DNA from: Azospirillaceae bacterium | GTDB taxonomy: Bacteria; Pseudomonadota; Alphaproteobacteria; Azospirillales; Azospirillaceae | DNA length: 64,000 bases | Assembly (NCBI GenBank): GCA_028283825.1 | Contig: JAPWJW010000003.1 | Span: 620,001 to 684,000, forward strand | Direction of reading: 5' to 3' | Part shown: positions 1 through 64,000 of the stretch, piece after piece | Layout of the letters: each line of letters begins with the position of its first letter | Position numbering within the stretch: position 1 is the first letter of the stretch | The notes under the pieces: model-generated | The model's database searches: none | What the model saw: only the letters and a program-made list of their open reading frames with translations | What the model was told of the DNA's origin: nothing | Program-made: the position numbers and the translations under genes

Positions 1-1836
1 TTTCCCATCCGCTCCCCTGCCCTCCAGGATGCCGATGCCGCCCTGGGCCGTGCCCACCCACAGCCGGCCGTGGCCGTCCTCCACCAGGCTGTTGACGTAG
101 TCATGGGGCAATGAGGCCGCGTCGTCCTTGTCGTGTGCCAGGCGCTCCACGGCACCGGTGGCCGGATCCAGCCGGTTCAGCCCATGCTCCGTTCCGGCCC
201 ACACGATACCGCCATGGTCCACCGCCAGGGCGATGATGCGGTCGTCGGCCAGGCCGGCGGGATTGGCGGGATCGCGCCGGTACAGTGTCTTGGCGCCGTC
301 GCCATCGATCCGTACCAGGCCGGAGAAGGTGCCGGCCCAGGTGACGCCGCCGGCCGTGACGACACGGGCGATGTAGGGATAAGGGTTGGCGGTGGGCAGC
401 GTCTCACGCACCACCTGCTCCCCTCCCGTCCCGCCCGTATGAATACGGTAGAGGCCACGCGGTGTCCCGGCCCAGACGGCACCGCCGTCCCGGTCGTCCT
501 GCCGGGCCAGGGCCAGCACGTCCAACTGCGGCAGGCTGTGCGCCGGATCGGCGTTGGTGCCGCCAGCCAGCAGGCGGCGGGCATGCCGGGTCCCCGGATC
601 GAACAGCACGATGGCCCCGTCGCCGCCCAGCCACAAGGTGCCGTCCGGCGCCACGGCCAGGCTCTTGATGGTGGGCAGATCGCCCAAAGGCGGTCGCCCA
701 TTGCCGGTGAACAGGGTCATCAGCGCGGCGTTGGTGGGGTTGTGCACATCCAGCCCGGAATCACCCCCCACCCAGATCAGGCCGCTGCGGTCCTTGATGA
801 TGGCGCGCAGGCTGTCGTTGGCCAGGGTGGCGGGAATGTCGGCCTCATGCCGGATGGTGCGGTAAAGGCCGCGGGCCACATCGACTTCCGCGATGCCATT
901 GCCCAGCGTCGCCACCCACAGCACGCCCGGCCGCACCTCCACCGCGCCCCGCATGGTGACGGCGGACAGCGGCGGTTCGCCGGCCGTCTCCGGCTGGATG
1001 ATGCGCAGGCTATGGTCCCGGGGATCGTAGACGCCCAGGCCGCTGCGGTCGCCGCCCAGCCACAGGCGGCCGTCGCCCCCCTCCTCGATCTGCCAGATAC
1101 TGTCGGCCAGCAAGGCGGCGCCGGGGTTCCCCGCGTCCTGGATCACAGGTGGCGCGAACGTGGTGGCGCCGGCCGGCCGTACCACCAGGCCCTTGGCCGT
1201 GCCGGCCCATAGCGTGCCGCCGGCATCCAGGTGCACGGCGAAGACGGTGCTGTGTGGCAGGGCGTCGGCACCGCCCTTGTCATCATGGCGCACATGTTCC
1301 AGCACGCGGCCATCGCCGGCGACGTGGTCCAGGCCGCCCCGGGTCGCCACCCAGACGCCGTCGCCGCCATCGTCGGAAATGTCGTAGATGGTGGCGGCGC
1401 TGACACCCGCCGGGCCCGGCGCCACGGTGGTGAAACGTTCCGTCACCGGATCATAGAGCGCCAGGCCCCCGACATGGGTCCCCACCCACAGCCGGCCGGC
1501 GGCATCGACATGCAGGGCGCGGATGACGCCGTCCGGCAGGCTGCCCGGCTCATCGGCATCGGGCTGGAACACCCGCATGCGATAGCCGTCGAACCGCGCC
1601 AGGCCATTGGTCGTTCCGATCCAGATGAAACCCTGCCGGTCCTGTGCCAGGGAAAAGATGGTGTCGCTGGGCAAGCCCCGGCTGCGGTCGATGTGTTCGA
1701 AGACCGTCTGCCCCAGGGCCCGCCACGGCGCCACGCGCGCCGGCGTGGCACCCGCCGGGGACACGTCCGCCCGCCCGGGCCCCGGCCATCCCAGGGCCGC
1801 CAGACAAACGGCGACGATCAGGAGCACTACCCGCAT
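1..1836 (-). CDS. two-component-regulator-propeller sensor protein, partial at the window edge
   Basis: An uninterrupted minus-strand frame of 612 codons runs off the left edge, so the C-terminus is missing. It starts with a signal peptide (MRVVLLIVAVCLAALGW, then an Ala/Gly cleavage region) and then carries many repeats of the type (L)W(V/I)GT..GL..(F/Y)(D/N), for example FIWIGTTNGLARFDG and LWVGTAQGGIGIL. These are Reg_prop blades of the periplasmic beta-propellers found in hybrid sensor kinases and GGDEF proteins. The family usually continues with a Y_Y_Y domain, a membrane segment and an output domain; which output this one has cannot be seen. It is divergent from the receiver gene at 2082, separated by about 245 bp of AT-richer DNA that probably holds both promoters. 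Confidence 0.85.
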   Translation of the reverse strand, partial: MRVVLLIVAVCLAALGWPGPGRADVSPAGATPARVAPWRALGQTVFEHIDRSRGLPSDTIFSLAQDRQGFIWIGTTNGLARFDGYRMRVFQPDADEPGSLPDGVIRALHVDAAGRLWVGTHVGGLALYDPVTERFTTVAPGPAGVSAATIYDISDDGGDGVWVATRGGLDHVAGDGRVLEHVRHDDKGGADALPHSTVFAVHLDAGGTLWAGTAKGLVVRPAGATTFAPPVIQDAGNPGAALLADSIWQIEEGGDGRLWLGGDRSGLGVYDPRDHSLRIIQPETAGEPPLSAVTMRGAVEVRPGVLWVATLGNGIAEVDVARGLYRTIRHEADIPATLANDSLRAIIKDRSGLIWVGGDSGLDVHNPTNAALMTLFTGNGRPPLGDLPTIKSLAVAPDGTLWLGGDGAIVLFDPGTRHARRLLAGGTNADPAHSLPQLDVLALARQDDRDGGAVWAGTPRGLYRIHTGGTGGEQVVRETLPTANPYPYIARVVTAGGVTWAGTFSGLVRIDGDGAKTLYRRDPANPAGLADDRIIALAVDHGGIVWAGTEHGLNRLDPATGAVERLAHDKDDAASLPHDYVNSLVEDGHGRLWVGTAQGGIGILEGRGADGK

Positions 1837-2081
1837 GAATGCGAACCACCAGGGTAACGGCAATCGCCGGAGTCACCACGGCAGGTGGCCCGAACAATCT
1901 TGGATTTTATAGGAAACGGGCCTCCACGCCACTGAATCAGTGATAAATTATCCAATAGACATAGACAGGATGGGGGATAAGGGGCTGGGCTCCAGCGCCG
2001 GACGCGCTTATGTTGGCGCCAGAAAACAACGTTCGCCCGCCCGCACCCCCACCGCCGGCCGGCAAAAGGCGGAAGCCATTA

Positions 2082-2498
2082 ATGACCCCGCAAGACAACC
2101 CCGCCGCGACCCCGCCCGGTCCCCGTGTCCTGGTGGCCGAGGACAACCGGGTGAACCGGGAACTGATCCTGGCCATTCTGCGCCGGCTGGGCTATGAGGC
2201 CACCGGCGCCGCCGACGGGGCGGAGGCCGTGGCGACCTATGACACCGCCGAGGCGCCGTTCGACATCGTGCTGCTGGATCTCAACATGCCCGGCATGGAC
2301 GGGGCGGAGGCGGCGCGCATCCTGCACGGCCGCCCCGTGCCCACCGGCCGCTCGCGCGCCATTCCACTGGTGCTGATGACGGCGGAAACCGATGTGATCG
2401 ACCACCTGACCACGGGCCTGTTCGCCGGCTATATCGCCAAGCCCCTGGTATGGAACGATCTGGACCAGTTGATCCGGCGGCTGGTCGCCTTAAGCTGA
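2082..2498 (+). CDS. stand-alone receiver-domain response regulator
   Basis: A 138-residue protein that is almost only a CheY-like receiver. The acidic pair is E20-D21 in VLVAEDN, the phospho-acceptor is D66 in LLDLNMPGMDG, T100 is the switch residue in LMTAE, and K120 lies in YIAKPL. There is no DNA-binding or enzymatic output domain, so it acts by protein contact or phosphotransfer. The ATG at 2082 is preferred over the in-frame start at 2010 because the extra 24 residues are proline-rich and lie outside the domain. It is divergent from the propeller sensor gene, so the two may be one signalling pair; the pairing is inferred from position only. Confidence 0.85.
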   Translation: MTPQDNPAATPPGPRVLVAEDNRVNRELILAILRRLGYEATGAADGAEAVATYDTAEAPFDIVLLDLNMPGMDGAEAARILHGRPVPTGRSRAIPLVLMTAETDVIDHLTTGLFAGYIAKPLVWNDLDQLIRRLVALS

Positions 2499-2517
2499 TT
2501 TTCGCCGGACTTGGAGC

Positions 2518-3255
2518 TTACTCCGGCCAAGCCGCGTCCACCGCGCGCCGCCATTCCCGCGCCATCAGGCCGTGGCCGGCATAGGTGGGGTGGACGCCAT
2601 CCCAGGACCAGTGCTCCGCCGGCGCCTTGGCCAGCGCGGCGTCGAAGGCGTCCTGGTATTTCACCAGCGGCAGGTGATATTTCGCCGCCAGGGCCGCTAC
2701 CACGTCCTGCCGCTGTTTCACTAGCGCGCGGTCGGCGGCGTAGCTGGCCTTGTGGCTGGCCACCGGCATCAGGAAGGGCTGGCCCAGGACGATCTTCACG
2801 CCCGGAAGCTTGGTCTGGGTCTCGTTGATCAGCTTTTCATAGACCTGGGCGTAGGTTTCCAGCGTCTCGCCCTTGCCGAAGAAGGTGTCGTTGACGCCCA
2901 CCAGGATGCTCAGCACGTCGGGCTTGATATCCAGGGTGTCGGCCTGCCAGCGGGCGGCGAGGTCGGAGACGGTATTGCCGCTGATCCCCCGGTTCACGAA
3001 GGTCAGGTTGCGTTCCGGATACTCCGCCCCCACCGTGGCCGCGATGATGTAGTCGTAGTCCTGGCCCATGGTGTGGTTCAGGTCGTTGCCGGGCTGGCGG
3101 CCGCCGTCGGTGATGGAATCGCCCTGGAAGAGGATGGTGGTGTTGGGGTGCAGCGCCGCCAGGTCAGCGGCCCTGGCCATTCCGGCGGCACCCGTCAGCG
3201 CCAGGGCGAACACGGCCGCGCGCAGCCAAGGCTTTCCCGTTCCCACCAAGCGCAT
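2518..3255 (-). CDS. secreted SGNH/GDSL-family hydrolase
   Basis: A 245-residue exported esterase/lipase-like protein. The start at 3255 gives a signal peptide (RAAVFALALTGAAGMARA) and has a purine-rich ribosome site (GAGGGAAAGCAGG); an upstream in-frame start at 3294 would bury the signal. The SGNH blocks are visible: FQGDSITDGG with the nucleophile Ser, a Gly-containing block around the NRGISGNT segment, the GVNDT block with Asn, and DGVHPTYAGH with the catalytic Asp/His pair. Substrate is unknown; relatives de-acetylate polysaccharides or hydrolyse esters. It is convergent with the receiver gene (19 bp apart). Confidence 0.85.
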   Translation of the reverse strand: MRLVGTGKPWLRAAVFALALTGAAGMARAADLAALHPNTTILFQGDSITDGGRQPGNDLNHTMGQDYDYIIAATVGAEYPERNLTFVNRGISGNTVSDLAARWQADTLDIKPDVLSILVGVNDTFFGKGETLETYAQVYEKLINETQTKLPGVKIVLGQPFLMPVASHKASYAADRALVKQRQDVVAALAAKYHLPLVKYQDAFDAALAKAPAEHWSWDGVHPTYAGHGLMAREWRRAVDAAWPE

Positions 3256-3301
3256 CCTGCTTTCCCTCGCCCTGTTGATTTTCCGGTCGCCCAAAATGCG
3301 A

Positions 3302-3330
3302 CGGGCCCCCAGGAATGCCCTGGGGGCCCG
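3302..3330 (-). terminator. hairpin downstream of clpA
   Basis: A 12-bp perfect inverted repeat (CGGGCCCCCAGG with its complement, 5-nt loop) lies 39 bp beyond the clpA stop. On the minus strand it is followed by GTCGCATTTTGG, so the U-tract is weak. It also lies just ahead of the SGNH hydrolase start, so it may separate the two units. Confidence 0.55.
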
Positions 3331-3368
3331 CGCAATTCAAGTTACATGGCGGTCAGATGCGGGCGGTC

Positions 3369-5684
3369 TCAGTTGACCAGTTCCGGCACCTTCTCCTCCG
3401 GCTTTTCCGCCTGGCGCGACGTGCCGGATCCTGCAGTGTAGTCGAACACCAGGGCGTCGTCCTTGACGGAGACGCGGACGGCACCGCCCTTGACCAACTT
3501 GCCGAACAGCAATTCCTCGGCCAGCGGCTTCTTGATGTACTCCTGGATTGTACGCCCCAGCGGGCGGGCGCCGTACAGGGGGTCGTAGCCCTTGGTCGCC
3601 AGCCACTCGCGCGCCTCGTCCGTCAGTTCGATGGTGACGCCGCGGTCGCTCAGCTGCGCCTCCAGCTCCATGACAAACTTGTCCACCACGCGCCCGATGA
3701 TCTCCGGCGACAGGCCGGCGAAGGTGATGATGGCGTCCAGACGGTTGCGGAATTCCGGCGTGAACAGGCGGTTGATCGCCTCCTCATCCTCGCCCATCCG
3801 CTTCTCGCGGCCGAAACCGAAGGCGGGCTTGGCCAGGTCCGACGCGCCGGCGTTGGTGGTCATGATCAGGATGACGTTGCGGAAATCGACCGTCTTGCCG
3901 TTGTGGTCGGTCAGCTTGCCGTGGTCCATCACCTGCAACAGGATGTTGTAGAGATCCGGGTGCGCCTTCTCGATCTCGTCCAGCAGCAGCACGCAATGCG
4001 GATGCTGGTCGATGGCGTCGGTCAGCAGGCCGCCCTGGTCGAAGCCGACATAACCCGGCGGGGCGCCGATCAGACGGCTGACCGTGTGCCGCTCCATGTA
4101 TTCCGACATGTCGAAGCGGGTCAGCTCAATACCCAGGGTGCGCGACAGCTGTCGCGCCACCTCGGTCTTGCCCACGCCGGTCGGGCCGGAGAACAGGTAG
4201 TTGCCGATGGGCTTTTCCGGATCGCGCAAGCCGGCGCGCGCCAGCTTGATGGCGCTGACCAGGGTGTCGATGGCCTTTTCCTGGCCGAACACCATGGTCT
4301 TCAGGTCGCGTTCCAGATTCAGCAGCACCTCACGGTCGTCGCGGCTGACGCTCTTCGGTGGGATGCGGGCGATCTTGGCGACCACCGCCTCCACGTCCTT
4401 CACCTGGATGGTCTTCTTGCGCTTGGTCACGGGCAGCAGCATCTGCGCCGCCCCCACCTCGTCGATGATGTCGATGGCCTTGTCCGGCAGCTTGCGGTCG
4501 CCGATGTACTTGGCCGACAGCTCCACCGCTGACCGGATGGCCTCGCGGGTGTAGCGGACGTTGTGGTGCTTCTCGTAATAACTCTTGATGCCTTCCAGGA
4601 TCTTGACCGCGTCGTCCAGCGAGGGCTCGTTGACGTCGATCTTCTGGAAGCGGCGGACCAGGGCGCGGTCCTTCTCGAAATAGCTGCGGTATTCCTTGTA
4701 GGTCGTGGACCCGACGCACCGCAGCGCGCCGCTGGCCAGGGCCGGCTTCAGCAGGTTGCTGGCATCCATGGCACCACCCGACGTGGCGCCGGCGCCGATC
4801 ACCGTGTGGATTTCATCGATGAACAGGACGGAGCCTTCGACCGCCTCCAGTTCCGACAGGACGCTTTTCAGCCGCTCCTCGAAATCGCCGCGATAGCGGG
4901 TGCCGGCCAGCAGCGCGCCCATGTCCAGCGCGAAGATGACGGCGTTCTGCAACACCTCAGGCACCTCGCCATGGACGATGCGGCGGGCCAAACCCTCCGC
5001 GATGGCGGTCTTGCCCACGCCGGGGTCGCCCACGTACAGCGGGTTGTTCTTGGACCGGCGGCACAGGATCTGGATGGTGCGGTCAACTTCCTGCGCGCGG
5101 CCGATCAGGGGATCGATCTTGCCGTTGAGCGCCTTCTTGTTGAGGTTGACGCAGTAGGCCTCCAGCGCCTCCGTCCCCTTCTTGGGCGGCTTTTCGCCGG
5201 CCGGCGGCTCCTCCTCCGAGCCGGAGACGCGCTTGGTCTCGGACCGGCCGGGGGACTTGGCGATGCCGTGGGAGATGTAGTTGACGGCGTCGAACCGCGT
5301 CATCTCCTGCTCCTGCAGGAAATAGACGGCGTGGCTTTCCCGTTCGGAGAACAGGGCCACCAGCACGTTGGCGCCGGTCACCTCTTCCCGTCCGGAACTC
5401 TGGACATGGATGGCGGCGCGTTGCAGCACGCGCTGGAATCCGGCGGTGGGCTTGGCGTCCTCGGACCGGCTGGAGATGAGGTTGCTCAGCTCATTGTCCA
5501 GGTACTCGCCGAGTTCGACCCGCAGCTTTTCCACCGTCACGCCGCAGGCGCGCAGAACGGCCAGGGCATCCTGGTCTTCGGTGAGGGCCAGCAGCAGGTG
5601 TTCCAGGGTCGCGTACTCGTGCCGCCGCTCATTGGCATAAGCTAGGGCCCGGTGCAGCGTTTGCTCGAGATTACGCGAGAGCAT
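3369..5684 (-). CDS. clpA: ATP-dependent Clp protease ATP-binding subunit ClpA
   Basis: A 771-residue AAA+ unfoldase that feeds substrates to ClpP. It has the double Clp-N repeat (about residues 1-145), the first AAA+ domain with Walker A GDPGVGKT (219-226) and Walker B VLFIDE (286-291), and the second with GPTGVGKT (500-507), ending in the D2-small domain. There is no middle coiled coil of the ClpB type, which supports ClpA. The start at 5684 follows AGAAGGATTAG and gives the canonical [13 protein letters not shown] opening; the longer frame to 5795 runs into clpS. It follows clpS by 5 bp, so adaptor and unfoldase are co-transcribed. Confidence 0.97.
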
Positions 5685-5689
5685 GCCTA

Positions 5690-6034
5690 CTAATCCTTCT
5701 CCAAGGTGCATTGCAGGGGATGCTGGTTCTGGCGCGCGAAATCCATCACCTGGGTTACTTTCGTCTCCGCCACCTCGTAGGTGAACACGCCGCACACGCC
5801 GACACCCCGGCGATGAACGTGCAGCATGATCCGGGTTGCTTCTTCCCTGTTCTTGGAAAAGAAGCGTTCCAGGATGTGAACGACGAACTCCATGGGGGTG
5901 TAGTCGTCATTCAGCATCAAGACCTTGTACATGGAGGGCTTTTTGGTCTTCGGCTTGGCCTTGACCACGACGCCGGTCGTGGTGCCGTCCCCGCCGTTTC
6001 CGCCCTCATTCCCTTGACTATCAAACTCGGTCAT
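5690..6034 (-). CDS. clpS: ATP-dependent Clp protease adaptor ClpS
   Basis: A 114-residue N-end-rule adaptor. A flexible Gly/Thr-rich N-terminus is followed by the ClpS core: [18 protein letters not shown] (the [10 protein letters not shown] signature that binds N-degrons), then the [19 protein letters not shown] segment. It hands substrates with N-terminal bulky residues to ClpA, encoded immediately downstream. Length and motifs are normal for alphaproteobacteria. Confidence 0.97.
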
Positions 6035-6357
6035 GGCCTTCCAGGTACGTGTCTCTCGGGGTGGTCATCCCAGCAATAATATGAGATCGCGGGCCGCCGT
6101 TGGAAGACCCCTGGTAACCTTATTCATGCCTGCGGTGCGAATGACGCACGCAAATCACCGATCAGGGGCGCCTCTCCGCGGAAGCGGCACCATGAAAACG
6201 TGTGCAGCCACACCTAAAAGGTGCACCAGAAACAAAGAACCCGGCGGGCCGGGATGGCCGCCGGGTTCTTGAACCCTATCATCTCATCGCTGCGTGATCG
6301 CGCCAAAACAGCGGCCGGCACGGGCGTCCCCGTCCGGCGCCGCATCAGCCGAACGCC
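6035..6357. other. intergenic region between phasin and clpS
   Basis: No credible gene. The right half holds the phasin terminator (6235-6270); the left half (6035-6200) should contain the clpS promoter on the minus strand. No clear -35/-10 pair could be fixed by eye. Confidence 0.5.
6235..6270 (-). terminator. rho-independent terminator of the phasin gene
   Basis: A 13-bp perfect inverted repeat (AAGAACCCGGCGG / CCGCCGGGTTCTT, 10-nt loop). Read on the minus strand it is followed by a T-rich stretch (TTCTTTGTTTC). It lies about 90 bp past the phasin stop. Confidence 0.75.
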
Positions 6358-6912
6358 TCAGGCCGCCAGGCGCGGCTTGCCGAACTTGGTCACCACCGCG
6401 TTGACACGGGCGGAGATGGGCTCGATCGCCTCATTCGCCAACTTCACCGACAGTTCGGAGGTCTTGGTCGCTTCGCTGACCAGGCTGTCAAAGCTGGCCT
6501 TGGCGAATTCGGATTGCTGGTCCACCGCCTCACGCAGGGACTTGACCGCCAGCAGGGCCTTGGTGGCCGACACGCTGCTTTCCAGCGAGGACTGGGCGTA
6601 GGCGACGAAGGACTTGGACAGGTTTTCCAGGCCCTTGGCCAGGACGGTGGAGGACAGGACGAAGGCGTCGACCGTGTCCTTGTTGAAGGCGGTCAGTTCC
6701 TCATACGCCTCGAAAGCCTTCTTGCTGGCCTTCTCGACCTGTTCCTTGGTCAGGGCGACGGCCTGCTCATAATTCTTGGTGACCGCGTCCTGGGTGGCAC
6801 GCGCGGTGGTTTCGGCTGCCTGCTTCACAGTGGCGCCCGTTTCCACGGCGGCGTCGGTGGCGACCTTCTTGGCGCGGGATGCGGTGGTGGTGACAGTATT
6901 CGCGGTGGTCAT
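6358..6912 (-). CDS. phasin family protein (polyhydroxyalkanoate granule-associated)
   Basis: A 184-residue, Ala/Lys/Glu-rich, almost wholly helical protein. The central part (about 45-150) has the phasin pattern: NYEQAVALTKEQVEKASK, a region of amphipathic heptads, and FAKASFDSLVSEATKTSEL. Phasins coat PHA granules and regulate their size. A strong ribosome site (GGAAGGAAG) precedes the ATG at 6912. It is a single-gene unit with its own terminator and a long upstream region. High expression would be expected; this is inference. Confidence 0.88.
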   Translation of the reverse strand: MTTANTVTTTASRAKKVATDAAVETGATVKQAAETTARATQDAVTKNYEQAVALTKEQVEKASKKAFEAYEELTAFNKDTVDAFVLSSTVLAKGLENLSKSFVAYAQSSLESSVSATKALLAVKSLREAVDQQSEFAKASFDSLVSEATKTSELSVKLANEAIEPISARVNAVVTKFGKPRLAA

Positions 6913-7452
6913 GACTTAGCTTCCTTCCAATGATCTCAGATGATCCATCGGCCGCCCGATGCGGCCCGTACCCGGGTAAGGCGACCCGGCATCGGCCGGG
7001 GACTCGGATGCCCACAGCGCCAGCGGCCCACATTGGGCGCCGCTATGTTGCGTTGCAGCACGATCCACTAATTGAACCTTGAAAGCGAGGTTGTCAATCG
7101 GCTTTGTGCGCCGCAAAAATTCTGCCACATCAAATTTTGGCGAGTTTATCGGCACAATGGCCATCCGCACGAGGCGAAATGCCGCAAAATAAGCCGAAAC
7201 GTCTACGCAGCATCCACTGCATCACAAGATTATGCTGCATTGCAATATACCTTCCGGGTAGAGGCTTACCCCTTTCGCGCCGCACCGCAACAATGCCTCC
7301 GACGTCACGTCATGTATTGTCCCCAGTCATGGCGCCCGGGCTCACGGCGCATATTTTGTCCTTAACCAGATTTTCAATACTGGACAGCGAATCCTCAGGC
7401 CTTTACTTTTGTCGCCAACACCGACGCGGCATGGCGGAAGGGGCAGTTCACC
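6913..7452. promoter_or_regulatory. 540-bp divergent regulatory region between phasin and dac
   Basis: Gene-free and clearly AT-richer than its surroundings (7080-7400). It must hold the phasin promoter (minus) and the carboxypeptidase promoter (plus). Several TGC/GCA-type half-site combinations occur (for example TTGCGTTGCAGCA near 7050 and TGCTGCATTGCA near 7230), similar to the TGC...GCA sites bound by PhaR-type repressors of phasin genes; assignment as PhaR sites is a guess. Confidence 0.4.
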
Positions 7453-8844
7453 GTGACCCATTGGAAATCCTGGAACTTGGGGGGGCGTCCCCGCCAGACC
7501 ACCCGGCGCGGACGGTGGGCCGTCCTGGCCTTGCTGGCCTGCTGGGCCCTCACGCCCGTCACCGCTTTCGCCAAGTACGCCGCGATCGTGGTGGATGCCG
7601 AGACCGGGCAGGTGCTGCACTCCGCCGGCGCGGATACGGAAAACTATCCCGCGTCGCTGACCAAGATGATGACGCTATACCTGCTGTTCGACGCGCTGGA
7701 TTCCGGCCGCGTCACGCTGGACCAGTCGTTCAAGGTTTCGGCCCACGCCCAGGCGCAGGCCCCCAGCAAGCTGGGGCTGGAGGCGGGCGACACCATCCGC
7801 GTGCGCGATGCGATCCTGGCGCTGGTGACCAAGTCGGCCAACGACGTGGCGGTGGTGGTGGCTGAGAATTTAGGCGGTAGCGAGCCCCGCTTCGCCCAGA
7901 TGATGACGGCCAAGGCCCACGCGCTGGGCATGAGCCGCACCACCTTCCGCAACGCGTCGGGCCTGCCCAACCTGGCGCAGCACACCACCGCCCGCGACCT
8001 GGCCCGCCTGGCCCAGGCGCTGATCCATAACCATGAGAAGCAGTACGCCTACTTCAAGACGGAAAGCTTCACCTACAACGGCGACACGATGGCCAACCAC
8101 AACCATCTGATGTCGCGTTATCCCGGCATGGATGGCATCAAGACCGGCTTCATCAACGCCTCGGGCTTCAATCTGGTCGGGTCCGCCGTGCAGAACGGCC
8201 GCCGCCTGGTCGCCGTGGTGATGGGCGGCAGCAGCGCCGTGTGGCGCGACAACCGCATGGCCGACCTTCTGGACGAAGGTTTTGCCAGCAAGCCGGGCGC
8301 CATCGTCACCGCCGAGGCGCCGATCCTGCCGCCGGGCCGTGCCGGCCGCGCGGCCCCCGTGCAGGTGGCCGATGCCGCGGCGAATGACGACCAATCCGCG
8401 TCGCAGGGCGATGAGGATGAAGACGAGGCCAAGCCGCCCCGCCCCGCCGGCGTCCGGCTGGCCAGCGCCGCCGGCAAGGCCGCCAAGGCGGTGGGCAAGG
8501 CGGCGGAAAGCGTCGCCGATCATACCCTGCTGGCCGCCCCCGCCGAGGCGGCGTCGGAAGGCATGGCCCTGCCCAAGGCCAAGACCATCCCCGCCGGGTG
8601 GAGCATCCAGGTGGGCGCCTTCAACGACCGCGCCGCCGGTCAGGCCGCCATCGCCCGCGTGACGCAGAAGACCAAAGGCCTGCTGAACGCCGCCGTCCCC
8701 AATGTGCAGGAAATCCCCACCGCCAAGCGCACCCTGTTCCGCGCCCGCCTGGCGGGCCTGAGCGAGAAGACCGCCCGCGCCGCCTGCGCGCAGTTGACCC
8801 GCCAGCGCCAGGACTGCATCGCCCTGCCGCCCGGCAGCAGCTGA
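7453..8844 (+). CDS. D-alanyl-D-alanine carboxypeptidase with C-terminal SPOR domain
   Basis: A 463-residue penicillin-binding protein of the DacA/PBP5-6 type. A signal peptide (about 20-40) is followed by a peptidase S11 domain with S68-L-T-K71 (nucleophile Ser68), S128-A-N130 and K230-T-G232. A low-complexity Ala/Glu/Asp linker (about 300-380) leads to a SPOR domain (about 385-460; WSIQVGAFNDRAAGQAAI), which binds denuded glycan at septa. It trims pentapeptide stems in the periplasm, and the SPOR domain suggests a division-site role. The start is GTG after GGAAGGGG. The CPBP gene follows at 11 bp. Confidence 0.93.
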   Translation: MTHWKSWNLGGRPRQTTRRGRWAVLALLACWALTPVTAFAKYAAIVVDAETGQVLHSAGADTENYPASLTKMMTLYLLFDALDSGRVTLDQSFKVSAHAQAQAPSKLGLEAGDTIRVRDAILALVTKSANDVAVVVAENLGGSEPRFAQMMTAKAHALGMSRTTFRNASGLPNLAQHTTARDLARLAQALIHNHEKQYAYFKTESFTYNGDTMANHNHLMSRYPGMDGIKTGFINASGFNLVGSAVQNGRRLVAVVMGGSSAVWRDNRMADLLDEGFASKPGAIVTAEAPILPPGRAGRAAPVQVADAAANDDQSASQGDEDEDEAKPPRPAGVRLASAAGKAAKAVGKAAESVADHTLLAAPAEAASEGMALPKAKTIPAGWSIQVGAFNDRAAGQAAIARVTQKTKGLLNAAVPNVQEIPTAKRTLFRARLAGLSEKTARAACAQLTRQRQDCIALPPGSS

Positions 8845-8855
8845 CACCAGCGCCC

Positions 8856-9794
8856 GTGACCTCTCCCTTTTCGGCGGCATCGGCCGATGCCGCCCCGCCG
8901 TCGCTGCTGGCGCTGGCCCGCCAACGGCGGGAGCCGTGGTGGGCCTTCCTGGGCGGCATGGTCCTGGTGGTGCTGTGGACCGTGGTGACGGCCCTGGTGC
9001 TTTATGGCATGCAGCGCAAGGGCTGGATCGTCGCCACGCCCCATGCCGGGCCGCCGCTGGCGGTCGTCGGCCAATTGCTGGTCCTGCTGGGCAGCGTCGC
9101 CGGTTCCATCCTGCCACCCCTGGCCCTGGCCCTGGTCTGGCTGCATGGGCGGGGGCCGTTCAGCGTCATCACCCCTGGGCACGGGCTGGACTTCGGCTTG
9201 GCCGCCCGATCCGCCCTGCTGTGGGGCGGACTGGTGCTGCTGACCGTGGCCGTCAGTGCTGCGATCGACGCCTGGACGGGCGAGACTTCGGACACGAGCG
9301 GTCAGCCCTGGCCCCAGGTCCTGGCCTTCGCCGCCGCCACGGTGTGGATGCTGGTGCTGCAGGTCACGGCGGAGGAGACGCTGTTCCGGGGCTATCTCAG
9401 CCAGGCGCTGTACGCCTGGACCGGCCGCGCCTGGATCGCCGCCCTGCCGGTGGGCGTCCTGTTCGCGTCGCTGCACACCCAGTCCTGGGACAACGGCGTG
9501 TGGGACCAGCGGGCGCTTTACTTCATCATCTCGCTGATGCTGTCCGCCGTAACCTGGCGCGCCCGCCGGCTGGAGGCCGCCATCGGCATCCATTTCGGCC
9601 AGAACCTGACCGCCATCTATGTCATGGGTGTGCTGGGCGCGCCCTTCCCGTCCCTGCTGGGTATCGGCGGGCCGGAGGGCAAGCCGGCGGGCCTTGGCGA
9701 TGTGGCGACGGTGGTGGCCACCATGGCCGTGGTCTGCGGCCTTTACTGGTACCTGGGCGTGCGGCGCGGCTGGGTCATCCGCCGGAAACCCTAA
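8856..9794 (+). CDS. CPBP-family intramembrane metalloprotease
   Basis: A polytopic membrane protein of about 312 residues (CAAX protease/bacteriocin-processing family). The three metal-site motifs are present: EETLFRG (EExxxR), FASLHTQ and HFGQN. At least six hydrophobic segments flank them. The GTG at 8856 is the first start after the carboxypeptidase stop but has no clear ribosome site, so translational coupling is likely; an ATG at 8958 would cut off the first helix region. Substrate unknown; co-transcription with a cell-wall carboxypeptidase suggests envelope maintenance. Confidence 0.85.
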   Translation: MTSPFSAASADAAPPSLLALARQRREPWWAFLGGMVLVVLWTVVTALVLYGMQRKGWIVATPHAGPPLAVVGQLLVLLGSVAGSILPPLALALVWLHGRGPFSVITPGHGLDFGLAARSALLWGGLVLLTVAVSAAIDAWTGETSDTSGQPWPQVLAFAAATVWMLVLQVTAEETLFRGYLSQALYAWTGRAWIAALPVGVLFASLHTQSWDNGVWDQRALYFIISLMLSAVTWRARRLEAAIGIHFGQNLTAIYVMGVLGAPFPSLLGIGGPEGKPAGLGDVATVVATMAVVCGLYWYLGVRRGWVIRRKP

Positions 9795-9795
9795 G

Positions 9796-9831
9796 AAAAA
9801 GGCCGCGCCCTTGCGAAGGCGCGGCCTTTTT
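9796..9831. terminator. bidirectional rho-independent terminator
   Basis: A 14-bp perfect inverted repeat including A5 and T5 tails (AAAAAGGCCGCGCC / complement, 8-nt loop). It serves both converging units: the CPBP gene (plus) and the phosphomannomutase gene (minus). Confidence 0.92.
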
Positions 9832-9852
9832 GGTTCTTCAATCCGATAAAGC

Positions 9853-11244
9853 TCAGAAGCCCTCGGGCGCCTCGATGCCGCTCTGGCTCAGCTGGTCGCG
9901 GATGCTGCCCTTCAGGCGTTCCAGGCCGGCCTCGCTGAAGGCCTCGGCGCGGGCCACCAGCACGTCCTGGGTGTTGGACGCGCGCAGCAGCCACCAGCCG
10001 TCGACCGTCTTCACCCGCACGCCGTCGATGTCGTTGACCTCGATGCCGTCGCCGGCCAGGGCCTTGGCGCGGGCCACGATCTCGTCCACCGCCTTGAACT
10101 TGCGCTCCTCATCCACCTGGAAACGGATTTCCGGGGTGTTGAAGACCGGCGGCAGCACGGACTTCAGCTGTGACAGGCTGCCCTTGCGGCTGACCAGCCC
10201 GGCCAAACGGACACCGCAATAAGGCGCGTCGTCGAAACCGTAGTACTTGTCGGCGAAGAAGATGTGGCCGCTCATCTCACCGGCCAGGGGCGAGCCGGTC
10301 TCGGCCATCTTGGCCTTCAGCAGGCTGTGGCCGGTCTTCCACATCAGGGGCTTGCCGCCGTTCTTGGCGATGTCGTCGTACAGCGTCTGGCTGGACTTGA
10401 CGTCGGCGATGATGGTGGCGCCCGGGTGGCTCTTCAGCACGTCGGCGGCGTAGATGGCCAGCAGCTGGTCGCCCCAGACGATCTCGCCATGCTCATCCAC
10501 CGCGCCGATGCGGTCGCCATCGCCATCGAAGCCGATGCCGATGTCGGCCTTCTCGTCATGGACGGCCTTGATCAGGTCCACCAGGTTTTCCGGCACGGTC
10601 GGGTCGGGATGGTGGTTGGGGAAGTTGCCGTCCACCTCTTCGAACAGCAGGATGTGCTTGCCCGGCAGCTTGTCGGTCAGGCGGCGCAGGATGTGGCCGG
10701 TGGCGCCGTTGCCGGCATCCCAGACGATCGTCAGGTCCTTGGTGCCGTCATAATCGCCGGCCAGGCGATTGATGTAGTCCTCCGACACGTCCAGCGTGCG
10801 TGAACTGCCGGTGCCCTTTTCCAGGTCGTCGCCGTGGACCAGGCGGCCGATCTCCTGGATCTGCTCGCCATAGACCGGGCCCTTGCCCAGCATCATCTTG
10901 AAACCGTTGTAGTCCGGCGGGTTGTGCGAGCCGGTGATCATCACGCCGGCGTCCAGTTCCAGGTGGCGCACCGTGAAGTACAGCATGGGCGTGGGGCCCA
11001 GGCCGATGCGGATGACTTCCAGGCCCGTGGAGGTCAGGCCTTCGACGCAGGCCTCTTCCAGTTCCGGCGAGGACAGGCGTCCATCGAAACCGATGGCGAC
11101 GCGGGTGCCGCCGGCGCGCACCACCTGGGTGCCGAAGCCCTGGCCGATGGCCTTGGCATCCGCCGGGCCCAGGGTCTTGCCGATGACGCCGCGGATGTCG
11201 TACTCGCGCAGCACCGTGTGATGGAACCGATGAATAGCGGTCAT
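9853..11244 (-). CDS. phosphomannomutase/phosphoglucomutase
   Basis: A 463-residue alpha-D-phosphohexomutase interconverting hexose 1- and 6-phosphates. The phosphoserine loop TGSHNPP has Ser106, the metal loop is GFDGDGDR (near 245), the sugar loop GEMSGH follows, and the C-terminal phosphate loop RASNTQD closes. This is the AlgC/ManB type rather than GlmM (MATSHNP). A purine-rich site (AAGGGAGCAGG) precedes the ATG. Upstream lie UDP-glucose dehydrogenase and GalU on the same strand, so the set supplies glucose-1-phosphate, UDP-glucose and UDP-glucuronate for envelope or exopolysaccharide synthesis. Confidence 0.93.
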
Positions 11245-11270
11245 GACTGCACCTGCTCCCTTGCTGCTGA

Positions 11271-12602
11271 TTATTGACGCGACGCGCGGTTGTCGGGCCG
11301 GCCGATGGACCGGTAAACGAAACCCGCCGCGTTCATGTCGTCGGGGTTGTAGATGTTGCGAAGATCGACCAGCACCGGCGCCGTCATGGACCGGCGAACC
11401 CGGTCAAAATCCAGCGCGCGGAACTCGTTCCATTCCGTCAGGATGGCCAGGACATCGGCGCCCTGGATGGCGGCATAGGCGTCGGCGCACCAGGCCACGC
11501 CCGGCAGCATGCGTTCCGCCTCATGCATGCCGGCCGGATCGTAGGCCTGGACGATGGCGCCCAGGCGCTGCAATTCCGGGATGATGTCCAATGACGGCGC
11601 ATCGCGCATGTCGTCGGTGTTGGGCTTGAAGGTGACGCCCAGGATGCCGATGCGCTTACCGTCCACGCTGCCGCCGACGGCCTCGACGATGCGCGCGGCC
11701 ATGGCCTTCTTGCGCTTGTCGTTGACGTCCACCACCGTCTCTATGATCCGCAGCGGCGCACCGGCGTCGGCAGCGGTGCGCACCAGGGCAAGCGTGTCCT
11801 TGGGGAAGCAGGAACCGCCGTAGCCCGGGCCGGCGTGCAGGAACTTCTTGCCGATGCGGCCGTCCAGGCCGATGCCCTTGGCCACGTCGTGGACATTGGC
11901 GCCGACCTTCTCGCACAGATCCGCCACCTCGTTGATAAAGGTGATCTTGGTGGCGAGGAAGGTGTTGGCGGCATACTTGATCAGCTCGGACGTTTCCAGG
12001 CTGGTCATGACGATGGGCGTCTCGATCAGGTACAGCGGCCGGTACAATGCCTTCATCACCGCGCGCGCGCGATCCGATTCAGCGCCGATGACCACGCGGT
12101 CGGGCCGCATGAAGTCGCCGATGGCCGCACCCTCGCGCAGGAATTCGGGGTTGGAACAGACATCGAAGTCCAAGCCGGGCCGGGTTTCGCCGACGATGCG
12201 CGCGACCTCGCGCCCCGTGCCCACCGGCACGGTCGACTTGGTGACGATGACGGTGTAGCGGCTGGGATCCAGCGCCAGGGCCACCTCGGCCACCGCGGAA
12301 TAGACGTAGGACAGGTCGGCGTGGCCATCCCCCCGGCGCGACGGCGTGCCCACGGCGATGAAGACCGCGTCCACATCCTTCACCGCCGAGGCGAGATCGG
12401 TGGTGAAGGACAGGCGGCCGGCCTTGGCGTTCTTGGCCACCAGATCGTCCAGGCCCGGCTCGAAAATGGGGATCTCGCCGCGATTCAGGCGCTCGATCTT
12501 ACCGGCGTCCTTATCCACACAAACCGTGGTCACACCGAATTCGGAAAAACAGGCACCCGACACCAAGCCGACGTAGCCCGTTCCGATAACCGCGATGCGC
12601 AT
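11271..12602 (-). CDS. UDP-glucose 6-dehydrogenase
   Basis: A 443-residue enzyme oxidising UDP-glucose to UDP-glucuronate with two NAD+. An N-terminal Rossmann fold ([15 protein letters not shown]), the NPEFLREG motif, and the catalytic Cys265 in [10 protein letters not shown] are all present, followed by the C-terminal UDP-binding domain ([15 protein letters not shown]). There are two ATGs 6 bp apart; GGGG lies ideally 6 nt before the second (12602) but abuts the first (12608), so the second is chosen. It lies 26 bp upstream of the mutase gene, probably the same operon. Confidence 0.94.
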
Positions 12603-12691
12603 ACCCATCCCCTATAGTCACGACAAGCCATCTCCCGCCCCCTAGTATAACTCCGGCCGTGCGGAGTCCAGGCATGGGGCATCAGGATGGC

Positions 12692-12723
12692 AGGCGGGCC
12701 GGCATTGGCGCGCCGACCCGCCT
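12692..12723. terminator. possible transcription-stop hairpin after galU
   Basis: A 12-bp inverted repeat with one mismatch (AGGCGGGCCGGC / GCCGACCCGCCT, 8-nt loop) lies between galU and the dehydrogenase gene. There is no U-tract on the minus strand, so termination is doubtful. A smaller 6-bp hairpin (ACACCG-CGTA-CGGTGT) is at 12740-12755. Confidence 0.35.
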
Positions 12724-12766
12724 TCCTTTATTTAAGGCTACACCGCGTACGGTGTGTGTGACCTTT

Positions 12767-13636
12767 TTAAAGCATCGCCTTCAACGCGGCGCGGACCTTG
12801 TCGGCCATGTCGGGGCGCGCCAGGGCGTAGGCGACGTTGGCCAGCACGAAGCCCAACTTGTCGCCGCAGTCGAAACGCTGCCCCTCAAAGCGGAAGCCGT
12901 GGAACGGCTGGTTGCCGATCAGCTTGGCCATGGCGTCGGTCAGCTGGATCTCCCCGCCGGCGCCCTTCTCGAACCGCTCCAGGTGCTGGAAGATCTCCGG
13001 CTGCAGGATGTAACGGCCCTGGATGGACAGGGTGGAGGGGGCGGAGGCCGGGTCGGGCTTTTCCACCAGGCCCTTGACCTCGGCCAGGCGGCCATCGTCG
13101 CTGCCGATATCCAGGATGCCGTACTTGTTGGTCTGCTCACGCGGCACTTCAAACACCGACAGCAGGTTGCCGCCGACCTGATTGTAGGCATCCATCATCT
13201 GCGCCAGGCAGGGCTTGTCGCCCAGCACCTGTTCGTCCGGCAGCAGGATGGCGAACGGCTCGTCACCGATGAATTCGCGGGCACACCACACGGCGTGGCC
13301 CAGGCCCAGGGGTTCGGACTGCCGGACATAGGCGATCTTGCCGCTGTCGATCTGGATATCCTCCACCACCTTGAGGACATCCATCTTCCCGCGATTCTTC
13401 AGGGTTTGGTTCAACTCATAATTCAGGTCAAAATGGTCCTCCAGCGGGGTCTTTCCCCGGCTGGTGACGAAACAGAACATCTCGATGCCGGCGGCCTTGG
13501 CCTCATCCACCGCGTGCTGGATCAGCGGCTTGTCATTCAGGGGCAGCATTTCCTTTGGGATGGCCTTGGTGGCGGGCAGGAACCGCGTGCCCAATCCGGC
13601 AACCGGGAAAACAGCCTTACGTACGCGCTTGACCAT
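12767..13636 (-). CDS. galU: UTP--glucose-1-phosphate uridylyltransferase
   Basis: A 289-residue nucleotidyltransferase making UDP-glucose. The signature GLGTRFLPATKAIPKEM spans about residues 14-30 and VEKP appears further on (EVKGLVEKPDP). The start at 13636 (MVKRVRKAVFPVAG) follows CAGGGGTTGG and matches the family; the 42-residue upstream extension is not family sequence. It feeds the UDP-glucose dehydrogenase encoded downstream. Confidence 0.95.
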   Translation of the reverse strand: MVKRVRKAVFPVAGLGTRFLPATKAIPKEMLPLNDKPLIQHAVDEAKAAGIEMFCFVTSRGKTPLEDHFDLNYELNQTLKNRGKMDVLKVVEDIQIDSGKIAYVRQSEPLGLGHAVWCAREFIGDEPFAILLPDEQVLGDKPCLAQMMDAYNQVGGNLLSVFEVPREQTNKYGILDIGSDDGRLAEVKGLVEKPDPASAPSTLSIQGRYILQPEIFQHLERFEKGAGGEIQLTDAMAKLIGNQPFHGFRFEGQRFDCGDKLGFVLANVAYALARPDMADKVRAALKAML

Positions 13637-14162
13637 GACCAACCCCTGGAGTTCAGGCCCCGGGTGTATCCGGGGTTTATTGGATGTGGGAACGTCCCGA
13701 TTCTGACAGACGTTCCGGGCTACAAACCTTCCTGCCATATCGGCGTCAGGCCATGCAACCAAGCTGACGAGACTTTCTGACGCTTTCGTGGCAAGAAAAA
13801 CGGCGCCCGTGAGGATCGTGGCCTATATCCGTATCTATATCCATGGTTGGGGGCGGCGCCCGTTGGTTGGATGAAACGCCTGTCCTAACGATAACTTTCG
13901 CCTCAATGCCGCCCAAATCCGTTGCTTAATTTGTCGGGGCCAAGTCAAATCCACGTGACAGGCCCCGGGGGAATTTGTAGTAGTTAAGCCAGCAGTTGGC
14001 CTTACAATATTCCCGACCAGGGTCTGTTCATCCTTCCGCCACGGTTTCTGCCCTGCGGGGCGGGCAATAGGCGCCCAAGGCGCCCTTCGGCTGGAGCGGG
14101 TGAAATTCGTTTGGGTACGCTGACACAATTGGTCCCCTACTTCCTCTGAACGAGAGTCGGAC
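13637..14162. other. intergenic region upstream of galU and the LuxR-type regulator
   Basis: No credible gene. A 10-nt direct repeat (CGGCGCCCGT) occurs at 13801 and 13854, separated by TATATCC-type AT-rich words; a GCGCC-based palindromic stretch lies near 14070. The region should contain divergent promoters for galU (minus) and the response regulator (plus). Confidence 0.45.
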
Positions 14163-14807
14163 ATGAACATCCTGATCGGTGACGACCACCTGCTGTTTCG
14201 CGAAGGCCTCTGCCGGCTGCTGACCCAACTCAGCGCCGATGCCACCTTCGCCGAGGCCGGCACTTTCACCGAGGCCATGGAATATGCCCAGGGTGAGCAG
14301 GAATTCGACCTCATCCTGCTGGACCTGCAAATGCCCAATTGGCCCGGCTTCGCCGGCATCCAGGAAATTTGCGAGATCCAGGCGGGCACCCCGGTGGTGA
14401 TCGTCTCGGCGTCCGAAAGCCAGTCCGACGTGCGGGCGGCCCTGGACGCGGGCGCCTCGGGCTACATCCCGAAATCGTCCAGCGTGAAGATCATGCTGAG
14501 CGCGCTGAACCTGGTGTTCTCCGGCGGCATCTACGTCCCCCCCGCCGCCATCCATGGCGAGGGTACGGCAACGTCCAGCGGCGGCGGTGCCTCCTCGGGT
14601 GGTGGCGGCGGCAACCAGCCGTCCCTAACCCAGCGTCAGCGTGACGTGCTGCGCTGCCTGCGCGAGGGTAAGTCCAACAAGCAGATCGCCTATGAGCTGG
14701 GCCTGTCGGAAGGCACCGTGAAAATCCACGTGACCGCCGTCATGCGCTCGCTGGGTGTGCGCAACCGTACCCAAGCCGTCATTGCATCCGCCGACCTCCT
14801 GCCCTAA
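14163..14807 (+). CDS. NarL/LuxR-family response regulator
   Basis: A 214-residue regulator. The receiver (1-120) has the D7-D8 acidic pair, phospho-acceptor D54 in LILLDLQMP and K103 in YIPKS. A Ser/Gly linker (about 135-147, SSGGGASSGGGGG) leads to a LuxR-type helix-turn-helix (LTQRQRDVLRCLREGKSNKQ...SEGTVKIHVTAVMRSLG). The receiver core is slightly unusual in having MPNWPGF where MPGMDG is typical. No cognate kinase is adjacent. Confidence 0.9.
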   Translation: MNILIGDDHLLFREGLCRLLTQLSADATFAEAGTFTEAMEYAQGEQEFDLILLDLQMPNWPGFAGIQEICEIQAGTPVVIVSASESQSDVRAALDAGASGYIPKSSSVKIMLSALNLVFSGGIYVPPAAIHGEGTATSSGGGASSGGGGGNQPSLTQRQRDVLRCLREGKSNKQIAYELGLSEGTVKIHVTAVMRSLGVRNRTQAVIASADLLP

Positions 14808-14849
14808 ACCCTGGTTCCAGCTTTCCTGAACGTTTCCAGAAGTACCGAC

Positions 14850-15848
14850 ATGACCGGTCATCCGGATGGAACCGACGCCCCGGTGAGCCTTGCTCCCGGG
14901 GCGCAGTCTTTTGACGACGCCGCGGCTGAGCCCGTTGGCGCCGCCTATCTGGCCGCCGACGGCTTCCTCGAGCCCTTGCTGGAGGAACTGGCCGATCCCC
15001 AGGCCGTGGTCCACGGCCGCCTGGTGATCACCGACGCGCCGCCAAAGGCCGCCGCCTGGTCGATCAACACCTGGGCGGCCCCGCAGCGCATCCCCATCGA
15101 ATCCATCAAGGGCGGCGCCCGCGCGTTGCGCGCCATCCAGCGCAACTGGGCGCTTTATGACCATGGGCATCATCGCCGCGCCCGCCTGATCCAGGACCAG
15201 TTGCCCCACGTCTCGGCCAAGCCGCTGGTGTTCCCGGCACCGGCGCCCATCGCCCCCCTGGGCGCCTGGACCCTGCTGGACGAACACACCATCCTGGCAT
15301 CACCCACCTGCACCAGCGCCTTCGCCAACGGCGAGGTCGCGTTCGTGGAGGACAAGGCGACGCCGCCCAACCGCGCCTACCTGAAACTGTGGGAGGCGTT
15401 GACCCTGGCGGGCCGCATGCCCACGGCGGGTGAGCGTTGCCTGGACCTGGGCGCCTGCCCCGGCGGCTGGACCTGGGTGCTGCAATCACTGGGGGCCAAG
15501 GTGACGGCGGTGGACAAGGCACCGCTGGATCCGCGCATCGCCGCCCTGCCCGGCGTCACCGTGCGGCGCGAAAGCGCCTTCGGCCTGGACCCGGCCGAGG
15601 TTGGGCCGGTGGACTGGCTGTGCAGCGATGTCATCTGCTATCCGGAGCGTCTGCTGCGCCTGGTGCGGCAGTGGAAGGACGGCGGCCACGCCCGCAATTT
15701 CATCTGCACGCTGAAATTCCAGGCCGAGACCGACCATGCCAGCGCGCAGGCTTTCGCCGCCATCCCGGGTTCCCGCCTGTTGCACCTGTCGCACAACAAG
15801 CACGAGTTGACCTGGATCTATTTGGCGCCCGAAACGTCAGGAAAATAG
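14850..15848 (+). CDS. RlmM-like SAM-dependent rRNA 2'-O-methyltransferase
   Basis: A 332-residue protein. The N-terminal part (about 25-165) resembles the THUMP-like region of RlmM; the C-terminal part has a FtsJ-type Rossmann methyltransferase fold with the SAM loop CLDLGACPGGWTWVL (D199 to L211), a second acidic block VDWLCSDV and a catalytic-Lys region FICTLKFQAE. RlmM methylates C2498 of 23S rRNA in Escherichia coli; the same target here is inference. It starts 42 bp after the response regulator. Confidence 0.8.
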   Translation: MTGHPDGTDAPVSLAPGAQSFDDAAAEPVGAAYLAADGFLEPLLEELADPQAVVHGRLVITDAPPKAAAWSINTWAAPQRIPIESIKGGARALRAIQRNWALYDHGHHRRARLIQDQLPHVSAKPLVFPAPAPIAPLGAWTLLDEHTILASPTCTSAFANGEVAFVEDKATPPNRAYLKLWEALTLAGRMPTAGERCLDLGACPGGWTWVLQSLGAKVTAVDKAPLDPRIAALPGVTVRRESAFGLDPAEVGPVDWLCSDVICYPERLLRLVRQWKDGGHARNFICTLKFQAETDHASAQAFAAIPGSRLLHLSHNKHELTWIYLAPETSGK

Positions 15849-16031
15849 CGGTTTTTACTGTGATGCAGCCCCTTGCGCCCACCCCTTGATAAGCGCAAAA
15901 GGGGATACGGGGCGGCCCTGGTCGTATGGGGGATCGGTCATCATTCTGGGTCATGCCAGAGGCCGGTTTCACCAGGTCCCGCTGCGGTTACGCGCCCTGC
16001 CCTGTGCGGGGCGCCTTGCGATGGGTGATGA

Positions 16032-16943
16032 ATGCGCCGGTTGATGTCTTTTGCCGCGTGGCCTGGCCTGCTGGCCCTGTGCATCGCGGGTTATGCCTAC
16101 GGTGATTCGCTGGGACACCCCATCCTCGGCTACAACATCACCTACTTCGGCATGGCCGGCGCCCTGCTGCTGCTGGAACGGCTGATGCCGTATGAGGCCG
16201 AATGGGCCAAGAGCGATGGCCAGATGCGCCAGGACATCAGCCACACCATCCTGAACAAGGGCATCGGCCAGTTGCTGGCGACCATGGGCGCCATGCTGGG
16301 CGCCAACGCGGTGGCCCCTGCCGCCGCCAGCGGCATCTGGCCCGGCCATTGGCCCATGGCGGCGCAGGTCGTCCTTGGTTTGATCGTGGGCGAATTCGGC
16401 CTGTATTGGGCCCATCGCCTGGGGCACGAGATCCCCTACCTGTGGCGCTTTCACGCCGTCCATCACAGCGTCACCCGCCTGTGGGTGGTCAACACCGGCC
16501 GCTTCCATTTCGTCGATAGCCTGTTGAGTGCGCTGTTCCCCCTGGTCATCGCCACGCTGCTGGGCGCGCCCAAGGAGGTCATCGTCTGGGTGCTGGCGAT
16601 CACCACCTATATCGGCTTCCTGACCCACTGCAACGTGGACATGGATTCCCGCGGCCTGAACTGGCTGTTCAACACGCCGGACCTGCACCGCTGGCACCAC
16701 AGCCGCGATCCCGTTGAGGGCAACACCAACTACGGTGAGAACCTGCTGCTGTGGGATGTGATCTTCCGCACGCGTTACCTGCCGGCGAATCAGCGCCCGC
16801 CTGTCAACATCGGCACGGCGGACAAGGTGCCGCCGACCTTCCTGGGGCAGTTGGCCTATCCGTTCCGCCGGCCTGCGCGGACGACGGCGCCCCTGCTGGA
16901 AACGCCAGTGCTGGAAGTCGGCGCCGAGGTCGGCGCTGACTGA
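16032..16943 (+). CDS. sterol desaturase / fatty acid hydroxylase family membrane protein
   Basis: A 303-residue integral membrane di-iron enzyme. The histidine boxes are complete: H128-RLGH132, H141-AVHH145 and H219-RWHH223, with a further His near 199. About four or five hydrophobic helices surround them. Such proteins hydroxylate or desaturate lipids (hopanoids, carotenoids, fatty acids); the substrate cannot be told. The stop codon is directly followed by a structured repeat element. The gene is convergent with the flavoprotein gene at 17115. Confidence 0.85.
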   Translation: MRRLMSFAAWPGLLALCIAGYAYGDSLGHPILGYNITYFGMAGALLLLERLMPYEAEWAKSDGQMRQDISHTILNKGIGQLLATMGAMLGANAVAPAAASGIWPGHWPMAAQVVLGLIVGEFGLYWAHRLGHEIPYLWRFHAVHHSVTRLWVVNTGRFHFVDSLLSALFPLVIATLLGAPKEVIVWVLAITTYIGFLTHCNVDMDSRGLNWLFNTPDLHRWHHSRDPVEGNTNYGENLLLWDVIFRTRYLPANQRPPVNIGTADKVPPTFLGQLAYPFRRPARTTAPLLETPVLEVGAEVGAD

Positions 16944-16944
16944 T

Positions 16945-17107
16945 ACCAGCGGCACGAGTGACTCGTGCCGCTGTAGGACGCGACGGCGTCCGCCGGAAGT
17001 TTCCGGGGAACGTAGTGGACTGGAAACTGAGGAAGCCAAGCGACCGGACGGTCGTGCCCGGCGCTTGAGGGGCGGCATTTGAACGGTCACGTTCAAATGC
17101 CGCGCGT
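16945..17107 (+). repeat. structured interspersed repeat, copy A
   Basis: First of four copies (others 33142-33272 inverted, 53821-53992, 56342-56480). It begins right after a stop codon. Hairpins in order: AGCGGCACGAG/complement (16948-16972); GGACGC-GACG-GCGTCC; TTTCCGG paired with CTGGAAA; CGACC-GGAC-GGTCG; then the palindrome CATTTGAACG-GTCA-CGTTCAAATG. Stems differ from the other copies yet remain paired. It lies between convergent genes. Confidence 0.8.
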
Positions 17108-17114
17108 ATAAGAG

Positions 17115-18314
17115 TCAGACGGCCTGGCCGGCCACCCAGCCGGATGACCACGCCCACTGGAAATTATAGCCCCCCAGCCAGCCGGTGACGTCCACCGCCT
17201 CGCCCACGAAGTGCAGGCCGGGCACGCGCTTGGCCTCCAGCGTCTTGGACGACAGCTCATCGGTATCGATGCCGCCCACCGTCACCTCCGCCGTGCGGTA
17301 GCCCTCGGTGCCGGCGGGCGTGACGGTCCAGCGGCGCAGCGTCTCGGCCACGGCCGCCAAGGCCTTGTCCGACAGGTCGCGCAAGGGGCGGCTCTCCACC
17401 TCCCCGGCCCCGCCCTCACCACATAAACGCTCGGCGAAGCGGCGAGGCAGCACGTCGCCCAGGATGGTCTTCAGTTCGGCGTTGGGACGGGCGCGCTTGG
17501 CGGCCTTCAGGTGCTCGGCCAGATCCAGGTCCGGCGTCAGGTCCACGGTGATGGGCTGGCCGGGTTGCCAATAGCTGGACGCCTGCAGGATGGACGGGCC
17601 GGACAGGCCGCGATGGGTGATCAGCAGCGCCTCACGAAAGGCCGCTTTCCCCGCCCTCACCACCGCGTCCAGCGCCACGCCGGATAGCCCTTGCGTCCGT
17701 GCCAGATCCTGCGGCGTGAAGGTGAAGGGCACCAGACCGGGCCGGGGCGCCACCATGGCCAGGCCGAACTGGCGGGCCAGGCGATAGGCGAAATCGGTGG
17801 CGCCCATCTTGGGGATGGACAGGCCACCGGTGGCCACTACCAGCCGGGGCGCCGTCATCTGGCCCCGCGCCGTATCCACGACGAATCCGCCATCCGCGGC
17901 GCTCACCCCACGCACGGCGCAGTCCAGCCGCAGCTCCACGCCCGAATCCGCCGCCTCGTTCAACAGCATCGCCAGGATATCGCGGGCGGAGTTGTCGCAG
18001 AACAGCTGCCCCAGCTTCTTCTCGTGCCAGGCGATGCCGTGGCGTTCCACCAGGGCCAGGAAGTCGCGCGGGCCATACCGGCGCAATGCGGAGATGCTGA
18101 AGTGCGGATTGTTGGAGAGGTAGCGCGACGGCTGCGCATCCACGTTGGTGAAGTTGCAGCGCCCACCGCCGGAGATCAGGATCTTGGCGCCGGCCGTCGG
18201 CGCGTGGTCGACCACGACCACCCGGCGGCCGCGCTTGCCGGCGGCAATGGCGGTGAACAGGCCGGCGGCGCCGGCGCCGATGACGATGACGTCGGGGGAA
18301 GCGGGGGAGGTCAT
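17115..18314 (-). CDS. BaiN/HI0933-like NAD(P)/FAD-dependent oxidoreductase
   Basis: A 399-residue flavoprotein. The N-terminal dinucleotide motif is VIVIGAGAAGLFTAIAAG, followed by the family signature GAKILISGGGRCNFTN and, near the C-terminus, GLHFVGEAVDVTGWLGGYNFQWAWSS split over the FAD-binding end. The family is annotated as aminoacetone oxidase/BaiN-like; the true substrate is unknown. It starts 10 bp after arfB, so the two are co-transcribed. Confidence 0.88.
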   Translation of the reverse strand: MTSPASPDVIVIGAGAAGLFTAIAAGKRGRRVVVVDHAPTAGAKILISGGGRCNFTNVDAQPSRYLSNNPHFSISALRRYGPRDFLALVERHGIAWHEKKLGQLFCDNSARDILAMLLNEAADSGVELRLDCAVRGVSAADGGFVVDTARGQMTAPRLVVATGGLSIPKMGATDFAYRLARQFGLAMVAPRPGLVPFTFTPQDLARTQGLSGVALDAVVRAGKAAFREALLITHRGLSGPSILQASSYWQPGQPITVDLTPDLDLAEHLKAAKRARPNAELKTILGDVLPRRFAERLCGEGGAGEVESRPLRDLSDKALAAVAETLRRWTVTPAGTEGYRTAEVTVGGIDTDELSSKTLEAKRVPGLHFVGEAVDVTGWLGGYNFQWAWSSGWVAGQAV

Positions 18315-18324
18315 AGGCCTAAAA

Positions 18325-18786
18325 TCAATCCGGATCGACGTTGCCGCGCAGGCGCTTGACCGTGCTGCGGGTGGATTTGGCCTCCAGCCGCCGTTTTTGC
18401 GAGCCCAAGGTGGGGCGCGTGGCCCGGCGCACCGCCTGGCGCACGGTGGCGGCGCGAATCAGTTCGAACAGCCGCTCGCGCGCGTCCTCGCGATTGCGCT
18501 CCTGCGTGCGATGGCTTTGGGCGGTGATGACGATGACGCCGGCACCGGTCCAGCGACGGCCGGCCAGGGTCTTCAGCTTATCCTTCACCCATTGCGGCAG
18601 GTTGGGCGACGCCGCTGCGTCGAACCGCAACTGCACCGCCGTCTCGACCTTGTTCACGTTCTGGCCGCCGGGACCGCCGGCGCGCAGGAAGTTTTCCTGC
18701 AACTCCGACTCAGCCAGCCGGATCCCTGGCGCCACCTGCACGGTGGGGCCCTGGAACGGCGGTGGCGGTGGGGACGGTGGAATCAT
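18325..18786 (-). CDS. arfB: alternative ribosome-rescue factor ArfB (peptidyl-tRNA hydrolase)
   Basis: A 153-residue class-I release-factor-like protein with no codon-recognition domain. The GGQ motif is at 40-42 within RAGGPGGQNVNKVETAV. The C-terminal tail is strongly basic (KRRLEAKSTRSTVKRLRG), as needed to enter the empty mRNA channel of stalled ribosomes. The N-terminus is proline-rich (PPSPPPPP), which is unusual but outside the catalytic domain. Confidence 0.92.
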   Translation of the reverse strand: MIPPSPPPPPFQGPTVQVAPGIRLAESELQENFLRAGGPGGQNVNKVETAVQLRFDAAASPNLPQWVKDKLKTLAGRRWTGAGVIVITAQSHRTQERNREDARERLFELIRAATVRQAVRRATRPTLGSQKRRLEAKSTRSTVKRLRGNVDPD

Positions 18787-18879
18787 GGGAATGGAAAAGC
18801 CGGGATAGGGATGTCCGGCGATCCTAATGGCCCCGGCACCGCTTGTCGAATGACGGGGTTGGATGGGTGGCCGGCGCGT

Positions 18880-19647
18880 TCAGGTGACCGGCGCCTCGTC
18901 CACATCCCACATCAGGACGGGCCATTCCTCCGCCTGCTGGCGACGGACGGGGCCGGGCGTGGCGAGCGCGCGCAGGGCATCAAAATCCCGCAGCACCGCC
19001 ACCGTGCCCTCCAGCGTCACGCCATGGCGCTTCAGGTCGCCGAACGACCAGGCCAGATCCGCCGGGGTCGTGCCCAGGTCGATGGCGGCCCGCCCCATGT
19101 CCAGGTCCAGCCGGCCGCCCGCCTTGCGCGCCGCATGTTCCACCAGCAGGTAAGCCGCCAGGCGCGGGGTCAGCGACAGGGCCTGCAACCGCACCACCGT
19201 GTCCGTCAACTGGCGTTCCCGCGCCGCCTGCCCGGCCAGCAGGGCCAGGGCCAGTTCAGCACCGGCCCCCAGCCGCGACCGCAGGGCCGACAGCGGCAGG
19301 GCCAGGACCTTCGCCTCCCCCACCGCGCGCACACTGACAGGGGCCGGGGCGCCGGTCAGCGCCTCCGGCATCAGGAAGGTCGCTTCCGGCCCGTGTCGCT
19401 GGGCGATTTCAGCATTGCCGGCCATCAGGACAGCCGTACCGGACAACAGCACATGCAGGTCGGTCATTGCGGCACCCTGGCGTACCACCAGGTCACCCGC
19501 ACCCAGCGTTTCCATCCGGCACAGCGCGGCCAGGGCGGCCAGCAGGTCCGGCGGCAGTGCGGCGAAGGCCGCCACCGTGCCCAGGGCCGCAACCATGCCG
19601 GCGGCGGCACGCAAGAGGGGCGCGCCCTTGATCTGATCGACAGTCAT
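18880..19647 (-). CDS. Crp/Fnr-family transcriptional regulator, divergent
   Basis: A 255-residue protein with a cyclic-nucleotide-binding-like domain (about 30-130: LGAGDLVVRQGAAMTDLHVLLSGTA split over strands), a dimerisation helix, and a C-terminal winged-helix-like region (TPADLAWSFGDLKRHGV). No Fnr-type N-terminal cysteines are seen. The DNA-recognition helix is weakly conserved, so effector and targets are unknown. A monocistronic unit. Confidence 0.75.
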   Translation of the reverse strand: MTVDQIKGAPLLRAAAGMVAALGTVAAFAALPPDLLAALAALCRMETLGAGDLVVRQGAAMTDLHVLLSGTAVLMAGNAEIAQRHGPEATFLMPEALTGAPAPVSVRAVGEAKVLALPLSALRSRLGAGAELALALLAGQAARERQLTDTVVRLQALSLTPRLAAYLLVEHAARKAGGRLDLDMGRAAIDLGTTPADLAWSFGDLKRHGVTLEGTVAVLRDFDALRALATPGPVRRQQAEEWPVLMWDVDEAPVT

Positions 19648-19790
19648 TCCCCAACCCTATCTCTACCGGCGGAGACCGCCGCCGATGGTGCCGAACCTTA
19701 TGCCGTAGTGTACTGGCCCTACAGTCGCCCCTTTGCCCTAGGCCTTTTGGATACGCACCGTTTTCGAATCATTCCAAGAAGACCCCAGCC

Positions 19791-20411
19791 CTACTCGGCC
19801 TCCCGGCGCTGATAACGCCGCCGTTCCCGCCACAGGGCCAGGGACCTCAGGGCGCGGCGCCAGGCCGCCGCCAGGATGGGGGCCGCGATGGACCGCACGC
19901 CGCGCACGATCCCTACCACCAGGCGCCAGGCCGGCAAGGCCTTCAACCGGTCCAGCCAGCCGACGATCCAACCGTGCAGCCGCGCGAACCAGCGGATGGT
20001 CAGCAGCTTGTGCCGGCTGCGCTGGAACAGGCGTTCCACCGTCAGCAGCTTCAGCACCTCCGCGCCCACGATCAGGCTGATGCCCAGCCGCGTCTTGCCC
20101 TGGGCGATCAGGAAGGCGCCCAGCGGCTTCACCGGTTCCAGCACCAGCAGCGGCACCAGGAACAGCACCAGGGTGGTCTTCGGCCCCAGCCGATCGATCA
20201 GCCGCCCCAGCGCCTGGAACGGCGACCACCGCCCCATACGGGTGGACAACGGCCGCACCAGGGGCAGGAAGCAGAAATCGACCAGCACATAGGCCAGGGC
20301 CGCGACCACGGCCAATGGCATCAGCAGACGGCGCGTCCATGCCCGCGTCCCGGCGCTGGGCCGCCAGCGGAAGGCACGCCGGATCCGGCCGGCCGGTTGG
20401 TGATCAGGCAT
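19791..20411 (-). CDS. conserved hypothetical membrane protein
   Basis: A 206-residue, very Arg-rich protein with two clear hydrophobic segments (LLMPLAVVAALAYVLVDF and TTLVLFLVPLLVLEPVKPLGAF). Both are followed by basic stretches, and the C-terminus ends in a run of Arg/Glu. The start at 20411 follows AGGACGTCAACGG; longer in-frame starts (20435, 20555) lack ribosome sites. I do not recognise a named family with certainty and infer no function. Confidence 0.65.
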   Translation of the reverse strand: MPDHQPAGRIRRAFRWRPSAGTRAWTRRLLMPLAVVAALAYVLVDFCFLPLVRPLSTRMGRWSPFQALGRLIDRLGPKTTLVLFLVPLLVLEPVKPLGAFLIAQGKTRLGISLIVGAEVLKLLTVERLFQRSRHKLLTIRWFARLHGWIVGWLDRLKALPAWRLVVGIVRGVRSIAAPILAAAWRRALRSLALWRERRRYQRREAE

Positions 20412-20556
20412 CCGTTGACGTCCTGGCAGTCGCATGAGGGGACCTACCCCGCAGGGGGAACGGTGCGCCCGTGGCACGGGCGGCCGCAAGGTCCACTTGG
20501 TGGCTTTTTTTGATCGGTTATATAGGCGGATTTTCTCGCACAAAAATGCGATCACC

Positions 20557-20598
20557 CAAAAAGGAAAAGGCGCCTTCCCGAAGGAAGACGCCTTTTCC
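20557..20598 (-). terminator. rho-independent terminator of rplM-rpsI
   Basis: On the minus strand: a 16-bp stem (GGAAAAGGCGTCTTCC with one G-T pair) closed by a TTCG tetraloop and followed by TTTTT. It lies 24 bp after the rpsI stop. A textbook strong terminator. Confidence 0.95.
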
Positions 20599-20621
20599 GG
20601 ACTTTGCCAAACGGCTGAAGA

Positions 20622-21107
20622 TCAGCGCTTGGAGAACTGGAAGCTACGACGGGCCTTGGCCTTACCGTACTTCTTACGCTCGACCACGCGCGGATCGCGG
20701 GTCAGCAGGCCGGCGACCTTCAGCGACGGGCGCAGGCTCGGCTCGAAGTAGGTCAGGGCCTTGGAGATGCCGTGACGCAGCGCGCCGGCCTGGCCGGACA
20801 GGCCGCCACCGGAAACGGTGCAGACGACGTCGTACTGCTCCACCCGGCCCACGATCTGGAACGGCTGGTTGATCATCATGCGCAGCACGGGACGGGCGAA
20901 GTAGACACCGATGTCACGGGCGTTGACCGTGACCTTGCCGCTGCCCGGCTTAATCCAGACGCGGGCGACCGCGTTCTTGCGCTTGCCGGTGGCGTAGGCG
21001 CGGCCCTGGGCGTCGATCTTCGGCTGGGCCGGCTCGGCGGCCTCGGTCGTGACGACGGCGGCGGCACCCTGCTTCAGGTCGGCCAGGCTGTTGATGGTCT
21101 GTGCCAT
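20622..21107 (-). CDS. rpsI: 30S ribosomal protein S9 (uS9)
   Basis: A 161-residue protein with the alphaproteobacterial N-terminal extension (about 35 residues) before the S9 core ([21 protein letters not shown]). It ends in the invariant basic tail ...RRSFQFSKR that reaches the P-site tRNA. It is 3 bp downstream of rplM, the usual L13-S9 operon. Confidence 0.98.
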
Positions 21108-21110
21108 GGA

Positions 21111-21572
21111 TTAGGCCCCCTTGTTCTTCGGATTCAGGGCGCCGACATCCAGCACCTCGGGGTTCTGAGCTTCGTGGGGGTGGGTCGAACCCTTGTAGAC
21201 GCGCAGGTTGCTCATCTGACGACGGCCCAGCGGACCGCGGGTGATCATACGCTCCACGGCCTTCTCGATGACCCGCTCCGGGTACTTGCCGTCGAGGATC
21301 TGGCCCAGGCTGCGCTGCTTGATGCCGCCAGCATACCCGGTGTGCCAGTAGAAGATTTCGTCGCTGCGCTTGTTGCCCGTCAGCTTCACCTTCTCCGCAT
21401 TGATGACGATGATGTTGTCACCGCAATCCATGTGGGGGGTGTAGGTGGGCTTGTGCTTGCCGCGCAGGCGCATGGAAATGATGCTGGCCAGACGGCCCAA
21501 CACGAGGCCGTCGGCATCGATGAGAAGCCACTTCTTCTCGATCTCAGACGGCTTGAGAGACAAGGTTTTCAT
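21111..21572 (-). CDS. rplM: 50S ribosomal protein L13 (uL13)
   Basis: A 153-residue large-subunit protein beginning [20 protein letters not shown], as in other alphaproteobacteria; a GTG four codons upstream (21584) is possible but less likely. Family blocks [22 protein letters not shown] and RMLPxGPLGR-type [12 protein letters not shown] are present. First gene of the L13-S9 operon; tandem palindromes lie about 150 bp upstream. Confidence 0.97.
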
Positions 21573-21721
21573 CCGCGCACTCACTCAAAATGAGGTCCGG
21601 GCCAGAAATGGGCCCCAGGGGCACCGCTCCTGGGACCGGCACCGAAGTGGGCGGTTTTTATGTCGGGGATGGCTGGGTGTCAACGGGAAAAAGACGCTGT
21701 CCATCAAATGCTTACCAGAGA

Positions 21722-21744
21722 GGTATCATAATACCATAATGGTA
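21722..21744. promoter_or_regulatory. overlapping AT-rich palindromes upstream of rplM
   Basis: Two perfect palindromes overlap: GGTAT-CATA-ATACC (21722-21735) and TACCAT-A-ATGGTA (21732-21744). They sit in a short AT-rich island in otherwise GC-rich DNA, between the thioesterase gene end and rplM start. The arrangement looks like an operator or a nucleoid-protein site; the binder is unknown. Confidence 0.4.
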
Positions 21745-21847
21745 ATGCCGTTGAATTCATTGATGTTTCTGGCGAACCGGCCCGGCGCCCGGTTTCGTTT
21801 CCCCAATGAATCCATGGGTTTGGGCCGCCGTCCCCACCGGTGGGCCC

Positions 21848-22318
21848 TCAGCCTTGCGGAATCGCATAGGTGCCCGTCGCGTGCGCCACCGGGTCCTCCT
21901 CCCCCTCGGAATGGATGGTGACCTCGCCATAGGCCAGGCGCCGGCCCAGGCGGATGATGCGGGCGTGGGCCACCAGGGGCTTGGGCGGCGGCTTGCGCAG
22001 GAAGGTGATGTTCATGTTGCTGGTGACGGCCAGCAGGATGTGGCCGGCAGCACTCAGCACCGCGCCGTAAAGCGCCACGTCGGCCAACGCGAACATGGCG
22101 GGGCCGGACACCGTGCCGCCAGGCCGCAGCAGGTCATCCGACACCGGCATGGTCAGGGTGATGCTGCCGTGAGCCATCTCCCGCGTGCGGATGCCGGCGC
22201 GATGGGCCTGGGGCAGCCCCTGTTTCAGCAGCGCGTCGAAATCCTGGGGGCTGAACACCGGCGCCTTGCCCATCGCCGCCAGTTGGTCGTCCGCGCCCTC
22301 TTCCAAATCCGCCGCCAT
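21848..22318 (-). CDS. PaaI-family hotdog thioesterase
   Basis: A 156-residue single hotdog-fold protein. The core LRPGGTVSGPAMFALADVALYGAVLS matches the helix that carries the catalytic acid in PaaI-like thioesterases, followed by the TSNMNITFLRKP strand and a conserved end (VAHATGTYAIP). It likely hydrolyses an acyl- or aryl-CoA. A strong ribosome site (GGGAGGAAAA) precedes the ATG. It is divergent from the CoA-binding protein gene. Confidence 0.88.
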   Translation of the reverse strand: MAADLEEGADDQLAAMGKAPVFSPQDFDALLKQGLPQAHRAGIRTREMAHGSITLTMPVSDDLLRPGGTVSGPAMFALADVALYGAVLSAAGHILLAVTSNMNITFLRKPPPKPLVAHARIIRLGRRLAYGEVTIHSEGEEDPVAHATGTYAIPQG

Positions 22319-22420
22319 TCAATTTTCCTCCCTGTTTCCCATTTATAGTGTTCCGGTATACGCCCCTCGGCCCACCGGCGCCAAAGGCGCCCTGCCCCGT
22401 GCCCTCAACGGAGTGAAGCG

Positions 22421-22867
22421 ATGACCAACAGCCCCTTGGACAGCGACGACGTCTTGCGCCAGGCCTTCCTGCGGACCAAGACCGTGGCCATCGTCGGCAT
22501 CTCGCCCGACCCGTCCAAGCCCTCGCATTATGTGCCGGCCTATATGCAGGCCTACGGCTACAGGATCGTGCCCGTGCACCCGGCCCACGTCGGCACAAAA
22601 ATCCTGGGCGAGACGGTGGTGGCCAGCCTGGCCGACCTTCCCGCCGGCGTGGACATGGTGGAGATCTTCCGCGCCGCCCCCGCCATCGGTCCCTTCGTGG
22701 TGGAGGCGGCGGAACGCGGCATCCCGTACATCTGGATGCCCCTGGGCGTCAGCCATGAGGAATCGGCGGCTGAGGCGCGGGCTTTGGGCGCCACGGTGAT
22801 TATGGACCGCTGCCCAAAGATCGACCTGCCCCGCCTGTTCCCCGATGGCCTGCCGGCGCGCGACTGA
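22421..22867 (+). CDS. CoA-binding (YccU-like) protein
   Basis: A 148-residue single Rossmann-like CoA-binding domain: TKTVAIVGISPDPSKPSHYV near the N-terminus, PVHPAHVG in the middle, and GIPYIWMPLGVSHEESA then VIMDRCPKID at the end, all family signatures. Function is unknown beyond CoA binding. A GGAG site precedes the ATG. Confidence 0.88.
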   Translation: MTNSPLDSDDVLRQAFLRTKTVAIVGISPDPSKPSHYVPAYMQAYGYRIVPVHPAHVGTKILGETVVASLADLPAGVDMVEIFRAAPAIGPFVVEAAERGIPYIWMPLGVSHEESAAEARALGATVIMDRCPKIDLPRLFPDGLPARD

Positions 22868-22888
22868 CATCGGCCGCGCGGCCGGCAT

Positions 22889-23206
22889 TCAAGGGGCCGC
22901 GGAAGCGGCGATCCATTCCAGGAAACTGGGGTTGCCTGACACTACCGGCAGCGCCACGATGCAGGGCGTGTCATAGCTGTGCAGGGCCTTGACCCGGGCG
23001 GTCAGGGCTTCGAACCGGTCGGCGCGGGTCTTGGCCAGGAAGGCCACCTCCGACGCCTGTTCCACGCCATCCTTCCAGCGATAGATGGACTGCGTGGCGC
23101 CCAGGATGTTGACGCAGGCGGCCAGACGTTCCTCCACCAAGGTCCGGCCTATGGTCTCCGCCTCCTCGGCCGACGCGGCCGTCATGTAGACCAGGAACGC
23201 CGCCAT
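22889..23206 (-). CDS. cutA: divalent-cation tolerance protein CutA
   Basis: A 105-residue PII-like trimeric protein. It has the expected ERLAACVNILGATQSIYRW block, the EVAFLAKT strand and HSYDTPCIVALPV segment ending in LEWI. Despite the name, the biochemical role of CutA is not settled. It is convergent with the CoA-binding protein gene (21 bp). Confidence 0.93.
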   Translation of the reverse strand: MAAFLVYMTAASAEEAETIGRTLVEERLAACVNILGATQSIYRWKDGVEQASEVAFLAKTRADRFEALTARVKALHSYDTPCIVALPVVSGNPSFLEWIAASAAP

Positions 23207-23330
23207 AACTCACCTCACCGTTTATTCAGAAAGGGCCTGACGGCCCGCCCGAACAGCGTAGAATGTCGGCGTGGCCGGCGCCATCGCGCAATGGGCCAAG
23301 AAGCGGAGGCTGCCAGCGGCGGGAAGCGGT

Positions 23331-23627
23331 ATGGCGCACAACGACACATCCGATGGCATGGCCGCCGGTGCACCACCCGCGAGCCCTGCCCCCCTCGTCC
23401 CGACCTCCACCCAAAGGCGTTGGCTGCGGCGCGGCCTGGACCAGGCGGGTGGCAAGCTGCCCTTGTTTGGAACGGATGGGCGCAAGGTGGGGGACGCCAC
23501 GGTGCGCAGCTGTCTGGCGGCCGGCTGGGCGGAACCCTGGTTCGCCAACCCGTTGAAACCGGACTGGCTGGTCTGTCGCCTGACCGACAGCGGCCGCCTC
23601 GCCTGCGGCGGCAAACCCAAGGGCTGA
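23331..23627 (+). CDS. conserved hypothetical protein
   Basis: A 98-residue basic protein with a low-complexity N-terminus (to about residue 28) and a compact C-terminal part beginning QRRWLRRGLDQAGGKLPLF and containing CLAAGWAEPWFANPL and WLVCRLTDSGR. The pattern suggests a small winged-helix-like fold; the final LTxxG motif is typical of such domains, but this is only impression. The ATG at 23331 follows GGGAAG; a GTG 20 codons upstream is possible. It lies between cutA and tRNA-Pro. Confidence 0.6.
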   Translation: MAHNDTSDGMAAGAPPASPAPLVPTSTQRRWLRRGLDQAGGKLPLFGTDGRKVGDATVRSCLAAGWAEPWFANPLKPDWLVCRLTDSGRLACGGKPKG

Positions 23628-23713
23628 TCGTTCCGCTATCCAACATGGGCCGGAAATGGAAACGGCGCCTGCTCACAGATACGCGAGCGGCGCCGTCTTC
23701 ATGTTCGAGAGAA

Positions 23714-23790
23714 TGGTCGGAGCGACAGGATTCGAACCTGCGACCCTCAGACCCCCAGTCTGATGCGCTACCAGGCTGCGCTACGCTCCG
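23714..23790 (-). tRNA. tRNA-Pro (anticodon GGG)
   Basis: A full cloverleaf on the minus strand: acceptor CGGAGCG/CGCTCCG, D-arm GCGC...GCGC, anticodon stem TCAGA/TCTGA with loop CTGGGGG (anticodon GGG), T-arm GCAGG-TTCGAAT-CCTGT, and discriminator A followed by encoded CCA. It reads CCC/CCU codons. Confidence 0.96.
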
Positions 23791-24119
23791 ACCTCTCGAT
23801 GAACCGCAGCGCTGGGCTGCTGTTCGGGCGCGGACTATATCCACGAGGTTCATAGGATGCAACGCTGATGGAGGGCTTGGCGTAAAAAAAGTGACCTTTC
23901 TTTAAATATCTTTATTTATCAATCATCTAACGCGATGGCTCGCAGCGCGGCGCATGCATGCCCTCCACCAAAAGGCTCTTTGGGGCGCCCCAATATCATC
24001 CACAGCGGGCAACAGGCCTTCCGCCCAAGGTACGCGCCGGACAGCGCCGGCGGGGCAAGGCGGCCCCATGAACCTGGCGGAAGGGCAACAAGGGCTATCC
24101 GACCGGAAGATGATCACAG
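23791..24119. other. AT-rich region upstream of the reverse-transcriptase operon
   Basis: No credible ORF on either strand. 23880-23935 is strongly AT-rich (runs of A and TTTAAATATC-type words) and is the likely plus-strand promoter of the downstream three-gene operon. The following ~180 bp to the first start codon are gene-free and could hold a leader or a non-coding RNA. Confidence 0.45.
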
Positions 24120-25280
24120 ATGATGGAATATTCATCTTTTGGATGTATAATAGGCGAGAATATCCCGAGGAGCGGCTCGGTGCGGTTCGTATTTCCAAGT
24201 TTGGCGCGCTGGCGGCCTGTTGTGGCCTGCTTATTTCCCGTGGCCTTTCTTGCCGCCGACTTCGTTTTTTCCCCCATCCTCATCGATACCTATATCGACA
24301 ATGAGCAAGCGAACATCACGGAAGTCCTGCGGCATGGTCCAATGCCGCTGGGCAATTTCCGCGGCCACCGCCTTCTTGTTTCCGTCGACGACCTGGCCGC
24401 CCCCGATTTTCTCGCGAATGTCAGTAGCGCCGGGAAGAACGCCCTTCTTGTCTCCGTGTTCCAGCAAAGCTCGGAGGATGAGCCCGTGTCCCCCTATTTG
24501 CCCGGGGTGCTGGCCAGGGGAATCTTGGCCCGCCTGGATGCGGTGTCGCCAAGAGACCGCGTAAACATTATTCAACGGCTGGAACATCTATATGGGGAAG
24601 CGCCTGGGCAGGCCTATCACGTTCCGGTGCACATCCCCGCCGGCCAACGCCATCAACTTCCCCTGGATTCAGTCATCATTGTCACCCTGCCCGCGACAGA
24701 TACGGAAACAGCTCTGGCATCAGGCTTGAGGAAAGCATTTCTGATCGCCAACGAGAACTCCATCACCAATGTCATTGTTCCCAGCCTAACCTTGAAATGG
24801 AAGAACGCCAACAATAAAAATGATACAAAACCATATAGATATTTCGAGATTCTATTTAATAATATCACAACACCAGATAATATCGATAATATTTACATAT
24901 CAATATACAAATCATGGCCTTCAATTAAAATCGAAGAATTAGTTACTTCGATAAACTCTAAATGGAAGAGCGCTTCCGCCAGTGAAATAGCGGGCGTCCC
25001 CCTTCACCATCGTAGCTTACGCCTATTGGCGGCGTTCCTCATCCCGTGCCTTTTCATGTGCACCCTTCGCTTCCAACTAAGTCTGAAGAATACATCCCTA
25101 TTATCGGTAATATTCTGTGGAGCGGCATATAGCTTCATGGATCTTTTCGAGAAACTGACTGATGGCCAGGGAGGTTGGTTCAAAACACTCGCGCTACTTC
25201 TCGGGCTAGGGACGCTATCCTTGCTGTTTCCAGAATTTTCCAGACTTGATCCCGAAAAAATTCTGCGCCGCAGGACGTGA
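24120..25280 (+). CDS. membrane-anchored protein of unknown function, first gene of the RT operon
   Basis: A 386-residue protein. One hydrophobic helix near the N-terminus (about 33-56) is followed by a soluble alternating alpha/beta domain (about 60-290), then three hydrophobic helices (about 300-318, 325-343, 354-372) and a basic tail. The soluble part contains DSVIIVTLP, LASGLRKAFLIA and ITNVIVPSL, spaced like the strand-helix-strand core of a Macro-like nucleotide-binding domain; that is a weak structural guess. The second half (24800-24970) is much more AT-rich than the window, a sign of transfer. The start follows GGAAGATG. It ends 3 bp before the reverse transcriptase. Confidence 0.7.
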   Translation: MMEYSSFGCIIGENIPRSGSVRFVFPSLARWRPVVACLFPVAFLAADFVFSPILIDTYIDNEQANITEVLRHGPMPLGNFRGHRLLVSVDDLAAPDFLANVSSAGKNALLVSVFQQSSEDEPVSPYLPGVLARGILARLDAVSPRDRVNIIQRLEHLYGEAPGQAYHVPVHIPAGQRHQLPLDSVIIVTLPATDTETALASGLRKAFLIANENSITNVIVPSLTLKWKNANNKNDTKPYRYFEILFNNITTPDNIDNIYISIYKSWPSIKIEELVTSINSKWKSASASEIAGVPLHHRSLRLLAAFLIPCLFMCTLRFQLSLKNTSLLSVIFCGAAYSFMDLFEKLTDGQGGWFKTLALLLGLGTLSLLFPEFSRLDPEKILRRRT

Positions 25281-25283
25281 AAC

Positions 25284-26723
25284 ATGGCTCTGGACATTGC
25301 GGATTTCCCCCTCTCCCTGGCGATAAGACAGGTGATCGACCACGTGTCGTACAGCAACGCGGTACCCGACTGGGTCAGTCCCTTGATGATCGATTATAAT
25401 GGCCGGGAACAGGTTATCCGGACGCTGCTCACCCGATACCATGCCGGCCACCCCCCCGATGCCGCTTTTGAGATTTCGGCCCCCAAGCGGACGGGCGGCG
25501 GCAATATCTGGATAGTGCCCACCATCAACGACCAGATCGTTCTGCATGCCTGTGTAGCCGCCATCGCCCCGACCATCGAACAGCGATGCATCGACCAGAA
25601 CACGTTCAGCAGCCGCCTGAACAAGCTGCCAAACAGCCTGGCCTTCATAGAAGATCAGATCGACGCCTGGAAATCATTCAAGGCGGAGATAGAGGCCACC
25701 TGCCAGCAGAAGCAATGCATACTCCAACTGGACATCCGTTCCGCATACGCCTCTATTGATCTAGACGACTTTTCACGATTCCTTAAGGAAAAGGCGAACA
25801 ATCATCCGGCAGCGACGATCATTTCCAATACGCTGCGGTCCTATTCCAAGAATCGGGGCCTGCCCTTTATCAACGATTCCGTCTTTTTTCTTGGAAACGC
25901 CTATTTCAGCAGGGTGGATGGCATCGTCAGGGACCAAGGTTTCCATTTCATCCGGTTCGCGGACGACTACAAGATTTTCGCCGATTCGACTGATCGCCTC
26001 GACCGCCTTTTGGCCGTGCTCAGACCCGAATTACGCAAAGTGGGCTTCACCATCAATGATGATAAACTGCGGTTGGGAACCGACGAGGAATTCCTGGAGG
26101 CGATGGCGAGCCAGCAATACTCCCAGGCACTGCAATCAGCCGACTATAACAGCGGCAGCGACGATAACGCCCAGCCAGCCAGCCCGACAAAAGCCGAGGC
26201 CCTGTTCAAGCTCGTGATGGCGTGCCTGGAAAGACCGGATCAACTGCTGCACCAAGGTTATGGGCGGCTGCTGACCGCATCCATCCGCCGACTGCGAAAC
26301 AACGGGGATTACGTCAGGGAACGGGGCAACGTCATGGATGAACTGCCCGATGAGGAATTTGACGACCTGATTCTCGCAAGCCCTGAAGCCCTGAACTTGG
26401 CCGCCAACCTGTTGGAAACGTATTCCGCCAACGGCGATACATGGCGCCTGATCTGGGTACTTCATCTCTGCAAGAACCTGTTCCCGGTGAAAGGCCGCTA
26501 CTTTCCGCCGGCGGAGGAAGCAAATGACGGAGCCACCGCCGCCAGGGGCCGCCTCACCACCATCATGGATTCGTTGAGCAGTTCCACAACGGCGCCCGAT
26601 GTCATCAGGGCATGGGCCGCTAGGCCTATCAAAACCGGAAACGACGCTGGGACCCTGCGGTTGATTGAACGGATGCACGGGGCCCAGTATGAGGAAGGGG
26701 GACGCCTCTGGCATGCGCTCTAA
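25284..26723 (+). CDS. reverse transcriptase of the unknown-group/Abi type (candidate defence RT)
   Basis: A 479-residue protein with a reverse-transcriptase domain at about 60-270. Visible are an N-terminal ISAPKRTGGGNIWIVP-type block, INDQIVLHA, motif A LQLDIRSAYASI with catalytic D150, motif B GLPFINDSVFFLGNAY, motif C RFADDYKIF with D227-D228, and a motif D/E region GFTINDDKLRLGT. There is no maturase (X), no endonuclease and no IEP-like DNA-binding domain, so it is not a group II intron protein. Residues about 290-479 are helical and lack known motifs, as in Abi/UG reverse transcriptases. It is sandwiched with 3-bp and overlapping junctions between a membrane protein and a HIRAN protein. 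The UG class cannot be assigned by eye. Confidence 0.85.
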   Translation: MALDIADFPLSLAIRQVIDHVSYSNAVPDWVSPLMIDYNGREQVIRTLLTRYHAGHPPDAAFEISAPKRTGGGNIWIVPTINDQIVLHACVAAIAPTIEQRCIDQNTFSSRLNKLPNSLAFIEDQIDAWKSFKAEIEATCQQKQCILQLDIRSAYASIDLDDFSRFLKEKANNHPAATIISNTLRSYSKNRGLPFINDSVFFLGNAYFSRVDGIVRDQGFHFIRFADDYKIFADSTDRLDRLLAVLRPELRKVGFTINDDKLRLGTDEEFLEAMASQQYSQALQSADYNSGSDDNAQPASPTKAEALFKLVMACLERPDQLLHQGYGRLLTASIRRLRNNGDYVRERGNVMDELPDEEFDDLILASPEALNLAANLLETYSANGDTWRLIWVLHLCKNLFPVKGRYFPPAEEANDGATAARGRLTTIMDSLSSSTTAPDVIRAWAARPIKTGNDAGTLRLIERMHGAQYEEGGRLWHAL

Positions 26724-27135
26724 TACTCATTCCCCGCCGAACGCTTCGGACCAACGCCACCCTCGTCGGCGCGCCGTCCTAACGGCGCTGACCGCGCTCA
26801 GTTCCATGCTTTTGCTGCCGCGACCGACATCTGTCAGCAGTGGCGAACAGGGCCCTCCACTGTCCTTTTTCGTGGCGGGCGTACGCTATCAAAAAGCGCC
26901 GATCCGGCTGTTGGAAGGGGACCGGGTCAGGATCGTGCCCGGCACCTTCAACGGTGCCCGCAGCTATGCAGTCATCGCCACCACCGGCGAACAAGTGGGT
27001 TTCGTGCCGAAAGGGACGGTTCCGCTGGTCACGTCCTTATCGTCATCGGCAGGCGACGAACACATCGCCCGCGTCATCCTCGCACAACACGACGCCGTGC
27101 CGTGGAAGCGTTATAAACTGGCAATGGGCCGATGA
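26713..27135 (+). CDS. exported HIRAN-domain protein, third gene of the RT operon
   Basis: A 140-residue protein. Its ATG lies inside the end of the reverse-transcriptase gene (11-bp overlap) and follows GGAAGGGGG, so the two are translationally coupled. A twin-Arg-like N-terminus (PRRRAVLTALTALSSMLLLP) is followed by a HIRAN-like domain (about 48-105): FFVAGVRYQ, LLEGDRVRIVPG, and GEQVGFVPKG. HIRAN domains bind DNA 3' ends in eukaryotic HLTF; in bacteria they occur with phage or repair proteins. An exported HIRAN is odd, and the leader might instead be a membrane anchor. Confidence 0.7.
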   Translation: MRSNTHSPPNASDQRHPRRRAVLTALTALSSMLLLPRPTSVSSGEQGPPLSFFVAGVRYQKAPIRLLEGDRVRIVPGTFNGARSYAVIATTGEQVGFVPKGTVPLVTSLSSSAGDEHIARVILAQHDAVPWKRYKLAMGR

Positions 27136-27205
27136 CGCCAGCGGACGCATCGCACCACCGAGACTTGGCAAGGTTTGGCCCCCGACGCTATTCAGGGCAA
27201 GCGGA

Positions 27206-27976
27206 TCAAAGCACCCGGCGCAGCAGGTCGCGAATCTCTTCCAGGTCGCCCAGCACCTGGCCCAGCGCCTCCCGCTTGGACGGGGACAGGCCCCTGTCCG
27301 CGCGGCGGTGGGGGGCCGCTTCGGCGGTCGGGGCCATGGACGGCTCCGGCTCGGGCGGTGGTGTCCGCGCCCATTCTGGATCGGCCTCGGGATCGTGGTC
27401 GAACAGGCCGATGATCCGGCGCTTCTCTTCCCCGCGGACGGGCGCCGGTTCGGGTGCGGGGGCCGCAGACTCGACCCAGTTGTCTTCCGCCGCCTCCGGC
27501 TCCGCTGTTGCGGAGTGGTCGGTGAGGGCATGGTCGGTGGACGATGCTCCGGCGCGGCCGGCAGAACCGGGGCGCAGCAGGCGCTGCACCCCCTTGATGG
27601 TGTAACCTTCCTTGTACAGCAGCACCTGGATGCGGCGCAGAAGCTCCACATCATCCGGGCGGTAATAACGGCGGCCGCCACCCCGCTTCAGCGGGCGGAT
27701 GGTGGGGAACTTGGTTTCCCAGAAACGCAGGACGTGCTGTGGCACGTCCAATTCCGCCGACACCTCGCTGATGGTGCGGAAGGCGGTTGGCGACTTGGCC
27801 GAGGGCCGCGCGCGATCCGCCGTGGCGGCGGCCTCGCCACCATCACCCGCGGCCACCACATCCCCGGCATCGCCCTCCCCAGCAGCGAGTCCTTCGGCGT
27901 CATCCGAAGGCGATGCCTCCGGCGTGCCGTCAGGCTCCTGCATATCCAATGACTGGGGAACGGACGTGCCGGGCAT
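27206..27976 (-). CDS. MerR-family transcriptional regulator
   Basis: A 256-residue protein with a winged-helix MerR DNA-binding domain at about 68-140 ([21 protein letters not shown], then [19 protein letters not shown]). The N-terminal 65 and C-terminal ~110 residues are Pro/Ala/Glu-rich and look disordered; a short helix ends the protein ([19 protein letters not shown]). It starts 3 bp after ihfA, an arrangement conserved in alphaproteobacteria. No effector cysteines are seen. Convergent with the accessory RT operon. Confidence 0.9.
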
Positions 27977-27979
27977 GGT

Positions 27980-28294
27980 TCAGTGGCCGTCGATTTCGGT
28001 CAGGACTTCGTTGATGCGGTTCTTGAGCACGTGGCTGGCGCGGAACACCAGGACACGGCGCGGCAGGATCGGCACCTCTTCCCCCGTCTTGGGGTTGCGG
28101 CCGATACGCTCCCCCTTGGAGCGGACGGAGAAACTGCCGAAAGAGGAGATCTTCACCATCTCCCCACGCCCCAACGCGGAGGCGATCTCATCCAGCACGC
28201 TTTCCACCAGGTCGGCGGATTCGTTACGCGAAAGCCCGACTTCGGAATAGACGGCCTCGCTCAACTGAGCGCGCGTGACGGTGTGATCTCCCAT
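27980..28294 (-). CDS. ihfA: integration host factor subunit alpha
   Basis: A 104-residue HU/IHF-family protein. The start at 28294 ([20 protein letters not shown]) follows GGGAGGG; the upstream extension to 28330 is unlikely. The DNA-bending arm is [21 protein letters not shown] with the intercalating Pro in NPKTG. IHF alpha pairs with IHF beta to bend DNA in promoters and recombination complexes. Confidence 0.95.
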
Positions 28295-28506
28295 GGGTGG
28301 CCCTCCCTTAAACCAGTGGCCGCTTGCCAACTGGCGGAACGGTAATGCCCGGCGGGAAAGCCGTCAATTCCAAAGGTTTGCCTATTATTTACCAGTTCAG
28401 GCTAGACCGTCCGTCCGGGGAATTTCTGTATTGCGGGGCACCCAAGAATTGTGCACCGCAAAAAGATCCGCGTATCGGCGGTCCAGTCCTTGGAACAGGT
28501 GCTTTT

Positions 28507-29481
28507 TTAGAAGCGGACCAGTGCCGCGCCCCAGGTAAAGCCGCCGCCCATGGCCTCCAGCAACACCAGTTCGCCCCGCTTGATACGGCCGTCGTGCACA
28601 GCCTCGCACAAGGCCAGCGGGATGGAGGCGGCCGAGGTGTTGCCATGGTGGTCCACGGTCAGCACCACCTGCGAGGTATCCATCTTCAGCTTGCGTGCGG
28701 TGTTTTCGATGATGCGGCGGTTGGCCTGGTGGGGTACCAGCCAATCCAGGTCGCTGGGCGCCAGGCCGTTGGCCTCCAGCGCCTCCCCCACCACTTCGGC
28801 GAGGTTGACCACGGCGTGCTTGAACACCTCCTGCCCCGCCATGCGCAGATGGCCCACGGTCTGGGTGGAGGACGGGCCGCCGTCGACGTACAGCAGGTCG
28901 TGGTGGCGGCCGTCGGAATGGAGATGGGTGGACAGGATGCCGCGATCATCGGCGGCGCCCTGCCCTTCCTGGGCGCGCAGCACGACGGCGCCGGCGCCGT
29001 CGCCGAACAGCACGCAGGTGCCGCGGTCGGTCCAGTCCAGGATGCGGGAGAAGGTCTCCGCCCCGATGACCAGCACGGTGCGCGCCTGGCCGGCCTTGAT
29101 GAAATTGTCGGCCACGGCCAGGGCATAGACGAAGCCGGAGCAGACGGCCTGCACATCGAAGGCGGCCCCGCGGGTCATGCCCAATGCCGCCTGCACCTTG
29201 GCGGCGGTGGCGGGAAAGGTCTGGTCCGGGGTGGCGGTGGCCAGGACGATCAGGTCCAGTTCATCCACGGAAACGTCGCCATGGGCCAGGGCAGCCTGCG
29301 CCGCCTTCAGCGCCAGGTCGGAGGTCTTCTCCCCCTCTGCGGCGATGTGGCGGCTGCGGATGCCGGTGCGTTGGGTGATCCACTCGTCCGAAGTATCGAC
29401 CATCTTGGCCAGGTCGTCGTTCGTCACCACGCGGGCCGGCAGGTAAGAGCCGCAGCCCACGATCACGGAGCGCATAACCAT
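28507..29481 (-). CDS. fabH: beta-ketoacyl-ACP synthase III (FabH)
   Basis: A 324-residue thiolase-fold enzyme that starts fatty-acid synthesis from acetyl-CoA and malonyl-ACP. The catalytic triad is C114 (QAVCSGF), H251 (VPHQANRRI) and N281 (HHGNTSAAS); the GDGAGAVVL motif is also present. It is 26 bp downstream of plsX in the usual rpmF-plsX-fabH order. Confidence 0.96.
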
Positions 29482-29507
29482 AGTTCAACCAGCCATAGGG
29501 TGTGCCG

Positions 29508-30578
29508 TCACTGGGCGACGGCCTGGGGATCGGTGCCCGGGACGGGTGCGGCCGCCTGCAGGCTTTCCTGCAGCAAGGCGAGTTCCTTGCGGATTTTTTC
29601 GTTGAAGCCGTGCTGGACCAGATCCACGGCCACGCAGATGGCGTTGGCGAAGCCCAGGCCGTCGGTGCCGCCGTGGCTTTTTACGCAGACGCCCTGCAGG
29701 CCCAGGAACATGCCGCCGTTGTAGCGGCGCGGATCCGTGCGCCGGCGCAGCTTGTTAAGGGCGCCGCGGGCCAGCAGGTAGCCCAGCTTGGCCAGCAGCG
29801 ACGACTGGAAGGTGCCGCGCAGATATTCGCCGAACATCTTGCCAGTGCCCTCGATGGTCTTCAGGGCGATGTTGCCGGTGAAGCCGTCCGTCACCACCAC
29901 GTCGACGGTGCCGGCGGCGATGTCGGTGCCTTCCACGAATCCGTGGAAGTTGCGGGCCAACGGGGTGGCGCGCAGGGCGGCGGCGGCGTCGCGGATGGCC
30001 TCATGGCCCTTCTGCTCTTCCGAACCGACGTTCAGCAGGCCGATGCTGGGCTCCAGCAGGCCCAAAACGGTCTGGGCGAAGACCGTGCCCAGGACGGCGA
30101 ACTGCACCAGGTTGTCGGCGTCGCATTCCAGGTTGGCGCCCAGATCCAGCATCACGCAATCGCCGCGCATGGTGGGCAGCATGGATGCGATGGCCGGCCG
30201 GTCGATGCCCGGCAGGGTCTTCAGCACGAACTTGGCCATGGCCATCAGCGCGCCGGTGTTGCCGGCGGAGACGACGCTGGCCGCCTCCCCCGACGCCACG
30301 GCATCGATGGCCAGGCGCATGCTGGAACCGCGCCCAGCACGAAGGGCCACGGACGGCTTCGCGTCCATGGCCACAACGTCGGCTGTATGACGAACCTGGG
30401 AAATCGCCTTCAGTGCGGGCCGAGTATCGAGAAGCGCACGAATGCGCTGCTCGTCACCGACAAACAGGAAATCGACATTGGGGCAGCGTTCACGCGCAAT
30501 GTCGGCGCCGTCCACCACCATGTCCGGGGCATGATCCCCGCCCATGGCATCCAGGGCGATTCGCACGCGCGTGCTCAC
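29508..30578 (-). CDS. plsX: phosphate acyltransferase PlsX
   Basis: A 356-residue enzyme forming acyl-phosphate from acyl-ACP for phospholipid synthesis. Family blocks: IALDAMGGDHAPD at the N-terminus, VSAGNTGALMA, LGANLECDADNLVQFA and the VVVTDGFTGNIALKTIEG segment split over the centre. The start is GTG after GAGGAGGT. Confidence 0.96.
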   Translation of the reverse strand: MSTRVRIALDAMGGDHAPDMVVDGADIARERCPNVDFLFVGDEQRIRALLDTRPALKAISQVRHTADVVAMDAKPSVALRAGRGSSMRLAIDAVASGEAASVVSAGNTGALMAMAKFVLKTLPGIDRPAIASMLPTMRGDCVMLDLGANLECDADNLVQFAVLGTVFAQTVLGLLEPSIGLLNVGSEEQKGHEAIRDAAAALRATPLARNFHGFVEGTDIAAGTVDVVVTDGFTGNIALKTIEGTGKMFGEYLRGTFQSSLLAKLGYLLARGALNKLRRRTDPRRYNGGMFLGLQGVCVKSHGGTDGLGFANAICVAVDLVQHGFNEKIRKELALLQESLQAAAPVPGTDPQAVAQ

Positions 30579-30614
30579 CGGACAGCGACCTCCTCAAGCA
30601 CCGGGCGAACCGGA

Positions 30615-30806
30615 TCAGGCGGCGGCAGCAGCGGTATCGACGACGACCTCGCGGCCGTCGTAGTGGCCGCAGGAGCCACAGACGTGATGCGGGCGGGTCA
30701 GCTCGCCGCAGTTGCCGCACTCATGGTGCGCACCGGCGGAGATCGCGTGGTGCGAACGGCGCATGTCGCGGCGAGACTTGGAGGTCTTTTTCTTAGGAAC
30801 GGCCAT
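30615..30806 (-). CDS. rpmF: 50S ribosomal protein L32 (bL32)
   Basis: A 63-residue protein starting [20 protein letters not shown]. It retains the zinc-ribbon cysteines (CGNCGEL...[15 protein letters not shown]). Directly upstream of plsX, as usual. Confidence 0.98.
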
Positions 30807-31044
30807 GATCGTCTACTCTCTACTCGATTAAGACGACCACTCACGTGCCGTCTTGCTAATCATCGTCAGGCCCCATGCTTTATCCAAATCGCTTCCCTTT
30901 TCCCACCCCCAATTTTTTGGGGACCGGCTTGCGGAAAACGATATGAGGCCAAACGACAAGGAACCCGGCCCAATCCTGGACCGGATCAAACAGGGCGCCT
31001 TCAATACTTGAAATCCCCCGCAAGGGCAAGCGCCAAAGACCAAA

Positions 31045-31707
31045 TTATGTCTTGGGACGCAGCTTCGCAAGGGCGGCGAAGGGATTCGGCTTGCCCTCGG
31101 GCGCGGAGAGGGTGGGATTCGAAGCAACGGTATCATCCGACTCCGGCGCATCCGCCGGGGCATCGCCGCCCGCCGTGTCCGGCGGCGGCTCATTGGGGGC
31201 GTCGGGAAACTCCCCTTCCCCGTCCCAATCCTCCACATGGATGAAGCGGTCGGAGTCGGCCTTGCGCGGATAGGGATCCAGCGCCAGGGACAGGTGCTGG
31301 GTCACCAATTCACCGATGTCGATGCGGCCGCTTTCGATGGGCTCGGGCGGGTCGGCCTCATCATCCAGGCCCAGGTTCTCCAGCTCTTCCTCATCCTTGG
31401 GCACCAGGTGGGCCGGCGCGTACAGGGCCTGGAACGTGTCCCGCACGGATGCCGCCATCGGTTCCAGCGTCACCACGCAGCTCTGCACCACCTGGGCGTC
31501 CAACTCGCCGGTGACGCGCACCATCTGGCCGCCGCGGATACGCCGCAGACGCACCAGGGCCGTCAGGCTGTCCAGCGACACCAAATCCAAGCGCCGGGCC
31601 AGCGCCGCGCGCTCCACCGGGGTGGCGGTGATCTTCTCCACGGTTTCACGGGATGAGACCTTGTCGGCGATGACGGAACGGGAAAATTCAGGGGTCATGT
31701 CGGTCAT
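31045..31707 (-). CDS. yceD: YceD/DUF177-family protein (23S rRNA accumulation)
   Basis: A 220-residue acidic protein. The ATG at 31707 follows GGAGTACGCG; the frame continues upstream to 31923 but without family sequence. The DUF177 core is VRVTGELDAQVVQSCVVTLEP and ELVTQHLSLALDPYPRK, followed by a Pro/Asp/Glu-rich tail. YceD is required for 23S rRNA accumulation and normally precedes rpmF, as here. In this window 238 bp separate them. Confidence 0.9.
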   Translation of the reverse strand: MTDMTPEFSRSVIADKVSSRETVEKITATPVERAALARRLDLVSLDSLTALVRLRRIRGGQMVRVTGELDAQVVQSCVVTLEPMAASVRDTFQALYAPAHLVPKDEEELENLGLDDEADPPEPIESGRIDIGELVTQHLSLALDPYPRKADSDRFIHVEDWDGEGEFPDAPNEPPPDTAGGDAPADAPESDDTVASNPTLSAPEGKPNPFAALAKLRPKT

Positions 31708-31744
31708 GACGCGTACTCCAACACTCAAAAACGAATGAAAAGGG

Positions 31745-32317
31745 TCACAGGCTTGGCGAAACGGGAAAGGACGGCCCGTCAGCCAGCAGGGACGGCAGCG
31801 GCTGGGCCGCCAGGCGCATGGCGGCGGCACGGACATAAACGGCCGTCGCGGTGACTTCCGGCCCGTCGGGCAGGGTGGAGCCGAAGAGGTTGCGGTCCAA
31901 CGCCTCCCGTAGCGCCTGCTCATCCCCGGCAGCAGCAGCCTTCAAGCCCGATTCGTAGGCGTCGGCCCGGCCGTAGAAGTGCTTGCCCAGATCCTTGACC
32001 TTCTTGCCCACGACCATTTCGCTGGCGCCCAGTTCGCGCAGGCTGAAATCCAGGTCGGTAAACATGTGATCGAACAAGGCCTGGTTGAGGTCGGCCAGGG
32101 CCCGGCCTTCGCCCGCCAGCCGGCGCATGACCAGCCAGGCGTGCAGGGCGATCACCTCGAACCGGCCCTCGACCGTATCGGGAACACCGCGCCCCTCTCC
32201 CGCCGCCGCCGCGTAGAACGCGGGCTGGCGGGATTGGTCGACGATGCCGGCGTAAAGGCGCAACACCGCCGCCTGCTGGCTGGGGCGGCGGAACAGGCGC
32301 TGAAGCAAGGCGATCAC
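31745..32317 (-). CDS. ubiquinol-cytochrome c chaperone family protein
   Basis: A 190-residue helical protein of the Ubiq_cyt_C_chap family (CBP3-like). It shows the family pattern FEVIALHAWLVMRRL, the QALFDHMFTDLDFSLRELGASEMVVGKKVKDLGK stretch split over helices, and FYGRADAYE. In mitochondria the homologue aids assembly of the bc1 complex. The preferred start is GTG at 32317, because the upstream 32 residues (to 32413) look non-coding; the ribosome site is weak in either case. Confidence 0.85.
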   Translation of the reverse strand: MIALLQRLFRRPSQQAAVLRLYAGIVDQSRQPAFYAAAAGEGRGVPDTVEGRFEVIALHAWLVMRRLAGEGRALADLNQALFDHMFTDLDFSLRELGASEMVVGKKVKDLGKHFYGRADAYESGLKAAAAGDEQALREALDRNLFGSTLPDGPEVTATAVYVRAAAMRLAAQPLPSLLADGPSFPVSPSL

Positions 32318-32565
32318 GGCTGGGGAACCCGGCTTTCGTTGACAGGACGGAACGGCTGGTGCGATTGTCACCGGCCAGATGGGGGGCGGTTGTCCACCGG
32401 TCAAGCGGGGCAAGGAACGCCACGCTGGATGGGAAAACCTGATGACCCCGGGCCGGACGGCGGCCTTTTACGGTTTATTGGGTCCAGCGCGACGGGTGCC
32501 GGACCGCTGAACCGTGAAACGAAGCCAACCCGCGATCAACGTTCTTGGGATTAACGTCTTAGACC

Positions 32566-33072
32566 ATGCCGAACAAGACCCTTAAGTTGCCGTCGCCCGC
32601 CTGCCTCCTCGCGGTTGGTCTTGTTGGGATGGGCCTGAGCGCCTGCACGCCGCAGATCAACAACCGCGGCAACCTGGTGGAAGATCGGCGCCTGGCCGAT
32701 ATCCACGCCGGCACCAGCACCAAGGAAGACGTGCAGAAGGCCCTGGGTTCGCCCAGCTCCACCGGCACAGTCGACGCCAATATCTGGTACTACATCGGCA
32801 GCATCACGGAGAACGAAGCCTTCTTCGATCCGCAGACGGTGCAGCAGCGCGTGCTGCAGGTCAGCTTCAACGACCAGGGCGTGGTCAGCACCGTCGGCGA
32901 CCTGGACCTGGACCAGCAGCAGGACGTCACGCCCGAAGATCGGGAGACCCCGACCGCCGGCCATGACGTCACCTTCCTCGAGCAGCTCATGGGCAACCTG
33001 AACCGCGAGAAGAAGAAGGACGACAAGAAGAAGAAGGGTGGCGGAGGCGGCGGTGGCGGTGGCGGCAGCTGA
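32566..33072 (+). CDS. bamE: BamE/SmpA-family outer-membrane assembly lipoprotein
   Basis: A 168-residue lipoprotein with signal peptide and lipobox LSAC. The BamE core follows (NLVEDRRLADIHAGTSTKEDVQKALGSPS split over helices, then WYYIGSITENEAFF). The C-terminus is odd: a Lys/Asp run followed by about ten glycines and a Ser. It acts with BamA in outer-membrane protein insertion. It is divergent from the chaperone gene and has its own terminator. Confidence 0.9.
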   Translation: MPNKTLKLPSPACLLAVGLVGMGLSACTPQINNRGNLVEDRRLADIHAGTSTKEDVQKALGSPSSTGTVDANIWYYIGSITENEAFFDPQTVQQRVLQVSFNDQGVVSTVGDLDLDQQQDVTPEDRETPTAGHDVTFLEQLMGNLNREKKKDDKKKKGGGGGGGGGGS

Positions 33073-33098
33073 GCCCCCGCCCAAACGGATATTCGACG

Positions 33099-33136
33099 AA
33101 GGCCCCGGTGGTTTCCCCCGGGGCCTTTTGTTTTTC
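33099..33136 (+). terminator. rho-independent terminator of bamE
   Basis: An 8-10-bp stem (AAGGCCCCGG / CCGGGGCCTT, 9-nt loop) directly followed by TTTTGTTTTT on the plus strand, 26 bp after the stop codon. Confidence 0.9.
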
Positions 33137-33141
33137 TCTTT

Positions 33142-33272
33142 CCTCAGGCGCCGGCAGCCGCATCCGCGGCTTTGGCTTTCCTCATTTTCCAGTCCACTGC
33201 CGTTCCCCGGAAAACTCCGGGGCCGGCAGTCGCCGACCAGCGGCGTCCCGATGCCGAGTGCGTCGGGACGCC
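33142..33272 (-). repeat. structured interspersed repeat, copy D (inverted)
   Basis: The same element as copies A-C, on the minus strand. Read on that strand: a 10-bp hairpin (GGCGTCCCGA ... TCGGGACGCC, 33242-33272), then GGTCGGC-GACT-GCCGGCC, the core TTTCCGGGGAACG...GTGGACTGGAAA, then AGCCGC-GGAT-GCGGCT. It lacks the terminal CATTTGAACG palindrome of A and B. It lies between the convergent genes bamE and hppA. Confidence 0.75.
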
Positions 33273-33288
33273 AGGAGCCGCGTTCAGA

Positions 33289-35412
<2,124 letters not shown>

Positions 35413-35520
35413 GGCGTTTCCTTTTCCCACACTGGTTTCCCAGGGCCGCCGCCGCCCCGATTCTAGACGTGGGGGTCGGCCATGCGACTCAGCGTGGAAA
35501 AAGTGACATGGATACAGGGC

Positions 35521-36027
35521 TTAAGCAATCACCTGCGGCAAGGGGCCGCCAAGGTCCAGAAAGTAAAAACGGCTATCCACCGCCATCCGAGGAAAGCTTG
35601 GCGGTAACTCTTCCGGAGTAACCAAGGAAAAACCGCTTTTTTCATAAAAGCGATGGGCCGCCAGAAACTTGGCCGTCGTGCCCAAATACACGCGTGCCAG
35701 GCCCTGGGTACGGGCATGGTCCAACAGCACGGAAAGCAGGCGGCCAGCCAGCCGATGGGGCGCACCACGATGGCTGGCGGCTACGAACATCTTGCGCAGG
35801 GCGGCATCGCCGCCGCCGATGTCCTTCAGGGAAATGGTGCCGACGATACGGCCGCCGTCGACCGCCACCCAGAACTGGCCGGCGCCCCGCTGGTAGAATC
35901 CGGGAATGTCGCGCAGGTCCGGCTGGTCGTCATAGGTGATGGCGATGCCGAATTCCTGGCCCTGGATGGGCAGGATCAGGGCGGCGATGCCCGACTCGTC
36001 ACCGGTGCGGTAGGCACGAATCTCCAT
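35521..36027 (-). CDS. GNAT-family N-acetyltransferase
   Basis: A 168-residue acetyltransferase. The GNAT core is visible: FWVAVDGGRIVGTISL, RKMFVAASHRGAPHRLAGRLL (the RxxGxxG/A-type CoA loop is changed to HRGAPHRLA), then YLGTTAKFLAAHRFYEKSGF. The ATG overlaps the FliL stop by one base (TGATG), so it is translationally coupled. Substrate unknown. Confidence 0.85.
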   Translation of the reverse strand: MEIRAYRTGDESGIAALILPIQGQEFGIAITYDDQPDLRDIPGFYQRGAGQFWVAVDGGRIVGTISLKDIGGGDAALRKMFVAASHRGAPHRLAGRLLSVLLDHARTQGLARVYLGTTAKFLAAHRFYEKSGFSLVTPEELPPSFPRMAVDSRFYFLDLGGPLPQVIA

Positions 36028-36482
36028 CAATAGGCCGGATGCTGGTTCACGGCCTGGATCAGCACGTCGTCGATGATGCCCTCGCCCATCACCTTGTTGG
36101 CGGCCTCCACCAGCCAGCGGCGCACCTGCACCACGTCGATGACCTCACCTTTCCGGATCTGCTGCTGGCCCAGCTTGCCATACAGCGCCTCGATAAAGGC
36201 GTTCTGCAGGCGGTACTTCCGATCCTTCACCGTCTCCTTGGCTTCATCGCTGCCCACCTGGATCTGCACCTGCAGCAGCAGGTTCTGCTCGATCTGTTTT
36301 TCGCCCATGACCGGCAGGACGAAGGGACCGATGTCGACGAACTGCGGCGGGCCGGCCGGCTTCTTCTTTTCTTCCTCTTCCTTCTTGGGCTGGCCGTCCT
36401 TGTGCACCAGGAAGACGTAGCCGCCCACGCCGGCGCCGATAAGGGCGATCAGGGCCACCATCAACAGGAGAATCTTTTTCAT
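36027..36482 (-). CDS. FliL-family basal-body-associated protein
   Basis: A 151-residue protein with one N-terminal transmembrane helix (KKILLLMVALIALIGAGVGGYVF split around the membrane), a Lys/Glu linker and the FliL periplasmic domain (about 45-150, FVDIGPFVLPV...QVQIQVGSDEAKETV). FliL rings stabilise the flagellar stator. No other flagellar gene is adjacent (MotB lies at 51 kb). The neighbours are thiL and an acetyltransferase, so annotation as flagellar is tentative. Confidence 0.75.
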   Translation of the reverse strand: MKKILLLMVALIALIGAGVGGYVFLVHKDGQPKKEEEEKKKPAGPPQFVDIGPFVLPVMGEKQIEQNLLLQVQIQVGSDEAKETVKDRKYRLQNAFIEALYGKLGQQQIRKGEVIDVVQVRRWLVEAANKVMGEGIIDDVLIQAVNQHPAY

Positions 36483-36599
36483 GGAACGGGAATCCAGCGC
36501 GTCAAAAGGAAGGGGGACCGGACCATCCTGGGACGGCAGGCGTTAACAAAGCGTGGCCGTCCGGAGACAAACCCGACTGCGCTCAATGATATAGCAGGA

Positions 36600-37664
36600 T
36601 CAGAAGTGCTGCCAACCGGCGGCGCGGGGGGTAATGTCCTGCCCCAGCGCATCCACCAGGCGCGCAGGGCCCGTGCCGTCGCTCCGGCTGGCGCCCGAGG
36701 CCAGCGGCCGCATGACGCCGATTTCCGTGATGGACAGCTTGGCCTTGGCGGCGGCGGTCAGCACGGCCGGGCGGGCCGCGGGCGGCACGGTGAACACCAC
36801 CTCGTAATCCTCGCCCCCCGTCGCCAGGTCCACCAGCGTGCAGGCGTGCGCCTCCATCATGCGGCGGGCCGGCGGCGACAGGGGCAGGCGCGCGCCCTCC
36901 ACCACCGCGGTCAGGCCGCTTTCGCGCGCGATATGGCCCAGGTCGGCCAGCAGGCCGTCGGACACGTCGGCCGAGGCGGTGGCGCCCGCCCGCAGCACCG
37001 CCCCCACCGACAGGCGTGGGCGCGGGCGGTAAAAGCGGTCCAGCAGGAACTGTCGGTCGTCTTCCGGCACAGGCCCCTTGCGCTGCCGCGCCAAGGCCAG
37101 CCCCAGACCGGCATCGCCGATGGTGCCGGTGACGAACACCAGATCGCCCGCCCCGGCCCCCTGGCGGTGGATGGCGGTGCCGGCCTCAATCAGGCCCAGG
37201 GCGCTGATCATCAGGGTGATGGGGCCGTCGGTGACGGTGCTGTCCCCCCCCAGCAGATGGATGCCGAATTCCGCCTGGTCGGCGGCCAGGCCGCTGGCGA
37301 ATCCGGCCAGCCAATCCTCATCCAGGGTGCGGGGCAGACTGGTGACCAGGCTGTAGGCCAGGGGCCGGGCGCCCTTGGCCGCCAGGTCGGACAGGTTGGT
37401 GCGCAGCAGCTTGCCCGCCACCAGGCCCGGCGCGTCGTCGGGGAAGAAATGGACGCCGGCCACCATGGCGTCGGTCGTCACCACCAGTTCCTGGCCGGGC
37501 GACACGCCGACATAGGCCGCATCGTCGCGCAGGCCGCAGGCGCCAGGAAAGCCCTGGGCCAACGGGCGGAAATAACGGGCGATGCGGTCGAATTCACCGA
37601 GGGGCTGGGGGGCGCCCGCAGCAAGTGCCGCTGGCGCGCAAGAGTCGGAACCGGTGTCCGCCAT
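36600..37664 (-). CDS. thiL: thiamine-monophosphate kinase
   Basis: A 354-residue PurM-like ATP-dependent kinase making thiamine diphosphate. It shows LRDDAAYV, VVTTDAMVAGVHFF (metal-binding Asp), LSDLAAKGARPLAYS, the GGDST motif and TGTIGDAGLGLAL, then DVSDGLLADLGHI, all standard for ThiL. An N-terminal Ala/Pro-rich extension of about 22 residues precedes the domain. Confidence 0.95.
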   Translation of the reverse strand: MADTGSDSCAPAALAAGAPQPLGEFDRIARYFRPLAQGFPGACGLRDDAAYVGVSPGQELVVTTDAMVAGVHFFPDDAPGLVAGKLLRTNLSDLAAKGARPLAYSLVTSLPRTLDEDWLAGFASGLAADQAEFGIHLLGGDSTVTDGPITLMISALGLIEAGTAIHRQGAGAGDLVFVTGTIGDAGLGLALARQRKGPVPEDDRQFLLDRFYRPRPRLSVGAVLRAGATASADVSDGLLADLGHIARESGLTAVVEGARLPLSPPARRMMEAHACTLVDLATGGEDYEVVFTVPPAARPAVLTAAAKAKLSITEIGVMRPLASGASRSDGTGPARLVDALGQDITPRAAGWQHF

Positions 37665-37687
37665 CAGCCTCTAGGCTCCTTGCTTGT

Positions 37688-38227
37688 TCAGTCCTTGCCG
37701 GCCGCGCGCGCCGCCATCTCGTCCGGGCGGACGATGCGGGCCACCCGGTCCAGAACGCCGTTGATCATGCCGGGTTCCTTGCCGGCGAAGAAGCCGTGGG
37801 CGACGTCGATGTAGTCGTTGATGACGATGCGGGCGGCGGTGTCGCCACCGGCCAGCAACTCCCAGGCGCCGGCGCGCAGGATGGCGCGCAGCAGCAGTTC
37901 CAGCCGGTCCAGATGCTGGCGATCCAGCGCCTGCACCAGCACGGGGTCGATCTCATGCTGGCGGGCGGTGGCGCCGCGCACGATGGCGGCGAACAGATCG
38001 CCGTCGGCGGTGACGTAGCGGTCACCGTCCAGTTCCTGTCCCAGCCGGTACTTGCCGTATTCGGTGATCACCGCCTCGGCCGAGATGTCCGTCAGTTCGA
38101 CCTGGTACAAGGCCTGGACGGCGTTCAAGCGCGCAGCGCTGCGCCGCGCCTTGGCGGAGCCGGCGCGCTTGGGCTTGGGAAGCTCGACTTCCGGCGCGGG
38201 GGTGGTGACCTTCTTACGGGGTGCCAT
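37688..38227 (-). CDS. nusB: transcription antitermination protein NusB
   Basis: A 179-residue helical protein with the NusB core (about 25-170): RRSAARLNAVQALYQVE, then RAGAWELLAG and VINDYIDVAHGFFAGKEPGMINGVLDR read in parts. The N-terminal 25 residues are Lys/Pro-rich. NusB with NusE binds boxA in rRNA leader RNA. Downstream of ribH, as in most alphaproteobacteria. Confidence 0.95.
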   Translation of the reverse strand: MAPRKKVTTPAPEVELPKPKRAGSAKARRSAARLNAVQALYQVELTDISAEAVITEYGKYRLGQELDGDRYVTADGDLFAAIVRGATARQHEIDPVLVQALDRQHLDRLELLLRAILRAGAWELLAGGDTAARIVINDYIDVAHGFFAGKEPGMINGVLDRVARIVRPDEMAARAAGKD

Positions 38228-38365
38228 GATTCAGGGACGCTTTTCGCCAGGAAGTAGGGAGAATTCAGAAGTAGGCAAAGATGGTGCAGGCGGGCCCGCC
38301 GACCAAACAAAAAATTGGCGGGCATAGCCGGCCTGTCCGGGAAGCAGCCGGCGAACGGACTCGGG

Positions 38366-38830
38366 TCAGCGCGTGTTGAGGCGAAACTGCCGCTTCAGTT
38401 CGATCATTTCCAGGCAGGTGCGTGCCGCCTCCCCACCCCGGTTCTTCTGGGTGATCGAGGCGCGAACCCAGGCCTGCTCCCGGTTCTCCACCATCAGCAC
38501 GCCATAGCCCAGCGCCAGGGTGTGGCGCAGCACCAGCTCGTTCAGGCCCCGGGCGCTTTCGGCGCAGACGGTGTCGTAAAGCGTGGTCTCCCCCCGGATG
38601 ACGCACGCCAGGGCCACATAGCCGTCGAAGCGGCGGCGGCCGGAGTAGAAGTCCATGGACTTCACGGAATATTGGATGGCGGCCGGCAACTCAAACGCCC
38701 CGGGCACCTGGAAATGCTCGTACGTCGCGCCGGCCTTGGTGATCTCCGCCGCAGCACCCCGCACCAGTTCCTCGCCGATGTCCTCATCGGACCGGGCCTC
38801 GACGATCATGATGTGCGGGGCTTCGGCCAA
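38366..38830 (-). CDS. ribH: 6,7-dimethyl-8-ribityllumazine synthase
   Basis: A 154-residue enzyme of riboflavin synthesis condensing the ribityl-pyrimidine with dihydroxybutanone phosphate. Family blocks: VPGAFELPAAIQY and VALACVIRGET. The residue after GET-T is Leu (GETTLYD) where most family members have the catalytic His (GETxHxD). Other active-site residues look intact. The start is TTG at 38830, well placed after AAGGAAA; an ATG at 38809 would remove the first strand. It follows ribBA by 11 bp. Confidence 0.92.
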   Translation of the reverse strand: MAEAPHIMIVEARSDEDIGEELVRGAAAEITKAGATYEHFQVPGAFELPAAIQYSVKSMDFYSGRRRFDGYVALACVIRGETTLYDTVCAESARGLNELVLRHTLALGYGVLMVENREQAWVRASITQKNRGGEAARTCLEMIELKRQFRLNTR

Positions 38831-38841
38831 GGCCGTTTCCT

Positions 38842-39963
38842 TCAGCTGAGGGATCCGCGCGGCGGAATCGCGCGTTGGCCGGTGATGGTCAGACCGTAGC
38901 CATCCAGCCCCACCAGCGTCTTGGGCGTGTTGGTCAACAGTTCCAGTTCCCGCACGCCCAGGTCCAGCAGGATTTGCGCCCCAACGCCGTAATCGCGCAG
39001 TTGGGCGGCGTCCGGCGCACCGGCGCCATCCAGCGCCCGCAGGCGGTCCAGCAAGGAAAACGGCTGCGCCTCGCGCAGCACGACGATCACGCCGCGCCCC
39101 TCGCGCGCCACCGCCGCGATGGCCAGGTCCAGATCGCCGGCCCCCTCGCGCCGCATGTCGCCCAGCAGGTCATGCACCACGTCCAGCGCGTGCATGCGGG
39201 CCAGCACCGGGCGGCCGTCGTCCACATCGCCCATGACCAGGGCCAGATGCTCGGCACCGGTGATGCGGTTCTTGTAGACGTGCACCTTGAAGTGGCCGCC
39301 GTGCAGGCTGTCGATGGCGGTGGTGTAGGTGCGCTCCACCAGCGTTTCGGTGCGGCGGCGATAGGCGATCAGGTCGGCAATGGTGCCGATCTTCAGGCCG
39401 TGGGCGGCGGCAAAGGGCAGCAGGTCCGGCAGGCGGGCCATGGTGCCGTCGTCCTTCATGATCTCGCAGATCACGCCGGCGGGCAGCTTGCCGGCCAGGC
39501 GGGCGAAGTCCACCGCGGCCTCGGTATGGCCGGCGCGGACCAGCACGCCGCCGTCACGCGCCACCAGCGGGAAGATGTGGCCAGGACTGGCGATGTCCTG
39601 TGGCCCGGTGGCGGGATCGATGGCGACGGCAATGGTGCGGGCGCGGTCGGGTGCGGAGATGCCGGTGGTCACCCCTTCCCGCGCCTCGATCGACACGGTG
39701 AAGGCGGTCTGGTGGCGCGACGCGTTGTCCCGCGACATCAGGGGCAGGTTCAGGCGCGCGATCTGGTCCGTGTCCATCGACAGGCAGATCAGGCCACGCC
39801 CGTGCGTCGCCATGAAGTTCACGGCCGCCGCGTCGCAGCACTCCGCCGGGATGACCAGGTCGCCCTCGTTCTCGCGATCCTCGTCATCCACCAGGATGAA
39901 CATGCGGCCGGCGCGGGCCTCTTCGATCAGCTCTTCCGGCGTGGACAGGCCCGCGACACTCAT
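38842..39963 (-). CDS. ribBA: 3,4-dihydroxy-2-butanone 4-phosphate synthase with GTP-cyclohydrolase-II-like domain
   Basis: A 373-residue two-domain protein. The N-terminal RibB domain is intact (ILVDDEDRENEGDLV, THGRGLICLSM, GHIFPL, HTEAAVDFARLAG, CEIM). The C-terminal RibA-like domain lacks the three zinc cysteines of true GTP cyclohydrolase II (expected C..(L)xxxxCxC region reads MHALDVVHDLLGDMR), so it is probably inactive, as in the RibBX type. A separate ribA would be needed elsewhere. It overlaps the ribE stop (ATGA). Confidence 0.92.
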   Translation of the reverse strand: MSVAGLSTPEELIEEARAGRMFILVDDEDRENEGDLVIPAECCDAAAVNFMATHGRGLICLSMDTDQIARLNLPLMSRDNASRHQTAFTVSIEAREGVTTGISAPDRARTIAVAIDPATGPQDIASPGHIFPLVARDGGVLVRAGHTEAAVDFARLAGKLPAGVICEIMKDDGTMARLPDLLPFAAAHGLKIGTIADLIAYRRRTETLVERTYTTAIDSLHGGHFKVHVYKNRITGAEHLALVMGDVDDGRPVLARMHALDVVHDLLGDMRREGAGDLDLAIAAVAREGRGVIVVLREAQPFSLLDRLRALDGAGAPDAAQLRDYGVGAQILLDLGVRELELLTNTPKTLVGLDGYGLTITGQRAIPPRGSLS

Positions 39964-40547
39964 TTCGTTTCCACCAGACGGGCGACGTAGCGCGCCAGCA
40001 TGTCCACTTCCAGGTTCACGACGCCGCCGGCGGCAAGCTGGGAAAACGTCGTCTTTTCCTGGGTGTGTGGGATGATGTTGATACCGAACCGAACCCCGTC
40101 GACCGCGTTCACGGTCAGGGACACGCCGTTCAGTGCGACCGAGCCCTTGGGTGCTATGAAGCGGGCCAGGTCGGCCGGCGCCTCGAACCACCAGCGCTGG
40201 CTGTCGCCATCGGGCTGGACATCGACGACGCGGATGACGCCGTCGACATGGCCATAGACCAAGTGCCCGCCCAACTCATCACCCAGGCGCAACGAACGCT
40301 CCAGGTTCAGCGGCGTGCCGGCCTGCCAGGTGCCGGTGGTCGTCTTGGAATGGGTTTCGGCGGAGACGTCGACCGTGAACGTGCCGGCCCCCTTCTCCAC
40401 CACCGTCAGGCAGACGCCGTTGCAGGCGATGGACGCGCCGATGGCTACCGTCTCCAGGTCGAATCTGGTGGCGATGGTGAATCGGGTATCGCCACGCCGT
40501 TCCACAGCGGTGACCTGCCCGACATCCGTGATGATTCCAGTAAACAT
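39960..40547 (-). CDS. ribE: riboflavin synthase alpha chain
   Basis: A 195-residue protein made of two lumazine-binding barrels. It begins MFTGIITDVG as is typical; repeats are IACNGVCLTVVEKG / VSAETHSKTT and VALNGVSLTVNAVDG / NIIPHTQEKTT. It dismutates two lumazines to riboflavin. The longer frame to 40847 overlaps ribD and is not used. Confidence 0.96.
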   Translation of the reverse strand: MFTGIITDVGQVTAVERRGDTRFTIATRFDLETVAIGASIACNGVCLTVVEKGAGTFTVDVSAETHSKTTTGTWQAGTPLNLERSLRLGDELGGHLVYGHVDGVIRVVDVQPDGDSQRWWFEAPADLARFIAPKGSVALNGVSLTVNAVDGVRFGINIIPHTQEKTTFSQLAAGGVVNLEVDMLARYVARLVETK

Positions 40548-40623
40548 GGCGGTAAAACTAGGCCCGGTCGCCGCCGCTGGCGAGTAGAAAATAGGCAGAA
40601 ACCACACCGCGGCCGCAGACCGG

Positions 40624-41760
40624 TCAGGCGGTGCGGCGATAGCTTTCCGCCTTGTCATCGCCCGCCGGACGCACGTCCACGCAGGTGAAGCGCGGGGCGC
40701 CATCCAGCCGTTCCAGGCCGAAGCCCACCGCCGCCGCCGTGCCGTCGCCACCGATGACCTTGGCCGCCCGGTACCATTCCAGCCGATCCACCAAGTCCGC
40801 CTTGAAGAGGGAGGCCGCCAGTTGCGCCCCGCCCTCCACCAGCACACGCGTCAGGCCACGGGCGCCCAGGGCCGCCAGCACGGCCGGCAGCGGCATCAGG
40901 CCGTCCGCGTCGGCATCAATGTCGATCACCTCCACCCCGCATTCCTGGAAGGCGCGCCGGCGGGCGGCGTCGCCCCCGCTCAAGGTCGCGACCCACACGG
41001 GCGTCTGCCGGGCGCTGCGCACCAGCCGGCTGGTCAGGGGCAGGCGCAGGCGGGTGTCGACCACGATGCGCACGGGCGAGCGATCCTCCAGCCCCGGCAG
41101 GCGGCAGGTCAGTTCCGGATCGTCGGCCAGGGCCGTGCCGATGCCCACCATGATGGCGTCATGGGTGGCGCGCAGGCGATGGCCCCAGGACCGGGCAATC
41201 GGCCCGGTGATCCATTGGCTCTCGCCGCTGCGGGTGGCGATGCGGCCATCCAGGGTGGTGGCCAGCTTCAAGGTCACCAGGGGCCGCCCCTCGGTAACGC
41301 GGCGCAGGAAACCCTCCGTCACCAGGTAGGCCTCTTCCTCCAGCAGGCCTAGCGACACCTCGATTCCGGCGGCGCGCAGGCGGTCCAGCCCCCGGCCAGC
41401 GACACGGGGATCGGGGTCGCCGATGGCCACGACCACACGGGCAACGGCGGCGGCGACCAGCGCATCGGCGCAGGGCGGCGTCTTGCCGAAATGGCTGCAG
41501 GGTTCCAGGGTGACATAAGCCGTCGCCCCCTCCGCCGCGTTTCCGGCCTGGGCCAGGGCCACCACCTCGGCATGCGGGCGGCCGCCGGGCTGGGTCCAGC
41601 CCCGCCCCACCACATGGCCATCCTTCACCAGCACGCAGCCCACCGCCGGGTTGGGCCAGCAGCGGCCCAGGCCACGCGCGGCCAGGGCCAAGGCGGCGCG
41701 CATGTGCGCGACGTCGTCGGCCGGGTTCGAAGCGGCGTGGGTATGGATGGTGTCAGACAT
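40624..41760 (-). CDS. ribD: bifunctional pyrimidine deaminase/reductase RibD
   Basis: A 378-residue protein with an N-terminal cytidine-deaminase-like domain (HAEVVAL and PCSHFGKTPPCADAL zinc ligands) and a C-terminal RibD reductase domain (LVTLKLATTLDGRIATRSGESQWITG read in parts; LVEGGAQLAAS). It performs steps two and three of riboflavin synthesis. A very strong ribosome site (GGAGGAGGGCGCCC) fixes the ATG at 41760. Confidence 0.96.
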   Translation of the reverse strand: MSDTIHTHAASNPADDVAHMRAALALAARGLGRCWPNPAVGCVLVKDGHVVGRGWTQPGGRPHAEVVALAQAGNAAEGATAYVTLEPCSHFGKTPPCADALVAAAVARVVVAIGDPDPRVAGRGLDRLRAAGIEVSLGLLEEEAYLVTEGFLRRVTEGRPLVTLKLATTLDGRIATRSGESQWITGPIARSWGHRLRATHDAIMVGIGTALADDPELTCRLPGLEDRSPVRIVVDTRLRLPLTSRLVRSARQTPVWVATLSGGDAARRRAFQECGVEVIDIDADADGLMPLPAVLAALGARGLTRVLVEGGAQLAASLFKADLVDRLEWYRAAKVIGGDGTAAAVGFGLERLDGAPRFTCVDVRPAGDDKAESYRRTA

Positions 41761-41864
41761 GGGCGCCCTCCTCCCCCTCATGAACGGGGTCGGGGCGCAG
41801 GATGGGCCGCCGGGCGGGGGCAATTCAAGCCCCGCCCGGCGTTTCCCCAAATCCCGGACCGGGA

Positions 41865-42335
41865 TCAGGCCTGTTCGGCGTCCGGGTCCGTCTTAAGATG
41901 ACCGACGAACTCATTGAAATCGGCCACTTCGCGGAAGTCCTTGTAGACCGAGGCATAGCGGATGTAGGCGATCTGGTCCAACTGGGCCAGCGTGTCCATC
42001 ACCATGCTGCCGATCTGCTTCGACGGGATTTCCGTCTCGCCGGAGGATTCCAGTTGTCGGACGATGGAGTTCACCACCCGGTCGATGCGGTCGGCATCCA
42101 CCGGCCGCTTGCGCAGCGCCACCCGCATCGACCGCAAGACCTTCTCGCGGTCGAAGGGTTCGCGCTGGCCGGTCGCCTTCACGACGGTCAGCTCGCGCAG
42201 TTGCACGCGCTCGAACGTCGTGAAACGCGCGCCGCAGGAGGGGCAGAAGCGACGGCGGCGGATCGCGGAATTATCCTCGGTGGGACGCGAGTCCTTCACC
42301 TGGGTGTCGTCGTTACCACAAAACGGGCAGCGCAT
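41865..42335 (-). CDS. nrdR: transcriptional repressor NrdR
   Basis: A 156-residue zinc-ribbon/ATP-cone regulator of ribonucleotide reductase genes. Zinc ligands are CPFC and CPSC; the ATP-cone starts at [18 protein letters not shown]. It lies between glyA and ribD, the usual order in this class. Confidence 0.97.
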
Positions 42336-42378
42336 TACTCCAGTTCCCCCTCCTGTTCGGCCGTTCCCTCGGCCTCTG

Positions 42379-43659
42379 TTAGTAGATCGGGAAACGGCGG
42401 CAGAGCGCCTGAACCTTTTCCCGCACCCGCGTCTCGGCGGCCGAGTTGTCGCCGTTGGACTTGGCCAGGGCGTCCAGCACCTCGATGATCATTTCGCCGA
42501 CCTGGCGGAATTCCTCGGTGCCAAAGCCACGCGTGGTGGCGGCCGGCGTGCCCAGGCGGACGCCCGAGGTTACCATCGGCTTTTCCGGATCGAACGGGAC
42601 GCCGTTCTTGTTGCAGGTCATGCCGGCGTGCTCAAGGCTCAGCTCGGCATCACGGCCGGTCAGCTTCTTGGGCCGCAGATCGACCAGCACGATGTGGCTG
42701 TCGGTGCCGCCGGACACGATGTCCAGGCCGCCCTTGATCAGCACGTCGGCCAGCACCTGGGCGTTGGCCGTCACCTGCCGGGCGTAATCCTTGAACTCAG
42801 GCTTCAGCGCCTCGCCGAAGGCCACGGCCTTGGCGGCGATGACGTGCATCAGCGGGCCGCCCTGCAATCCTGGGAACACGGCGGAATTGATCTTCTTGCC
42901 TAGATCCAGGTCGTTGGACAGGATCATGCCGCCACGGGGCCCGCGCAGCGTCTTGTGCGTGGTGGTGGTGACGATGTGGGCGTGCGGGATGGGGCTGGGA
43001 TAGACGCCGGCGGCGACCAGGCCCGCATAGTGGGCCATGTCCACCATCAGGTAGGCGCCGATCTCATCCGCGATGCGGCGGAAGCGGGCGAAGTCGATCT
43101 CACGCGGATAGGCGGAGGCGCCGGCGATGATCAGCTTGGGCTTGTGCTCACGGGCCTTGGCCTCCATCGCGTCGTAGTCGATGCGGTGGTCTTCCGGGCG
43201 CACGCCGTAGCTGACGACGTTGAACCACTTGCCGGACTGGTTGGCGGCGGAACCGTGGGTCAGATGGCCGCCGTGGGTCAGGTCCATGCCCATAAAGGTG
43301 TCGCCGGGCTTCAGCAGCGCCATGAACACGGCCTGGTTGGCCTGGGCGCCGGAATGCGGCTGGACGTTGGCGTAAGCGCAGCCGAACAGTTCCTTGGCGC
43401 GGTCGATGGCCAACTGCTCGGCCACGTCCACATACTCGCAACCGCCGTAGTAGCGCTTGGAGGGATAACCCTCGGCATACTTGTTGGTCAGGACCGAACC
43501 CTGGGCCTCCAGCACCGCGCGGGAAACGATGTTCTCCGATGCGATCAGTTCGATCTGGTCCTGCTGGCGGTGCAGTTCGTCAGCCAGGACGCGGGCGAGA
43601 TCAGGATCGGCCGCCGCAAGCGTGTCGCTGAAGAAACCGGCGGTCTGAGTAAAAGCCAT
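42379..43659 (-). CDS. glyA: serine hydroxymethyltransferase
   Basis: A 426-residue PLP enzyme. The lysine motif is [39 protein letters not shown] and YSRxID-type SAYPREIDF are present. It converts serine to glycine and charges tetrahydrofolate. Confidence 0.98.
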
Positions 43660-43747
43660 AATGACAACCCTCTATGATACGGATCCACGTCCCGGGCGGC
43701 CCGCGACGGGGCAGCCAGGGCCCCGGTCGCGTATCCGCGGGGTGCCT

Positions 43748-44182
43748 TTAGCCCAGCATGGCAACGCGCCGGGCGTGGCGTCCCCCTTCATAGGGCGTGG
43801 ACAGGAAAGCCAAGGTGCAATCGCGCGCCACTTCCGCGCCGACGATACGGGCGCCCAGCACCAGCACGTTGGCGTCGTTGTGCTGGCGGCACAGGCGGGC
43901 GGTGGTGATGTCGTGGCACAACGCCGCGCGGACATGGCGATGGCGATTGGCGGCGATGCTGATGCCGATGCCGGTGCCGCAGATCAGGATACCCGCCTCG
44001 GCCTGGCCGCCGGCCAGGCTTGCCGCGACCGCGTCGGCGAAGTTGGGGTAATCGACGCTGGCGGAACCATCCGTGCCCAGATCCAGCACGGCCACGCCCT
44101 GTTCTTCCAGCACGGCCTTCAGCGCGGCCTTCAGCTCCACGCCGGCATGGTCGGACGCGATGGCGAAAGTCTTGGCGGTCAT
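43748..44182 (-). CDS. rpiB: ribose 5-phosphate isomerase B
   Basis: A 144-residue LacA/RpiB-type isomerase: IASDHAGVELK at the N-terminus, CGTGIGISIAANR (active-site Cys), then RAALCHDITTARLCRQHNDANVLVLGARI read in parts. The ATG at 44182 follows AAGGGTGCC; the frame upstream to 44248 is not family sequence. It provides ribose 5-phosphate or, in the reverse direction, ribulose 5-phosphate (also a riboflavin precursor). Confidence 0.95.
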   Translation of the reverse strand: MTAKTFAIASDHAGVELKAALKAVLEEQGVAVLDLGTDGSASVDYPNFADAVAASLAGGQAEAGILICGTGIGISIAANRHRHVRAALCHDITTARLCRQHNDANVLVLGARIVGAEVARDCTLAFLSTPYEGGRHARRVAMLG

Positions 44183-44293
44183 GGCACAGGCACCCTTGAG
44201 TTTTCCAGGCGCCTCAAGGTCCAGCGCGAGCGGCCCCCAAGACGCCAAAATACCCCGTCTCCCGCGCCGTCACACAGGGGTGACGCCACAAGA

Positions 44294-44421
44294 ATTGGGG
44301 GCTTGAAGCTGTTTGGACACTAGCAGATGCGCCCCGCCCGCACCAGTTCCGGGATCCGCAACGCGTGCAGCCAGGATATGTCTGGCACGCCGATCTGGCC
44401 CCTCGGCTCCAAGCCCCCAAT
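44294..44421. repeat. long-range inverted repeat enclosing a possible structured RNA
   Basis: ATTGGGGGCTTG (44294-44305) and its exact complement (44410-44421) enclose 104 bp. Inside, GCGTG...CCAG-GATATGT-CTGG...CACGC forms a further hairpin near 44364-44393. The region could be transcribed as a folded RNA, but it overlaps a possible small ORF. Confidence 0.35.
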
Positions 44422-44469
44422 GCACCGGAAATGCTGAAAAAAAGGCGCAGGATAGGCCGGATCAGACAT
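44320..44469 (-). CDS. possible small protein (49 residues)
   Basis: A minus-strand frame starting ATG at 44469 and ending TAG encodes MSDPAYPAPFFQHFRC followed by a GGLEPRGQIGVPDISW and LHALRIPELVRAG segment. Composition is protein-like and the second half has high GC3, unlike a random frame. No clear ribosome site and no family recognised; it lies upstream of rpiB on the same strand. Confidence 0.35.
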   Translation of the reverse strand: MSDPAYPAPFFQHFRCIGGLEPRGQIGVPDISWLHALRIPELVRAGRIC

Positions 44470-44735
44470 GTATCAGTCTGAATGCGCGCAGCATTGCAGC
44501 ACACCGTCACAACCGTTAAGTGAGCAAAGTGCCTAAAATTTTTTAGATTCGCAGGGCACGCCAGTTATAGGTGTCGGCTTGGAGTATCTCTGTGTCGATA
44601 GAACACGACAAACACTTGGGGAATGCTACGAAGACCAGCGCCTCAGCGATACGCCGACGGCATTTAACATTGACATGACAATATGGCTGTGCGAGGGGTA
44701 ACCGCACTTGGTTCCAATGTTTCAAGGCAGTTGAA

Positions 44736-45179
44736 ATGATTGAGCAGCAAGACGGCGATCTGCGCACGTCTCAACTTCTCCGTATGACGTCGGAAATCGT
44801 TTCTGCCTATGTTGGCAAAAATGCACTACCGGCCCAGCAGATCCCCGAGATCATCAGCACGGTTTACAATTCCCTGTCCGGGCTGGATACGCCTCAGGTC
44901 GAGGTTCAGGCCGAACCGCAGCGTCCTGCTGTTCCGGTCCGCAAGTCGGTGACGCCCGAATACATCGTCTGCCTTGAAGACGGCAAGAAGCTGAAGATGC
45001 TGAAGCGCCACCTGCGCTCGACCTACAACATGACGCCGGACGAATACCGCGCCAAGTGGGGTCTGCCGCCGGACTATCCCATGGTCGCGCCGAACTACGC
45101 CGCCCAGCGTTCGGAGTTCGCCAAGAAGATCGGCCTGGGCAAGGCCCCGTCGGATCAGCCGCGCCGTCGCGCGTCCTGA
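44736..45179 (+). CDS. Ros/MucR-family transcriptional regulator
   Basis: A 147-residue zinc-finger-type regulator. The MucR core is EYIVCLEDGKKLKMLKRHL followed by YNMTPDEYRAKWGLPPDYPMVAPNYAA (read in parts). The first zinc cysteine pair is CLED rather than CxxC, as is common in MucR proteins, so metal coordination may differ from Ros. MucR proteins silence AT-rich and exopolysaccharide promoters. A long AT-rich leader precedes it. Confidence 0.93.
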   Translation: MIEQQDGDLRTSQLLRMTSEIVSAYVGKNALPAQQIPEIISTVYNSLSGLDTPQVEVQAEPQRPAVPVRKSVTPEYIVCLEDGKKLKMLKRHLRSTYNMTPDEYRAKWGLPPDYPMVAPNYAAQRSEFAKKIGLGKAPSDQPRRRAS

Positions 45180-45235
45180 TCCCATCGCCGCACGGACCAG
45201 CCTGACCGTCAGGCCAGCGCTGGTCCGGCCGATAC

Positions 45236-45271
45236 AAAAAACCGCCGTCCCAATGGGATCGGCGGTTTTTT
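45236..45271. terminator. bidirectional rho-independent terminator
   Basis: A stem of CCGCCG/CGGCGG extended by TCCC/GGGA, flanked by A6 and T6. It lies between mucR (plus) and the small gene at 45292 (minus) and can serve both. A second GC-rich hairpin (CGGACCAGC / GCTGGTCCG) is at 45193-45227. Confidence 0.9.
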
Positions 45272-45291
45272 GTTGTCCGGGCCGCGCGGCG

Positions 45292-45474
45292 TCAGGTTTT
45301 CTTGGACAGGACGTATTTCAGCTTGGACACGGCAAGGCGGCCCAGGGCCGCTTGCGGCGTGCTGGCCGGTCCCTGCACCGACACCTCGGTCCCGGTCACC
45401 GGGTCGATCGCCGTCGCTTTCACAACCGGACCGACCCGCTGGAATTGAAGGTAGACGCCGTCGTCCTGGGCCAT
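45292..45474 (-). CDS. small conserved hypothetical protein (DUF6898-like)
   Basis: A 60-residue protein: YLQFQRVGPVVKATAIDPVT, then EVSVQGPAST and a C-terminal Lys-rich helix (LGRLAVSKLKYVLSKK). I believe this matches a small alphaproteobacterial family (DUF6898), from memory only. The ATG at 45474 directly follows the MarR-type gene on the same strand (27 bp). Confidence 0.65.
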   Translation of the reverse strand: MAQDDGVYLQFQRVGPVVKATAIDPVTGTEVSVQGPASTPQAALGRLAVSKLKYVLSKKT

Positions 45475-45501
45475 GACTGCGAAGCCTTCGCCGTGCCGGA
45501 A

Positions 45502-45990
45502 TCAGGCCGCGGAGCTGGCGGGGTAGTTGGTGTAGTCCAAGGCCGAGGTCCAGAACCGTTCCAGCTTGCGCATCAGGTCGTTGGCCTTGTTCAGCTCATC
45601 CGCCGACAGCCCGGCCTCACCCAGCGCGCCCACCTGCCGTTCGAACAGGGTGTTGATCTTGTCGCGCAGGGCGACACCCTTGTCCGAAAGGCGCACACGC
45701 ACGGACCGACGGTCATGCGGCGAACGTTCCTGAACCAAGTAACCGTTCTCATGCATCTTCTTGACGTTATAGGAAACGTTCGAGCCCAGGTAATAACCAC
45801 GGGCCGTTAGTTCACCAACCGTCAGTTCATCTTCGCCGATATTGTATAGAATCAGACTCTGGACATTGTTGATGTCCTGCACGCCCTGGCGGTCCAACTC
45901 CACCTTCAGCACTTCAAGAAAGTGCCGATGCAGCCTTTCGATCAACAGGATGCTGTCGTAGTAAGGTTGCTTCAAAGCCCTCTCCTCCAT
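45502..45990 (-). CDS. MarR-family winged-helix regulator
   Basis: A 162-residue regulator. The winged helix is at about 55-120: LTVGELTARGYYLGSNVSYNVKKM then GYLVQERSPHDRRSVRVRLSDKG (read in parts), the DRRSVRVRLS wing being diagnostic. The family resembles the LdtR group of Rhodospirillales/Rhizobiales, which regulates L,D-transpeptidase genes; that link is inference. The start at 45990 gives the normal length; the frame continues upstream to 46104 without homology. Confidence 0.88.
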   Translation of the reverse strand: MEERALKQPYYDSILLIERLHRHFLEVLKVELDRQGVQDINNVQSLILYNIGEDELTVGELTARGYYLGSNVSYNVKKMHENGYLVQERSPHDRRSVRVRLSDKGVALRDKINTLFERQVGALGEAGLSADELNKANDLMRKLERFWTSALDYTNYPASSAA

Positions 45991-46253
45991 ACTGAAACGC
46001 CAAGTTCGCAAATGTTCGGCGCAAAAAAAGCCACCCATCCCCGCAAGGACACGCTGTTTCCATTGCGCGCACAAGACTTTAACGCATCGCCCCCCCGTAA
46101 TCATCCCGATAATGTAAGAAGTGATCAGAATCTACCCCCCGCAAGGGGGCGACCATACCCCCTTCGGATAGGTCGTCGCATCCTTAACCGGACATACCAC
46201 TTCCGTAGGGGATTGTTCCGCCGAATCCGCTACCGTACCACCCCGAGCCTACG

Positions 46254-48587
<2,334 letters not shown>

Positions 48588-48597
48588 TCGCCGAAGG

Positions 48598-48629
48598 GCG
48601 CGGACCGGGACAGCGTTCCCGGTCCGCGC
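48598..48629. terminator. hairpin between hemB and the VOC gene
   Basis: A 13-bp perfect stem (GCGCGGACCGGGA / complement, 6-nt loop) in the 58-bp gap between convergent genes. There is no clear U-tract on either strand, so it may stop transcription only weakly. Confidence 0.6.
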
Positions 48630-48645
48630 TCCCTCGTTCCCAGTC

Positions 48646-49035
48646 TTATTCCGGAGCGTGGCAGACGGCTTCGATGTTGTGGCCGTCGGGGTCCAGGATG
48701 AAGGCGCCGTAGTAGTTGGGGTGGTAATGCGGGCGCAGGCCCGGGGCGCCGTTGTCTCGCCCGCCAGCGGCCAGGGCCGCCTTGTGGAAGGCATCGACGA
48801 CGGCGCGATTCTCCGCCGCGAAGCAGATGTGCAGGGCGCCGCCCTGCAAGCGCCGGCCGCTACCGATCCAGAAATAGGGTTTGCCGTCGCTGCCGTACCC
48901 GGCATGGGCGCCAGCACCCGTCATTTCCTCGGTCACATCCATCAGGCGGGTGACGCCCAAGGGGACAAGCGCGTGGTCGTAGAAGGCGGTCGACGCCGCG
49001 AAATCCGCGACGGAAATGCCGATATGGTCCAGCAC
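48646..49035 (-). CDS. VOC-family (glyoxalase-like) metalloprotein
   Basis: A 129-residue two-module VOC protein: LDHIGISVADFAASTAFYDHALVPLG then GALHICFAAENRAVVDAFH and YYGAFILDPDGHNIEAVCH read in parts. Likely metal ligands are H3/H78-type positions and the E in NIEAV. The GTG at 49035 is preferred over the ATG at 49068 because GGGAGGG lies 7 nt ahead of it and the family starts exactly there. Substrate unknown. Confidence 0.85.
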   Translation of the reverse strand: MLDHIGISVADFAASTAFYDHALVPLGVTRLMDVTEEMTGAGAHAGYGSDGKPYFWIGSGRRLQGGALHICFAAENRAVVDAFHKAALAAGGRDNGAPGLRPHYHPNYYGAFILDPDGHNIEAVCHAPE

Positions 49036-49068
49036 GGGGTTACCCTCCCTAACGTTTATTATGGCCAC

Positions 49069-50101
49069 TCATAATGCCAGCGTTTGTAGAAAACGCATCA
49101 AGCATTGGTCCTGCCACGCGCCGTTAAGGTCCGCCGAATCGCCGGCCCCCGATTGGTCACGAACGCCATGGAATCCCACGTGCCCGCCGCGAGGCACGAT
49201 CAGCGGAATCAGCACCGGATGCGCCGCCCAATCAAAGGCGCGATAGGGTTCGGGCGCGATCCAGGGATCGTCCAGGGCATGGATGATCAGGGTGGGTTGG
49301 CGGATGTGGGATAGAAAGGGCAGCGCGCTGTTGACGCGGTAGTATTCCGGCGCGTCCCGCCAGCCGTTGGACGGCGCCACATAACCATCGTCGAAATCGT
49401 AGATGGTGCGGGCATCCCGCACCGCCTGGTGCCACGTCGCCTCCGGCGTGCCCGGTGCCACCGGCGTCGCCAGCGTCTCCGCCTTCATCTGGCGCAGCAG
49501 CCACAGATGATAGGGCCGGTTGCGCCGTTTCAGGAAGCGATGGGACGTCGCCATCAGGTCGATGGGAGCCGATACCGCCATGGCCCCCCGCACCATCGGG
49601 GGCAAGTCCGCCTCCCCCATCAGTTTCAGCACCATGTTGCCTGCCAGGGAATAGCCCGCGACCACGATACCGTCCGCCACGGTGTCCGGATGATGGGCCG
49701 CAAGGCGGGCCACGACCCGCCGGGCATCCTGCGTCCGTCCGGCGTGATAGCGCTGGCGCGTGCGGCCGATGAAGGGGCCCGCCCCGCGCAGGTTCAGGCG
49801 CAGCACCGCATGGCCCCGGCCCAACGCCGCAGCCGTGGCGGAGCGGATATAGGGGCTGTCCGCCGAACCCGCCAGGCCGTGGATCAGCAGCAGCAGGGGC
49901 CGGCCGGACACGGCCGCCGCCGGCCGGTGCAGCGCGCCGGCCAGGCTGTCGCCGGTGCCGTCGTCCATGGGGAAGACCAGCGCCTGGCCCGGCGGCAGCG
50001 GATGGTGCGGGCGGCGCAGGGTGTTGCGCAGGGTCTGCAAAATCCGCCCCCCACCACGGGGCGCGGGGTCGGAAGGGCGGATACCCGGAAGCCGGCGTCA
50101 C
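49069..50101 (-). CDS. YheT-type alpha/beta hydrolase, frameshifted as read
   Basis: An alpha/beta hydrolase with LLLIHGLAGSADSPYIRS, the nucleophile elbow VAGYSLAGNMVLK, and late acid/His positions (HALDDPW, PRGGHVGFHG). The family N-terminus is split: the frame starting GTG at 50101 reads YPPFRPRAPWWGAD, and the continuation LQTLRNTLRRP is in the next frame. The junction is a run of four bases (50039-50042, TTTT on the coding strand) where three would restore one frame. As given, the downstream part could still start at a TTG (50040). Family members act on lipids or remain uncharacterised. Confidence 0.82.
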
Positions 50102-50102
50102 G

Positions 50103-50963
50103 TCAGCGCAGGAATTTGGTCACGGCGACCAGTTGCGCCGTATCCATCAGGGCGGGGGCATGGCCGGCGTCGGCCACCTGGAACAGCTGCGCCTTGGGCC
50201 CGCGTTCCGTCATGGCCTGCGCGATCTCCGCCGTCAGCAAATCCGACTGCAGGCCGTGGATGACCAGGGCCGGCACGCGGATCAGGTCCCACACCGGCCA
50301 CAGATCCACATCCGTCAGGGGCTGGGTCTGGAAGGCGCGGGCGATGCCGGGGTCATAGGCCAGGGTCAGGGTGCCGTCCGGCTGTGTCCAGTGGCCATGG
50401 TCGGCCATGTGCTGCCACTGCGCGTCGCTCAACGGCCCGAAGGGGGCGTGGACCAGGCTGAGGTAGCGCTTCACCTCTTCCACCGACTGGAAGGCCGGGC
50501 TGTTGCCGACGTAGGTGGCGATGCGTTCCAGCGCCGCCTTGGGCACCAGGGGCCCCACGTCGTTCAGCACCAGGCGGCTGATGGGCGTGTCGGCCTGGGC
50601 GGCCATGATCATGCCGATCAGCCCGCCCATGGAGGTGCCGACCCAATCGACCGTTTCCACGTCCAGGCGAGCCACCAGCGCCGCCATGTCGGCCAGGTAC
50701 TGGGGATAGCCATAGAGATCCGGGTTGGCCAGCCGGCCGCTTTTCCCCCGTCCCACCACATCGGGGCAGACCACGCGTGCGCCCAGCGCGTCGGCCAGGT
50801 GGGCCGCCAGCACGTCGAAGTCGCGGCCGTTGCGCGTCAGGCCGTGGCAGCAGACGATGGTCCGGGAAAAGGGAACGTGGACGGGAAGCCACTGCGTGTA
50901 GGCCACGCGGTGGAAACCCAGGGCGGAGAGCCCCCGAAGGGTGTGTTCGGTCATGGTCGCCAT
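50103..50963 (-). CDS. alpha/beta hydrolase
   Basis: A 286-residue hydrolase: VCCHGLTRNGRDFDVLA (oxyanion region), DVVGRGKSGR, nucleophile elbow DWVGTSMGGLIGM, and the late HGLQSDLLTAE and DAGHAPALMD blocks with acid and His. Typical of carboxyl-ester or C-C hydrolases. The next gene (YheT-type) begins 2 bp beyond its stop, so the two are one unit. Confidence 0.87.
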   Translation of the reverse strand: MATMTEHTLRGLSALGFHRVAYTQWLPVHVPFSRTIVCCHGLTRNGRDFDVLAAHLADALGARVVCPDVVGRGKSGRLANPDLYGYPQYLADMAALVARLDVETVDWVGTSMGGLIGMIMAAQADTPISRLVLNDVGPLVPKAALERIATYVGNSPAFQSVEEVKRYLSLVHAPFGPLSDAQWQHMADHGHWTQPDGTLTLAYDPGIARAFQTQPLTDVDLWPVWDLIRVPALVIHGLQSDLLTAEIAQAMTERGPKAQLFQVADAGHAPALMDTAQLVAVTKFLR

Positions 50964-51134
50964 GTCTCCACCGATACCATGGCGGCGCCGGCCTAAAAAC
51001 CCCTCCCCTTGGCATCGACCGTCCGGGCGACCATATGGCGGCCGAAACCGGCGACAATTTAGGATCTGTCGCGCCGGCCCCCGGGGCGGTTACACTCAGT
51101 CCGCTTCAGGATTAAAGGTTAAGGGGATAGCGGC

Positions 51135-52265
51135 TTGGCCAGCTCAGGTGACGAGAAGGCACCCATCATCATCAAGAAGGTGAACAAGGGCGGCGAAGGG
51201 CACCATGGCGGCGCCTGGAAGGTGGCCTATGCCGACTTCGTCACCGCCATGATGGCCTTCTTCCTGCTGCTGTGGCTGCTGAGCGTGACCACGGCGGAAC
51301 AGAAGCTGGGCCTGGCCGACTATTTCAGCCCCGCGACCCCGTCCAAGCAGGAAAGCGGTGCCGGCGGCGTGCTGGGCGGCAAGACCATCACGGTCAACGG
51401 TGCCGCCATGAACAACAGCTCCCCCACCTCCATGGCCGTGCCCCTGCCCTCCCGCCCCCAGGCCGCCAACGCCATGGAGTCGGTGGAAGACGCGGAAGAG
51501 GCGGCCCCCGGCAAACCCGATGGCCAGGGCGACAAGAGTGCGGGTGACAGCGATGAGACCGGCAGCAAGGGCAGCGACGGCAGCCAGCCCGGCGGCGGCC
51601 GGCTGGACATGGACAAGAACGGCGACGGCAAGGTCGACGAAAAGGAACTGAAGGCCGCGATGGCCCAGCATGAGGAACAGCAGTTCAAGGAGATCGAGAA
51701 GGAGGTCAGGCAGGCCATCCAGCAGGTCCCCGAACTGAAGGACCTGCAGCAGAACGTCATCATGCAGCGCACGCCGGAGGGCGAACGGCTGAACCTGGTG
51801 GACCAGGACGGCTATTCCATGTTCCCGTCGGGCAGCGCCAAGATGAACGCGCAGACGGCGCAACTGCTGTCACTGGTGGCCCAGGCCGTGGCCAAGATCC
51901 CCAACAAGGTGTCGATCACCGGCCATACCGACAACACGCCCTTCCCCTCGGGTGGCAACTACGGCAATTGGGAACTGTCGTCCGACCGCGCCAATGCCAC
52001 CCGCCGCGCCCTGGCCGCCGCCGGCGTGGATGAGGGGCGCATCGCCTCCGTCGTCGGGCTGTCGGACCGCGACCCGCTGTTCCCCGACGATCCAAAATCG
52101 CCGCGCAACCGGCGCATCAGCATCACCGTGCTGCGCGAGCATCCGCTGACGGATGGCACCGGCGCGCAGCCGGCAAGCACGCCCGCCGGCACCAAGGTGA
52201 CGCCCGGCGGCACCCCCGTCCCGCCGCCCCCGCCCTCGGTCAGCAGCAAGCCGGACGGGCATTGA
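51135..52265 (+). CDS. motB: flagellar motor stator protein MotB with an EF-hand-like insert
   Basis: A 376-residue protein. The N-terminus WKVAYADFVTAMMAFFLLLWLLSV carries the plug helix and the proton-path Asp34. A long low-complexity linker (about 75-155) contains a perfect EF-hand loop, D160-KNGDGKVDEKE171, then the OmpA-C peptidoglycan-binding domain (about 215-335: FPSGSAKMNAQ...ITGHTDNTPF...LSSDRANATRRALAAAGV). A Pro-rich tail ends it. The start is TTG after AAGGGGA. No motA is adjacent in the window. The EF-hand is rare in MotB and may make the stator calcium-responsive. Confidence 0.93.
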   Translation: MASSGDEKAPIIIKKVNKGGEGHHGGAWKVAYADFVTAMMAFFLLLWLLSVTTAEQKLGLADYFSPATPSKQESGAGGVLGGKTITVNGAAMNNSSPTSMAVPLPSRPQAANAMESVEDAEEAAPGKPDGQGDKSAGDSDETGSKGSDGSQPGGGRLDMDKNGDGKVDEKELKAAMAQHEEQQFKEIEKEVRQAIQQVPELKDLQQNVIMQRTPEGERLNLVDQDGYSMFPSGSAKMNAQTAQLLSLVAQAVAKIPNKVSITGHTDNTPFPSGGNYGNWELSSDRANATRRALAAAGVDEGRIASVVGLSDRDPLFPDDPKSPRNRRISITVLREHPLTDGTGAQPASTPAGTKVTPGGTPVPPPPPSVSSKPDGH

Positions 52266-52432
52266 GGACAGGCTTCTGACCGGGTGACTACCTCCGAAGG
52301 GAATGCGGCTGGCTTGGGCCTACACCTCTCGGTAAAGTTTATCCGCGTATGAGTTCAAGGTATTGTCGTCAGGCCGTTCAGTCTTCCGTGGCCCAGTCTT
52401 GCATGGCGCGGGTCCTTCCCAGAAAGGCGCGG

Positions 52433-53167
52433 ATGTCCGTCATCCCCCCCCACTCCCGGCCGTTGCAGCAGTTCTACCGCTCCGGCCCCATGCCCTGCCC
52501 CTACCTGCCGGGACGGATGGAGCGCAAGCTGTTCACCCGCCTGGTGGGACAGCAGGCGGCCGGGGTCAATTCCGCCCTGTCCCGCGCCGGCTTCCGCCGC
52601 AGCCATGACATCGTCTATCGCCCCGTCTGTTCCGGCTGCGCCGCTTGCGTGCCGGTGCGCATCCCGGTGGCGGGGTTCACGCCCAACAAGACCATGCGCC
52701 GGATCCTGCGCGCCAACAGCGACCTGTCGGTGGAGGTACAGCCGGCCACGGCCACAGCGGAACAGTTCCAGCTGTTCGCCAGCTATCAGGCCGCGCGCCA
52801 CAGCGACAGCGACATGAGCCGCATGGGCATGACCGACTATGCCGCCATGATCGAGGAGGGACAGGTCGATGCCCGCCTCTATACCCTGCGCGATGCGGCC
52901 GGTACCCTGACGGGCGTCATCCTGACCGACCGGCTGGATGACGGCTATTCCGCCGTCTACAGCTTCTACAATCCCGACCTGCCCGAGCGCAGCCTGGGCA
53001 CCTACCTGATCCTGTCACTGGTGGAACAGGCCCGGCGCGAGGGCCTGCCCCACGTCTATCTGGGCTATTGGATCGAGGGCAGCCGCAAGATGGACTACAA
53101 GCGCCGCTTCCAGCCACTGGAAGCGCTGGGCCGCGACGGCTGGGTCCCGCTGGGGCCTATGCCCTGA
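52433..53167 (+). CDS. bpt: aspartate/glutamate leucyltransferase (N-end rule aminoacyl-tRNA-protein transferase)
   Basis: A 244-residue transferase adding Leu to N-terminal Asp/Glu. N-terminal Cys motif (CPYLPGRMERKLF), the ACVPVRIPV block with CSGCAAC, and the C-terminal catalytic part (GTYLILSLVEQARR, YLGYWIEGSRKMDYKRRFQPLE read in parts) are present. Products are ClpS-ClpAP substrates; clpS-clpA also lie in this window. The ATG at 52433 follows AGAAAGG. Confidence 0.93.
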   Translation: MSVIPPHSRPLQQFYRSGPMPCPYLPGRMERKLFTRLVGQQAAGVNSALSRAGFRRSHDIVYRPVCSGCAACVPVRIPVAGFTPNKTMRRILRANSDLSVEVQPATATAEQFQLFASYQAARHSDSDMSRMGMTDYAAMIEEGQVDARLYTLRDAAGTLTGVILTDRLDDGYSAVYSFYNPDLPERSLGTYLILSLVEQARREGLPHVYLGYWIEGSRKMDYKRRFQPLEALGRDGWVPLGPMP

Positions 53168-53347
53168 AATCTGCCAAATTCATTGCATAAAGCAAAGGCG
53201 CCCTTTCATTCTGCAAGGACGCGGCCGAGTCCCGACCGCTAAAACCCCGGCCATTCACGGCATGTATATTGCGTTGCCGTGACAGTCCGGCAATCGGCGC
53301 CCTGGGTGGGCGTCCGTCCCGGTGTGTCTTGAGGTGCGCCCCGTCCG

Positions 53348-53812
53348 ATGCGTGCGGCCAGCGGCTACGTCCGCCCTGCCCTTTTGGCCTTGTTACTGAC
53401 CCTGCCGGCCCTGCGCCCGGCGGCGGCGCTGGATATTGGCGTGCGCGGGGTGGTGGAAACCAACTGCTTCGTCTCGGTCTCAACCGAGGAGACCAGCCTG
53501 TCGACCCAGGGCGGCGACGTCCTGCTGGGTGATTTGGGGGAACGCTGCAACGCGGCTGCCGGTTACACCGTGGTGCTGTCGTCCGTCAACGGCGGCGCCC
53601 TGATGGACCGTCAGGGCGACAAGATCCCCTACACCATTTCCTATGACCAGATGGACGGCCGCCCTTTGAGCGAACCGCAAGTGATCAACCGCCTGGACCC
53701 GCAGACGGAACTGCGCATCAGTTCCATCCTGCTGCGCATGCCGGGACAACGGGTGGTGGGCACCGGCGGCTTCTACAGCGACACCGTCACCATCACCGTC
53801 CGGGCGCGCTGA
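53348..53812 (+). CDS. secreted spore-coat-U-like (SCPU) protein
   Basis: A 154-residue exported protein: signal peptide (LLALLLTLPALRPAAA), a Cys pair around VVETNCFVSVS and LGERCNAAAGYTVVLSS, and a C-terminal GGFYSDTVTITVRAR, the typical SCPU/CsuA-B strand end. Such proteins are usher-pathway pilins, but no usher or chaperone is adjacent, so it may act as a single secreted protein. A structured repeat follows directly. Confidence 0.75.
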   Translation: MRAASGYVRPALLALLLTLPALRPAAALDIGVRGVVETNCFVSVSTEETSLSTQGGDVLLGDLGERCNAAAGYTVVLSSVNGGALMDRQGDKIPYTISYDQMDGRPLSEPQVINRLDPQTELRISSILLRMPGQRVVGTGGFYSDTVTITVRAR

Positions 53813-53820
53813 CACCTATA

Positions 53821-53992
53821 TACCAGCGGCACGAGATTTAACTTGTGCCGCTGTAGCCCGCGACTGCGGGCGCCGGAGCTTTCCGGGAAGCGTAGCGGAC
53901 CGGAAAGCGAGGATCAGCCAAGCCAGCGGATGCTGGCGCCCGGCGCGTGAGGGGACATTTGAACGGTCACGTTCAAATGTCGCGCATAAGAA
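53821..53992 (+). repeat. structured interspersed repeat, copy B
   Basis: Same element as copy A: AGCGGCACGAG hairpin with one G-T pair (53825-53852), GCCCGC-GACT-GCGGGC, TTTCCGG paired with CCGGAAA, GCCAGC-GGAT-GCTGGC, and the CATTTGAACG palindrome. It begins 8 bp after a stop codon and lies between the convergent SCPU-like gene and parC. Confidence 0.8.
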
Positions 53993-54027
53993 AAACGCCG
54001 GCCCTTGGTGGTGCCGGCGTCTCTCGA

Positions 54028-56281
54028 TCAGAACTTGTTGTTCTTGGGGAAACCGTTGGGCGGGATCTTGCCGATGGAGCCGCGCGCGCCGCGCCAGCCC
54101 GACAGGTCGGTTTCCACCCGGGTGCGCTCGCCACTGCCGCCCATCTTCCACGACAGGCCCTTGGCGGCCTCGAACACGGAGATGTCGGACAGGCTGGCGT
54201 CCTTGTACTTCTGCAGGGCCACACCCTTGCCGCGCACCATGACGGGCAATTCCTCCAGCGCGAAGACCAGCAGTTTACGGTTGTTGCCGATGACGGCGAT
54301 GGTGTCGCCCTCCACCGGTATGCAGACCAGCGCCGTGGTGCCGTCGCCGACGTTCAGCACCTGCTTGCCCGACCGGGTCTGGGCCACCACCTCGTCCGTC
54401 TCCACCTGGAAACCACGGCCGTCGCTGGACGCCACGATCAGGCGTTTGCCCGGACGATAGGGCATCAGGGTGACGATGTCGGCATCGCCCAGATCCACCA
54501 TCAGGCGCACGGGCTCGCCAAAGCCGCGACCGCGCGGCAGGCGGTCCACGCCGATGGTGTGGAACTTGCCGGTGCTGGAGAAGACCAGCAGCTTGTCCGT
54601 CGTCTCGGCGTGCAGGACGAACCGTTCGCCGTCGCCCTCCTTGTACTTGGCCTCCGCCGTCTCGGCCGGCGGCAGATGGCCCTTCACCGCGCGGACCCAG
54701 CCCTTTTCCGACAGGAAAACGGTGACCGACTCACGCTCGATCATCGCCTCGACCGGCACCACCACGTCGGTGGGCGTATCGCCGATGGACGTGCGCCGCG
54801 CGCCCAGTTCGGTCGCCTGGCCGAACTTCTTCTTGGTGGCCGCCACTTCGGCGGCGATGGCCGACCAGCGTTTGTCCTCGTCATCCAACAGGGACAGCAG
54901 GTCCGTCCGCTCAGCCGACAGGCCGTCGTGCTCCTTGCGGATTTCCATCTCTTCCAGCTTGCGCAAACTGCGCAGGCGCATGTTCAGGATGGCTTCGGCC
55001 TGCACGTCGGTCAGGCCGAAGGTCTTCATCAGTTGAACCTTGGGCTCATCCTCCTCGCGGATGATGCGGATGACCTCATCCAGGTTCAGGTAGGCGATGA
55101 GGTAGCCGCCCAGCACCTCCAGCCTATGATCGATCTTGCCCAGGCGGTGGCGGGAACGGCGGACCAGCACGACGTTGCGATGGTCCAGGTAAGCCCGCAG
55201 CACCTCATGCAGGGTCATGACGCGCGGCACCTGGTCGGCGTCCAGCACGTTCATGTTCAGGGGGAATCGCACTTCCAGGTCGGTGTTGCGGAACAGTTGT
55301 TCCATCAGCACCGCCGGATCGACGTTGCGGCTCTTGGGCACCAGCACCAGCCGCACATCCTCCGCCGATTCGTCGCGCACGTCTTCCAGCAGGGGCAGCT
55401 TACGCTCCGCCAGCAGTTCGGCGATCTTCTCCACCAGGCGCGACTTCTGCACCTGATAGGGCATGTGGGTGACGACGATCTGCCAGGTGCCCTGGGCCAG
55501 CTTCTCCGTTTCCCACTTGGCCCGCAGGCGGAAGCCGCCGCGGCCGGTGCGATAGGCCTCCCGCACGGCATCCCGGCTTTCCACCAGCACGCCGCCGGTG
55601 GGGAAGTCGGGCCCCGGCATCAGGGTCACCAGCTCATCCACCGTCACCGGGCGGCGCCGATCCTCCGGCACCAGCAGTTCGCGGTCGATGATCAGGCTGA
55701 GGGCGTCGCAGATCTCGCCGGCGTTGTGCGGCGGGATGCTGGTGGCCATGCCCACGGCGATACCGGCCGACCCGTTGGCCAGCAGGTTGGGAAAGGCCGA
55801 CGGCAGCACCACCGGTTCCTCGCCATCACCGTCGTAGGTGGCGCGCAGATCGACCGCGTCCTCGTCGATGCCGTCCAGCAGGGCCTTGGCCACCTCCGTC
55901 AGGCGGGCCTCGGTGTATCGCATGGCGGCGGCGTTATCGCCGTCGATGTTGCCGAAATTGCCCTGGCCCTGGACCAGGGGATAACGCGCGGCAAACTCCT
56001 GCGCCAGGCGCACCAGCGCGTCGTAGACCGAACTGTCACCCATGGGGATGGAACTTGCCGATCACGTCACCGACCACGCGCGCTGACTTCTTGGGCGGCG
56101 TGGTGGGTTCCAGCTTCAGCTGGCTCATGGCGAACAGCAGGCGGCGGTGCACCGGCTTCAGCCCGTCGCGCACATCAGGCAGCGACCGCGACACGATGGT
56201 CGACAGGGCATAGGACAGGTAACGCTCGCCCAGCGCATCGGCCAGGGGCTTATCGAGGATCTCGGTGGCGGCATCGGTCAT
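54028..56281 (-). CDS. parC: DNA topoisomerase IV subunit A, frameshifted as read
   Basis: A type II topoisomerase A subunit of about 750 residues split into two frames. Codons from 56281 read through [14 protein letters not shown] to ...GKFHPHG and stop at 56036; the next frame continues [15 protein letters not shown] exactly where the family requires. One extra base in the GGG run at 56039-56041 (coding-strand GGG where GG restores HPHGDSSVYD) explains the break. The catalytic Tyr region ([11 protein letters not shown]), the coiled-coil gate and a C-terminal beta-pinwheel are otherwise intact, ending GFPKNNKF. Since parC is essential, an assembly error is the likely cause. Confidence 0.9.
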
Positions 56282-56341
56282 GATGCGGGGACACTACCAG
56301 ATATGGTGCGGCGATTGCCAGTACGCCCAGCCATAGGACGG

Positions 56342-56480
56342 AGGCGAGCATCAGACCCCCAGTCTGGGGCTCGCCTTTAGGCCGCAACTGCGGCCGCCGG
56401 AGCTTTCCGGGGAACGTCAGTGGACCGGAAAGTGAGGACGAGGCAAGCCGCCGGACGGCGGCGCCCGCCGCTTGAGGGAA
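56342..56480 (+). repeat. structured interspersed repeat, copy C
   Basis: Same element: AGGCGAGC/GCTCGCCT hairpin (56342-56376), GGCCGC-AACT-GCGGCC, TTTCCGG paired with CCGGAAA, GCCGCC-GGAC-GGCGGC, ending GCTTGAGGG. It lacks the CATTTGAACG palindrome. It lies between the recO stop and the parC start. The first hairpin loop holds a 16-nt match to the tRNA-Pro anticodon arm. Confidence 0.75.
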
Positions 56481-56485
56481 AAGAT

Positions 56486-57262
56486 TTAGGCGTCTGGCGC
56501 AAGCGATTCCGGTGCCGTCAGGCCGTTGATCCGCAGGTATCGCTCCACCAGGCGCTCCCGCGCCGATGGCACCTCGGCATGGCGCTGGGCGAAGACATGG
56601 CGTTCCAGGAAATAACCGGTCAGGCGCAGGCCGGCGGCCACATCCTCCTCCCCACCCCCGCTGAAGCCCAGGCCGATCAGGAAGCCCGGCAGGGGCAGCA
56701 GGCGGTCGCGGAACGGTTCCCCCGCCGACAGCGACACGGCCCGGCCGGTGCGGGGGCTGACATAGGCCAGGTGGTCGTTGCCGTTGCCCGCCGGCTGCCC
56801 GGTGGAGGCGCAGCGGCTGAGGTCCAGGCCGAAGCCCACCTCCTCCAGCAACCCCATCTCCCACCGCACATAGATGGCCGGCCAGATGTCCAGTTCTAGG
56901 GCCGAGAATAGGGCGATGCTGGCGTCATACAGGCCCGGGTGCGCCTCCCGCTCCGCCAGCATGGCATCCATCAGGGCGGTGACGGCGATAATGGCCGCCA
57001 GGCGCAGGGGATCGTCCAGGTAAAGGCCGGCGGGGCTGCGCACCGGTTCCAGCGTCCAGTTCCCCAGCTGGTCGGCGGTGCGGGCGCGCCAGCGGGCGCT
57101 GACCTGGGCACCCGGTTCCAGCATGCCGCGATGGCGCGACGACTGCCCGCCATGCAGCACCCCGGCATGCCGGCCATGGTCACGGGTCAACACCACCACC
57201 AGCGCGGCGGTATCGCCGAACGGGCGGGCCGAGAGCACGATGCCGTCGTCGGTCCATTCCAT
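56486..57262 (-). CDS. recO: DNA repair protein RecO
   Basis: A 258-residue recombination mediator. It begins MEWTDDGIVLSARPFGDTA, as typical for alphaproteobacteria, with the OB-fold HAGVLHGGQSSRHRGMLEPGAQV, then a helical domain (FGLDLSRCASTG, YLRINGL). It loads RecA at single-strand gaps with RecR. parC lies immediately downstream on the same strand. Confidence 0.94.
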   Translation of the reverse strand: MEWTDDGIVLSARPFGDTAALVVVLTRDHGRHAGVLHGGQSSRHRGMLEPGAQVSARWRARTADQLGNWTLEPVRSPAGLYLDDPLRLAAIIAVTALMDAMLAEREAHPGLYDASIALFSALELDIWPAIYVRWEMGLLEEVGFGLDLSRCASTGQPAGNGNDHLAYVSPRTGRAVSLSAGEPFRDRLLPLPGFLIGLGFSGGGEEDVAAGLRLTGYFLERHVFAQRHAEVPSARERLVERYLRINGLTAPESLAPDA

Positions 57263-57568
57263 GGCTTCTTTCTAGCAGAGTCCGTAGGCACCGTAGAAGC
57301 AATGACACGCCATGCGAACCCGTGACCACGCATTCGCCATTCCGGATCCTATCCATGCGCGATGCGTACAAAGACAGGCCAACGGTGTCACTCCCGCGAT
57401 TTTTGGTATAGGCTTACCGCCTGACAACACCCTCGCACCAATTTCCCAACGGGAACCGAGTGGCGCCGTGCACAGCCCCCACCCTCAAGAGGATGGCATG
57501 CCAGACAGGACGGCACAGGACGGCCGCACCCCGCCCCGCGGCGTACGGCCCGATGGGCTGCGCTCACC
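57263..57568. other. divergent intergenic region recO / GGDEF-EAL gene
   Basis: No credible gene. It should contain the recO promoter (minus) and the promoter of the PAS-GGDEF-EAL gene (plus). No distinctive motif could be fixed by eye. Confidence 0.4.
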
Positions 57569-59755
57569 ATGAGCAATCGGCCCGGCGTTTCGCTGCCCGA
57601 TTCCGAAAGACTGGCGCTGGAGCGGTACGCCCTGGCGGCCGCGGCCTCGAATGAGGGGCTGTATGATTGGGATTTGCGCACCGACCGGGTCTATTACGCC
57701 CTGTCCTGGAAGGCGCTGCTGGGCTTCGCCGACGATGAGGTCGGCACCGGTCCCGAGGAATGGCTGAACCGGGTGGATCCGGATGACCTGATCTGGCTGC
57801 AGGCGACCCTGGACGCCCAGGCCAGCGCCGGCGGCAAGCCCTTCCAGATCGAATACCGCATGACCCACCGCGAAGGCCACGTGCTGTGGATGATGTGCCG
57901 GGGCATCGTCGTGCTGGACGACGAGGGTGAACCCATCCGCATCGTCGGGTCCCAGCGTGACGTCACCGACCGGAAGAATGCCGAAGAACAGCTGCGCCTG
58001 AGTGAGGAGCGTTACGCCCTGGCCGCGCAGGGCGCCAATGACGGGCTGTGGGACTGGCAGGTGGCGACCGACCGCCTCTACCTCTCTTCCCGGGGCACCG
58101 CCATCCTGGGCATGGACGCGCATGCGCGTGCCGGCGTCGCCACCCCGCGCGTGGCGACGATTGAGGACTGGTACGCCCAGGTCCAGGCCGACGACCGGCC
58201 CCGCCTGCGCGCGGCGGTGGAAACCCACCTGGCCGGCGGCAGCACCCATCTGGAGGAAGAGGTCCGCGCCCGCCATTCCAGCGGTGCGGAACTATGGGTG
58301 CTGATCCGTGGCGTCGCCATCCGGGACGCCGACGGCGTGGCCGTCCGCATGGCCGGATCCATGTCCGACATCACGGCGCGCAAGCGGGCGGAACAGCAAC
58401 TGCTGTTCGATGCCTTCCACGACGGGCTGACCCGCCTGCCCAACCGCATGCTGCTGCTGGACCGCATCGGCCAGACGCTGGGCCGTCGCCGCCGGCCGGA
58501 TGAGGCGCAGTTCGCGGTGATGATCTTCGACATCGACCATTTCAAGACGGTCAACGACACCCTGGGCCCGCTGGCGGGGGATGAGGTGTTGTGCGCCGTG
58601 GGCCAGCGGCTGGACAGCGCCCGCCGGAACGGCGACACGGTGGCGCGCCTGGGCGCCGATGAATTCGGCATACTGATGGACGGCGTGCCGGATATGAAGA
58701 CGGCGGTGGACGTGGCCGAGCGCCTGGCCGCCGCCGTGGCCCTGCCCCTGACCCTGAAAAGCGGGCAGGAGATGGTGGTCACGGTGACCGCCGGCATCGT
58801 GCTGTCGGGCAGCGGCTACAGTGCGGCCGGTGACATGGTACGCGACGCGGGCCTGGCGATGTACCGGGCCAAGAGCGGCGGCCGCAACCGGGTGGAGATG
58901 TTCGACGACGCGCTGCGTGAACACGCCCTGGCCCGGCTGCGCCTGGAAAACGACCTGCGCCATGCGCTGGAGGCACGGCAGTTCCACCTGTTCTACCAGC
59001 CCATCGTGCGCCTCAGCGATGGCGCCGTGGCGGGGTTCGAGGCGCTGATGCGCTGGTTCCATCCCGACCGCGGCATGATCCCGCCCAGCGACTTCGTGCA
59101 CCTGGCTGAGGAAACCGGCCTGATCCTGAAGATGGGCCGCTGGGCATTGACGGAGGCGACGCGGCAATTGGCGGAATGGCAGGGCCGCTTCTCCCCCGAC
59201 CTGTTCATGAGCGTCAACGTCTCCGGCCGGCAGTTGATGGAGGATGACCTGGTGCAGGCTGTGGCCCACACCCTGGCCACCCACCGCATCACGCCCGGCA
59301 CCTTGAAGCTGGAGATCACCGAAAGCCTGCTGCTGGATGATCCCGGCCACTGCCTGGCCATCATGCAGGCGCTGAAGGACCAGGACGTGCGCCTGTCGCT
59401 GGACGATTTCGGCACCGGTTTCTCCTCCCTGAGTTACCTGCACCGCTATCCCATCGGCACGCTGAAGATCGACCGCAGCTTCGTGCGGGCCACCGGCGAG
59501 GGCGACCGCCGCAGCGCCATCGCCCGCATCATCACCCTGCTGGCCCAGGCCCTGGACCTGGAGGTCATCGCCGAGGGCATCGAGAAGCAGGCCGAGGCCG
59601 ACTTCCTGCGCAACCTGCACTGCCATTACGGCCAGGGTTATTACTTCGCCCCACCCCTGCCCAAGGAGGCGGTGGAGGAACTGATGGACGACCGCCGCCG
59701 TCGCGAGGCACTGTCGGCGGTGTCGGGAATGCGGGTACCGCTGGGACGGAGGTAG
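57569..59755 (+). CDS. PAS-PAS-GGDEF-EAL cyclic-di-GMP signalling protein
   Basis: A 728-residue cytosolic protein with two PAS/PAC units (about 15-135 and 145-285, each ending with an xTDRK/ITARK signature), a GGDEF domain (about 290-450) and an EAL domain (about 455-705). The GGDEF motif reads G362-ADEF366, a change often seen in domains that have lost or reduced cyclase activity. The EAL site is E491-ALMRW, and the DDFGTG and EGIE motifs of active phosphodiesterases are present. It therefore probably degrades c-di-GMP. No membrane segment. Confidence 0.93.
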   Translation: MSNRPGVSLPDSERLALERYALAAAASNEGLYDWDLRTDRVYYALSWKALLGFADDEVGTGPEEWLNRVDPDDLIWLQATLDAQASAGGKPFQIEYRMTHREGHVLWMMCRGIVVLDDEGEPIRIVGSQRDVTDRKNAEEQLRLSEERYALAAQGANDGLWDWQVATDRLYLSSRGTAILGMDAHARAGVATPRVATIEDWYAQVQADDRPRLRAAVETHLAGGSTHLEEEVRARHSSGAELWVLIRGVAIRDADGVAVRMAGSMSDITARKRAEQQLLFDAFHDGLTRLPNRMLLLDRIGQTLGRRRRPDEAQFAVMIFDIDHFKTVNDTLGPLAGDEVLCAVGQRLDSARRNGDTVARLGADEFGILMDGVPDMKTAVDVAERLAAAVALPLTLKSGQEMVVTVTAGIVLSGSGYSAAGDMVRDAGLAMYRAKSGGRNRVEMFDDALREHALARLRLENDLRHALEARQFHLFYQPIVRLSDGAVAGFEALMRWFHPDRGMIPPSDFVHLAEETGLILKMGRWALTEATRQLAEWQGRFSPDLFMSVNVSGRQLMEDDLVQAVAHTLATHRITPGTLKLEITESLLLDDPGHCLAIMQALKDQDVRLSLDDFGTGFSSLSYLHRYPIGTLKIDRSFVRATGEGDRRSAIARIITLLAQALDLEVIAEGIEKQAEADFLRNLHCHYGQGYYFAPPLPKEAVEELMDDRRRREALSAVSGMRVPLGRR

Positions 59756-59758
59756 GGA

Positions 59759-60745
59759 TTGCGGGGCTTGGTCCGTTCGATATCCGTCCTTCTTGGCATG
59801 CTCGCCCTCTGGGCCCCGCCACCGGCATTCGCGGCCGCACTATCCACCAGCCTTCCTTCCTGGCTAAACGCCCATATCGGCGATGGCGACGGCCAGATCG
59901 CGGAAATCGTGCTGCTGCGGGCCCGCGCGCTGCATGAGCGCAAGCTGGCCGAGGGCGTGATCCGCAACCCCTGCTACTTCGCCATGGACGCCACCCGCCC
60001 CAACACGTCGGACGACGATGGCCCGGGCCGCCGGTTCTATGTGATCTGTGAGGCCAGCCAGTCCTTCCAGGCCATTTCCGCCGGTCATGGCGCCGGCCGC
60101 GACCTTCCCGGGGTGGTGGATTTCTCCAACAGCCGGCGGTGCGCACGGAACTTCGGCAACGCCCAGGATTCGGAACTGACGGCCGGCGGCGCCTATGTGA
60201 CGGCGGAGGAGAAGACGACCTTCAAGGGGTATTACCGCGCGGTAGGGGGCCAGGATGCGGCCCTGATCCGGTCGTTCATCCAGTTCGACGGCGAAGGCGA
60301 CACCGCCAATGCCCGCCCCCGCGCCATCGGTGGCCACCCGGCCGTCACCTTGAAAGGCCTGTGCCTCAAGAAGGATCCGCACAGCGCATACGCCAACCCG
60401 GACGGCTACGTGCCGTTCGGCACGCTGGTGGACTACAGCGGCGGCCGCAGCAACGGCTGCACCAGTTGGTCGCCCGCCGACGCGCCGCAGATTTCCGTGA
60501 TGGTGAAGGCCGACCCGACGACGCTGTACATCTATCCGGAAGCAGCGGACATCACCGCCGTCGCCAAGGCGCTGGCGGCCGGCCAACGGCCCGAAAGCAC
60601 CGGCTTCTACTGGAACGCGTCATGCCTGAACGAGGTCGGCACGCCCAGGTTCTGGCCCAAGGAGATGCTTGAGCCGACGATCACCCAATACCGGAGGGAC
60701 CACCCCCTACCCCCGCCCCGGCCGCTGCCGATTTGCCGGGAGTAA
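59759..60745 (+). CDS. secreted L,D-transpeptidase-like (YkuD_2) protein
   Basis: A 328-residue exported protein. A signal peptide (SISVLLGMLALWAPPPAFAA) is followed by a domain with GRRFYVICEASQSFQAISAGHGAGRDLPG and LDYSGGRSNGCTSW read in parts; the Gly-Arg-Ser...Gly-Cys pattern matches the catalytic Cys region of YkuD_2-type L,D-transpeptidases. The start is TTG at 59759, 3 bp after the GGDEF-EAL stop and 7 bp after GGAGGTAGGG. It ends in a Pro/Arg-rich tail. Coupling to a c-di-GMP gene is notable but may be coincidental. Confidence 0.7.
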   Translation: MRGLVRSISVLLGMLALWAPPPAFAAALSTSLPSWLNAHIGDGDGQIAEIVLLRARALHERKLAEGVIRNPCYFAMDATRPNTSDDDGPGRRFYVICEASQSFQAISAGHGAGRDLPGVVDFSNSRRCARNFGNAQDSELTAGGAYVTAEEKTTFKGYYRAVGGQDAALIRSFIQFDGEGDTANARPRAIGGHPAVTLKGLCLKKDPHSAYANPDGYVPFGTLVDYSGGRSNGCTSWSPADAPQISVMVKADPTTLYIYPEAADITAVAKALAAGQRPESTGFYWNASCLNEVGTPRFWPKEMLEPTITQYRRDHPLPPPRPLPICRE

Positions 60746-60783
60746 AAACGAGGCAGACTCCGGCTATCACAGATGATGCCCCT

Positions 60784-61125
60784 TCATTGTTTCGGACCCT
60801 GCTTGTGACGGCTCAACGCCTTTTTCATCCGTGCAGAGATATCCATGGCGGGATGCAGCACATTGAGAATCTCCAACCGATGAGCATGCTCTTGGTATCG
60901 ATAGACAATCAAATGCCTGCCGACGCCATAGACAAGATAAGGTCCAGGAATATCCGAGCGGCGGCGCCCCAAATCTGGACTCTTCGCCAAGCGTTCAAAA
61001 GCAAGGAAAAGCGCCCGAAGATAATCCTCCGCCTGGGCATTTCCCCAACAACAAGCGGTATAATCTTCGATTTCGGCGAGATCCAAACCCGCTTCGCGGG
61101 AAAGGATATATGAAGCCTTGGCCAT
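60784..61125 (-). CDS. parE: ParE/RelE-family toxin
   Basis: A 113-residue toxin of the RelE/ParE fold: YILSREAGLDLAEIEDYTA, then AFERLAKSPDLGRRRSDIPG, YLVYGVGRHLIVYRYQEHAHRLEILNVLHPAMD read in parts. The ATG shares one base with the stop of the upstream antitoxin gene (TAATG), so the pair is translated together. ParE toxins poison DNA gyrase. Confidence 0.85.
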   Translation of the reverse strand: MAKASYILSREAGLDLAEIEDYTACCWGNAQAEDYLRALFLAFERLAKSPDLGRRRSDIPGPYLVYGVGRHLIVYRYQEHAHRLEILNVLHPAMDISARMKKALSRHKQGPKQ

Positions 61126-61388
61126 TAAGACGACTGAGCTTGGCGCCGGGCGCGCCCCTCCGCTAGAAGGCTTTCGACGGACACGTCAGCAATATCGCCT
61201 TCATCCAGTTGCTGCGCACTGAGCGCGAGATAATCGCCCAACAGCTTACGGGCATGTTCTGCCTGCCGTTTTTGATCTTCCCTGATCAAGTGGCGGATAT
61301 ATTCACTGGCGCTGTATTGGCCTTCCTCCGCTTGCTTCTCAACATAGGCCCTCATGGTTTCGGGCATCGAAACGTTTAAGGTACTCAT
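61125..61388 (-). CDS. parD: ParD-like (CopG/RHH) antitoxin
   Basis: An 87-residue protein: MSTLNVSMPETMRAYVEKQA at the N-terminus with a ribbon-helix-helix (YSASEYIRHLIREDQKRQAEH), then an Asp/Glu-rich C-terminal tail that would wrap the toxin. The ATG at 61388 follows GGGAG. Antitoxin first, toxin second, on the minus strand, as usual. Confidence 0.85.
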   Translation of the reverse strand: MSTLNVSMPETMRAYVEKQAEEGQYSASEYIRHLIREDQKRQAEHARKLLGDYLALSAQQLDEGDIADVSVESLLAEGRARRQAQSS

Positions 61389-61474
61389 CCAGAACACTCC
61401 CATCGGCTGCTGGGCTCTTCCTGGTTTGGATGGTAAGATATGGCCAAACTTTGTCAAATCTTGGCTTAAATCTT

Positions 61475-61876
61475 TTATCGAACATCGCCATCCAGCCGCC
61501 GCCGGATATCCGCGTACGCCGCCGCGATAAGCCCATTGAGCGCCACGACATTCGGTGGCTGGCCCCACACCAGCTTCACGTGACGCATGCGCTTGCCGGT
61601 GCCCAGCAGCAGGCCAGCGGGATCGTCGAGGTCGGCGCCGTGGAAAAAACCGAGGTTCGCGTGCGCTGTGAAAGCCTTGACGTAGGCGAAGGCGGCATCG
61701 CCGACGCAGGCGGTGGGGTGGCCGTCGTGCAGCAGGTCTCGTACGTCGGGGCCACAGTTCCGCAGGGCCTCGAACCAAGGCCGGACCAGAGGGCGCAGCC
61801 CGTCATCCTGGGCGAACCAGGCTTCGACTTCCGCATGGCGGCGGACGGCGCCGGACAGGAGGAACAGGGCTTCCAT
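61475..61876 (-). CDS. DUF1801 (YdhG-like) protein
   Basis: A 133-residue protein of the YdhG/DUF1801 group: DLLHDGHPTACVGDAAFAYVKAF and HANLGFFHGADLDDPAGLLLGTGKRMRHVKL read in parts. Function unknown. The ATG at 61876 is preferred over the frame start at 61966, whose first 30 residues look non-coding. It precedes the chemoreceptor terminator. Confidence 0.8.
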   Translation of the reverse strand: MEALFLLSGAVRRHAEVEAWFAQDDGLRPLVRPWFEALRNCGPDVRDLLHDGHPTACVGDAAFAYVKAFTAHANLGFFHGADLDDPAGLLLGTGKRMRHVKLVWGQPPNVVALNGLIAAAYADIRRRLDGDVR

Positions 61877-61930
61877 CCGCCCAGTTTGGCCGACGGATGC
61901 GAATTGTCGAGTGGATAGAGCCGAGACGAA

Positions 61931-61961
61931 ACCGCCGCCGGCGTGGATAGCCGGCGGCGGT
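61931..61961 (-). terminator. terminator of the chemoreceptor gene
   Basis: A 12-bp perfect stem (ACCGCCGCCGGC / complement, 7-nt loop). On the minus strand it is followed by TTTCGTC and lies 32 bp after the chemoreceptor stop. Confidence 0.75.
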
Positions 61962-61992
61962 CTCAAACTTGAGCGAAAGCAATGGTGGCGGA

Positions 61993-63960
61993 TCAGCCGG
62001 CGCGGATTTCCGCGATGAAGCGATCGGTCTGTTCCCGCAGGCGGTTGCTTTGTTGCACCAGGTCATGGGCGGTGGACAGCACCTTGCTGGCCTCGTCCCC
62101 CGTCTCACGAGCGGACTGGGAAACCAGGACGATGGTCTGCGACACTTCCTGCGTACCGGCGGCAGCCTGGTTGACGTTGCGGGCGATTTCCTGCGTGGCG
62201 GCACCCTGTTCCTCCACCGCGGCGGAAACGGCGGTGGCACCACCAGCCAGGTCGCCGACGCGCTGGGTGATGCCACGGATGCTGGTGGCGGCGCGGCGCG
62301 CCTCTTCCTGAATGCCGGTGACCTGCGACTGGATTTCCTCCGTCGCCTGGGCGGTCTGATTGGCCAGGGCCTTGACCTCGGACGCCACCACGGTGAAGCC
62401 CTTGCCGGCCTCACCCGCGCGCGCCGCCTCGATGGTGGCGTTCAGCGCCAGCAGGTTGGTCTGGCTGGCGATGCCCTGGATCAGTTGCACGATTTCGCCG
62501 ATACGCTGGGCGGCGTCGGTCAGGCCACGCATGATGGCTTCCGCTTGCTGGCTGTCGTCCTGCACCTGGGACGCGACGCGGCTGGTTTCCACCGTCTGGC
62601 GCCCGATCTCGCTGATGGAGGCGGACAGTTCCTCAGCCGCCGTCGCCACTGTCTGCACGTTGGCAGAGGTCTGCTCGGACGAGGCGGCGACGGACGCCGA
62701 CTGGTGCTGCGCCCGGTCGGCGGTGGACGTCATGGCCTGGGCGGTCAGGGTCATCTGCTGAGCGCCGTCGGACACGGCCTGCACCACCTGGCGCACCCCC
62801 GCCTCGAAATTGTCGGCCATCTGCAACATCAGGCGCTTGCGCTCCGCCTCCGCCGCCACGCGGTCCGCCTCGTTCTGGCGGCGCAGGCGGTCAGCCTCCA
62901 CCATGCTGTCCTTGAAGACGGACACGGCCTTTGCCATCTCGCCCAACTCGTCCCCACGCTCGCCGCCGGGGATGTCGGTGGCGGTGTTGCCGGCCGACAG
63001 TTCGGTCATCGCCTGGCGCAGGCGGATGATGGGCCGCGACAGGCCGCGCCCCACGAACAGGGCGATGACGATGGCGGCCACCAGCACGACGACGGCGGCC
63101 CCAATCAGCGACCAGCGGCTGCTGCTCTCCACCTTGGCGAAGGAGGTGGTGTCCTTGATCAGTTCGACCACGGCCAGGGGCTCCCCCGCGAAGTCCTTGA
63201 TCAGGCCCAGGTAAATCTCAACCGGTTCCTTGCCCAACGTGGCGGGACGCATCACCGGCGTGCCGGCGAACGCGGTCGCCACCTCTTCCGGGGTCGCCAG
63301 GCTCTTCTGGTCGAAGGTGGCGCCAACGGTGGTCACCTTGCCGTCCGCGACGCGGTGGATGGCGATGTCGACGTTGAAGCTGGCCTTGATGCGCTGCACG
63401 AACTGCGGCGTCAGGGGGGCGGCCACATCAAAGGCGGCGAAGACCTTGCCGTCCTTCACCATGGGCACGACGGAATAGATGCCGAGATCGCCCTGCGGTC
63501 CCACCTCCAGCCCGGTGACGGGCTTCTGGTCGCGGTAGAGCTTGGCCACCGTGCGGCGGCGCGCGGTGACGTCATCACCGAAGGAGTCCGGCTTGTGCGC
63601 CCGGTAGACCGTCACGCCCGGCGCCTTGGTCAGCGACCAGGTGGCCAGCCCCATGGTCTTGGCGGCGTCATCCGCCTTGCCCAGCAGACCGGCCAGGGCG
63701 CCGCGATCCTCACGGGCGGTGGCGTCGATGACAGGCGGCAGGTTGGCCAGCGTGCCCGCCACCGCGGTGGTGGCCCGGCCCTCATATTCGAAGACCGCGA
63801 TGACGCTTTGATACTGCAGCATCATTTCCCGACGCAGCGCGATATCGGTGAGATTCTTCTGCTTGATCACGGCGATGACGCCCAGCACCGCACAGGTGCT
63901 GGCGGCGATCAGCGCGATGGCCAGGATCAACCTGGCGGCGATGGAACGGAAATGCTGCAT
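61993..63960 (-). CDS. methyl-accepting chemotaxis protein
   Basis: A 655-residue receptor. One N-terminal helix (about 5-28) precedes a Cache-like periplasmic domain (about 35-285; [10 protein letters not shown]-type and [25 protein letters not shown] segments), a second helix (about 288-312), a HAMP domain, and the signalling domain with the hairpin [55 protein letters not shown] (read in parts). The ATG at 63960 follows AGGGG. The gene starts within 40 bp of the window end. Confidence 0.94.
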
Positions 63961-64000
63961 GATTGGGACCCCTGCCACTACCAATCCATTGATTGCGGAC

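Follow-up and report, generated by a model that had tools for sequence, protein, structure and literature searches.

A candidate anti-phage cassette in Nitrospirillum that joins a UG-type reverse transcriptase to a macro-like membrane protein and a HIRAN-like protein

Within a 64,000-nucleotide stretch of an Azospirillaceae genome (the window, here and below), three tightly joined genes on the plus strand (approximately 24180-27135) encode a membrane protein, a reverse transcriptase (RT) and a HIRAN-like protein, an anatomy that is well supported. By a modest balance of probability, we interpret this trio as a small, horizontally exchanged, rare and new DRT-like anti-phage cassette, a reading inferred from kinship (the RT is of the UG type) and from the behavior of the genes; it is likely to be a new RT system with a pair of partners that was not found in the searched papers. 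Among the literature matches listed, there was no report of a trio of RT, macro-like membrane protein and HIRAN protein; this leaves absence from print unproven, and the main UG/Abi catalogue lay outside the comparison.

The gene for the membrane protein (24180..25280, plus strand; 366 aa) ends with a stop codon at 25278-25280 and, after a gap of 3 bp, is followed by the RT gene (25284..26723, plus strand; 479 aa), which in turn overlaps the gene for the HIRAN-like protein (26713..27135, plus strand), by 11 bp if the latter starts at ATG 26713 or by 35 bp with the alternative start at ATG 26689. These junctions, along with the repetition of the gene order in Nitrospirillum amazonense BR 11880, bear out the original prediction that the three genes form a single unit. 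The ORFs themselves were also called correctly, but two of the starts probably were not: the membrane protein gene probably starts at GTG 24180 rather than at ATG 24120, given that the gene of the relative in BR 11880 begins at the equivalent place, and for the third gene, ATG 26713 or ATG 26689, both of which are conserved in the relative, is a more probable start than TTG 26665.

The trio occupies a variable site that is bordered on the left by a tRNA-Pro (ggg) gene (23714..23790, minus strand; ARAGORN and Rfam) and on the right by a MerR-family gene (27206..27976, minus strand; Pfam MerR_1). The window genome belongs to the genus Nitrospirillum, and among seven genomes of this genus, the gap between tRNA-Pro and merR holds the trio in two, another insert in one, and is empty in the remaining four. 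The empty gaps span approximately 290-365 bp, as measured from the tblastn ends, and the other insert is an unrelated, repeat-rich ORF of 964 aa that is overlapped by a 1019-aa ORF on the opposite strand. In BR 11880, phage-like genes lie across the tRNA gene from the trio. Local alignments delineate a segment of about 3.3 kb (23924..27192, with no strand assigned) that has no match in the four empty sites, the left border of which is unsure, the matches stopping between 23894 and 23923. The trio is the sole recognized content of this segment, and inspection of its ORFs by eye revealed no integrase or transposase. The base composition of the trio is unlike that of the surroundings, in agreement with the original prediction: its GC content is 0.554, compared to 0.663 +/- 0.020 (minimum 0.611) across 277 overlapping stretches of the same length off the trio, and in BR 11880, the trio has a GC content of 0.533 versus 0.684 for its merR-to-plsX neighbors.

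The predicted proximity to a tRNA gene is confirmed as well, but is a weak cue, the cassette being located on the 5' side of the tRNA-Pro gene. Integrases usually insert at the 3' side of a tRNA gene. We rejected the possibility that the trio is a tRNA-integrated element, considering its position 5' of tRNA-Pro and the location of the prophage-like region of BR 11880 on the opposite side. Among the ten neighboring proteins that were scanned (six to the left and four to the right), none matched a PADLOC profile at E <= 0.001 and nine match ordinary Pfam families, such as ribosomal proteins S9 and L13, CutA1, HU/IHF and fatty acid synthesis enzymes; thus, there is no defense island directly beside the trio.

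The RT shows significant similarity to Pfam RVT_1 (4.9e-14), with the usual RT motifs intact (QLDIRSAYASI, GLPFINDSVFF and the catalytic FADD). A tree was built from 28 of the 31 RTs collected, after one duplicate and two fragments were dropped. With UG representatives coming from four groups only, the window RT falls within 13 UG-type sequences that are split from the other 15 at 100/100; the latter comprise seven with a motif that we take to be that of group II and eight unlabelled sequences. The UG labels in the tree come from PADLOC, except for L005, which was named by its likeness to L002, and L003, which is unlabelled. The window RT and that of the relative share a long branch of their own, outside UG7, UG9, UG13a and UG20, with long branches flagged at the join of this pair.

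On the PADLOC UG profiles, the window RT reaches 100 bits at best and that of the relative 99 bits, the nearest profiles to the window RT being Drt8 (UG7), UG21, UG32 and UG9, whereas nine members from four groups (UG7, UG9 small, UG13a and UG20) attain 444-804 bits on their own profiles. Another RT of this genome, which is group II-like, obtains 99 bits with UG21 and, therefore, scores of about 100 bits mean little beyond 'RT'. Membership in UG21 or Drt8 was rejected on the strength of this difference (at most 100 bits against 444-804) and of the score of the group II-like RT, in a calibration that included no true member of UG21, UG22, UG23, UG32 or UG34. The group II intron profile TIGR04416 (47.9 bits, below the cut-off of 300) and the retron profile retron_St85 (24.1 bits, below the cut-off of 235) also failed to recognize the RT. 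A search of solved structures with the RT profile yielded weak matches to 15 sequences at E <= 0.1 (best 8.1e-5), which are generic RTs and one non-RT. Judging from the tree and the profiles, the RT is UG-type and falls outside every named class for which a profile was tested. Thus, the prediction of a UG/Abi-type RT devoid of retroelement parts holds, and within the set of profiles compared, the RT does not belong to a named class with the same partners.

The membrane protein is predicted to consist of an N-terminal hydrophobic helix, a macro-like alpha/beta domain (residues ~46-245) and C-terminal hydrophobic helices, as assessed from the ORF, the relative, an AlphaFold2 model, Foldseek and hydropathy. 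The model, built from a two-sequence input, has a mean pLDDT of 55, with 13 of the 15 ten-residue blocks within residues 51-200 reaching 58-84. When this pLDDT 55 model was compared to the PDB using Foldseek, 130 hits of various types passed E <= 0.001, including the macro domain 1zr5_A (E 2.7e-7, prob 1.00), with TM-scores of 0.61 by target length and 0.35 by query. The top Foldseek rows, 5iit and 7d3y, are titled SPX, and we presume that these crystals include a macro-domain carrier. Comparison of the same model to viral models produced 30 matches at E <= 0.001 that are either named macro or, as we assume for some of them, contain a macro domain. The Pfam Macro profile matches neither the window protein nor its relative, and the profile of the membrane protein retrieved nothing better than E 1.4 from solved structures. 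The soluble part of the protein is accordingly described here as macro-like, a prediction of modest confidence. Charge counts suggest that the N-terminus is inside, the macro-like domain outside (in the periplasm) and the C-terminus inside, with two segments only passing a simple hydropathy cut. We rejected a 14-bit match of the membrane protein to PDC-M04A: it is absent from the relative, and the proteins of that family, which we take to be DUF3800-like, read as a different protein.

The third protein starts with a twin-arginine-type signal (HPRRRAVLTA...) that is conserved in both species, although the hydrophobic stretch is a mild one, with a value of 1.2 on the hydropathy scale. The score of the window protein on Pfam HIRAN is 17.2 bits, under the cut-off of 24.7; the protein of the relative has no Pfam match, and the search of the own genome with Pfam HIRAN returned nothing at E <= 0.001. 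On the PADLOC profile PDC-M03B, the window protein scores 24-25 bits and the relative 17.4 bits; this profile has matches in 30 of 299 genomes of the phylum, the own genome being absent at E <= 0.001. From the 30 loci, 18 central ORFs were taken, and eight with an N-terminal signal-like stretch were picked by eye, seven of which have two adjacent arginines. A profile of these eight exported HIRAN proteins, run with hmmsearch against 374 sequences, recovered the window protein (E 9.3e-6) and that of the relative (7.9e-4), with the next background ORF at 0.53, and the similarity spans the signal, the core and the C-terminal PWxR motif. By this profile comparison, the third protein is distantly related to the exported HIRAN family; the HIRAN label as such is weak.

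Exported proteins of this kind came to light only at the level of the phylum: among 142 genomes of the class, Pfam HIRAN matched eight, and no twin-arginine start was noticed by eye in their central ORFs. HIRAN domains have been reported to bind DNA ends in the tested cases (PMC8262856). The NxYD stretch of the exported HIRAN family is not conserved in the window protein, which makes DNA binding by this protein unsure. Structure prediction, which for the membrane protein pointed to a macro-like fold, was unhelpful here: the model has a mean pLDDT of 47 and was set aside, Foldseek found nothing at E <= 0.001 (the HIRAN domain of HLTF appeared at rank 50, prob 0.57), and the HIRAN profile found nothing better than E 0.087 among solved structures. 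One survey notes the pairing of a HIRAN gene with a member of the NAD-ADP-ribose network (PMC9503650), which we mention as a lead only.

The nearest carrier of the cassette is BR 11880, where the same trio is found in the same order at the same tRNA-Pro/merR site, with 65% identity to the window for the RT, 49-50% for the membrane protein and 62% for the HIRAN-like protein. These two genomes are the only known carriers. Within the order, a search of 82 genomes with the RT gave matches at E <= 1e-6 in six, namely, both carriers and four genomes whose hits, at 33-37 bits, are other RTs; at the level of the class, the RT is matched at E <= 1e-10 in the own genome alone among 385 genomes; and at the level of the phylum, in two of 259, the own genome and one with a UG7 RT at 57.5 bits. 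The membrane protein has its sole match among 260 class genomes in the own genome. The class and phylum samples of the different searches overlap. Short-peptide scans for relatives in plasmids and phages gave little or no result: eight viral scans turned up one locus, L031, the membrane protein of which is identical in every residue to that of BR 11880, and the scan of genome contigs returned 73 stretches with one relative. These scans require exact short peptides, so that more distant relatives may have escaped them.

Between the two carriers, the RT gene has dN/dS values of 0.246/1.41 (or 0.252/1.73), a ratio of about 0.15-0.17, and at a dN of 0.25 and a dS of 1.4-1.7, is under purifying selection. 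For the HIRAN-like gene, the corresponding values are 0.266/1.56; in the membrane protein gene, silent sites are saturated and dN is 0.39. In the same two genomes, the dS values of the core neighbors are 0.354 for fabH, 0.343 for plsX and 0.465 for ihf, that is, the RT and HIRAN genes are 3-4 times more diverged at silent sites than these three core genes. In the fabH and plsX tree, two species with an empty site join BR 11880 at 100/100, the remaining forks of this small tree being unresolved. The excess of dS over the core genes and this grouping strongly suggest horizontal transfer of the cassette as a unit. Under the simplest reading, the two copies of the trio diverged earlier than their host species, and the trio reached this site, or was exchanged there, in separate events and as a whole; alternatively, the high dS might reflect rapid change at silent sites. 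The co-occurrence of the three genes in another genome, which the original prediction required, is observed in BR 11880, and they seem to move together.

We did not find a conserved structured RNA beside the RT, of the kind that serves as template in DRT2, DRT9 and DRT10, by upstream alignment, Rfam or folding. The upstream similarity between the two trios stops with the host flank, Rfam at gathering scores detects only tRNA in the window and in locus L045, and the fold z-scores of four stretches of 131-150 nt range from -1.64 to +0.66. An RNA inside the coding genes, or one of an unknown family, is possible.

The trio resembles several known systems in part. With the UG/Abi RTs (DRT), it has in common the RT core, the catalytic motif, a similar size, the non-retroelement setting and the grouping in the tree, and it differs in that none of the PADLOC UG profiles gives the RT more than 100 bits. 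RT defense systems with membrane partners have been described: in DRT10 (UG17 RT, SLATT membrane protein and ncRNA), an RT is likewise located beside a membrane protein in one unit (PMC12632851). However, UG17 is outside the best 25 of the 62 profiles matched by the trio RT, the membrane protein of the trio has no match to a SLATT profile, no ncRNA was found, and the HIRAN-like gene is extra. Thoeris TM-macro ThsA, a known effector, combines transmembrane helices and a macro domain in a single protein (PMC11204291), an arrangement that resembles the one predicted here; in the trio, by contrast, hydrophobic helices flank the macro-like domain on both sides, and the partner is an RT. The trio leaves no space for a further gene in the segment, and there is no Pfam TIR match, as would be expected of the Thoeris partner ThsB, in the three trio proteins. 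The stand-alone exported HIRAN proteins of Pseudomonadota share with the third protein the twin-arginine-type start, the HIRAN-like core and the C-terminal PWxR, whereas the NxYD stretch is theirs and is not retained in the trio protein.

Several alternatives to an anti-phage function have to be weighed. Chance juxtaposition of three unrelated genes comes to mind considering that each type of partner, taken singly, is a member of a wider family or fold; with the order and junctions repeated in a second species and the excess divergence common to the trio, the probability of such an origin appears close to negligible. Likewise, the recurrence of the trio in order and the low dN/dS of the RT indicate that this is anything but a chance set of ORFs. 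A domesticated RT with an envelope or stress role, making DNA or acting as a scaffold, with periplasmic partners involved, for example, in envelope-stress sensing, would fit the export-type signal of the third protein, the charge counts that put the macro-like domain outside and the lack of defense profile matches among the ten scanned neighbors. The patchy presence in two of seven species and the signs of horizontal exchange at a variable site would be unusual for a housekeeping function, and we consider such a role rather unlikely.

The compact, apparently mobile unit with a membrane protein beside the RT could also be a selfish, toxin-antitoxin-like addiction cassette without real benefit to the host, in which the RT and its product restrain a membrane toxin, as retron complexes restrain a toxic effector (PMC12548924). 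This reading is distinctly unlikely, given that at gathering scores Rfam reports no RNA but tRNA in the window or L045 and the best retron profile yields 24 bits versus a cut-off of 235. The anti-phage interpretation is itself limited by the existence of two carriers only, the lack of defense-profile neighbors, the derivation of the macro fold from a pLDDT 55 model that has no Pfam Macro match beside it, the loss of the NxYD stretch and the weakness of the HIRAN label, all of which count against it.

If the trio is an anti-phage cassette, the RT would make DNA during infection without a dedicated template RNA, like class 1 and class 3 UG/Abi enzymes; no such RNA was found. The DRT1 paper provides the precedent for template-free synthesis and the DRT10 paper (PMC12632851) that for a membrane partner. 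The membrane protein would act as the effector: its macro-like domain would sense a signal consisting of nucleic acid or nucleotide and alter the state of the transmembrane helices, in a manner similar to the Thoeris TM-macro effector or the proposed role of the SLATT partner of DRT10. The HIRAN-like protein could have an accessory role at the membrane surface, binding either DNA ends or the membrane protein, and the expected outcome would be membrane damage and abortive infection. The Thoeris-like part of this scheme conflicts with the predicted periplasmic location of the macro-like domain, which would be beyond the reach of a cytosolic signal. That both partners are predicted to be periplasmic is the oddest feature of the trio. 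One could envisage RT immunity in which both partner domains are periplasmic, so that the membrane-anchored macro-like domain and the Tat-exported HIRAN-like protein meet entering phage DNA or free ends and are coupled to the cytosolic RT, but we regard this scenario as very unlikely.

UG/Abi RTs keep yielding unexpected DNA chemistry. With an RT lineage that lies outside the system-finding profiles and a pair of partners absent from the literature matches listed, the trio is a direct and, at 3 kb, small candidate for another such system. We know of no described DRT that places RT-linked immunity at the cell envelope; if the partners indeed face the periplasm, the cassette would raise a mechanism of RT immunity that, to our knowledge, is new.

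The gap between the tRNA-Pro and merR genes, which in the window holds the trio of membrane protein, reverse transcriptase (RT) and HIRAN-like genes, is a variable insertion site. In another Nitrospirillum species (genome G445), this gap is occupied by a repeat-rich 964-aa ORF (L044:3920-6814) that overlaps a 1019-aa ORF on the opposite strand. The tRNA-Pro/cutA gap spans approximately 1.85 kb in G445 versus approximately 0.6 kb in two other species; a 410-aa ORF (L044:7188-8420) is flanked by tRNA-Pro and cutA in the G445 genome.

RTs containing a motif that we take to be of the group II type were detected with equal scores at four places in the genome from which the window comes (C1:730662, C1:777766, C2:346449 and C3:219054), one of which was read. 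RTs of the UG20, UG9 and UG13a types are present in other genomes of the same family (loci L007, L008 and L009). Elsewhere in the window, a presumably ParD-like antitoxin reading frame (61125-61778), so labeled from its sequence type, lies within a patch of lower GC.

In Nitrospirillum amazonense BR 11880, the second trio carrier, phage-like genes, called by eye as terminase- and tail-like, are located on the 3' side of tRNA-Pro (L045:7372-12880 and the viral-catalogue locus L031). The terminus of the IMG/VR contig that covers this region falls exactly with the membrane gene of the trio, and hence this gene may be filed as viral by catalogues.
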